Source of the DNA: Candidatus Saccharibacteria bacterium RIFCSPHIGHO2_12_FULL_41_12
GTDB taxonomy: Bacteria > Patescibacteriota > Saccharimonadia > Saccharimonadales > 2-12-FULL-41-12
DNA length: 33,790 nucleotides
Direction: 5' to 3'
Assembly: GCA_001790445.1 (NCBI GenBank)
Contig: MGCQ01000009.1
Coordinates: 1-33,790 of the forward strand
The first letter of the stretch is position 1; every line of letters begins with the position of its first letter. The position numbers and the translations under genes are program-made. Below the pieces are notes generated by a model. That model did not search any database. It was not told where the DNA came from and worked only from the letters and a program-made list of their open reading frames with translations. Below are positions 1 to 33,790 of this stretch, in pieces.

Positions 1-392
1 AAGTTATTCAACCAACAGAAGACCCCAACAAAATACCTTTGGGTGAATCTGTAGCAGGGGTCAGTGATGAGATTTCTCCAGCTCAAATGTTCTTACAGGC
101 ACAGACAGAGGCCACAATCACTACACAAACTCTTGCTTTAGCTTCAATACAAGCCCCTTCACCAGAGGCAAATGAACCTCTTGTTTTGGGCATTAATAAT
201 CCTCAGACAAGCTCGAACATAAGTAATAGCTTTAATAATAATGCACCCACTAAAGATAAAGTTCAGAAAATAAGCACACCAGACACAAAACAGAATTATT
301 ATATGCTAGTGCTTATTCCCCCAATTGGTATACTATTATTAATTGCAATTAAATTGATAAGGGTCAGACTGTATGCCAAAGAAAAAAAGTAA
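1..392 (+). CDS. C-terminal part of a membrane-anchored protein, unknown
   Basis: The reading frame is open to the left edge of the window, so only the C-terminal ~130 residues are present and the real start lies outside. The visible part is a low-complexity Ser/Thr/Asn/Gln/Pro-rich stretch followed by one hydrophobic segment (YYMLVLIPPIGILLLIAIKL) and a short basic tail ending in KEKK. This arrangement suggests an exported or surface region held by a C-terminal membrane anchor with a cytoplasmic basic end. The stop codon overlaps the start of the next gene by 20 bases, so the two are probably co-transcribed. No family is recognised. The overlap and composition are seen; the topology is inferred. 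Confidence 0.75.
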   Translation, partial: VIQPTEDPNKIPLGESVAGVSDEISPAQMFLQAQTEATITTQTLALASIQAPSPEANEPLVLGINNPQTSSNISNSFNNNAPTKDKVQKISTPDTKQNYYMLVLIPPIGILLLIAIKLIRVRLYAKEKK

Positions 393-915
393 TAAAAAGA
401 GTAAATCTTATAGTCAATCTTGGTTAATTAAATTATCTATATTTATTATTTTGCTAATAATATTAAAAATAACAGTAGGTTATATTGCTACGATCAGAGA
501 TAAAGCAAACTTCAAAAAAATAGAAAAAGATGTATTAACAGTTCAGTCTGAGTTGCAAAAGAAAAATCCACAAATTAATACGGTTGTTAATAGATATTGT
601 GAAGAAAGAAAATTTAAGTTTGATAGTCCCGAAAAATTTTGTACAGTGAAGATTAAGTCAGAAAGATCTTACAGTGAAGAAGAGTTATTAAAAAACACAC
701 AACTTAACAATGATGCAGTAATAAATTCAGGCTTTGTTCAAACACGCCAACCTGACTACAAAAACATTTTTTATACTGGTTCTGTCGAGAAGAAAAGCAA
801 TGGCGCATCATGTAGACTTGATTATGACTCAGATCTATCCTCTCTCAAGGAGAAAGTAGACAAGTATTACTTTAGCTTTTCTTGCACAAGAAAAGTACAC
901 AAATTTATATACTGA
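373..915 (+). CDS. Small single-pass membrane protein, unknown
   Basis: A 180-residue protein with a very basic N-terminus (MPKKKSNKKSK), one membrane segment at about residues 18-40, and a C-terminal domain of about 140 residues. The basic N-terminus predicts an N-in, C-out topology. The outer domain has four cysteines (RYCEER, KFCTVK, ASCRLD, FSCTRK), compatible with disulfides outside the membrane, although this is inference. The start overlaps the end of the upstream gene, consistent with translational coupling. I do not recognise the family. It could be a minor cell-envelope component made with its two membrane-anchored neighbours. Confidence 0.75.
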   Translation: MPKKKSNKKSKSYSQSWLIKLSIFIILLIILKITVGYIATIRDKANFKKIEKDVLTVQSELQKKNPQINTVVNRYCEERKFKFDSPEKFCTVKIKSERSYSEEELLKNTQLNNDAVINSGFVQTRQPDYKNIFYTGSVEKKSNGASCRLDYDSDLSSLKEKVDKYYFSFSCTRKVHKFIY

Positions 916-933
916 TCGGTCTCCGCGCCCAAG

Positions 934-965
934 AACAATAATTGTTTAAACCTAAAGTGTATAAT
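934..965 (+). promoter_or_regulatory. Candidate promoter with 13-bp palindrome
   Basis: A perfect -10 box TATAAT lies at 960-965, and the ATG of the next gene begins 8 bases after it, so the transcript would be nearly or fully leaderless. No good -35 box is present. In its place is a perfect palindrome AACAATAATTGTT at 934-946, which could be an operator or simply AT-rich sequence. Confidence 0.5.
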
Positions 966-973
966 GGTTATGT

Positions 974-2716
974 ATGGATGAAAAAGACAAGACTCAGAAC
1001 AGTCTGAATAACGAGGATTTGCTGTTAACACAGGAGCAGAAAGAACGTCTCGCAGAAATGTTTGATGACGACAGTTTTCTTAAGAAAGAAGTGCCCAAAT
1101 CAGAGAATAGTAATTTATCAGAACAAACAGCCAAAACAGTGGTCAGTGCACCCCAAAACATAGAAGATGAGCCAAAAATAGAGATATTTACTAGATCGTA
1201 TAAAAAAACAGTACTAATAATCCTGGGGTTGATCATCCTTGTTGTTTTAACGGGTCTTTTCACGTATAAAATAATTAAAAACCCAAAGTTCCTAAATAGT
1301 ATTGGCCAGAAGTCTTCGCAAGCATCACCACTTGGCTTTCTTGCGAATACAAAGGGCAAAGAGGGTGGGAGACTGATTGTAAAAATAGATGATCAGGCAA
1401 CAGAAGTAAACTATTATTTAGTAGATAACCAGCTTTACCTCGAGATGATACCCAATGCAGATATTATCAATGAAAAGCTTTTGTATTTGTTTAACAAGGA
1501 CATAGAAAATCCTGAGAACAAGATAAAATCAAATGACGAGAAAGCAAATCTCATAAAAGTTAGTAAATATGTTAATTTTAACTTCACTAATATGTACGGC
1601 CTAGAAAGCCTAAACAATTATTCTCCAGATGACTTGTTTAGTCTATATTTACCCTTTGCCACAGGAGATATCTCTATTAAAGAACTTGGTGGTGCAGTTA
1701 ACGAAGAGTCGTCATTTTCATACAGGATATCTAAATTTATCAAAAGACCAAAGTGCCAACCGGCAGCACAGGACGTTAAGAACTATGTTTCCGACGATAG
1801 ATTAAATATTGGCTTATTTGCCCCCAAAGACAAAACAAACCAAGTCGATGCCAAAAATACTTTTCAACTAGACAACTCTAAGCTAAGCGAGTTGTCACAA
1901 AAGCTTGATGTGTATATAGATGAGTGCCTAGTTGACGGGTCAAATGTTGGGCAGTCTGATAAGAAAAATCTTCAAGATATTGCGAAGAAAAGATATGGTA
2001 GTTTACCGAAAGTTACAATAACAGTCGACAAGCAAAAGATTAATATTCAGACAGAACGACAGCTAGAAAACAACCAACCACCCATCAAACAGAACGTAGA
2101 ATTTGAGATATTACAAGCAGTACCTGCAACATCAGCCTATTCCCCGCAGACAGCCAAAAACAAATATTTGAATAGTCGAGTTGTTTCGTACGCACTTGCT
2201 TACGAAGAATGCAGAAACTCGCCAGTTGTTATTAGTGAGAGCCTTGAGAGTTATCACTACATGCTAGAGGACAAGGAGTATTCTTATCCAAGCGCTTTAG
2301 ATTCTGGGTATGTTTGTTTGACGACAGATAAAGCAACAGCTTCTGCTAGTTCAACAGAAAAAAGATCCTTAGACCTTACATTCAGCCTGCAGTTAACGAA
2401 AGAAAGTGAAGAAGAGAAAATGTTCCAAAAATATCACAATATTCGATATTATTTCGAACAGTCCTATAAAAAGAATAATCGATATCCCACAGAACAAGAA
2501 TTGGCAGGTGGTGCAGTTGACGGTGTTACAAAAGAGCTATACTCTCAAAACGTTAAGACAAAGGATGTAACAATGAGATTAGCCTACAAAGGACTGCCAG
2601 ATAAATGTGCATCAGACTGTAAAGATTACGAGCTAAGTTTGGAAATGTACTTCATTAGAACGAATAACCCAGTAACAATAAATAGCCACACGTTTTTTAA
2701 GAAAAGATCCGAGTGA
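974..2716 (+). CDS. Single-pass membrane protein with large outer domain, unknown
   Basis: A 580-residue protein. Residues 1-75 are acidic and Gln/Glu-rich (cytoplasmic, with NEDLLLTQEQKERLAEMF). One membrane segment follows at about 79-99, then a ~480-residue domain that should lie outside the cell. The outer domain carries several cysteines (KCQP, DECLV, YEECR, DKCASDCKD), which may form disulfides. No enzymatic motif or known domain is recognised. The ATG is placed 8 bases after a TATAAT box with no Shine-Dalgarno, matching the leaderless pattern seen at other genes here. Together with the two upstream genes it forms a left-hand block of membrane-anchored proteins of unknown role. Confidence 0.8.
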   Translation: MDEKDKTQNSLNNEDLLLTQEQKERLAEMFDDDSFLKKEVPKSENSNLSEQTAKTVVSAPQNIEDEPKIEIFTRSYKKTVLIILGLIILVVLTGLFTYKIIKNPKFLNSIGQKSSQASPLGFLANTKGKEGGRLIVKIDDQATEVNYYLVDNQLYLEMIPNADIINEKLLYLFNKDIENPENKIKSNDEKANLIKVSKYVNFNFTNMYGLESLNNYSPDDLFSLYLPFATGDISIKELGGAVNEESSFSYRISKFIKRPKCQPAAQDVKNYVSDDRLNIGLFAPKDKTNQVDAKNTFQLDNSKLSELSQKLDVYIDECLVDGSNVGQSDKKNLQDIAKKRYGSLPKVTITVDKQKINIQTERQLENNQPPIKQNVEFEILQAVPATSAYSPQTAKNKYLNSRVVSYALAYEECRNSPVVISESLESYHYMLEDKEYSYPSALDSGYVCLTTDKATASASSTEKRSLDLTFSLQLTKESEEEKMFQKYHNIRYYFEQSYKKNNRYPTEQELAGGAVDGVTKELYSQNVKTKDVTMRLAYKGLPDKCASDCKDYELSLEMYFIRTNNPVTINSHTFFKKRSE

Positions 2717-2737
2717 CAGGGCCGAATCATTTAAAGA

Positions 2738-2782
2738 TAACCTGAGGTTAAGCTTGACATTAACCTGAGGTTCGAGTATACT
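2738..2782 (+). promoter_or_regulatory. Toxin-antitoxin promoter with two palindromic operators
   Basis: A near-consensus sigma70-like promoter: TTGACA at 2754-2759, 17-base spacer, TATACT at 2777-2782. The antitoxin ATG starts only 6 bases after the -10 box, so the mRNA should be leaderless. The 11-bp palindrome AACCTGAGGTT occurs twice, at 2739-2749 (upstream of the -35) and 2762-2772 (inside the spacer), with centres 23 bp apart. Such paired sites are typical of autorepression by an antitoxin or toxin-antitoxin complex; the repressor identity is inferred. Confidence 0.85.
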
Positions 2783-2788
2783 TACGTT

Positions 2789-3100
2789 ATGACATATCAG
2801 ACCAAAGAATCAGAATTAATTAGTGTACAACAGATCAGAGATGATCTAAATGGTTTTGTTGATGGGCTGGCAGAAGGAAAGAAATACACAATACTTCGCA
2901 GATCAAAAAAAATTGTCTCCGTCGCACGTGAGACAAATAAAAAACCAGAAAGCCATGCACCGGGCAGCCACGAATCTATAATGAGCTCGCTAGATCTTGC
3001 TTCTCAGGCCAGAAAGCAGGCAAAAGTTAGCCTAGATCCTAAAAAATCATACAAAGAGCTCTATTATGAAGATAAGGCCAAGCAATATGGTCTATCTTGA
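2789..3100 (+). CDS. Antitoxin, Phd/YefM-like
   Basis: A 103-residue protein whose N-terminal half (ISVQQIRDDLNGFVDGLAEG followed by KKYTILRRSKKIVSVA) has the look of Phd/YefM antitoxins: a short helix-rich DNA-binding region with the Arg-rich strand that normally reads 'ITRRGKPVAVL'. The C-terminal part (DPKKSYKELYYEDKAKQYGLS) would be the toxin-neutralising tail. It precedes and overlaps a PIN-domain gene, the usual antitoxin-toxin order. Its promoter carries two palindromes, as expected for autoregulation. The family assignment rests on pattern and context, not a strong motif. Which class of DNA-binding fold it uses remains uncertain. Confidence 0.75.
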   Translation: MTYQTKESELISVQQIRDDLNGFVDGLAEGKKYTILRRSKKIVSVARETNKKPESHAPGSHESIMSSLDLASQARKQAKVSLDPKKSYKELYYEDKAKQYGLS

Positions 3101-3458
3101 TGCGAATATTCTGATCGAAATAGCCCTAGGTCGCAGCAGGTATAAGAAAATTGAAGAGTTGCTGTCTGTTCAAAGCAACACAGCTCTCAGCATACTCAGC
3201 GTTCATTTGTTGATATATTTTGGTTTAAAATCCGGGATAGACATAAAACTCCTTGAAGCCATAGCTGAAAAACATCAGATACTGGACGTAACATATGATG
3301 ACTATTTGTGGGCAAAGAAGAACTGCGTTAATAATGACTTTGAAGACGCCCTGCAGGTGGCCTGTGCTATTAGGAACGGAGCAACAAAGATCCTGACAAT
3401 TGACAGAGATATGGTAAAAAATTATGGGGATGTACTGAATTTCGAACTGATTAGGTAG
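3087..3458 (+). CDS. PIN-domain toxin (putative RNase)
   Basis: A 123-residue PIN-domain protein, probably a VapC-like ribonuclease. The start MVYLDANIL at 3087 is chosen over the in-frame ATG at 3066 because PIN proteins begin directly with this strand and because TAAGG lies 9 bases upstream. It overlaps the antitoxin by 14 bases, which implies translational coupling. Acidic residues seen: D5 (LDAN), D87 (FEDALQ) and D106/D108 (TIDRD). The second conserved acidic residue, normally Glu in the helix after 'S.l...E', appears to be Leu41 (LSVHLLIYF), so the metal site may be incomplete or rearranged. PIN identity is confident; RNase activity is inferred. Confidence 0.85.
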   Translation: MVYLDANILIEIALGRSRYKKIEELLSVQSNTALSILSVHLLIYFGLKSGIDIKLLEAIAEKHQILDVTYDDYLWAKKNCVNNDFEDALQVACAIRNGATKILTIDRDMVKNYGDVLNFELIR

Positions 3459-3471
3459 CTATTCATCGTGG

Positions 3472-3532
3472 GTCTTGTGAGATAATGGGTGCAGTGATTG
3501 AGAAATTGAATAAATATTATACCTACTCCTAA
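3472..3532 (+). pseudogene. Relic promoter and 5' end of a ligase/polymerase gene homologue
   Basis: The 18-base string at 3472-3489 is identical to 6328-6345, the promoter of the intact gene at 6349 (including the GATAAT -10 box at 3481-3486). It is followed by a 12-codon reading frame from GTG at 3494 to TAA at 3530, coding V/M-IEKLNKYYTYS. The intact protein begins MIEKINKYYKYA, so 9 of 12 residues match if the GTG is read as Met. Differences are partly synonymous (AAT/AAC, TAC/TAT), which suggests the relic diverged as a coding sequence before truncation. Seen: the shared sequence. Inferred: remnant of a former homologous gene. Confidence 0.7.
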
Positions 3533-3538
3533 CGATAG

Positions 3539-3567
3539 TTGACTATTCTTACATTTTATAGTACAAT
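3539..3567 (+). promoter_or_regulatory. Promoter of unknown gene at 3577
   Basis: TTGACT at 3539-3544 and TACAAT at 3562-3567 are separated by 17 bases. The ATG at 3577 follows the -10 box after 9 bases and no Shine-Dalgarno is present, so a leaderless transcript is expected. Confidence 0.75.
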
Positions 3568-3576
3568 AAGCTTAAT

Positions 3577-5250
3577 ATGACTACACAAGGTGCAAATCCA
3601 GAAGAATTCCCTACACAAAGGGAAGCAGTTATTCAAGAAGTAACGCTTGAATCTCGTGCTCCAGAAATCGTAATGCCCGATAATGACATGTGGCCCATGT
3701 TGTTAGATGATGAGGTGTATCGTTTTTCTGCTACTGAACAACTTCCACAACTAGTGCAAACTTTATCTGAACCAATCTCGCCTGCAACGCAAGACCAGAT
3801 TACCAATATATTTGCTCAAAACCCCGGTCAACGACGTAAGCCATGGACATGCACAGGAGGAGAGAATGGTTCTTACACCTTCGCTACCGAAGCCGATGAG
3901 GGACAAACAGACGAAGAAGGTATGAAGTGGTTATATCCTGGTATCAACTATACTTTTGACCAAAATGGTCGTTTAATCAAAAAAGAGCACATTGAAGGTG
4001 GGTCGTCTTATGATCGGGGAAGACCAAATTATCAAGAATTTCTCACTTATGATGATGAGGGATATCTTATCCAACGTGCTACATGGGCAAAGTATAGGCA
4101 TCCTACAGTTACTGACCGTTTTGATTACAAGGTCACTGCTGATGACACCAAAAGTCCTACAAAAATGACAAGAACCATAAAAATAATGGGTGCTAGCCAA
4201 GAAAATAAAGATAGTCGTCCGATGACTGTTGACCTTGCTAATTACGAAGAATGGATTGCAAAGAATCCCAATGGGTTCAAGGTATTAACAAAAAAAGAAC
4301 TTAAGCCGCAAGCATTGCAGATAAAAGATTTCTCAGTTAGTGAGCGTAGAAAAGGCATATTATTTACTGATCCTGAACAATTAGAACACGCCCTAGTGAT
4401 GTATGGGGAAGGTAATTATCCAGCGCCAGGAGGAGAAACAGCACTTGAATTTAACGAACAAGTATTCGCAGAAAAATCTAGCCAAGCGGGTGAGTTATTT
4501 TCCCTATTTACTCGTCGTGGTGATATGGGTGAATTTGTACAAGCTAGAATAATGAACAACGTACAAACGAAATGGGAAGCAGTTCAAAAATCCAGAAAAT
4601 CTGACGTGTGCGAAAGTGTGCACTTTTCTTTTGATTATGATGGGGCCGGACATTTTCATAAAAGTTCTGGCGAAGTAGAAATTACTAAAAATGGTCTCGA
4701 ACTGACACTTGGCGCAGCTTATGTTGGCGACAAGGTAGAAGACCAGTTAGCAAGTGCTATGCGTAAAAAGCGCGGGCTGCGTTCTGCAACTATAGAAATT
4801 CCTGTGAATCAAACCGAGCAAGATGGATACTTCATGGTAGATGTGAGAGCAGTGTGTGATCAGCTTGGGATACTTGTCACAGATGAAGATATAAGTAATT
4901 ATTTACAAAAATACGCAGACTCTAGTCTAACTGACCGTATCGAAAGACAGAATGGGGGACAACCAACGCTCTGGCAAGATGATAAAACTGGGGTTAGTGT
5001 GATGCTGGTTACGCAAAGAATAGATCAAGACCTCAGGGTAGGTTTAGATGAACTTTTTGACCACGATAGGACGTCAATATGGGGTCCACTACCAAAAGAG
5101 ATCCTGCACATAAGTGATGACAAAAGAAACACACCACGAATTAGGGTGACTGTAAAACCTTCTGGAGATCCTTTTGACGAGGAGACTACCAAACGAACTG
5201 ACGAAATTGTGGGAGATTACATGAGCTGGCTTGAACAAGCAACTGCTTAA
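3577..5250 (+). CDS. Unknown soluble protein, 557 residues
   Basis: No signal peptide and no membrane segment, so cytoplasmic by inference. The composition is hydrophilic and rich in charged residues, with alternating beta-like stretches (for example TFDQNGRLIKKEHIEGG and HFSFDYDGAGHFHKSSGEVE, the latter near residue 350). No catalytic motif or known domain is recognised. It starts at an ATG placed directly behind its own strong promoter. With the next gene it forms a pair of unknown proteins between a relic 5' end (3472-3532) and the intact ligase/polymerase gene (6349), so it may belong to a segment inserted or shuffled into the glycan locus. It has no evident similarity to its partner. Confidence 0.8.
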   Translation: MTTQGANPEEFPTQREAVIQEVTLESRAPEIVMPDNDMWPMLLDDEVYRFSATEQLPQLVQTLSEPISPATQDQITNIFAQNPGQRRKPWTCTGGENGSYTFATEADEGQTDEEGMKWLYPGINYTFDQNGRLIKKEHIEGGSSYDRGRPNYQEFLTYDDEGYLIQRATWAKYRHPTVTDRFDYKVTADDTKSPTKMTRTIKIMGASQENKDSRPMTVDLANYEEWIAKNPNGFKVLTKKELKPQALQIKDFSVSERRKGILFTDPEQLEHALVMYGEGNYPAPGGETALEFNEQVFAEKSSQAGELFSLFTRRGDMGEFVQARIMNNVQTKWEAVQKSRKSDVCESVHFSFDYDGAGHFHKSSGEVEITKNGLELTLGAAYVGDKVEDQLASAMRKKRGLRSATIEIPVNQTEQDGYFMVDVRAVCDQLGILVTDEDISNYLQKYADSSLTDRIERQNGGQPTLWQDDKTGVSVMLVTQRIDQDLRVGLDELFDHDRTSIWGPLPKEILHISDDKRNTPRIRVTVKPSGDPFDEETTKRTDEIVGDYMSWLEQATA

Positions 5251-5359
5251 AAACTAGCAAGTTTATTTATTGATAGATTCTACAAAACAACGCAGAGAAC
5301 CAATCTTGTGAGACAGGTGGATTTTATAGGGCAAAAACTAGCAAGGTTATTATATTGAT
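5250..5359. repeat. Imperfect 25-bp direct repeat in intergenic region
   Basis: AAAACTAGCAAG followed by a TTATT...TTGAT tract occurs at 5250-5274 and again at 5334-5359 (one substitution and one indel), 84 bases apart. The second copy supplies the -35 box of the downstream promoter. Between them, TCTTGTGAGA at 5304-5313 repeats a 10-mer also found at 3473-3482 and 6329-6338. The 139-base gap thus appears assembled from duplicated promoter-region pieces. Confidence 0.6.
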
Positions 5360-5383
5360 CAATTAACAACAATGTGATAACAT
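5355..5383 (+). promoter_or_regulatory. Promoter of unknown gene at 5390
   Basis: TTGATC at 5355-5360, 17-base spacer, and an extended -10 element TGA-TAACAT with the hexamer at 5378-5383. The ATG begins 6 bases later, so the message should be leaderless. Confidence 0.7.
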
Positions 5384-5389
5384 AGCGTA

Positions 5390-6286
5390 ATGACAGGAGA
5401 ACGTGGTTTTGAAACAAGTGGTGGCTCAGCACCAGCAGAGATCCAGCCCGCAAATGGGAGGACTGTACATGAGTTGTATCAAAGAATACTCGAGCTAGAA
5501 CCAAAAGAAGCCGGTGTGGCAGAAGTTTTTCTTATCCCAGGAGATGACAGGCGCCTTGTTTTAGACGAGACAACTGAAAGGACGCAACATTTAGTAAATG
5601 CCCCTGCTGCTATAACACTAATTGACTCCGAACAAAATGAAACCCGCTACGTGATTACCCCTATGTGGCGCAGTAAAGTTATTTCCCGAAAGAGCGTTTC
5701 ACCAGATGGGGAATCTCAAACACAAAGGATAGATGAAACCCCAGTTTCAGAAGAAGAAGCACAGGGTTTACTTGAGCTCATTGAAAACGCAGAGATACAA
5801 CCGGTTACGCAAGAAACCATGCAAGCTCTATGCGAATTTGCTAGGGGAGAACTAACAGGTGAAGGGGTCATTGATGGTGGCAGTTTCAGGAATCGACAGT
5901 ATAAACAAAGCACAGGTGGCGTATGGTCTGTAACTGAGTGGTCGGATTTACCACTTACAGAAGGTAGCAAAAAACAAATTTTAATTTCTCAAAGTGGGCT
6001 ATGTGTTGGGACAGACGATGGAGAAAAACCAAAGCATAGATATGTTAGCTACGCGATAACCCCTGACCCAGAGAGAGATGGTCGTCTTGAGATGAATAGA
6101 CGCACAATAGCTGACTTCGGTGCCTACTCTAATGCAGGAGGTCCCCCCGCTCTACGAGAAGATTCTCCTGTGTCAGAAAGAGAGGCACGAAAACTACTTG
6201 CAGCAGTAGCAACTGCTGAGCAAGAAGCAGTCAAAGGCGAGAGGCTCGTAATTGTTAACCTCAAAACTGGGAGATTTGTTTTCTAG
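5390..6286 (+). CDS. Unknown soluble protein with internal duplication
   Basis: A 298-residue protein without signal peptide or membrane segment. It contains two related segments. Residues ~85-135 have RYVITP and then DETPVSEEEAQGLLELIENAE. Residues ~217-277 have RYVSYAITP and then EDSPVSEREARKLLAAVATAE. This indicates duplication of a domain of about 120-130 residues. Each copy seems to be beta-rich followed by a helix. No known family is recognised with confidence. It has its own leaderless promoter, yet sits directly behind the other unknown gene. The two probably travelled together; function unknown. Confidence 0.8.
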   Translation: MTGERGFETSGGSAPAEIQPANGRTVHELYQRILELEPKEAGVAEVFLIPGDDRRLVLDETTERTQHLVNAPAAITLIDSEQNETRYVITPMWRSKVISRKSVSPDGESQTQRIDETPVSEEEAQGLLELIENAEIQPVTQETMQALCEFARGELTGEGVIDGGSFRNRQYKQSTGGVWSVTEWSDLPLTEGSKKQILISQSGLCVGTDDGEKPKHRYVSYAITPDPERDGRLEMNRRTIADFGAYSNAGGPPALREDSPVSEREARKLLAAVATAEQEAVKGERLVIVNLKTGRFVF

Positions 6287-6333
6287 ATAGAAAAAGATTA
6301 AAAATACAAAGAGCAGGCCAATATCTCGTCTTG

Positions 6334-6342
6334 TGAGATAAT
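6334..6342 (+). promoter_or_regulatory. Extended -10 promoter of ligase/polymerase gene
   Basis: The element TGA-GATAAT (hexamer 6337-6342) ends 6 bases before the ATG at 6349. No clear -35 box is visible, which is usual for extended -10 promoters. The same sequence is duplicated at 3472-3489. Confidence 0.65.
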
Positions 6343-6348
6343 GGGGTG

Positions 6349-7800
6349 ATGATTGAGAAAATAAACAAATATTATAAATATGCGATGGTTGGGCTTTTTG
6401 TTTATATGCCTTTTCATATTTTTCTTAGCCAGTGGTTGAGTACTTTTACTGGCGGGCTGGACTTTTGGAAGATTGGGAAGGATGTTTTTGCTTGGTTACT
6501 TCTTATTTTTGGCTCAATTTTAGTGATCTGGGCCAAAAAAACAAACAAATTATTTTGGGTACTTTGGGGGTTATTGTTGGCATATACGGCAATTCACGCG
6601 ATCTTGTTTGTTACGACTAATCAACCGACAAAAACAGGGGTGCTGGCGATGGTTTATAACACGCGACTGATGTGGTTTGTTCTGATTGGCTACAATCTGA
6701 GCCTTTTGACCAAAAATAAGGGTGAACTAATCAAGCAATTTACCAAATATCTGCTGATTGTGTCTACAATTGTCTGCGTAGTTGGGCTGTTGCAGTGGAT
6801 TTTGCCAAAAGATATAATGACGCATTTTGGCTACTCGTTAGAGCGGGGCGTCAAGCCAGCATTTTTCATCGATGATAAGCCAGATTTGCCTAGGGTAATG
6901 TCCACCATTCGTGATCCGAATTCTCTGGGCGCATTCCTAATCTTGCCAATATTGCTACTGCTCAATCTCCTAATAAAAAACTGGACTATGGTCTCCTCAA
7001 GACAAAAACTGGCTTCTACGCCGAGATCGAGCAACCAGAATAGATTAAACCTCGAGCAACGTGTCCAGACACGCCTTACTCGGTTTTCTCAATTCTACTC
7101 TACTCGAATCAACAGCCTAAAAACACAATTTTTATCTCAAGGAGACCATGCTGACAAAAAAATGATGCTCAGCGGAATTTTGCTACTCCATTTATTAATA
7201 TTATTCCTGACATTTTCAAGAAGCGCATGGTTGGCAATGATAATAGCTGGCGGGCTGCATCTGGGGCTGACCTACAAAAAACAAATCATAAAATACGCTG
7301 TTGCCTATAAATACATAATTATAGCTTTAGTATTGATGTTTGGGCTGTTCACATTTGTCATGCGTGACCAATATATAGTCCAAAACGTTCTGCTCCATAG
7401 TGATGAAAACACCAAACTCCAAGATTCAAACTCTCTGCACGTTACCCAAATAGAAAAGGGCCTAAGTGGCATAGCAAAACAACCCCTGGGTCACGGCCCT
7501 AGCACCGCCGGTCTTGTATCCACACGTTTGCCAACGGGGGGGCTGCTAACAGAGAATTATTTCGTGCAAATTGGTTACGAAGTAGGGGGACTTGGTGTAG
7601 CAGTATTCTTGGGCTGGCTAGGCTGCCTGCTATGGCTACTACGAAAACACACAATCATAATTGTCACATTAATCGGTCTCATAGCCATGAACCTCCTCCT
7701 CCACATCTGGTCCAACGAAGCCGTCGCAGCCAGCGTATTTATATTCATCGGCCTATTACTTTACGATACCAAAAGTAAAAATCCTGCGAAAAGTTCTTAG
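6349..7800 (+). CDS. O-antigen ligase/polymerase-like membrane protein
   Basis: A 483-residue protein with roughly ten or more membrane segments in the arrangement of the Wzy/WaaL superfamily. A large outer loop near the C-terminus contains the typical pattern GHGPSTAGL...ENYFVQIGYEVGGLG. Such proteins polymerise glycan repeats or transfer lipid-linked glycan to an acceptor on the outer face of the membrane. A polar, basic stretch at about residues 220-270 (SSRQKLASTPRSSNQ...) lies between membrane segments. The ATG at 6349 is preferred over GTG at 6346 because it sits 6 bases after the -10 box. Ligase and polymerase cannot be told apart from sequence alone. The 3' end overlaps the convergent glycosyltransferase gene by 45 bases. 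Confidence 0.85.
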   Translation: MIEKINKYYKYAMVGLFVYMPFHIFLSQWLSTFTGGLDFWKIGKDVFAWLLLIFGSILVIWAKKTNKLFWVLWGLLLAYTAIHAILFVTTNQPTKTGVLAMVYNTRLMWFVLIGYNLSLLTKNKGELIKQFTKYLLIVSTIVCVVGLLQWILPKDIMTHFGYSLERGVKPAFFIDDKPDLPRVMSTIRDPNSLGAFLILPILLLLNLLIKNWTMVSSRQKLASTPRSSNQNRLNLEQRVQTRLTRFSQFYSTRINSLKTQFLSQGDHADKKMMLSGILLLHLLILFLTFSRSAWLAMIIAGGLHLGLTYKKQIIKYAVAYKYIIIALVLMFGLFTFVMRDQYIVQNVLLHSDENTKLQDSNSLHVTQIEKGLSGIAKQPLGHGPSTAGLVSTRLPTGGLLTENYFVQIGYEVGGLGVAVFLGWLGCLLWLLRKHTIIIVTLIGLIAMNLLLHIWSNEAVAASVFIFIGLLLYDTKSKNPAKSS

Positions 7801-8760
7801 TTTTTTAGCATCCGGCGGCAGGTCATTTGTGATGATTGTTTTTAAATAAGCTTTATCAACAACTGAGGTCCTTTGAATTGTTCTTCGTTCTTTCAGCTTT
7901 TTTGGGAATAATCTAACAAACATTAACCAACCCTTAAATGCAGACACAAAATTACCTTTGAGCGAGGAACTGATAAATATCGATAGGTAAGCAATAGAAA
8001 ATCGGATATAAATCCCCAAAAACATACTGCGCGGGACGTTTTTGACCAAAATTAGAGGATAATTCTTGAAAGTTTGATATGTGGCAAACCCAGATATTTT
8101 AGAACTTGTAGCGCCTTGAATATGAAAAGCCACCGCTTTTGGCGTAAACAGTATTTTGTAGCCCGCTAATTGGGCACGAAATGAGATGTCGATATCTTCA
8201 TAGTAGGCAAAGAAATCTTCGTCAAACAGACCAATTTTGCGCAGCATAGAGGCTCTGTACAGGCTGGCACCGCCACTGGCGCCAAATACTGGTTCAATAG
8301 CTGTTCTGTGGGTCTCTGACACCAGCAGATCCCTATCTCTTGGATAAGGTAGCCCCCAACTGGTATAGATGTCACCCGTGCTGTCAATGTGTTTTTTGTC
8401 TATTTTTTGGAAGAAACAGGTAATTATCCCCGTATTTTTGTTATCATCAAGAACTTTGACGAGTTGTTCTAGCCAGTCTTTTTTAGCAATAGCGTCGTTG
8501 TTGAATAGGGCAACTGCATCAAACCCATTATCAAGCGCATATCGAATACCAGTGTTCACCCCACCAGCAAAACCTAGATTTTCAGTATTTTCTATCAACT
8601 GAACATCTTTGTTCTTTCTAACAATTTCAACTGATTTGTCTGAAGATGCGTTGTCGACGACAATAATTTTGCATGGATAAGATTGCTCCAAAAGAGAGGT
8701 TAAAGATTCTTGCAAATACTTCTCACCATTCAGATTAGGGATAACAACGGCTACTTTCAT
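7756..8760 (-). CDS. GT2 glycosyltransferase, rhamnosyltransferase-like
   Basis: A 334-residue family 2 glycosyltransferase: VVIPNLNGEKYLQESLTSLL at the N-terminus, VDNASSDKS for nucleotide binding, NNDA as the DXD-type metal site, FGASGGASLYRAS and DEDFFAYYEDIDISFRA in the acceptor/catalytic half. The layout resembles WbbL-type rhamnosyltransferases, and the rml genes in this window would supply dTDP-rhamnose, but donor specificity is inferred. The ATG giving MKVAVVIP (8760) is chosen over the ATG two codons upstream because the TATAAT box at 8769-8774 ends 8 bases before it. It is divergent from the ABC exporter genes and convergent, with 45 bases of overlap, with the ligase/polymerase gene. 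Confidence 0.9.
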   Translation of the reverse strand: MKVAVVIPNLNGEKYLQESLTSLLEQSYPCKIIVVDNASSDKSVEIVRKNKDVQLIENTENLGFAGGVNTGIRYALDNGFDAVALFNNDAIAKKDWLEQLVKVLDDNKNTGIITCFFQKIDKKHIDSTGDIYTSWGLPYPRDRDLLVSETHRTAIEPVFGASGGASLYRASMLRKIGLFDEDFFAYYEDIDISFRAQLAGYKILFTPKAVAFHIQGATSSKISGFATYQTFKNYPLILVKNVPRSMFLGIYIRFSIAYLSIFISSSLKGNFVSAFKGWLMFVRLFPKKLKERRTIQRTSVVDKAYLKTIITNDLPPDAKKLRTFRRIFTFGIVK

Positions 8761-8768
8761 GTTCATCT

Positions 8769-8783
8769 ATTATATTCTATAAT
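8769..8783. promoter_or_regulatory. Overlapping divergent -10 boxes
   Basis: On the minus strand TATAAT occupies 8774-8769 and serves the GT2 gene. On the plus strand TATAAT occupies 8778-8783 and could serve the ABC permease. The plus-strand box overlaps the ATG at 8782, so either the weaker TATATT at 8771-8776 is used or translation starts at 8803. No convincing -35 boxes are visible. Confidence 0.5.
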
Positions 8784-9603
8784 GAAGTACATTAATAACC
8801 CTATGAAACATATTTTTAGTAAACAGAACAAAGCTCTGCTTTCCGAGCTTGTTAGAACAGACTTCAAGCTTCGCTACCAAGGGTCAGTTCTCGGCTATAC
8901 TTGGTCACTGCTCAAGCCACTCCTATTATTCCTAACTCTGTATATCATTTTTGTAAAGTTCCTTAAATTAGGGGCTGGCATCCCTCATTTTCCTATCTAT
9001 CTGTTGCTTGGTATTGTGCTTTGGACTTTCTTTGCAGAGATTACCTCGCAGGGTCTCAGCTCTATTGTGGGCAGGGGTGATTTGATTAGAAAAATTCGAA
9101 TTCCTCGCTGGATGATTGTGCTTTCTGCCAGCATATCCGCCCTTATAAACCTAGGGCTGAATCTGCTGATTGTTTTTATATTTATGATCGCTAACAACGT
9201 GGATCTGCTTATTACCAGCGTTTGGTTGCCTTTGTTGTTGGTACAGATATATGTTCTTGGGCTCGGAGTTGCTTTAATACTTGCAACAGCATATGTTAAG
9301 TACCGCGACGTAAGCCACATCTGGGAAGTAGTGCTTCAAGCTGGATTTTATGTGACGCCAATATTGTTCCCACTAACGTTGATCACCAATGTTACATATC
9401 AAAAATTATTGCTCCTAAACCCAATGGCTCAAACAATACAAGATGCTAGGTACGCACTTGTTACTCACGAGACATTGACGATCTCAAGTGTTTTTGGCTC
9501 AGGATACTATAGGTTGATACCAGTCATTATGTCAGTTTTGATACTGATTGTTGGCGTACTTTATTTCAAAAAGCAGTCAAAGTATTTTGCGGAGAATTTA
9601 TAG
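8782..9603 (+). CDS. ABC-2 polysaccharide exporter permease (Wzm/TagG-like)
   Basis: A 273-residue integral membrane protein with about six membrane segments. It has the family-typical opening LLSELVRTDFKLRYQGSVLGYTWSLL followed by PLLLFLTLYIIF, and the later stretch KYRDVSHIWEVVLQAGFYVTPILFP. Such permeases pair with a Wzt/TagH ATPase to move lipid-linked glycan across the membrane. The next gene, which begins right after its stop codon, is that ATPase. The start is uncertain: ATG 8782 (MKYINNPM) or ATG 8803 (MKHIFSKQ) are both plausible, while the longer frame from 8710 would run into the divergent gene and is rejected. Confidence 0.92.
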   Translation: MKYINNPMKHIFSKQNKALLSELVRTDFKLRYQGSVLGYTWSLLKPLLLFLTLYIIFVKFLKLGAGIPHFPIYLLLGIVLWTFFAEITSQGLSSIVGRGDLIRKIRIPRWMIVLSASISALINLGLNLLIVFIFMIANNVDLLITSVWLPLLLVQIYVLGLGVALILATAYVKYRDVSHIWEVVLQAGFYVTPILFPLTLITNVTYQKLLLLNPMAQTIQDARYALVTHETLTISSVFGSGYYRLIPVIMSVLILIVGVLYFKKQSKYFAENL

Positions 9604-10839
9604 ATGAGAGATATTGCGATAAGAGTAAAAGGTGTTAACAAGTCGTTCAAACTACCTCATGAGCAACACAATTCAATTAAGAGTTTATTTGTCAGTGTTT
9701 TTCGCCCAGGCAGAACTTTTGAAAAGCAAGATGTTCTAAAGAATGTATCACTTGATGTTAAACAAGGAGAGTTTTTTGGTATAGTTGGTCGCAACGGAAG
9801 TGGCAAAAGCACGCTACTTAAGCTTATTGCCGGTATATATTCCCCCGATACAGGAGGAATTCAGGTTAATGGCAAACTAACTCCGTTCATAGAACTTGGA
9901 GTCGGTTTCAATCCAGAACTTACCGGTCGAGAAAACGTTTTTATGAACGGTGCTTTGCTTGGCTTTGACCGTAAAGAAATGAATGCTATGTATAATGATA
10001 TTGTCAGCTTTGCCGAGCTCGATAGATTCATGGATCAGAAGCTAAAAAATTATTCATCGGGGATGCAAGTGAGACTGGCATTTTCAATAGCAATACGTGC
10101 GAAAACCGACATTTTGATACTAGATGAAGTGCTCGCTGTGGGAGATCTGGACTTTCAGAAAAAATGCTACAGTTATTTCTTTAATCTGAAAAAAAGCGGA
10201 CAAACAGTTGTTCTGGTTACACATGACATGTCTGTTGTGAGAAAGTTCTGTAACCGCTCTGCTCTTATCAGTGGCGGTGTGATTGAAAAAATTGGTGATC
10301 CAGAAGAGGTAGCTGAGTTATACGAGGAGATCAACCTTCGCGTAGCGGAGGGGAGATTGGCAAACGGAGAAAGCGTAAAGCAGTTCAAGCAACGTGAAGG
10401 CACAAAAGAAGCAGAAATAATTAAAGTAGAAACGTTTGATGCAGAAACTAAACATTCGCAAAATACTTTTAGTGCAAAAGAAAAAATTGGAGTAAGGCTT
10501 ACCTATAAAGCAAACAAGTTGATTGAAAAGCCTTCTCTTAGCTTTATTTTGCAAGACCAAGAAGACCGAACAGTTTTTGCCACAAATAATTGGATCAAAA
10601 AGCAACCAACAAAAAATATTAACTCTGGCGATACAGTAATATTTGAGACGATTATTGATAATGCTTTAACTGACGGAGAATACACAGTAACCAGTGCGAT
10701 TGAAAGTACTGATTTTTCTGTTATCTATGACAGAATTGAGCAACATCATAAATTTATGGTAGGCGGCCACAAATTATCTCATGCACTATCTCATCCGCAC
10801 CACGAAATGACAATACATTACCTAAAAGGGGGTAGATAA
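9604..10839 (+). CDS. ABC polysaccharide exporter ATPase (Wzt/TagH-like)
   Basis: A 411-residue ATP-binding subunit. Walker A is GRNGSGKST (62-70), the signature SSGMQVRLAF starts at 151, Walker B is LILDE (171-175), and the H-loop is VTHD (206-208). Residues ~265-411 form a C-terminal beta-rich extension of the Wzt type, which in studied systems binds the modified end of the glycan before export. This suggests an exporter that recognises its own glycan rather than a plain TagH. The ATG immediately follows the permease TAA/TAG (no gap), implying a coupled pair. Export of the glycan built by the neighbouring transferases is inferred. Confidence 0.93.
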   Translation: MRDIAIRVKGVNKSFKLPHEQHNSIKSLFVSVFRPGRTFEKQDVLKNVSLDVKQGEFFGIVGRNGSGKSTLLKLIAGIYSPDTGGIQVNGKLTPFIELGVGFNPELTGRENVFMNGALLGFDRKEMNAMYNDIVSFAELDRFMDQKLKNYSSGMQVRLAFSIAIRAKTDILILDEVLAVGDLDFQKKCYSYFFNLKKSGQTVVLVTHDMSVVRKFCNRSALISGGVIEKIGDPEEVAELYEEINLRVAEGRLANGESVKQFKQREGTKEAEIIKVETFDAETKHSQNTFSAKEKIGVRLTYKANKLIEKPSLSFILQDQEDRTVFATNNWIKKQPTKNINSGDTVIFETIIDNALTDGEYTVTSAIESTDFSVIYDRIEQHHKFMVGGHKLSHALSHPHHEMTIHYLKGGR

Positions 10840-10841
10840 TT

Positions 10842-12521
10842 ATGCTAAACACAGAACTCCAACTTAAGGTGCTTAGAAAGTTCAGTAGACCAGGCAAGGT
10901 CGTTTTGAGACCGGTAATCAACACGCATCATAAATATCAAAAAATGAAATTAAGACTTAGTTATCATCCTTGGGCTTTTGAAAACGAGGAAGAATGTTTT
11001 GTTAGCAAAGAACTAAATGGACCAAAAATTAGTGTAATTGTACCTTTGTACAATACGATCCCAGAGCATTTATTACCCATGATCTACTCCGTTATTAATC
11101 AGCATTATGAAAATTGGGAATTAATCCTCGTTAATGGCTCAACGCAGAATAAAAGCAAAGAATTAATAGCCAAACAAGCAGAAATTGATACACGCATCAA
11201 AATAATAGATCCAGGTCGGAATCTTGGAATTGCTGGTAATACAAACGCAGGAATTGCAAAAGTAAGTGGCGATTTCATAGCGTTCTTAGACCACGACGAT
11301 CTGTTGCATCCTTGTGCTCTACACTCCGTTGTAGAAGAGATTATTGCTAACAAAAGTGAGTTTATTTATACCGACGAAGACAAGATAAACCACGAGGGCA
11401 CTCAGTATACAGACCCCCACCTTAAACCCAAATGGTCTCCACAGTTGTTTGAGAATGTAAATTATATTAATCATTTGACGGTGATTAAAGCAGAGTTTGT
11501 TAATAAAGTAAAAGGTCTTAGAGAAAAACTAGATGGTGCCCAAGATTATGATACGTTGCTTAGGATAATAGATAAATGTGAACCAAAGATAGCACATATA
11601 CCCAGAGTTCTCTACCACTGGCGGGCTGCAGATAGTTCGACAGCAAAAGATATTTCAAACAAAACATATATTTTTAAAGCTGGCGAACAAGCTCTCAATG
11701 ATCATTTTTCTCGGAAAAAGATTGATGCTGATGCAAGAGCAATCAAAGGAAAGCCTGGTTTTTACGGCGTAAAATACAAAAATCAGAATAAATTTACAAT
11801 AGTTATTGGTTCAGTTGGCAAAAAATATGCCAGAATTTCTGCTTGGTGGCTTAACGAATTACTTAAAAAAGAGAAATACCTGAGCGGAGTTGAGCTCGTA
11901 GTCGGTGATTGGTATCGACCATATGCTAAACACAAAAATGTCAAAATCACCTTCGTAGCAGATCAACAGAATTACTGGGAGGAGGTTGCTACATCAATTA
12001 CTAACAACAACGTTATTTGCTTTCAAGAAGCAGTGTTGCCAAGACGCGCAGGTAGTTTGTCTGAGCTTATTGCTATCTCTCATGGTATTTTAGGATCTAT
12101 AGTCTCCCCCGTGATTATCGGTAAGGATGAAATTATTGTTGACGCAGGTTTAGTTGAGTCAGATTATGGCTTGCAACCACTCTTCAAAGGTTGCAAATAC
12201 GGAGAAAGTACGTTTTTTGGTTCAACTGACTGGGTTCGTAATGTTAGCTCTCTAACCCTAGACGTATTTGCTACAAATAAAGACCAGTTCATCCAACTAA
12301 TTAAGAACAACACATCAGCTCAAAAACTGACTGCGGATCTAAGCCAAGACGCAAAAGTACATTCGATAGTTTGGGCGCATACACCGTGCGATTACAATGG
12401 GTTTTTGACCAATCAATCTGTCAAAGATGGTTATTTCAACCAGCAACTGGCAAATGCCTCATATGGGATCAGCATGAAGGTTACTTCAAGGGAGGGTTAT
12501 GATGAGCGAGACGAGACCTAA
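10842..12521 (+). CDS. Two-module GT2 glycosyltransferase
   Basis: A 559-residue protein. Module 1 (residues ~60-300) is a canonical GT2: KISVIVPLYN at 62, metal site DHDD (150-153), DGAQDYD (231-237) and YHWR (258-261). Module 2 (~317-500) shows the outline of a second GT2 domain (KFTIVIG, ELVVGDW, IVSPVIIG, VDAGLVE, VRNVSSLTLDVFA) but its expected DXD position reads CFQEAV, so it looks catalytically dead and may be structural or acceptor-binding. Two bases separate it from the ATPase stop, with AGGGGG about 9 bases upstream as Shine-Dalgarno. It is probably part of the exporter operon. Sugar specificity is unknown. Confidence 0.9.
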   Translation: MLNTELQLKVLRKFSRPGKVVLRPVINTHHKYQKMKLRLSYHPWAFENEEECFVSKELNGPKISVIVPLYNTIPEHLLPMIYSVINQHYENWELILVNGSTQNKSKELIAKQAEIDTRIKIIDPGRNLGIAGNTNAGIAKVSGDFIAFLDHDDLLHPCALHSVVEEIIANKSEFIYTDEDKINHEGTQYTDPHLKPKWSPQLFENVNYINHLTVIKAEFVNKVKGLREKLDGAQDYDTLLRIIDKCEPKIAHIPRVLYHWRAADSSTAKDISNKTYIFKAGEQALNDHFSRKKIDADARAIKGKPGFYGVKYKNQNKFTIVIGSVGKKYARISAWWLNELLKKEKYLSGVELVVGDWYRPYAKHKNVKITFVADQQNYWEEVATSITNNNVICFQEAVLPRRAGSLSELIAISHGILGSIVSPVIIGKDEIIVDAGLVESDYGLQPLFKGCKYGESTFFGSTDWVRNVSSLTLDVFATNKDQFIQLIKNNTSAQKLTADLSQDAKVHSIVWAHTPCDYNGFLTNQSVKDGYFNQQLANASYGISMKVTSREGYDERDET

Positions 12522-13491
12522 AGTAGCCTATATTATCATTGGCTATAACAACGAAGATTTATTGGCTGAGTGCTTTGATTCGATTCTGTCCCAGACACAC
12601 CAGAACAACTGGATATTATTTATAGATAACATGTCCTCAGACAATTCAGTCAAATTTGTCAAAGAACATTACCCAGAAACCACGATTATTGAACCGGGGA
12701 AAAACACTGGCTTTGCTAAAGGCAACAATATAGGCATAGCTCGAGCACTTGAGGATGAGCAAGTTGGGTATATCGTTTTGCTAAATACCGATGCACGACT
12801 TGATAAAAATTGGACGGAAAAAATTACTACATTTGCCAAGAAAAAACCAAAAGGCGCGTTCTTCCAAGGAACAACACTTGATTACTACGATCATGAAGTA
12901 ATTGATTCGACGCATATCTTTGTATCTCACAATGGGCAAGGAACCCAAGGCAACTGGCGTTATTATGTAACGGACGAGAAAGGTCCTAAAAAGATCTTTG
13001 GTGTTAATGCTGCGGCCTGCATGATATCCCGAAAATTTATTGAGGCTCAACCATTTGGGGCCAAACTATTTGACGAGACATTGTTTATGTATTTAGAGGA
13101 CATCGATCTTGCAGTGCGTTCAACCATGATGGGTTGGGATAATTATCTCGTTCCGCGAGCTCAGGCTTATCACATGGGCTCAGTATCTTCAGGTAAAAAC
13201 CCAGACTTTTCTTTGTATATGACTTTTCGTAATAACAGCGCAATATTATTTAAAAACTTTCCTTTGATAATGCTGACCAAGATGCTGCCAAACATCGTTC
13301 GAGGCGATATTGATACGATTCGTACGCTCCGACGAATAGGGAAGAAAGGTGCAAGCTACAAGGTGGTCAAGGGTAGATTTGTTGGAATTCTACGGTTGCC
13401 TCTATTCTTACAAAAGAGATTAAAACTCAGAAAATATTATCGTAGCATGAATAAAAACTATGTCTGGCAATTGATGAGAAAAGGCTACTAG
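12502..13491 (+). CDS. GT2 glycosyltransferase
   Basis: A 329-residue family 2 transferase: AYIIIGYNNEDLLAECFDSI, IDNMSSDNS, NTGFAKGNN, metal site NTDA, VNAAACMISRK, and LYMYLEDIDLAVRS-like FMYLEDIDLAVRS. The order of motifs matches rhamnosyltransferase-like GT2 enzymes, similar to the gene at 7756. The second of two adjacent ATG codons (12502) is preferred because AGGGAGGG at 12489-12496 is then about 6 bases away. The gene overlaps the previous transferase by 20 bases, so it is the last gene of the exporter operon. It ends 5 bases from the convergent adhesin gene with no visible terminator. Confidence 0.9.
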   Translation: MSETRPKVAYIIIGYNNEDLLAECFDSILSQTHQNNWILFIDNMSSDNSVKFVKEHYPETTIIEPGKNTGFAKGNNIGIARALEDEQVGYIVLLNTDARLDKNWTEKITTFAKKKPKGAFFQGTTLDYYDHEVIDSTHIFVSHNGQGTQGNWRYYVTDEKGPKKIFGVNAAACMISRKFIEAQPFGAKLFDETLFMYLEDIDLAVRSTMMGWDNYLVPRAQAYHMGSVSSGKNPDFSLYMTFRNNSAILFKNFPLIMLTKMLPNIVRGDIDTIRTLRRIGKKGASYKVVKGRFVGILRLPLFLQKRLKLRKYYRSMNKNYVWQLMRKGY

Positions 13492-13496
13492 AACTT

Positions 13497-15191
13497 TTAG
13501 AGAGCCCCGACATTAGTGGCAATGTTGCTGAGCCATGCTTGCTGACCTGCAGCCCATGTATGAATTTCAATGCGCCCGCTGCCACTGTTTCTATATTTAA
13601 TCAAAACCAGTTCGTCGATAGCTCCGCCATAAATATTGCCTGATGTGACTTCAATGTCGTTAGGGTCAACGACGGGGTGATTAGTGGCAATGTTGCTGAG
13701 CCACGATTGCTGATTTGGCGTCCAAGTATGCGCTTCGATTCTTCCGCTACCCGTATTTCTATACTTAACAAATACAAGTTCATCTCGTATGTCACCATAA
13801 AGATTTGCTGCAATAACTCGACCATCTGCAGGGTCGATGGCAGGCTGATTAGTCGCTATGTTGGTTAACCAAGCTTGTTTATTAGGTGTCCATGTGTGAA
13901 TTTCTAACTTACCGCTACCAGTATTGCGATATTTGACGTACATAAGTTCATCACGCCCATCACCAGTAACATCGCCAGAAATTATTTCCCCGTCAGCTGG
14001 GTCAACAGCAGGCAGGTTGGTTGCTATGTTATAAACCCAACGTTGGTAAGTATCGTCCCATGTATGAACTTCAACTTTTCCACTGCCAGTATTACGATAT
14101 TTTACGAAGGTAATTTCAGATTTTGAGTCTCCGTGGACATTGGCAGAAATTATCTTTATATCTGCGGGGTTAATCGCTGGATGATTGGTCGCCACGTTAG
14201 TTACCCAACCTTGTTGATTACCCCCCCATGTATGAATTTCAATGCAGCTGGAACCAGTATTATTAGGGAGCGTTAGAGAGAAGGTGGCATTACCCCCTTC
14301 AGTGAATTGGTTAGGTATAACTCTTCCCCCAGTCGGTGTACTTGCTACATTACTAGCTCCCTTACAGGAGTAATCAATTGGTCCATAGGGGCTGCCAAAC
14401 CAATCATTGAAGAGTCGCCAGAAATTACGATTGCCATAAGCACCACAACCATCACCTGTGCCATAAAGATTTGCTAGTGCTGATGCGTTTGGTTGGTAGG
14501 GGGTATAGTTATAAAGTCCAGCTGTTGCTTGATTTTGAATATATACATTTGTGCCACCACAAGCAGCATTGGGGTTATACAACACATAACTATTGGTCCC
14601 GACAGTGTGGTTATAAGAACCAGAATCTCGTGCGTAGCGTTTAAATTGCCGAGCAGCCATGTATACTTGGTTGAAGAATCCGTAGTAAGTGGAATCACAA
14701 GCTGCTGTATCTGGACAACCATATCCAGTTGCACTGCGGTACTGAACATCAAGAGGCCAAGTATCTGTGACCAGTGACTGTTCTTTTTGGAGTAAAACTA
14801 TAAGGACTTGTGGGTTAATCCCGCAACTTTGAGCTACCCATGCAATAGTTTCGGCTGCTGTAGCACCAGAAGCAGTGATGCCATTACACAGACCAGCTTC
14901 AGGAGCTTTAGATGGAATGGAATTACGGAAGTCTTTAAGACAGATAAAAGGAGGGTTCTGACCATAACCAGCACTGTGCCACGTATCACAAACAGGCACT
15001 TTAGAATTTAAGAAAGCTTGAATTTCAGCCACTGACATTGTATCGCCACTGAAGAATTTACTGTCGTCGATAATCCGTCCAGGTTGAAATTCACTACCAG
15101 ACACTGCTCGGACTTGTTGTGATTGTATCGGCAACAGCGTAATCGCAAAAAATAATATTGCCAGCGATAAGGTAAATAAACGTTTAACCAT
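13497..15191 (-). CDS. Secreted protein: lysozyme-like domain plus 56-aa repeats
   Basis: A 564-residue exported protein. A signal peptide ends near residue 29 (VRA|VSG). Residues ~35-275 form a cysteine-containing domain beginning GRIIDDSKFFSGDTMSVAEI. It includes INPQVLIVLLQKEQSLV, reminiscent of the catalytic-Glu helix of lysozyme/transglycosylase folds (E137), and ends NDWFGSPYG. I know this N-terminal type from Saccharibacteria and Actinobacteria. Residues ~295-564 are FG-GAP/VCBS-like repeats with HTW, SNIATN, PADG and DELVxVKYRNTGSG in each unit, suggesting a beta-propeller or lectin-like surface module. It follows the small exported protein by 4 bases. A role in peptidoglycan cleavage or host/neighbour contact is inferred. 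Confidence 0.85.
   Translation of the reverse strand: MVKRLFTLSLAILFFAITLLPIQSQQVRAVSGSEFQPGRIIDDSKFFSGDTMSVAEIQAFLNSKVPVCDTWHSAGYGQNPPFICLKDFRNSIPSKAPEAGLCNGITASGATAAETIAWVAQSCGINPQVLIVLLQKEQSLVTDTWPLDVQYRSATGYGCPDTAACDSTYYGFFNQVYMAARQFKRYARDSGSYNHTVGTNSYVLYNPNAACGGTNVYIQNQATAGLYNYTPYQPNASALANLYGTGDGCGAYGNRNFWRLFNDWFGSPYGPIDYSCKGASNVASTPTGGRVIPNQFTEGGNATFSLTLPNNTGSSCIEIHTWGGNQQGWVTNVATNHPAINPADIKIISANVHGDSKSEITFVKYRNTGSGKVEVHTWDDTYQRWVYNIATNLPAVDPADGEIISGDVTGDGRDELMYVKYRNTGSGKLEIHTWTPNKQAWLTNIATNQPAIDPADGRVIAANLYGDIRDELVFVKYRNTGSGRIEAHTWTPNQQSWLSNIATNHPVVDPNDIEVTSGNIYGGAIDELVLIKYRNSGSGRIEIHTWAAGQQAWLSNIATNVGAL
13500..14255 (-). repeat. In-frame 168-bp tandem repeats
   Basis: The codons around the HTW motif recur at exactly 168-base intervals (anchors at 13561, 13729, 13897, 14065 and 14233), giving five units of 56 residues with no indels. 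The first and last units are incomplete. This is a coding repeat in the exported protein, not a CRISPR or intergenic repeat. The exact spacing suggests expansion by unequal recombination with continued selection on the fold. Confidence 0.85.
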
Positions 15192-15195
15192 ACTA

Positions 15196-15762
15196 CTATT
15201 GTACTCCTAGGCTAACTGATTGTGTAGAATTGCCGGTTGATGAAGCAGAAGAATAATTTAATGTAATATTCCAGGTTCCAGCACTTAGCTCACCGTAAGG
15301 AAAGGTTACTGCGCCACAAGAAGTGGTCTGAGCATCCTTGCTTGCAGTAGTTGTTTTTGTAACTTTTTTCGCATTATTTTGCATAGTAAATGTACAAATT
15401 CCACCAGCTTCGTAAATACCTGGAACAAATCCAACTACCCTAACGTCTTTTGTTTGAGGATTTTGCCCCCAGGAACTGATTATTGGAGTAACTGGCTTTA
15501 TTTGGCCGGGAGTAGACTCTGTTATAGTACTGTTTCGATTTTCGGCAGCTTGTTTTTCTTTGAACTGTTCGGTCTCTTTTTTCTCTTGTTCAGTTGGTGG
15601 TCCATAGTTAATTCCGCCTTGGACAGGTGGAGGGGCGGTTTTACCTACAAATGGTAAATCGATAACGTCAATTTTCTCTAGTACAAGCAAAGTTCCAACT
15701 GTAATCAACAGCAGAGAGGTGGGTATTAATATTAATTTAGTTTTTTTTGAAATTGTTCGCAT
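15196..15762 (-). CDS. Small exported membrane-anchored protein
   Basis: A 188-residue protein with one N-terminal membrane segment (about residues 8-28), a Pro/Gly linker (APPPVQGGINYGPP), a charged Glu/Lys/Gln-rich stretch, and a C-terminal domain of about 95 residues that looks like an Ig-like beta fold with two cysteines (GICTFTM, TTSCGAV). It ends in a Ser/Thr-rich tail. N-in, C-out topology is predicted. This kind of short anchored protein with GINYGPPT is common in Saccharibacteria as I recall, but no function is established. It is the first gene of a two-gene unit with the repeat-containing secreted protein, so the two may act together at the cell surface. Confidence 0.8.
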   Translation of the reverse strand: MRTISKKTKLILIPTSLLLITVGTLLVLEKIDVIDLPFVGKTAPPPVQGGINYGPPTEQEKKETEQFKEKQAAENRNSTITESTPGQIKPVTPIISSWGQNPQTKDVRVVGFVPGIYEAGGICTFTMQNNAKKVTKTTTASKDAQTTSCGAVTFPYGELSAGTWNITLNYSSASSTGNSTQSVSLGVQ

Positions 15763-15789
15763 GCTTTTTGTTTTAATTTAACTGTGCTT

Positions 15790-15818
15790 ATTATACACCA
15801 ATAAGAGTGAACTTTCAA
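15790..15818 (-). promoter_or_regulatory. Promoter of exported-protein operon
   Basis: On the minus strand TTGAAA (15818-15813), a 17-base spacer and TATAAT (15795-15790) form a near-consensus promoter. Unlike most promoters here it leaves a leader of about 20 bases before the ATG at 15762, but that leader is A-rich and has no Shine-Dalgarno. Confidence 0.75.
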
Positions 15819-15834
15819 GTAGCAGAAGTTTAAT

Positions 15835-17838
15835 TTAGAAGATAAGCCTATATATGTATAAGGTTTGTAGGGGATATACTACTTCTTCAATTAAAGTAGC
15901 GCATCTGTCGGCTGGGTTAAGTCGTGCAGAGGCAATTAGATAGCGAACATGGTGTTTTTGCAAGAAATCACTACAAGGCTCGGTTGATATACGCAGACTG
16001 TCCTCACCGGTTAGTGAGACTTTCGTAGGGGTTGTTTTGGTCGAGTCTCTATCAAAAGCAAAAATAGTGTGAGAATAGCGATTATATACTTTGTCCTGTG
16101 CCGTAGGGTCGGCGTCGTGCCAAAGAGCGAGTTGTGGGTAAGAATATACACCAGAAAGAGAATGTGCCCCGTTCATAAATACGAAGTTCTCTAGCAAAAA
16201 ATGTTCGGTTGCCCAAGTAGAGTTATCCGTGTTTGAGATGTTTTTGATTTTTGTGGAGATTGGTGTCTGGCTGAGCGCACCGGTTCCTTGATATAGCGGA
16301 TTAACGCGGAAAGTCATATAAAAAGAAAAAAGCAAGAGTCCGCCCATTGCTAGCTCATATCGCTTTCGTAGAAGTAGATAGATTATGATTGGTAATGGAA
16401 TAGCAAAGGCAATAGCTCGTGACGTAGTAATAAAATCTGGTGAATGATTCATAACTTGTTGCCCAATACCAAGCTCAACTAAAAATATTGCAATAGCATA
16501 TAGCAATGCCCATTGAATTTTGATGGTGAAGTTTTTGAAATAATCATAGCGTTTTACAAAAAGGGCTATTTGGAGAATACTTAAGACCCCGAGTCCGATC
16601 AGGAGTCTTGCGTGAGGCACACGCTCTAAAAGTGAAATTTTTCCCAAGAGACCCAGATGGGGAATGAATAGCCAGATAAGTCCTGACAAAAAAAGGACAC
16701 TTGTCAGAATAATAGACCAGTCAATTTCTTGTTTTGTTTTGTAGTATCTATAGGCAAGATACAGCGATGGAAGGAGTAAGAAAGGCAAAATCAAAACAAA
16801 GTTAGAGGTCTCACTCTGATTGGTGTGTCCCCTCGGGGCCTTGTGGTTACCTGCTCTGGGGTCGGTGCTGGGCTGTTTACCAAAATTGCTCGAGAATAGA
16901 TGTAGTGCGTCAAATCCTCCACTTTTCTGTAATCTATTTCCTGGGTATGCGGTATTTTGGATCGTACTAATTATATCTGATCGTGTATTGAGAAAAGTAA
17001 GAGTTATGAAGCCAGTAATTACCAATGCTCCAGCTATAACGGCTAATCTTTGAAACATCATTTTTCTAGGTTCGGTTTTAAATTTCTCTAAAATATAGCC
17101 AATGACAAAGGCTAACATCACAAGGATACACGGGATCTGAAAAGGGGGGTAAAGGATCAGCACGAAACAGGTGGTTATATAGGCAAGCGCTACTCCCCAG
17201 AGCAGGCTTTGTTTGAGCTTCTTGGAATTAAACAATTTTATTAAGATCGCCCCACCAAGTAAACTATATGACACTGCACCTAAAGTGCCTGAGAGATACC
17301 ACCACTGGACAAACGGAGCAAAGAAGAGACCAACTGACAATAGGCCAGCGAGTAATTTTCTGTTTGGAAGAAGAGCCAGTACAAAGAAGTAGCAACTTAG
17401 GATTAACAGGTAACCCATGAACCACCACTTAAAAGCGAAGGCGTTATCAAATGGTATAAAAAAGAAGGCTAGGTTCTGTGGCTTAAATATAACCGACCAT
17501 TCTTTATATGGAGCATCCACGAGTATAGAAAGGTCTTGCCCATTGCCAATGTTTTTGTTAATTCGTGCAAAATCATTGTTTTTTTGAGCTAAAGTCATTT
17601 GTGTATTAACCAACCATTCGTCAGAGCGAATTGATTGCGGTTTGTTGATCAGTAGATTGTTGTCTTTACTGATTTCGCCATAAAATAGAGTGTGATAAAC
17701 ACCCAAAGAACTTCCACTAATTTTAAAAGCGGTCAAGAGGAGCAATAGTAAAGTCAAGGTTATTGGAAAGAGCCAGATACTGCCAAAAAATTTACGTATA
17801 GAAGTCTTAGAAATTGCCAATTTTTTATTTTTACTCAT
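15835..17838 (-). CDS. Polytopic membrane protein, GT-C/YfhO-like
   Basis: A 667-residue protein with about a dozen membrane segments and a C-terminal soluble domain of ~130 residues. The first outer loop contains SIRSDEWLVNT, and a later loop reads FVQWWYLSG. Acidic residues in the first outer loop followed by many helices are typical of GT-C glycosyltransferases and the related YfhO group, which use polyprenyl-phosphate sugars outside the membrane. The gene begins inside the last codons of the SMR-like carrier gene (ATGA overlap), so a flippase/GT-C pair that decorates the glycan after transport is a reasonable inference. No specific substrate can be named. Confidence 0.7.
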   Translation of the reverse strand: MSKNKKLAISKTSIRKFFGSIWLFPITLTLLLLLLTAFKISGSSLGVYHTLFYGEISKDNNLLINKPQSIRSDEWLVNTQMTLAQKNNDFARINKNIGNGQDLSILVDAPYKEWSVIFKPQNLAFFFIPFDNAFAFKWWFMGYLLILSCYFFVLALLPNRKLLAGLLSVGLFFAPFVQWWYLSGTLGAVSYSLLGGAILIKLFNSKKLKQSLLWGVALAYITTCFVLILYPPFQIPCILVMLAFVIGYILEKFKTEPRKMMFQRLAVIAGALVITGFITLTFLNTRSDIISTIQNTAYPGNRLQKSGGFDALHLFSSNFGKQPSTDPRAGNHKAPRGHTNQSETSNFVLILPFLLLPSLYLAYRYYKTKQEIDWSIILTSVLFLSGLIWLFIPHLGLLGKISLLERVPHARLLIGLGVLSILQIALFVKRYDYFKNFTIKIQWALLYAIAIFLVELGIGQQVMNHSPDFITTSRAIAFAIPLPIIIYLLLRKRYELAMGGLLLFSFYMTFRVNPLYQGTGALSQTPISTKIKNISNTDNSTWATEHFLLENFVFMNGAHSLSGVYSYPQLALWHDADPTAQDKVYNRYSHTIFAFDRDSTKTTPTKVSLTGEDSLRISTEPCSDFLQKHHVRYLIASARLNPADRCATLIEEVVYPLQTLYIYRLIF

Positions 17839-18191
17839 TTGCCTAAACTAAGGAAAATAACCCCACTGACAATGAGGACTATGCCCGCTATTTTCATTGC
17901 TGTAAAAGCTTCTTTAAAAATAAAATATGAAGCAACAAAAATAACCACATATACAAGAGCGGTTGTTAACGGAATTATATAACCTAGATCAAATTTAGAG
18001 ATCAAGTATACGTAAAGTAAAAAACTCACTCCGTACAAAAATATACCAATTATATTAAAGAAATTTAAGTGAAATTGTAATTTTTCGGCGCTAAAAGTAA
18101 TGGGCAAGCCACTGCCTGTTCCTTGTTTAATGGCTATAAGCCCAAGTGACGTAGAAAGCACATACAACAATAATATAATGACTTTTAACAC
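17835..18191 (-). CDS. SMR/EamA-like small carrier (possible lipid-sugar flippase)
   Basis: A 118-residue protein with four membrane helices, the size and layout of small multidrug resistance/ArnE-ArnF-type carriers (half of an EamA unit). C-terminal features include PLTTALVYVVIF and FKEAFTAMKIAGIVLIVSGV. In glycan loci such proteins are proposed to flip polyprenyl-phosphate sugars. Its overlap with the GT-C-like gene supports this. The start is GTG at 18191, 6 bases after TATAAT on the minus strand, giving a leaderless message. An inverted repeat surrounds this promoter. Flippase function is an inference from size and context. Confidence 0.8.
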   Translation of the reverse strand: MLKVIILLLYVLSTSLGLIAIKQGTGSGLPITFSAEKLQFHLNFFNIIGIFLYGVSFLLYVYLISKFDLGYIIPLTTALVYVVIFVASYFIFKEAFTAMKIAGIVLIVSGVIFLSLGK

Positions 18192-18208
18192 CTGTGTATT
18201 ATACAGGT
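18190..18208 (-). promoter_or_regulatory. Promoter inside an inverted repeat
   Basis: TATAAT on the minus strand (18203-18198) lies 6 bases before the GTG start at 18191. It is enclosed by a 6-bp inverted repeat ACCTGT-N7-ACAGGT (18190-18195 and 18203-18208), which could be an operator covering the start site. The -35 region is weak. Confidence 0.55.
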
Positions 18209-18223
18209 ATTCTGCTATGAGTT

Positions 18224-19450
18224 CTAGCCAAATATAAAACTGTATAATTTGTTTAGGATCAGGTTTCTTTCAAAATGTTTAATATGATAGGCGCGTGCTT
18301 GATTGCCCATTTCAGATCGTTGTTTGGGGGACAAGCCGTAGATTTTTTTAATGTTAGTTGTTAGTGCTTTTGAATCCTCAGTGGGGCCTACGTATCCACA
18401 TTTAATTTTGTTATTTATAAGATCTTGGACCTCACCATCCATAGCAAGTACCATAGGTTTCCCAGATGCGATATATGACATTACTTTTGCTGGGATTGTT
18501 GCTTCTAGCAAGTCACTTTTTACTAGACAGCCAACTAAAAGGTCTGCTACACCGTTATATTTTGGTATATCGGCGACTGGCTTCATGCCTTCAAAATAAA
18601 AACTGTTAGCAAGACCAGCCTTTTTGACTTCCTCTTCTAGCCATGTTTTTGACATGCCATCTCCCACAATTATCCAATTAATATCGCTCAAACCGTCCGT
18701 TTTAAGATTTTTTGCTGTTTCGATTATAGTTTCAAAAGATTGAGCTGGGCTAATGTTGCCTGCAAAGAGTATGTTAAAACCTTTTTTAAATTTCTGCTGA
18801 AGTACCTTATCGCGAACATCAGTCTCGTAAATCTTTTCACATGCTTGCGGTAAAATAACAATTTTGTCTGGAGATACACCAGTAACATCGATAATACGAC
18901 TGCGCATTTTCTCAGAGAGAACTACAAACTTGTCGATCCGTTTGTAGTGCCAATGCGACACACTAGTAGCAAGTTTTCTCATTAAGGGATTCTTTATATT
19001 AATCACAGAAAAAAGATTTTCTGGCCAAAGGTCAAGTACATACATAGTCGTTTCTATTTTCTTAATTTTGCCAACCAAAATACCGGCTATCGACATCATG
19101 ACGGGTGATAATTGGTAGAGAATTATTTTGTTATATTTTTTGGTCAATAGTCTCGGTATATGAAAAAGACTTGAAAATGGGAAGGAGAGATAATTAATGA
19201 GAATCCGTGGGTTTGAGTTGTTACCTCTAGGTACCTCAAAAGCACGCCTAATTTTTACGTCATTATGAGTCTCTTTGCGCTTTTTGAAATAAGAATACCC
19301 GTCGAAAAATTTACCCTGAGGATAGTTGGGAATACCGCAAAGTACTTCGACGTTCGCATTTTTTTCTACCAGAAAATCACATATATCATTGATACGAAAA
19401 GACTCAGGCCAATAGTGTTGGCATACGACCAGAACTCGCTGTTTTTTCAT
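18224..19450 (-). CDS. GT4 glycosyltransferase, WbuB-like
   Basis: A 408-residue retaining transferase of the GT4/GT-B type. The N-terminal half has VLVVCQHYWPESFRINDICD and CGIPNYPQGKFFDGY. The C-terminal half has FNILFAGNISPAQSFETIIE, IVGDGMSKTWLEEEV and EATIPAKVMSYIASGKPM. It starts immediately after the fnlC stop. The gene order fnlA-fnlB-fnlC-GT4 is that of E. coli O26, where WbuB is the L-FucNAc transferase, so transfer of L-FucNAc is a reasonable inference. In the usual EX7E-type motif the second Glu seems to be Ser (VMSYIASG), which is worth noting. Confidence 0.85.
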   Translation of the reverse strand: MKKQRVLVVCQHYWPESFRINDICDFLVEKNANVEVLCGIPNYPQGKFFDGYSYFKKRKETHNDVKIRRAFEVPRGNNSNPRILINYLSFPFSSLFHIPRLLTKKYNKIILYQLSPVMMSIAGILVGKIKKIETTMYVLDLWPENLFSVINIKNPLMRKLATSVSHWHYKRIDKFVVLSEKMRSRIIDVTGVSPDKIVILPQACEKIYETDVRDKVLQQKFKKGFNILFAGNISPAQSFETIIETAKNLKTDGLSDINWIIVGDGMSKTWLEEEVKKAGLANSFYFEGMKPVADIPKYNGVADLLVGCLVKSDLLEATIPAKVMSYIASGKPMVLAMDGEVQDLINNKIKCGYVGPTEDSKALTTNIKKIYGLSPKQRSEMGNQARAYHIKHFERNLILNKLYSFIFG

Positions 19451-20578
19451 TTATGACTTGTGCCACACATTTTTATTGACTATCTTTGTATAGCTCTGGA
19501 TAATCTTCACAACTTTTGCGGATACGTTGGTATCGATATAATCAGCGGCAAGAATATTGGGCGTATCAGCTTTTCTCATTTCGTGGGATAGCTCAATTGC
19601 TTGTTCGATATCATTTGCCTCGATACCACCGATTATCACTGTCCCTTTGTCAATGACTTCTGGTCGTTCAGTAGATGTGCGTATAAGTACGCCGTTAAAT
19701 CCTAGAATGGCACTTTCTTCAGACAGTGTGCCACTGTCAGAAAGAACACAAAATGAGTTTTGTTGCAATTTGTTATAGTCGAAAAACCCAAAAGGCTTAT
19801 GTGTCTGGATCAGCGGGTGGAGTTTAAACCCTCTTTTAGTTATACGATCAAGACTTCTAGGGTGAGTTGAATAGATTACGGGGAGCTTGTAGGTCTCGGC
19901 AACATTGTTAAGTGCCGTCATAAGTGACATAAAATTATCCTCGTCATCAATATTCTCTTCGCGGTGTGCAGACACCACTATGTAATCATTTTTCTTTAAC
20001 TGTAGGTTTTTAAGAATGGGGCTATTGTTTATCTGTTGCGAATGGACAGAGAGAACTTCAGCCATGGGTGACCCAGTTACAAAGATATGTTCTTTACTAA
20101 TGCCTTCTGACAGAAGATAGCGTCGAGAGTGTTCAGTGTAGGGTAGATTAATATCTGAAATATGATCAACAATCTTGCGATTTATTTCTTCAGGTACGTT
20201 TTGATCAAAGCAGCGATTGCCGGCTTCCATATGAAAAATCGGGATTTTTAAGCGTTTTGCGGAAATAGCACATAGCGCACTATTAGTATCGCCGAGTATC
20301 AATAGGGCATCAGGTTTCTCTTTTTCAAGTAGCCTGTATGATTTTGCGATAATATTACCAATAGTCTTCCCAAGACTGTCTCCAACGCTTTCAAGATAGT
20401 GGTTGGGTTCGCGTAATTCGAGCTCTTTAAAGAAAACTTGATTTAGTGAATAGTCATAGTTCTGGCCGGTGTGCACAATAGTATGATCAAAATAAACATC
20501 ACATGCTTTCATGACTTCGCTCAATCGAATGATCTCAGGTCTCGTGCCGATAATTGTCATTAATTTCAGTTTTTTCAT
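19451..20578 (-). CDS. fnlC: UDP-GlcNAc 2-epimerase family, UDP-L-FucNAc synthesis
   Basis: A 375-residue protein of the WecB family: LMTIIGTRPEIIRLSEV at the N-terminus, LGDTNSAL, HMEAGNRCFDQNVPEEINRKI, SAHREEN, DSGTLSEES. FnlC/Cap5G carries out the last step to UDP-L-FucNAc by 2-epimerisation of UDP-L-PneNAc (the 2-epimer precursor). The ATG at 20578 is chosen over an ORF start 22 codons upstream because GGGAG sits 6-8 bases before it and family members begin here. That leaves a 13-base gap after fnlB. The length matches the family. It forms an operon with fnlA, fnlB and the GT4 gene. Confidence 0.9.
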   Translation of the reverse strand: MKKLKLMTIIGTRPEIIRLSEVMKACDVYFDHTIVHTGQNYDYSLNQVFFKELELREPNHYLESVGDSLGKTIGNIIAKSYRLLEKEKPDALLILGDTNSALCAISAKRLKIPIFHMEAGNRCFDQNVPEEINRKIVDHISDINLPYTEHSRRYLLSEGISKEHIFVTGSPMAEVLSVHSQQINNSPILKNLQLKKNDYIVVSAHREENIDDEDNFMSLMTALNNVAETYKLPVIYSTHPRSLDRITKRGFKLHPLIQTHKPFGFFDYNKLQQNSFCVLSDSGTLSEESAILGFNGVLIRTSTERPEVIDKGTVIIGGIEANDIEQAIELSHEMRKADTPNILAADYIDTNVSAKVVKIIQSYTKIVNKNVWHKS

Positions 20579-20591
20579 AATATAACTCCCA

Positions 20592-21710
20592 TCATTCAAC
20601 TTTATCATAATATGTGTCAGGTGATTTTTTATTAAGAACTTCATTTGCCCAGAATACGGTGATAAGGTCTTTATCCCCTGTGTTTTTAATTGAGTGGACG
20701 TATCCTACTGGGATATCAACGACGTTCGATTCGCCCCCAGCAACTTTGTATTTGATTACGTCTTGTTGATCGATTTTGTTGCGAAATAGTATCTCGGCGG
20801 CGCCTTCAACAACCAGGAATTTTTCTATTTTTGTATTGTGCCAATGGTTGCCTCTTGATTCGCCAGGCTTAGTTCTAGATATAAATATTTGACCAAACTG
20901 GTAAGATTTTATAAATTCAGCTAATTCGCCCCGCTCATCAGCATGAACTTTGAGCTTGTAGGAAAAATTATCAGTAGCTAAATAAGAAACGTATGTCGCG
21001 TAAAGATATTTATTCAAGTCATCTTCTAGGTTAGGCAGGAGCAAAGTTTTGCGGCTATCATGAAGATTCATAATTCTATCCCTAAGATCGCTCAGGCTGA
21101 TTGTAAATGTGGGCGAAATAGAGTAATAGTCCTTGTTATTGCTTTCTTGCTTTTCAACGTGATCAATGAACTTATTGACTACATTGTCAATATATACAAG
21201 AGTAACAGGGATTTTACCATCGGAGATTTTTATAGGTAAATTGTTCGCAATATTGTGACAAAAAGTTGCTACCACAGAATTATAGTTTGGTTTGCACCAC
21301 TTCCCAAATACACCCGGTAGACGATATATATAGACTGGGCTTCCAGATTCTTTTGTCCAGGATAACAAAGCTTTTTCGGCAGCGAGTTTGCTTTTACCGT
21401 AAGGGTTGTCAAGCTCTGCTTGAGTGGACGAAGTAACAAGTAAAGGCGTTTTTTTACCTATACTCCTTAAGATATTGATTATATCTTCTGTCAACTGTTG
21501 ATTGCCGACGGTAAACTCCTTTTCTTCTTTTGGACGATTAACTCCAGCAAGATGGAAAATAAAGTCGGCTTCAGAGACAAAACTGGTTAACTCGTCAAGC
21601 GAATTATCAAGTGTATATTTGATTATGCGTAAATTATCTACATTTTCAAGATTTAGACAGAGATTTTTTCCTATGAATCCAGATGCTCCTGTAACCAGAA
21701 TGGTTTTCAT
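20592..21710 (-). CDS. fnlB: SDR-cupin fusion, UDP-L-FucNAc synthesis
   Basis: A 372-residue bifunctional enzyme like FnlB/CapF. An N-terminal short-chain dehydrogenase domain has VTGASGFIGK (6-15) and YGKSK (Y104/K108). A C-terminal cupin (about 250-372) has SRGNHWHNTKIEKFLVVEG, whose histidines would bind metal. In CapF the cupin epimerises and the SDR domain reduces the 4-keto sugar made by CapE. The domain order and length agree. The start overlaps the fnlA stop as ATGA, implying coupling. Function is well supported by domain architecture and by its position between fnlA and fnlC. Confidence 0.92.
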   Translation of the reverse strand: MKTILVTGASGFIGKNLCLNLENVDNLRIIKYTLDNSLDELTSFVSEADFIFHLAGVNRPKEEKEFTVGNQQLTEDIINILRSIGKKTPLLVTSSTQAELDNPYGKSKLAAEKALLSWTKESGSPVYIYRLPGVFGKWCKPNYNSVVATFCHNIANNLPIKISDGKIPVTLVYIDNVVNKFIDHVEKQESNNKDYYSISPTFTISLSDLRDRIMNLHDSRKTLLLPNLEDDLNKYLYATYVSYLATDNFSYKLKVHADERGELAEFIKSYQFGQIFISRTKPGESRGNHWHNTKIEKFLVVEGAAEILFRNKIDQQDVIKYKVAGGESNVVDIPVGYVHSIKNTGDKDLITVFWANEVLNKKSPDTYYDKVE

Positions 21711-22735
21711 GCTAGTGATCCTGAGTGTCCTTTTAGTTCTTCCTGTATAAAATCTGTTGTTTTGAGCTTGGCTATAACTCCGTCAACATCGAGTCTTTTG
21801 GTGTTGTGTGAAGTATATTCTTCTAATTCAGTGATGGTCTTTTCACCCTCCACAAAAAACTTGTCATAATTGAGATCTCTTGTGTCTGCTGGGACTCTAA
21901 AGTACCCGCCAAGGTCGGTTGATTTTGCTTTTTCTTCACGGGTCATAAGAGTCTCATGTGCTTTTTCTCCGTGTCTGGTACCAATAATCTTAATATTTGT
22001 TTCAGACTTAAAGAGTTTTTTGAGAGCATTTGCAAGATCTATTACTGTACTTGCTGAAGATTTCTGAACGAACAAATCACCCTGCTTGCCATTTTCAAAT
22101 GCAAAAAGAACTAAATCAACCGCCTCGTTAAGATTCATCAAAAATCTTGTCATGTCTGGGTCAGTTATTGTTATTGGTTGTTTGGCTTTCATTTGGCTGA
22201 CAAAAAGTGGAATAACTGAGCCCCTTGATGCCATTACATTGCCATATCTAGTGCAACATATAGTTGTCTTGCTAGGGTCAACATTCCTTGATTTTGCAAT
22301 GATAACTTTTTCCATCATGGCTTTTGATGTGCCCATAGCATTGATCGGGTAGGCCGCCTTGTCAGTGGAAAGACAAATGACTTTTTTGACCCCTTCGTTG
22401 ATGGCAGCAGTTAAAACATTGTCTGTTCCGAGTACGTTAGTTCTTACAGCTTCCATTGGGAAGAATTCGCATGAAGGTACTTGTTTGAGAGCTGCAGCAT
22501 GGAAAATATAATCCACACCACGAACAGCTTCACTGATACTTTCCATATTGCGAACGTCACCTATATAAAACTTTAATTTGTCGTTATTGTATGCCTTTCG
22601 CATATCGTCTTGCTTCTTCTCGTCACGTGAGAAAATACGAATCTCCTCTATGTCACTATCAATGAAACGTTTTAAAACAGCGTTCCCAAATGAGCCTGTG
22701 CCACCAGTAATTAATAAAGTTTTTCCTTTGAACAT
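21707..22735 (-). CDS. fnlA: UDP-GlcNAc 4,6-dehydratase/5-epimerase
   Basis: A 342-residue SDR enzyme of the FnlA/CapE/FlaA1 group, the first step from UDP-GlcNAc toward UDP-L-FucNAc. Visible: NAD-binding GGTGSFG (11-17), FHAAALKQVP, LSTDKAAYPINAMGTSK. In place of the usual YxxxK pair it has M134-x3-K138, the Met substitution known for CapE. The ATG at 22735 (MFKGKTLL) is preferred over the TTG three codons upstream because AGAGG lies 9 bases before it. It heads the fnl operon. Confidence 0.93.
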   Translation of the reverse strand: MFKGKTLLITGGTGSFGNAVLKRFIDSDIEEIRIFSRDEKKQDDMRKAYNNDKLKFYIGDVRNMESISEAVRGVDYIFHAAALKQVPSCEFFPMEAVRTNVLGTDNVLTAAINEGVKKVICLSTDKAAYPINAMGTSKAMMEKVIIAKSRNVDPSKTTICCTRYGNVMASRGSVIPLFVSQMKAKQPITITDPDMTRFLMNLNEAVDLVLFAFENGKQGDLFVQKSSASTVIDLANALKKLFKSETNIKIIGTRHGEKAHETLMTREEKAKSTDLGGYFRVPADTRDLNYDKFFVEGEKTITELEEYTSHNTKRLDVDGVIAKLKTTDFIQEELKGHSGSLA

Positions 22736-22764
22736 TTTTAGCAACCTCTATATTAGCTACTACT

Positions 22765-22773
22765 ATTTTAACA
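22765..22773 (-). promoter_or_regulatory. Candidate extended -10 promoter for fnl operon
   Basis: On the minus strand TGT-TAAAAT (22773-22765) is an extended -10 element in the 98-base gap between the DUF218-like gene and fnlA. TTGACT lies further upstream but at an unsuitable 22-base spacing. The resulting leader of about 20 bases contains the AGAGG Shine-Dalgarno of fnlA. This is the one strong candidate here for a leadered, SD-led first gene. Confidence 0.4.
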
Positions 22774-22833
22774 GGATATTCTTCATTGGACTAGTCAAAA
22801 TGAGAAGTTAAGCAGACCACCACATATTTGATT

Positions 22834-23589
22834 TTATTTTGGCTTATCTGACTGAGAGGTAACCTTGTAAGTACCAGATTCAAGATCCCGAAGTCCTTGT
22901 TCCTCCGCGCGGATAGTTTCTTTAAATGCCTCTGTTTGTTTTACTCTTTTCATATATTCATCGAAGAGATAGTGTGTTGTACTGAGGACATCTTCTGCAC
23001 ATATAAATCGTACTTGCCCTGTTTTTTCTTTAAATTTTTTTAAAGCTTCTTGAAATTCTGAATTATCCACCAAGGCATCTAGTCGATCATACATCGCTTG
23101 GGTTCTGGGCAAATGATATTTATTGATTACAATGGCAACATTAGTCCAGTTATTCTCGACTGCTTTTTTGACCATCTCTGTTAGCTGAGTTATAGTACTG
23201 AAAGATTCTTCTTCTGTCTCTAGTTTGTTTTCGTCTACACCCCTAGCAACTAGTTCGGTGTTTTCCACAGATGCCATAGTTGGTATTTCATCATCAAATC
23301 GGTTTTTACTGGTGGTTACAATTTTTAGATCAGGGAGGGCTTTTGCAATTTCAGATGTAGCGATGACTCTAGTCCGGCCACCTGTTACTAGCCCAAGTTC
23401 TCCTTTGACGGAAAATGGCAGAGATCTGTACATACTATCTTCATTTGTTCTGCCAATACCCCCACTAAAAGAAAAAAGTACGTCAGGAGTAAGACCATCG
23501 AAGCTATCAATAATCAAATTCTTGACCTCTGTTAATTTGTCAGAGTCCTGTGCTTCAGTGTTGGTCTCTCCAGGAACGACTTCAGGCAC
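22834..23589 (-). CDS. DUF218/YdcF-like protein
   Basis: A 251-residue soluble protein. It matches the pattern of DUF218 (YdcF/SanA/ElyC) domains: VLFSFSGGIGR, VTGGRTRVIATSEIAKALP, ETEEESFSTITQLTEMVKKA, then VINKYHLPRTQAMYDRL, the last being the conserved 'T..yH..Ra' region. DUF218 proteins are linked to envelope and polyprenyl carrier metabolism, but their chemistry is poorly known. No membrane segment is present. The start is a GTG that shares one base with the stop of the preceding gene (TAGTG), so it is the last gene of the rml-led operon and tightly coupled. Confidence 0.75.
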   Translation of the reverse strand: MPEVVPGETNTEAQDSDKLTEVKNLIIDSFDGLTPDVLFSFSGGIGRTNEDSMYRSLPFSVKGELGLVTGGRTRVIATSEIAKALPDLKIVTTSKNRFDDEIPTMASVENTELVARGVDENKLETEEESFSTITQLTEMVKKAVENNWTNVAIVINKYHLPRTQAMYDRLDALVDNSEFQEALKKFKEKTGQVRFICAEDVLSTTHYLFDEYMKRVKQTEAFKETIRAEEQGLRDLESGTYKVTSQSDKPK

Positions 23590-23954
23590 TATTTTGACTT
23601 CCTATCTTTAAATAAACGGATTGATAGTTCTTGGTGTAGGTCATGAGTTTGGCGCTCCAGTGTCTCTAGCTTTGTGCGCGTGCGGTTTGCTATATAAAAA
23701 ACAGTAACTATGCCTGTGATTTGTACTACATCGAATAGGCTTAGTGGCTCGCTTTGAGTTAAATTATTGCTGAATAACCATTCGTAGAGAGGCTTAGCAG
23801 CGGCAAGACCAACTAATATAATTGTCCACATTAACATCTGGAATTTTAACCGTCGCTTTGAAGAATTACCTAGCTTGTAGCTAACTACTGCACTTACCAT
23901 AGAGGCGATTATAAAAGGGAGGTTTAAAAGGAATAATAATAGATATCTGCTCAT
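23589..23954 (-). CDS. Small membrane protein, DUF2304-like
   Basis: A 121-residue protein with three membrane segments (about 4-26, 40-54 and 72-90) and a cytoplasmic helix TRTKLETLERQTHDLHQELS at the C-terminus. This layout and its place directly behind a polyprenyl-phosphate-type GT2 match DUF2304 proteins, which usually accompany such transferases and may anchor them. The start overlaps the GT2 gene by 4 bases. Family assignment relies on layout and context more than on motifs. Confidence 0.65.
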   Translation of the reverse strand: MSRYLLLFLLNLPFIIASMVSAVVSYKLGNSSKRRLKFQMLMWTIILVGLAAAKPLYEWLFSNNLTQSEPLSLFDVVQITGIVTVFYIANRTRTKLETLERQTHDLHQELSIRLFKDRKSK

Positions 23955-24667
23955 GCGAATAACTCCGATAATCGCCTCTTGATTAGGCTTTTAACAATAT
24001 TAATACCGTTCCAATTATTTTGCCCCTTAGTCTTTGAATATTCGGTATAGATTGCTTGTATTGGGTATTCCTGGATATTGAGACCAAGCTGTTTTGCTCT
24101 CCACAACATTTCAGAACAAAATTCATATCCACTAGTTTCCCAGCGTAATTGTTCAAGTGCATTGCGCGAAAAAACTCTCAGACCCGATTGGGAATCTGTT
24201 GAATTTATACTAAATAAAAGGTAAGTAATCATGCTAAGCCCTTTGTTCCCCAGCACTTTAACAGAGCTCATACCATTGCTATTGAGTAGCCTGCTTCCTA
24301 TCAATAGATCTGCTTTAGTTCTTATTATTTCGTCTACACCGCGTATTACATCTTTAGGTGTGTGCTGTCCATCGCCGTCCATTGTTACTGCAATATCAAA
24401 ATTTTCTAACTCAGCAAATCTAAGTCCTGTAGCTGTTGCACTACCAGCCCCGCTGTTAATAATATGCTGAATCACATCGGCGCCACCAGTTTGTGCCTCT
24501 TTGGCTGTATCATCACTTGATCCATCATCAATTACTATGATTTTAGCCTCATATTTTATCTTGCTAAAAGCTTGATTAACAGAATGTACCACATGACGGA
24601 TAACCTTTGCCTCATTGTATGCTGGGATAACAACGCAGATTTTATGCTGATAATTTACTTTACCCAT
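23951..24667 (-). CDS. Polyprenyl-phosphate-sugar synthase-like GT2 (DPM1-like)
   Basis: A 238-residue family 2 transferase without a C-terminal membrane region: ICVVIPAYNEAKVIRHVV, VIDDGSSDDT, GSATATGLRFA, metal site TMDGDGQH, and TDSQSGLRVFSR. This is the pattern of dolichyl/polyprenyl-phosphate mannosyl- or glucosyltransferases, which load a sugar onto a lipid phosphate at the inner membrane face for later use by GT-C enzymes. Three downstream features fit this chain: the DUF2304-like protein, an SMR-type carrier and a GT-C-like protein. The start codon lies 7 bases after a TAAAAT box that overlaps the rmlA stop. The sugar donor is unknown. Confidence 0.88.
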   Translation of the reverse strand: MGKVNYQHKICVVIPAYNEAKVIRHVVHSVNQAFSKIKYEAKIIVIDDGSSDDTAKEAQTGGADVIQHIINSGAGSATATGLRFAELENFDIAVTMDGDGQHTPKDVIRGVDEIIRTKADLLIGSRLLNSNGMSSVKVLGNKGLSMITYLLFSINSTDSQSGLRVFSRNALEQLRWETSGYEFCSEMLWRAKQLGLNIQEYPIQAIYTEYSKTKGQNNWNGINIVKSLIKRRLSELFA

Positions 24668-24672
24668 ATCAC

Positions 24673-25533
24673 TTATTTTAGCAACCCATGGAGGTACACA
24701 CCGTAGCCGGATTTTTTGAGAGGTTCGGCAATTTTGAGAAGTTGATCTTTACTAATAAAACTTTGTTGGTAGGCGATTTCTTCGATGCAGCCGATTTTGA
24801 GGCCGGTTCTTTTCTCTATAACTTCTACGTATTGGGCGGCGTCCATCATTGATCCAAACGTGCCGGTATCTAGCCAAGCATCGCCGCGGTCCATGATCTG
24901 AACTTTTAGCTTACCTCGCTTGAGATATTCATCATTCACCGAAGTAATTTCTAGTTCTCCTCTACCGCTTGGTTTAACATTTTTGGCGATTTCTACTACG
25001 TCGTTGTCGTAAAAATATAGCCCAGTTATGGCATAGTTAGACTTTGGCTTTTCTGGTTTTTCCTCAACAGAAACGGCCTTCATATTTGCGTCAAATTCTA
25101 CAACTCCGTACCTTTCGGGGTCAGATACGGGGTAAGCAAAAATTATGCCACCGTCTGGGTCTACAGAGCATTTTAGTTGGTCCTGGAAGCTGTGCCCGTA
25201 GAAAATATTATCCCCGAGCACCAAAGCAACGCTATCGTTACCAATAAATTTCTCACCGATGATAAAGGCCTGAGCGAGTCCATCTGGGGAGGCTTGGGAA
25301 GCATATTGAATATTTATCCCAATTTCTGATCCGTCCCCAAGCAAATTTTTGAAATTCTGGCTGTCGTGCGGGGTGGTTATCATCAAAATATCTTTGATAC
25401 CGGCTTGCATCAGCGTGCTAAGTGGATAGTAAATCATCGGTTTGTCATAAATTGGTACCAATTGTTTGCTGACACCCTTTGTTATGGGATACAGTCGAGT
25501 TCCTGATCCACCAGCTAGTATTATGCCTTTCAT
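24673..25533 (-). CDS. rmlA: Glucose-1-phosphate thymidylyltransferase
   Basis: A 286-residue nucleotidyltransferase that makes dTDP-glucose from dTTP and glucose-1-phosphate. Visible: [24 protein letters not shown] at the start, with the signature GGSGTRL and the Lys of the [11 protein letters not shown] region. Further motifs are [30 protein letters not shown] and GDAWLDTG. Length and motif order match RmlA. It overlaps rmlD by 4 bases (ATGA). The gene order in transcription is rmlB, rmlC, rmlD, rmlA. The assignment is secure. Confidence 0.96.
24675..24683 (-). promoter_or_regulatory. Candidate internal extended -10 promoter
   Basis: TGC-TAAAAT on the minus strand (24683-24675) overlaps the rmlA stop codon and ends 7 bases before the GT2 start at 24667. 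It could drive the last three genes as a leaderless transcript independently of the rml promoter. Confidence 0.4.
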
Positions 25534-26381
25534 TTAGCCTGCTCCTTTTCTATGTATTCTTTGAGGTTTTCTTGCCAATCTCTGGGTTCAAAGCCCGTAG
25601 CTCTAATTTTATCAAGATTTAGTGCACTTTGCAGTGGGCGGGGAGCAATATTCTCTTTTCCTGCGTAATATTCCAGCGTAGTTGTATCAGTAACAGTTAG
25701 ATCATCTCTGCCCAGTAATTTAAAGATTTCCCTAGTAATATCTGCCCAGCTGGCTGGTTTACCTGAGTTAGAAACATTGTAAGTGCCAAAAGGAGCACTT
25801 TTTGTTAATAAATGGTCGATTGCTCGAACAAGTTCGGATGTAAAAGTAAGTCGGCCGACCTGATCGCTAACAACTGTAGGGGACACATCTTTGTCAGCCA
25901 GTCCCATCATGATTCGCACAAAGTTATGCCCATCGCCGATAACCCAAGAAGTACGCAGGACATAGTGCTTTGGAGTTTTGGTTGTCTCCGTGTCTCCGCC
26001 GGCTTTGCTCCGACCATAGACAGATAGGGGGCTAAATTCTTCATCTTCTGTGTGATTGTCGCGCGTTCCATCAAAAACATAGTCACTTGAAATATGCACG
26101 AGAGTAAGGTCTTTTTTGCTAGCTATTTCTGAAAGATTCGCTACACCAGCGACGTTTATTTTCATGCAAAGCGCTTCATTGGTTTCAGCTCCGTCCACGT
26201 TAGTGTAGGCGGCGGCGTTGAGGATGTGCGTGATATTTGACCAGTCAAAGTTGTTGACGGCTTCTGGGCTAGTTATGTCAAGTTTGTCGCTGTCAACCGC
26301 CAGGGCGTCTGGATACTGGGCTTGAAGGGCTTTCCCCAACTGACCGTACGCACCAATAATTAATAGTTTTGTGTCGTCCAT
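25530..26381 (-). CDS. rmlD: dTDP-4-dehydrorhamnose reductase
   Basis: A 283-residue SDR enzyme for the last step to dTDP-L-rhamnose. Visible: [13 protein letters not shown] at the N-terminus, [22 protein letters not shown], and the catalytic YGRSKAGGD (YxxxK). The ATG at 26381 is preceded by GGGATGGA, a plausible Shine-Dalgarno that lies at the end of a long inverted repeat starting in rmlC. Sixty-three bases separate it from rmlC, the largest gap in the rml operon, and that gap is filled by the hairpin. Confidence 0.95.
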
Positions 26382-26390
26382 TATAATTCC

Positions 26391-26476
26391 ATCCCATTAG
26401 AGACAGGTATAACTTGATAATTTTGTTGGATTATCGCGATCATACTATTGTTTACTTCCTAGGTCTCTAACGGGAT
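26391..26476 (-). promoter_or_regulatory. Long inverted repeat between rmlC and rmlD
   Basis: In the mRNA sense, ATCCCGTTAGAGAC (26476-26463, inside the last codons of rmlC) pairs with GTCTCTAATGGGAT (26404-26391, just before rmlD). This gives 14 bp with one G-U. The 58-base loop contains the rmlC stop and an inner GATAAT/ATTATC stem. The 3' arm ends in the GGGAT that begins the likely rmlD Shine-Dalgarno. A ribosome finishing rmlC would cover the 5' arm and free the rmlD site, so translational coupling is the proposed role. Confidence 0.6.
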
Positions 26477-27020
26477 CCATCGGGGTTACGTCTTTGAGTA
26501 GTGGGTGGTTAGCATCTTTATCTGAAAAAACAGCTTTTTCTTTGGGAATAGGCCAGTTAATGCCAAGTGTTGAATCAAATAAATTAACAAATGTGTATTT
26601 GGTCTCCGGCGACCAATGAGCGTTTACAAGATATGTGTAGGTAACATTTGACTCTAATGTCTGGTAGCCATTGGCAACACCGCGAGGCACAAAAACGGCT
26701 TTGTCGGGCGTGATCTCAGTAGTGTAGACTTGGCCGAAGCTATCACCGGCTCGCAGATCTACCCAAGCGCCAAAAACGCGCCCATTTGCCACAGAAATAA
26801 ACTTTTCCCAAGGTTCTGCGTGTAGCCCCCGCGTAGCACCAACTTCTTCGTTATATGAAAAGTTATTTTGGACTACTTCAAAGGTGGGGAGCCCCAGTGC
26901 TTCCATCTTGGCTTTTTGATAATTTTCTTTGAACCAACCACGATTATCACCGTGAACAACCAGATCAATCTCAAAAAATCCTGGGATTGGCGTGGTTCTA
27001 ACCGCGAGATCTTTTGGCAT
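26445..27020 (-). CDS. rmlC: dTDP-4-dehydrorhamnose 3,5-epimerase
   Basis: A 191-residue cupin enzyme. Visible: GDNRGWFKENYQ, the catalytic His in TRGLHAEPWEKF, AWVDLRAGDSFG, VFVPRGVANGYQTLE, and DSTLGINWPI, whose Asp would pair with the catalytic His. Length is normal for RmlC. The ATG follows the rmlB stop without any gap. The last codons double as the 5' arm of the inverted repeat upstream of rmlD, which could constrain the C-terminal residues PVRDLG. Confidence 0.94.
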   Translation of the reverse strand: MPKDLAVRTTPIPGFFEIDLVVHGDNRGWFKENYQKAKMEALGLPTFEVVQNNFSYNEEVGATRGLHAEPWEKFISVANGRVFGAWVDLRAGDSFGQVYTTEITPDKAVFVPRGVANGYQTLESNVTYTYLVNAHWSPETKYTFVNLFDSTLGINWPIPKEKAVFSDKDANHPLLKDVTPMDPVRDLGSKQ

Positions 27021-28025
27021 TTAATTTTCCTCGCCTTGCATAAATTTTGGTACGTATAATTTTTCCATATATGGTTTCCACCAGGTTTCGTTGTCTTTGT
27101 ACCACTGAATAGTCTGTTTTAGACCTTCTTCGAAAGTTACGCTTGGTTGGTAGCCAAGTTCACGTGATAATTTGCTGTAGTCGATAGCGTAGCGCCGATC
27201 ATGACCCGGTCGATCTGTTACAAATTTCTTTAAACTTGGCTGTTTGCCTAGAATTTCCAGTATTTTGTCTGCTATTTGGACTCCGTTTTGTTCCTCACCA
27301 CCGCCAACACAATATGTCTCACCGGCCACGCCTTTGTGCAAAATCAGATCTATTGCTCGGCAATGGTCTAAAACGTACAAATAATCGCGTACAGACAAAC
27401 CATCGCCGTAAATTGTCAGAGATTTATCTTGCATTGCCATGAGAGCAAAGACCGGGACGATGTTTTCAGGAACTTGATAAGGACCATAATTGTTGGAGCA
27501 GTTAGAGATAGTTACGTCCAGGCCGTAAGTGTGAAAGTATGATCGGGCTAGATGATCGCTGCCTGCTTTTGTTGCTGAATATGGGCTACGAGGGTCGTAG
27601 GGTGTTGTTTCGTTGAATTTATCTGTTGATTCAAGCTCTAAGCTACCAAAAACCTCATCTGTTGATACGTGGTGAAATCGCTTAACCCCATTATCACGCG
27701 ACAATCTTAAAAGTATGTTGGTTGCCAGAACATTGCTATTAACAAAATTGTCCGGGTCTTCAATTGAGCGATCGACATTAGTCTCTGCGGCAAAATGGAC
27801 AACGTAATCTATGCCAGATTTAAAAATTGGTTCCAATTTATCTTCTTCGATCAAGTCAAATTTGTGAAAGCTTATGTCGTTGATTACACTGTCTAAATTT
27901 GCTATGTTGCCCTGTTGGTTGAGCTTGTCGACAACTGTTATTTGATAGTCAAGATAGTTTTGTCGTAAATAATGGACGAAGTTGGAGCCGATAAAGCCAG
28001 CACCACCTGTAACAAGTATTTTCAT
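27021..28025 (-). CDS. rmlB: dTDP-glucose 4,6-dehydratase
   Basis: A 334-residue SDR enzyme. Visible: ILVTGGAGFIGSNFVHYL, FAAETNVDRSI, STDEVFGSLE with the catalytic Thr-Asp-Glu, YSATKAGSDHL (YxxxK), and NCSNNYGPYQ. These identify RmlB securely. Its ATG overlaps the stop of the small upstream gene (ATGA), so translation of the short protein probably couples to rmlB. It starts the dTDP-L-rhamnose genes. Confidence 0.96.
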   Translation of the reverse strand: MKILVTGGAGFIGSNFVHYLRQNYLDYQITVVDKLNQQGNIANLDSVINDISFHKFDLIEEDKLEPIFKSGIDYVVHFAAETNVDRSIEDPDNFVNSNVLATNILLRLSRDNGVKRFHHVSTDEVFGSLELESTDKFNETTPYDPRSPYSATKAGSDHLARSYFHTYGLDVTISNCSNNYGPYQVPENIVPVFALMAMQDKSLTIYGDGLSVRDYLYVLDHCRAIDLILHKGVAGETYCVGGGEEQNGVQIADKILEILGKQPSLKKFVTDRPGHDRRYAIDYSKLSRELGYQPSVTFEEGLKQTIQWYKDNETWWKPYMEKLYVPKFMQGEEN

Positions 28026-28201
28026 AGCTTCACACCGCCTTTGCCTGCTACCTGGCAGAGCCAGGAACTCTGCAAAGACTCTTGGACTCTAGCGACTTTT
28101 TCTTTTGCGAGATTCACTTCACAGTACCTCATGTACAGCTCGTTGCATTTCTCAAAGAGAAAAGCCACTAGAGCCTCAAGTGTGAAAGCTATGATTTTCA
28201 T
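28022..28201 (-). CDS. Small protein (59 aa) heading the rml operon
   Basis: A 59-residue reading frame: MKIIAFTLEALVAFLFEKCN, then a charged helix (EVNLAKEKVARVQE) and a glycine-rich end. The ATG at 28201 is chosen over an upstream start at 28294 because it lies 6 bases after an extended -10 box TGT-TATAAT, whereas the longer frame would overlap the divergent gene and its promoter. The stop overlaps the rmlB ATG. It may be a genuine small protein or a leader peptide whose translation sets rmlB expression. The first 11 residues overlap in form with rmlB's own MKILV start, but no homology is evident. Confidence 0.55.
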   Translation of the reverse strand: MKIIAFTLEALVAFLFEKCNELYMRYCEVNLAKEKVARVQESLQSSWLCQVAGKGGVKL

Positions 28202-28207
28202 AGAATC

Positions 28208-28228
28208 ATTATAACAAAATGATATAAT
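28208..28228. promoter_or_regulatory. Compact divergent pair of extended -10 promoters
   Basis: Minus strand: TGT-TATAAT at 28216-28208, 6 bases before the ATG at 28201. Plus strand: TGA-TATAAT at 28220-28228, 7 bases before the ATG at 28236. The two start codons are only 34 bases apart, and both messages should be leaderless. Neither has an obvious -35, consistent with extended -10 promoters. The two polymerases could not easily occupy this stretch at the same time. Confidence 0.75.
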
Positions 28229-28235
28229 GGAACCA

Positions 28236-28673
28236 ATGAAAACAGTTATTGTCAGTGGCTTTTTTAACCCCCTGCACGGCGGACACTTGGACATGATTGA
28301 GTCAGCTCACGCGATGGGTGACAGATTGATAGTCATTGTTAATAATGATGTTCAGCAAGTGGCTAAGAAAGGCAAAGTTATATTAGATCAGGATAATCGT
28401 GCTCGGCTGATTGCTGCGCTACGTTTGGTTGACGAAGTTTTTATATCTGACGACCAAGACGCCACAGTAGTTGAAACTCTAGAGAGAGTCGCCAAAGAGT
28501 ACTCAGATGATGAACTAATCTTTGCCAACGGGGGGGATAGAGACTCTGTAAAAGTAGTACCAGAGACAGAAGTTTGTACAAAGTATAATATTGTCATGAA
28601 ATTTGGCGTTGGTGGTAACCACAAAGCTGATTCGTCGACTCGTATTAACCAAGCACTAGGTCATAAGAAATAA
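28236..28673 (+). CDS. HxGH nucleotidyltransferase (TagD/RfaE-like)
   Basis: A 145-residue cytidylyltransferase-like protein: IVSGFFNPLHGGHLDMIESA with the HxGH motif (HGGH), GDRLIVIVNND, KGKVILDQDNRARLIAALR and ANGGDRDS. The family activates phospho-sugars or phospho-alcohols with CTP or ATP (for example glycerol-3-phosphate or heptose-1-phosphate). Residue patterns do not settle the substrate. ATG 28236 is chosen over ATG 28227 because the latter overlaps the -10 box. Nearby is a phosphohexomutase, which fits a role in making an activated surface-glycan precursor. Confidence 0.85.
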   Translation: MKTVIVSGFFNPLHGGHLDMIESAHAMGDRLIVIVNNDVQQVAKKGKVILDQDNRARLIAALRLVDEVFISDDQDATVVETLERVAKEYSDDELIFANGGDRDSVKVVPETEVCTKYNIVMKFGVGGNHKADSSTRINQALGHKK

Positions 28674-28696
28674 CGATGCGAAAAGAAGACAAATAA

Positions 28697-30052
28697 GTGT
28701 CAGATTTCAAAGTAGATGCATCAGTGTTCAAAGCCTATGACATTAGGGGGACTTACCCAGATCAAATAAACGAAGAACTCGCCTATAGAGTCGGTCGAGC
28801 TTTTGCGACATTTCTTAAGATTGACAAGGTGGTTGTTGGTCGCGATATGCGACTTTCTGGCCCAAAGATGTTCGACGCGCTCACGAAAGGCCTGATGGAT
28901 CAAGGTGTAGATGTTATTGATGTTGGCATGGTCAGCACTGATCAATATTATTTTGCCTGTGCCAAGCTGGGTCAACCAGGTGTTATGGTCACCGCTTCGC
29001 ATAACCCCGCAAATTACAATGGGTTTAAAATGGTCAAGAACATGCCTTATTTGCTCAGTGGTGACGAGGGAATCCAGGACATAAGACAAATAGTAGAAAA
29101 TGATAGTTACGCCGAATCTACAAAAAAGGGCAGCATGACCTCAAGAGATTTGAGTGAAGGTTTTGTTGAGCAAGTTCTGGGCATGGTAGATATCGAGAAA
29201 ATAGCTCCTTTAAAAGTGATTGCGGATACTTGCAATGGTATGGTTGGACCGATACTTCAGAGGATATTTGAGCACATACCGCAGGTAGAATTTACTGGCA
29301 TGTATTTAGAACCAGATGGGAGTATCCCAAATCATGGGCTAGATCCGCTTCAGCCAGAAAACAGAGAGGAACTCGAGAAAAAAGTAGTTGAAACAGGGGC
29401 AGATGTTGGTTTTGCCTTTGATGGTGACGGCGATAGATTCTTTACGATCGACGATAGAGGTAAATTTGTGGCGGGTGATTACATGACAGCATTTCTTGGG
29501 CAATATATGTTGGAGAAATATCCAGATTCAAAAATTTTGTATGATGTTAGAGCGTCTTGGGCGGTCCCAGATTTAATCACTAAAGCAGGAGGCACCCCAC
29601 TTATGGAGAGGGTTGGGCATTCTTTCATAAAAAAGAGAATGGCAGATGAGGGCGCTGTGTTTGCTGGTGAGGTGAGTGGGCACTATTACTTTAAGGACTT
29701 TTTTGGGGCTGATTCTGGCGTCATACCTGCGCTACTAGTACTAGAGATGTTATCTACAAAGAAGATAAAGTTGTCTGAACTTCTCAAACCGCTGGAAGCT
29801 GAGTATATAATTTCTGGAGAGATCAATAGTCGAATCGAAGGAGATGCTAAAGAAAAAATGCAGGAGTTAGCAGAAATATTTCGTGATGGGAAAATGGAAT
29901 GGCTAGACGGGGTGTCAGTCACGTATCCTGATTGGCATTTTAATGTGCGCTCATCAAATACAGAACCACTACTTAGGCTAAATTTAGAGGCAAAGTCATC
30001 AGAAAAGATGATAGAAAAAAGAGATCACCTGCTCGGTATCATAAGAGCCTAA
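28697..30052 (+). CDS. Phosphomannomutase/phosphoglucomutase
   Basis: A 451-residue alpha-D-phosphohexomutase. Visible in order: FKAYDIRGTYPDQINEEL, TASHNPANYNGFK with the phosphorylated Ser, FDGDGDR for metal binding, GEVSGHYYFKDFFGADSG for sugar binding, and RSSNTEPLLRLNLEA for phosphate binding. All four sites are present. It interconverts hexose 6- and 1-phosphates, giving glucose-1-phosphate or mannose-1-phosphate for RmlA/GalU or other pyrophosphorylases. The start is GTG at 28697, 23 bases after the nucleotidyltransferase stop, with AGAAG as a weak Shine-Dalgarno. Whether it is ManB-, AlgC- or Pgm-like cannot be decided. Confidence 0.93.
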   Translation: MSDFKVDASVFKAYDIRGTYPDQINEELAYRVGRAFATFLKIDKVVVGRDMRLSGPKMFDALTKGLMDQGVDVIDVGMVSTDQYYFACAKLGQPGVMVTASHNPANYNGFKMVKNMPYLLSGDEGIQDIRQIVENDSYAESTKKGSMTSRDLSEGFVEQVLGMVDIEKIAPLKVIADTCNGMVGPILQRIFEHIPQVEFTGMYLEPDGSIPNHGLDPLQPENREELEKKVVETGADVGFAFDGDGDRFFTIDDRGKFVAGDYMTAFLGQYMLEKYPDSKILYDVRASWAVPDLITKAGGTPLMERVGHSFIKKRMADEGAVFAGEVSGHYYFKDFFGADSGVIPALLVLEMLSTKKIKLSELLKPLEAEYIISGEINSRIEGDAKEKMQELAEIFRDGKMEWLDGVSVTYPDWHFNVRSSNTEPLLRLNLEAKSSEKMIEKRDHLLGIIRA

Positions 30053-30067
30053 AGAAGCTATTTGATG

Positions 30068-30073
30068 TATAAT
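30068..30073 (+). promoter_or_regulatory. -10 box of the ATP-citrate lyase genes
   Basis: TATAAT at 30068-30073 lies between the phosphohexomutase stop and the ATG at 30082, 8 bases before that start. No Shine-Dalgarno precedes the ATG, and the -35 region is poor. The lyase genes may therefore have their own leaderless transcript. Confidence 0.55.
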
Positions 30074-30081
30074 ATTTGGAT

Positions 30082-31248
30082 ATGGCAAGAGTAAAGATTT
30101 CTGAATTTAGGGCGAAGAATTTGTTGAGCGGAACGCTCGGCTTCCAGTACACGGGGGTTAGTGTTGATTTGTCTCAAGATAATTCAGGGTTGAATTTAAC
30201 AGAGGGAAAACACGTAGTAAAGGTTGATCAAGCTGTCAAAAAGCGAAATAAACTCGGGCTGGTTAAATTAAATAGAACACCAGGAGAAGTACAAGAGGAT
30301 TTGAAGGATTTTGCCAGCCAAGGCTACAGCGGGGCACTAGTTGAGCCGTTTTTTGAACATGACCGTAAAGATGAGCATTTTGTGGCCATGCAGTTAACAG
30401 ATAAAGGCATCGAATTACAATATTCCCCCCAAGGTGGTGTGGAGATCGAAGAGAACAAAGACAGTCTTCAGAGTTGCTTGTTCTCATCTGGTAGCGACGG
30501 GAGCTCCAACACGACAGATTTAAATACAGCAGTTGTTCAGAAACTATTTGATTGTTTTGAGCAAAATCAAATGACCTATCTTGAGATCAATCCGCTGGTG
30601 ATTCAAGGCACTTTGGTAACACCGCTAGATGCAGCCGTTGAGGTAGATTCTGCGGAGGAATTTGGCACCAAAGACTGGTCTGCCCTAGATTATCGAAGCC
30701 CAAAGAAAGAGCTTCAACCGGCGGAAGCAGCGGTTGAAGAGCTGGCTAGCAAAACTCCGGCTTCACTGGTGTTGAAAGTGTTAAATTCTAACGGCAATCT
30801 ATTTTTGTTACTATCGGGTGGCGGAGCAAGTGTGGTGATTTTGGACGAGATAGCAACGCTTGCCGACAAGGACGCTATTGGCAACTATGGCGAATACAGT
30901 GGCAACCCGAATGAGGAAGATACCTATCTGTACACCAAGCAAGTTATCAAACTCATGTTGGACTCAAAGGCGACCAAAAAAGCACTACTCATCGCAGGGG
31001 GTGTGGCCAACTTTACAGATGTAGCCAAGACTTTCAAAGGGATAATTCGGGCGCTAGATGATAATATTGATCAGCTTAAAGCACAAAATATCCATGTAGT
31101 AGTACGTAGAGGTGGCCCTAATCAGAAACAAGGCCTGGAACTTATGAGAAATTATCTACAGTCCAAAGGTCTCAAATCGCAAGTCTATGGCACGGAAATG
31201 TCGCTTGGCGGAGCCGTAAAGTCGATGGTAAGGGAGTTGGGGCTATGA
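30082..31248 (+). CDS. aclA: ATP-citrate lyase, ATP-grasp/citrate-binding subunit
   Basis: A 388-residue protein that matches, along its whole length, the N-terminal part of ATP-citrate lyase. Visible: HVVKVDQAVKKRNKLGLV (ATP-grasp lysine region), ALVEPFFEHDRKDEHFVAM, MTYLEINPLVI, GGGASVV, NYGEYSGNPNEEDTY, GGVANFTDVAKTFKGI and VRRGGPNQKQGLE. The Asn-Phe-Thr and Arg residues reported to bind citrate in human ACLY are conserved. This subunit would work with the next gene to split citrate, using ATP and CoA, into acetyl-CoA and oxaloacetate. Succinyl-CoA synthetase is excluded by these ACL-specific signatures. The subunit naming differs between organisms. The ATG at 30082 is chosen over TTG 30076 from the promoter spacing. 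Confidence 0.92.
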   Translation: MARVKISEFRAKNLLSGTLGFQYTGVSVDLSQDNSGLNLTEGKHVVKVDQAVKKRNKLGLVKLNRTPGEVQEDLKDFASQGYSGALVEPFFEHDRKDEHFVAMQLTDKGIELQYSPQGGVEIEENKDSLQSCLFSSGSDGSSNTTDLNTAVVQKLFDCFEQNQMTYLEINPLVIQGTLVTPLDAAVEVDSAEEFGTKDWSALDYRSPKKELQPAEAAVEELASKTPASLVLKVLNSNGNLFLLLSGGGASVVILDEIATLADKDAIGNYGEYSGNPNEEDTYLYTKQVIKLMLDSKATKKALLIAGGVANFTDVAKTFKGIIRALDDNIDQLKAQNIHVVVRRGGPNQKQGLELMRNYLQSKGLKSQVYGTEMSLGGAVKSMVRELGL

Positions 31249-31252
31249 ATCA

Positions 31253-31325
31253 CGTTAGAACTCTACAAGAACTGAGAATTATTCCGGATTTTAGCACCAT
31301 TCAATTGCAGTACGGAGTTCTAACG
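31253..31325 (+). promoter_or_regulatory. Intercistronic hairpin between ATP-citrate lyase genes
   Basis: CGTTAGAACTC (31253-31263) and GAGTTCTAACG (31315-31325) form a perfect 11-bp stem across a 51-base loop. Inside the loop, ACTG/CAGT and AATT/AATT could add an inner stem (31271-31280 with 31303-31311). The 5' arm begins 4 bases after the aclA stop, and the 3' arm ends 2 bases before the aclB ATG, so folding brings stop and start together. The sequence resembles the rmlC/rmlD element (GTTAGA and CTAACGGGAT/CTAATGGGAT). Confidence 0.6.
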
Positions 31326-31327
31326 GG

Positions 31328-33115
31328 ATGAATATTGACAGCTTAAAACAGAAAAAAGAGATAGGAGCGGTTGTTTTTGGCAACCACGTGGGGATAATTC
31401 AGTCGACTCTTGATTTTGATTATCTTTCAGGCAAAAAGCGGCCAAGTATCCGCGCTGTAATCGGTGTACAACGAAACTATTTACGATATTTCTGGGGGAG
31501 CAAAGAGATTGCTTTGCCCGGCCATGTCTCACTGGACGAAATGTCAAAAGAGGCAAAAGAAGAAGTAGACTTATTCGCCGTAGCTCAGTCAGGACGGCGA
31601 GCAACTAGTGCCTGCGAGGAAGCTTTAGACCAATTACCTAATGTAGTAGGCGGGATGGTTTTTGCAGAAGGCGTGCCAGAGCGTAGCGCTCTAAAACTTC
31701 GGGACTTGGCACAGAAAAGTGGTGTATTTATTCTAGGACCTGCCAGCGTTGGGTTTTTAGTTTCCGGAGTATGCAAAATTGGGGCAATTGGCGGGACGCT
31801 TGCTTCGCAAATTGCAGGGTCTGGTATAACTAAGGCTGGTTTAACAGCTGTAGTGTCGACGTCTGGCGGCATGACAAATGAAATTATTAATGTGATTGCA
31901 GGATTTGGCGGGAGTGTATCTTTCGCTGGTGCAGTGGGTGGGGAGAGATACCCGATACTGGGGCCAGTTGAGCTAGTTGAACTTGCTATCAATGATGATG
32001 AAACAAAAAGCATCGTATTCTTTGGTGAGCTTGGGGGTAGAGACGAATATGAAATTGCCCAAGTCTACAAAAACTCTGGCACGACTAAGCCATTGATCTG
32101 TTATATCGCTGGGGAAGTTGCAGAAAGTTTTGAGTCAGCCCCGCAGTTTGGACATGCCAAGGCCATGGCACAAAGTGAGCAAGAGACCGCTTCAGCTAAA
32201 AAACAAGCTTTGTCAGAAGCTGGCGCAAAAGTTGCAGATAGTTTTAGCCATTTTGAACAATTAATTAAAAACTCAGTTGCCGGGGAGGCGAAAATGAACA
32301 ATAATAAGATTATGAATGACGACATTTCTGACCTAGAAAATAGAAAGCACGCAACTTTTGTCAATAATGTTTCGTCAGACAGTGGTGGCGACGTAACAAT
32401 TTTAGGTAAACCACTTATAGATTTTATTGAAAACAAATCTTTGAGCCAAGTCGCTTTGTCGATGTTTTTAGGCAAAGAACCAAAATCAGAGGAATTTGCG
32501 AGATTTTTTGATCTAAGTTTACGATTGCTCGTTGATCATGGGCCACAAGTATCGGGTGCAGTGAACACTATGGTTACAGCTAGGGCTGGCAGGGACTTAG
32601 GCAGCGGGCTGGCTTCGGGGCTTTTGACTATCGGGCCAAGATTTGGCGGAGCGATCAACGAGGCTGCGAAGAATTGGCTAGAGGCGGTGTCAAAGAACGA
32701 AAATCCACAGGATTTTGTAGAAAGATTTGCTTCCAAAAAAGTATATATTGCAGGTATCGGACACAAAAAATATCGGGTAGACAGCCCAGATCCAAGAGTG
32801 ACGAAGCTTTTGAGCGAATTTCAATCGGGGGAATATACTAATTTTGCTTTGGAAGTTCAAAAAATTACCACAACAAAAAAAGCCCAACTGATCTTGAACG
32901 TTGATGGACTGATCGCAGCACTTACTCTGGACATGCTAGAAAAAGAAGAAGGCTATTCGCCACAACAGCTAAGTGCGCTGATTGATACGGAATTTTTTAA
33001 TGCCATATTTGTCTATGCCAGGAGCGTTGGGTTTATTGCGCATTTCTTAGATCAAAAACGTCAAGACGAAGGACTTTTCCGCCTCCCTGACGACCAAATC
33101 ACCAGCCTAACTTAG
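31328..33115 (+). CDS. aclB: ATP-citrate lyase, CoA-ligase/citryl-CoA lyase subunit
   Basis: A 595-residue protein matching the C-terminal part of ACLY. A CoA-binding/ligase region comes first: FAEGVPE, ILGPASVGF, VVSTSGGMTNE, and QFGHAKAMAQSEQET with the phospho-His (H276). A citrate-synthase-like lyase domain follows: DHGPQVSGA (H404), ARAGRDLGSG, GIGHKKYRVDSPDPR (H479) and LILNVDGLIAA (D526). All catalytic residues of the human enzyme have counterparts at similar spacing. A linker near 320-350 (MNNNKIMNDDISDLENRK) separates the parts. Translation starts directly after the intercistronic hairpin with no separate strong Shine-Dalgarno. Confidence 0.93.
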   Translation: MNIDSLKQKKEIGAVVFGNHVGIIQSTLDFDYLSGKKRPSIRAVIGVQRNYLRYFWGSKEIALPGHVSLDEMSKEAKEEVDLFAVAQSGRRATSACEEALDQLPNVVGGMVFAEGVPERSALKLRDLAQKSGVFILGPASVGFLVSGVCKIGAIGGTLASQIAGSGITKAGLTAVVSTSGGMTNEIINVIAGFGGSVSFAGAVGGERYPILGPVELVELAINDDETKSIVFFGELGGRDEYEIAQVYKNSGTTKPLICYIAGEVAESFESAPQFGHAKAMAQSEQETASAKKQALSEAGAKVADSFSHFEQLIKNSVAGEAKMNNNKIMNDDISDLENRKHATFVNNVSSDSGGDVTILGKPLIDFIENKSLSQVALSMFLGKEPKSEEFARFFDLSLRLLVDHGPQVSGAVNTMVTARAGRDLGSGLASGLLTIGPRFGGAINEAAKNWLEAVSKNENPQDFVERFASKKVYIAGIGHKKYRVDSPDPRVTKLLSEFQSGEYTNFALEVQKITTTKKAQLILNVDGLIAALTLDMLEKEEGYSPQQLSALIDTEFFNAIFVYARSVGFIAHFLDQKRQDEGLFRLPDDQITSLT

Positions 33116-33130
33116 ATTAAATATGAAGAT

Positions 33131-33790
33131 TTAGGCGACTTGTTTTAGGTATTCTTTGAGATCTGCGGATATTTCCGGGTTTTTGAGGGCGAAATCTATG
33201 ACGGTTTTGATGTATTCTAATTTGCTACCACTATCGTAATATTTGCCGTTTTTGATTTCTAAGGCTTTGAAAGGTAACCCGTCATTGATCATTTGCTGAG
33301 TTGAGCTGTGAGTAGTAAATTCACCAGATTTGGGATCAAATTCTTTGTTTGCTTTATTGAGATAACTAAAGATTTCTGGAGTAAATAAATAGCCACTGAC
33401 GCTAGCGATGTCAGATGGTGCGTTATCTTTGCCGGGTTTTTCGACAATGCTGGCTAGATCATACACTCCGTCGCCAGTTTGTGTGCCACTGGCATAACCA
33501 TATCTGTCGTAATCTTCTGGTTTGTTGGCTTTGACGCAGGACGCTATGGATGCGCCTGTCTGGTTGTATAGATCGACCATTTGTTTGAACCTGGATGGTG
33601 TGGCTACAAAGAAATCATCAGCAAAAGTGTAGATAAATGGTTCGTCGCCTATGATGTGCTCTGCGTTGAGAACTGGTGTGCCATTACCGTGGTGACCCTT
33701 TTGGCGGATGTAGATAAAGTTGGCGAGATTACTGACAGCGTTGATTAGTTCTAACTCTTTTGTTTTGCCAGACTTAGTTAATTTCTCTAC
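33131..33790 (-). CDS. galU: Partial UTP-glucose-1-phosphate uridylyltransferase-like (GalU)
   Basis: The frame is open to the right edge, so the N-terminus is outside the window and 219 C-terminal residues are visible. Seen: GTPVLNAEHIIGDEPFIYTFADDFF, SRFKQMVDLYNQTGASIASC, GVYDLASIVEKPGKDNAPSD and YYDSGSKLEYIKTVIDFAL, which match GalU-type pyrophosphorylases making UDP-glucose. The segment GHHGNGTPV replaces the common GLGHAV, a variation to note. UDP-glucose would feed the surface glycan. The gene converges on aclB with only a 15-base gap; GCCTAA/TTAGGC (33105-33110, 33131-33136) is a weak stem there. Confidence 0.85.
   Translation of the reverse strand, partial: VEKLTKSGKTKELELINAVSNLANFIYIRQKGHHGNGTPVLNAEHIIGDEPFIYTFADDFFVATPSRFKQMVDLYNQTGASIASCVKANKPEDYDRYGYASGTQTGDGVYDLASIVEKPGKDNAPSDIASVSGYLFTPEIFSYLNKANKEFDPKSGEFTTHSSTQQMINDGLPFKALEIKNGKYYDSGSKLEYIKTVIDFALKNPEISADLKEYLKQVA

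Follow-up and report, generated by a model that had tools for sequence, protein, structure and literature searches.

The hairpin between the ATP-citrate lyase genes of a Saccharibacteria genome as a likely copy of a dispersed, MITE-like mobile element with a GIY-YIG nuclease as its probable driver

In Candidatus Saccharibacteria bacterium RIFCSPHIGHO2_12_FULL_41_12, which has a genome of 0.86 Mb and belongs to an order that includes Saccharibacteria, the two genes for ATP-citrate lyase are separated by a long inverted repeat that reaches from the stop codon of one to the start codon of the other, raising the question of what this hairpin is and how it came to lie there. Within the 33,790 nucleotides of contig MGCQ01000009.1 analyzed here (the window), CGTTAGAACTC (31253-31263) and GAGTTCTAACG (31315-31325) are exact reverse complements, giving 11 perfect base pairs and a 51-nt loop, with the left arm starting 4 nt downstream of the aclA TGA (31246-31248) and the right arm ending 2 nt upstream of the aclB ATG (31328-31330), just as a sequence-only reading of this locus had described. 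That reading had also judged the arrangement unlikely by chance, and indeed none of 20,000 shuffled spacers contained an end-anchored repeat of at least 11 bp and none of 3,000 shuffles contained a repeat of that length anywhere in the spacer. The spacer strand folds stably (minimum free energy -22.8 kcal/mol), with a z of -2.0 against dinucleotide shuffles; the inner stem that had been noted in the loop is weak, and the loop differs between the copies described below. With one mismatch, the outer arms reach further (TCACGTTAGAACTC / GAGTTCTAACGGGA), and a TGAA direct repeat lies on both sides of 31250-31328, the right copy containing aclB start codon sequence, such that the A of the aclB ATG is the last base of the element (31328). 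The acl spacer can itself be read as an open frame, which overlaps each neighboring gene at an ATGA. The features of the locus are listed by position in the window; in plants, the 390-aa and 595-aa subunits go by ACLA and ACLB, respectively, whereas the Chlorobium names are AclB and AclA.

30076 to 31248, plus strand: upstream gene, ATP-citrate lyase ATP-grasp/citrate-binding subunit, 390 aa (PF16114, PF24948)
31245 to 31331, plus strand: 28-codon bridging frame MNHVRTLQELRIIPDFSTIQLQYGVLTG, with ATGA overlaps with the aclA stop and the aclB start (from the sequence)
31246 to 31249, plus strand: left target duplication TGAA, within ATGA (aclA stop and duplicated start)
31250 to 31328, plus strand: 79-bp palindromic element, with the same termini in 84 parsed copies in the order and 61 in the phylum
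31250 to 31263, plus strand: left terminal inverted repeat TCACGTTAGAACTC
31314 to 31317, plus strand: GGAG resembling a Shine-Dalgarno sequence, at the base of the right arm and 10 nt 5' of the aclB ATG
31315 to 31328, plus strand: right terminal inverted repeat GAGTTCTAACGGGA
31329 to 31332, plus strand: right target duplication TGAA, within aclB ATGAA
31328 to 33115, plus strand: downstream gene, ATP-citrate lyase citryl-CoA lyase subunit, 595 aa (PF00285, PF00549)

ATP-citrate lyase gene pairs were located in about 55 relatives, and in most of these the two genes overlap (ATGA or similar) or sit a few bases apart. Among the approximately 55 loci examined, no hairpin was found at the acl junction outside this genome, and in the closest relatives (54% identity; L008/L033) the junction, ...AGATGAAGTTC, is an uninterrupted ATGAA. 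A comparison of rpsE-rplO in 30 genomes revealed an element in this genome and in G004, with the genes overlapping or abutting in the other 28, including G005, which belongs to the same genus as G004. Four loci of other Patescibacteria (L034, L035, L037, and L040) have AT-rich, repeat-like aclA-aclB spacers of 100-160 nt that are unlike the element. The ATP-citrate lyase genes themselves are patchily distributed in Saccharibacteria and related Patescibacteria; 33 of the 156 genera of the order gave any match, many of these being only weak SucD-like matches.

Searching the organism's own genome with the acl spacer, using patterns and a covariance model, recovered the same ends at rpsE-rplO around an unrelated interior, and brought the total in this genome to about five, namely four good copies and one divergent candidate inside rpsB. 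The good copies are:

31250 to 31328 of the window, plus strand: the acl copy
26392 to 26475 of the window, minus strand: second window copy, with TGGA duplications on both sides (matches to models R1 and R2, and sequence)
rpsE-rplO junction
C9:76973: copy before murJ

The second window copy is an insertion at ATGGA, three codons before the probable old end of rmlC. In this region (26387-26480, minus strand) the copy is more decayed than the acl one, RmlC now apparently has element-encoded residues (MDPVRDLGSKQ) as its C-terminus, and the rmlD start follows closely. The rpsB candidate (L169 1498-1577; G000:C1:260319-260408) is a divergent palindrome with similar ends, in frame within the N-terminus of ribosomal protein S2 (MTKVDIDPVKDG...VSNGVDIKKLLESGAHFGH), a placement like that of Rickettsia palindromic elements; as a weak match it was excluded from the statistics. 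A covariance model built from three copies (R1; acl, rpsE-rplO of this genome, and rpsE-rplO of G004) matched 21 of 393 genomes of the order, with up to 10 matches per genome, and a second model built from 42 copies (R2) matched 43 of 380 genomes across Patescibacteria. Half-site counts reached 60 in one genome versus 0-3 in the reversed control, and relatives carry up to about 30 copies per genome. The consensus ends are YCCCGTTAGA...TCTAACGGGR; most copies are 50-145 bp with at least 10 complementary end bases, occur in both orientations, and precede genes as unrelated as rplO, rpoD, ychF, alaS, and dnaG, among others. Among the variants, a 28-bp palindrome away from a start codon (L257 1281-1308; G348:C39) consists of almost only the two ends, L328 holds two copies in a row, and L204, L198, L277, and relatives (f37) share an invariant inner hairpin, AAGTATTTTATCAAAGATAAAATCTGCC, beyond which lies a second hairpin that varies. 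A phage origin was rejected, as exact-pattern matches in IMG/VR were attributable to chance, none scored with the model, and a search with the GIY-YIG protein described below found no relative there. We did not find a published description of the element in the literature searched, which was mostly outside subscription journals.

The anatomy of the element was derived from 84 script-parsed copies of the order, which take the form RTGNN, then TCCCGTTAGA ... TCTAACGGGA, then TGNN. The right triplet is ATG in all 84 copies and the left triplet is ATG in 72 and GTG in 6, giving a share of copies at start codons that is an upper estimate because ATG-flanked copies served to train the models and ATG partly guided the script's choice of orientation; a half-site search independent of ATG gave about 35 of the copies. 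The NN following the left and right start triplets is identical in 70 of 84 copies (36.1 ± 3.5 when permuted, with a maximum of 49 in 20,000 permutations), the match holds for 24 of the 32 right ends with NN other than AA, and the whole TGNN is identical in 68 of 84. Identity between the left and right flanks is 0.87-0.95 across TGNN but falls to 0.4 or less just past it; the preceding base often agrees too because both are usually A. In 78 of 84 copies a frame of at least 60 aa, the host gene, begins at the right ATG; among these host genes, RpoD, YbaB, KhpB, TsaD, DnaG, AlaS, YchF, and FtsX have their usual N-termini. Elsewhere in the phylum, a CCCC/GGGG form has GTG as its right triplet. 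Copies away from start codons were found at L338 (with TTTA duplications), L334, L343, L349, and L182, and include the rmlC copy.

Two copies of 274 bp, both before ychF (L254 in G348 and L268 in G357), encode in the frame of the left start MSPVRTEMQYVYVL...LKRALVLTG, a GIY-YIG domain (PF01541; E-values 5e-16 and 2e-16); these are the only complete GIY-YIG copies with both arms that we saw, at the same gene in one genus. The two frames differ at 8, 4, and 33 sites in codon positions 1, 2, and 3, respectively, and this concentration at third positions shows purifying selection on the GIY-YIG frame. Identity between L254 and L268 is 84% for the element but 67% for the first 600 nt of ychF, where 119 of 200 third positions have changed, and the 274-bp element is thus probably younger than the split of its hosts. 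The GIY-YIG frames begin in arm-encoded MNPVR/MSPVR. A third such frame starts in a left arm just 5' of a short copy at rmlA (L195), and a fourth lies upstream of rmlA in L262, where the arms have decayed. At L195 (G322:C1:215500-218600) the GIY-YIG copy and the short copy stand in tandem at one rmlA start, as would be seen had the duplicated start received a second insertion. The 145-bp copy L307 begins with VNPVRNLSRWYVYLLVSQSNGKWYTGSTKSLQ, a shortened GIY-YIG start (E-value 1.4e-4, just short of the Pfam cut-off), and hence the short copies are most simply deletion derivatives. The encoded domain that would mark a GIY-YIG homing element is present in the long copies only, and the acl copy bears no GIY-YIG trace. 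The GIY-YIG protein, of 93 aa, matches PDB 1zg2 (BH0048), of the UPF0213 / small GIY-YIG family, over residues 9-73 with an E-value of 9e-7; to our knowledge, the 1zg2 protein has not been regarded as part of a mobile palindrome.

We consider it likely that the acl hairpin is a copy of this dispersed, MITE-like mobile element, with the GIY-YIG nuclease as its probable driver. An explanation that shares the mobile-element core and differs in the engine alone is that the palindrome is a MITE moved in trans by an ordinary DDE transposase, with GIY-YIG as a passenger or an unrelated insertion. Inverted ends together with 4-bp duplications, both of which the element has, are typical of DDE elements, and GIY-YIG nucleases are not known to produce duplications of this kind unaided. 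A transposase-bearing copy was sought as an inward-facing half-site pair at 1-3 kb, and there was none among the matches listed; the 274-bp copies with the same ends instead carry GIY-YIG. As the GIY-YIG frames also start within the arms and evolve under purifying selection, and a truncated remnant of the domain sits within a short copy, we regard a DDE engine as unlikely, though by no means far-fetched.

In the order, 64 of 78 copies have an open interior when read from the left RTG (about 13-14 expected from shuffled interiors), and the other five frames of the interior are open in 6-22 copies; when one copy was taken per group without a shared 9-mer, frame 0 was open in 17 of 21 and the other frames in 2-10. 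Of the 64 open frames, 38 end at a right-arm TAA, 22 end at a TGA that overlaps the right ATG, and 4 are fused to the gene. Openness is strongest in Saccharibacteria, as only 19 of 51 frames are open outside the order, where about 7 are expected. In the 102-bp subfamily, differences per codon position are 11.6, 12.0, and 12.3 (of 24), and this equal change indicates that the short-frame peptide is not conserved; a functional leader peptide was rejected, there being no codon-position bias between copies. A Shine-Dalgarno-like word of at least 4 bases precedes the right ATG in 76% of the order's copies, most commonly at a spacing of 10 nt, versus 36% at the left start and 12% at random. Among 42 copies, 96.5% of stem cells are paired, compared with 88.6% after shuffling and 25-49% in slid controls, and 46 double changes were counted versus 11.8 ± 2.7 in shuffled copies, by a statistic that ignores kinship. 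These double changes fall in copies with unrelated interiors, and therefore the pairing is maintained, as RNA or as folded DNA. Compensatory changes of the kind to which the sequence-only reading had looked are thus present in the arms, across copies of the element family.

That reading had proposed that the hairpin couples the two acl subunits and fixes their ratio, a ribosome that ends aclA opening the 5' arm and thereby freeing the aclB start. Placement at a stop and a start codon, the GGAG at the 3' arm, the stable fold, and the open bridging frame all agree with coupling as such, which remains plausible because the frame overlaps both genes. A device made for acl is another matter, as the hairpin occurs at acl in this genome only among the roughly 55 loci compared, is not conserved at orthologous acl junctions as a locus-specific coupling hairpin would be, and is found before unrelated genes; this part of the proposal is largely refuted, and we hold it to be very improbable. 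We give similarly little credence to a conserved, non-mobile family of cis-regulatory RNAs that would serve as a regulon-like leader before many genes. Strong stem covariation, a fixed place at start codons, and frames that stay open without peptide conservation would suit such a family, but it would leave unexplained the co-varying TGNN duplications, the empty sites in relatives, the inverted copies, a gene set without a common theme, and the GIY-YIG borne by long copies. The suggestion that the hairpin is a ligand-binding RNA is likewise unlikely, and a riboswitch or other known RNA was rejected, as the loops are unalike between copies and Rfam gave 0 matches in the window. An integron attC site was rejected by reasoning from the order of the arm motif, which is wrong (GTTAGA outside-in). 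Finally, ribosomal bypassing, in which ribosomes would hop over the hairpin from one ATG to the next, can be virtually dismissed, for while matched sequences do flank the hairpin, the left triplet is GTG in six copies that have ATG on the right, the upstream and downstream genes encode separate proteins, and the NN match is explained by duplication.

If the acl hairpin is a copy of a mobile element, the element would insert at RTGNN, nearly always a start codon, and duplicate TGNN, thereby leaving a start codon at each of its ends. The old start, with its own upstream context, would open a short frame through the element, and the new start, completed by the element's last base, would open the host gene. 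In full-length copies of about 274 bp, the host start codon would begin the GIY-YIG frame, the probable engine of movement, and short copies such as the acl one would be deletion derivatives. In Saccharibacteria, ribosomes may traverse the hairpin and restart at the gene, as suggested by an open frame ending at the right-arm TAA or the ATG-overlapping TGA and by a Shine-Dalgarno-like word in or beside the arm. At acl, insertion would have duplicated the ancestral ATGA junction without breaking it, giving two overlapped junctions joined by the 28-codon frame, such that reinitiation from aclA to aclB could persist, and coupling would be a side effect of insertion. The bias towards start codons may reflect either recognition of RTGNN in this context by the enzyme or the survival of such insertions alone. 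More broadly, we put at about even the chances that these copies represent a phylum-wide class of transposable element that lands at translation start codons and has a tiny GIY-YIG nuclease as its sole enzyme, with a frame that borrows the host start, a right end that rebuilds it, and short derivatives that turn start sites into reinitiation sites; entry into essential genes would then be almost cost-free, since the right end restores the host start.

Like bacterial MITEs, the element is short with terminal inverted repeats, is flanked by short target-site duplications, and is dispersed in multiple copies with empty sites in relatives, its short copies lacking a complete enzyme of their own; it differs in its start-codon target, in its retention of an open bridging frame and a Shine-Dalgarno-like word, and in its likely enzyme, GIY-YIG rather than a DDE transposase. 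Dispersed extragenic palindromes are also formed by the bacterial REP/BIME sequences with their RAYT transposases, but REPs are shorter (20-40 bp) and lack a start-codon target duplication. A review of bacterial MITEs mentions neither start codons, GIY-YIG, nor Patescibacteria (PMC10969869). It treats Rickettsia palindromic elements as the furthest example of genes tolerating palindromes, and these share with the present element a palindrome of about 100-150 bp, an open frame, and tolerance in essential genes (PMC10969869). Rickettsia palindromic elements lie within genes as in-frame fusions with conserved peptides, whereas the element described here lies at start codons, mostly with a separate short frame (fusion to the gene was seen for 4 of 78 frames, all others stopping no later than its start) and, in the 102-bp subfamily, without a conserved encoded peptide. 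In the same phylum, a survey of CPR rRNA genes describes GIY-YIG insertions outside introns and many short (<250 bp) unexplained insertions, with 64 of 66 insertions in Saccharibacteria being short (PMC11270868). These resemble the element in carrying GIY-YIG frames that are not in introns and differ in being located in rRNA genes.

The finding is thus of a common element family at the starts of essential genes across a huge, mostly uncultured group with tiny genomes. Although transposable elements are rarely maintained at the start codons of essential genes, this family apparently survives there through a duplicated start codon and signals that allow translation to continue, which would constitute a new route for selfish DNA to coexist with streamlined genomes. 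It would also affect the annotation of start sites and the expression of many housekeeping genes, and might account for part of the short and GIY-YIG insertions in CPR rRNA genes that have so far lacked an explanation, while offering a case in which the joint action of a GIY-YIG nuclease, inverted repeats, and target duplications can be tested.
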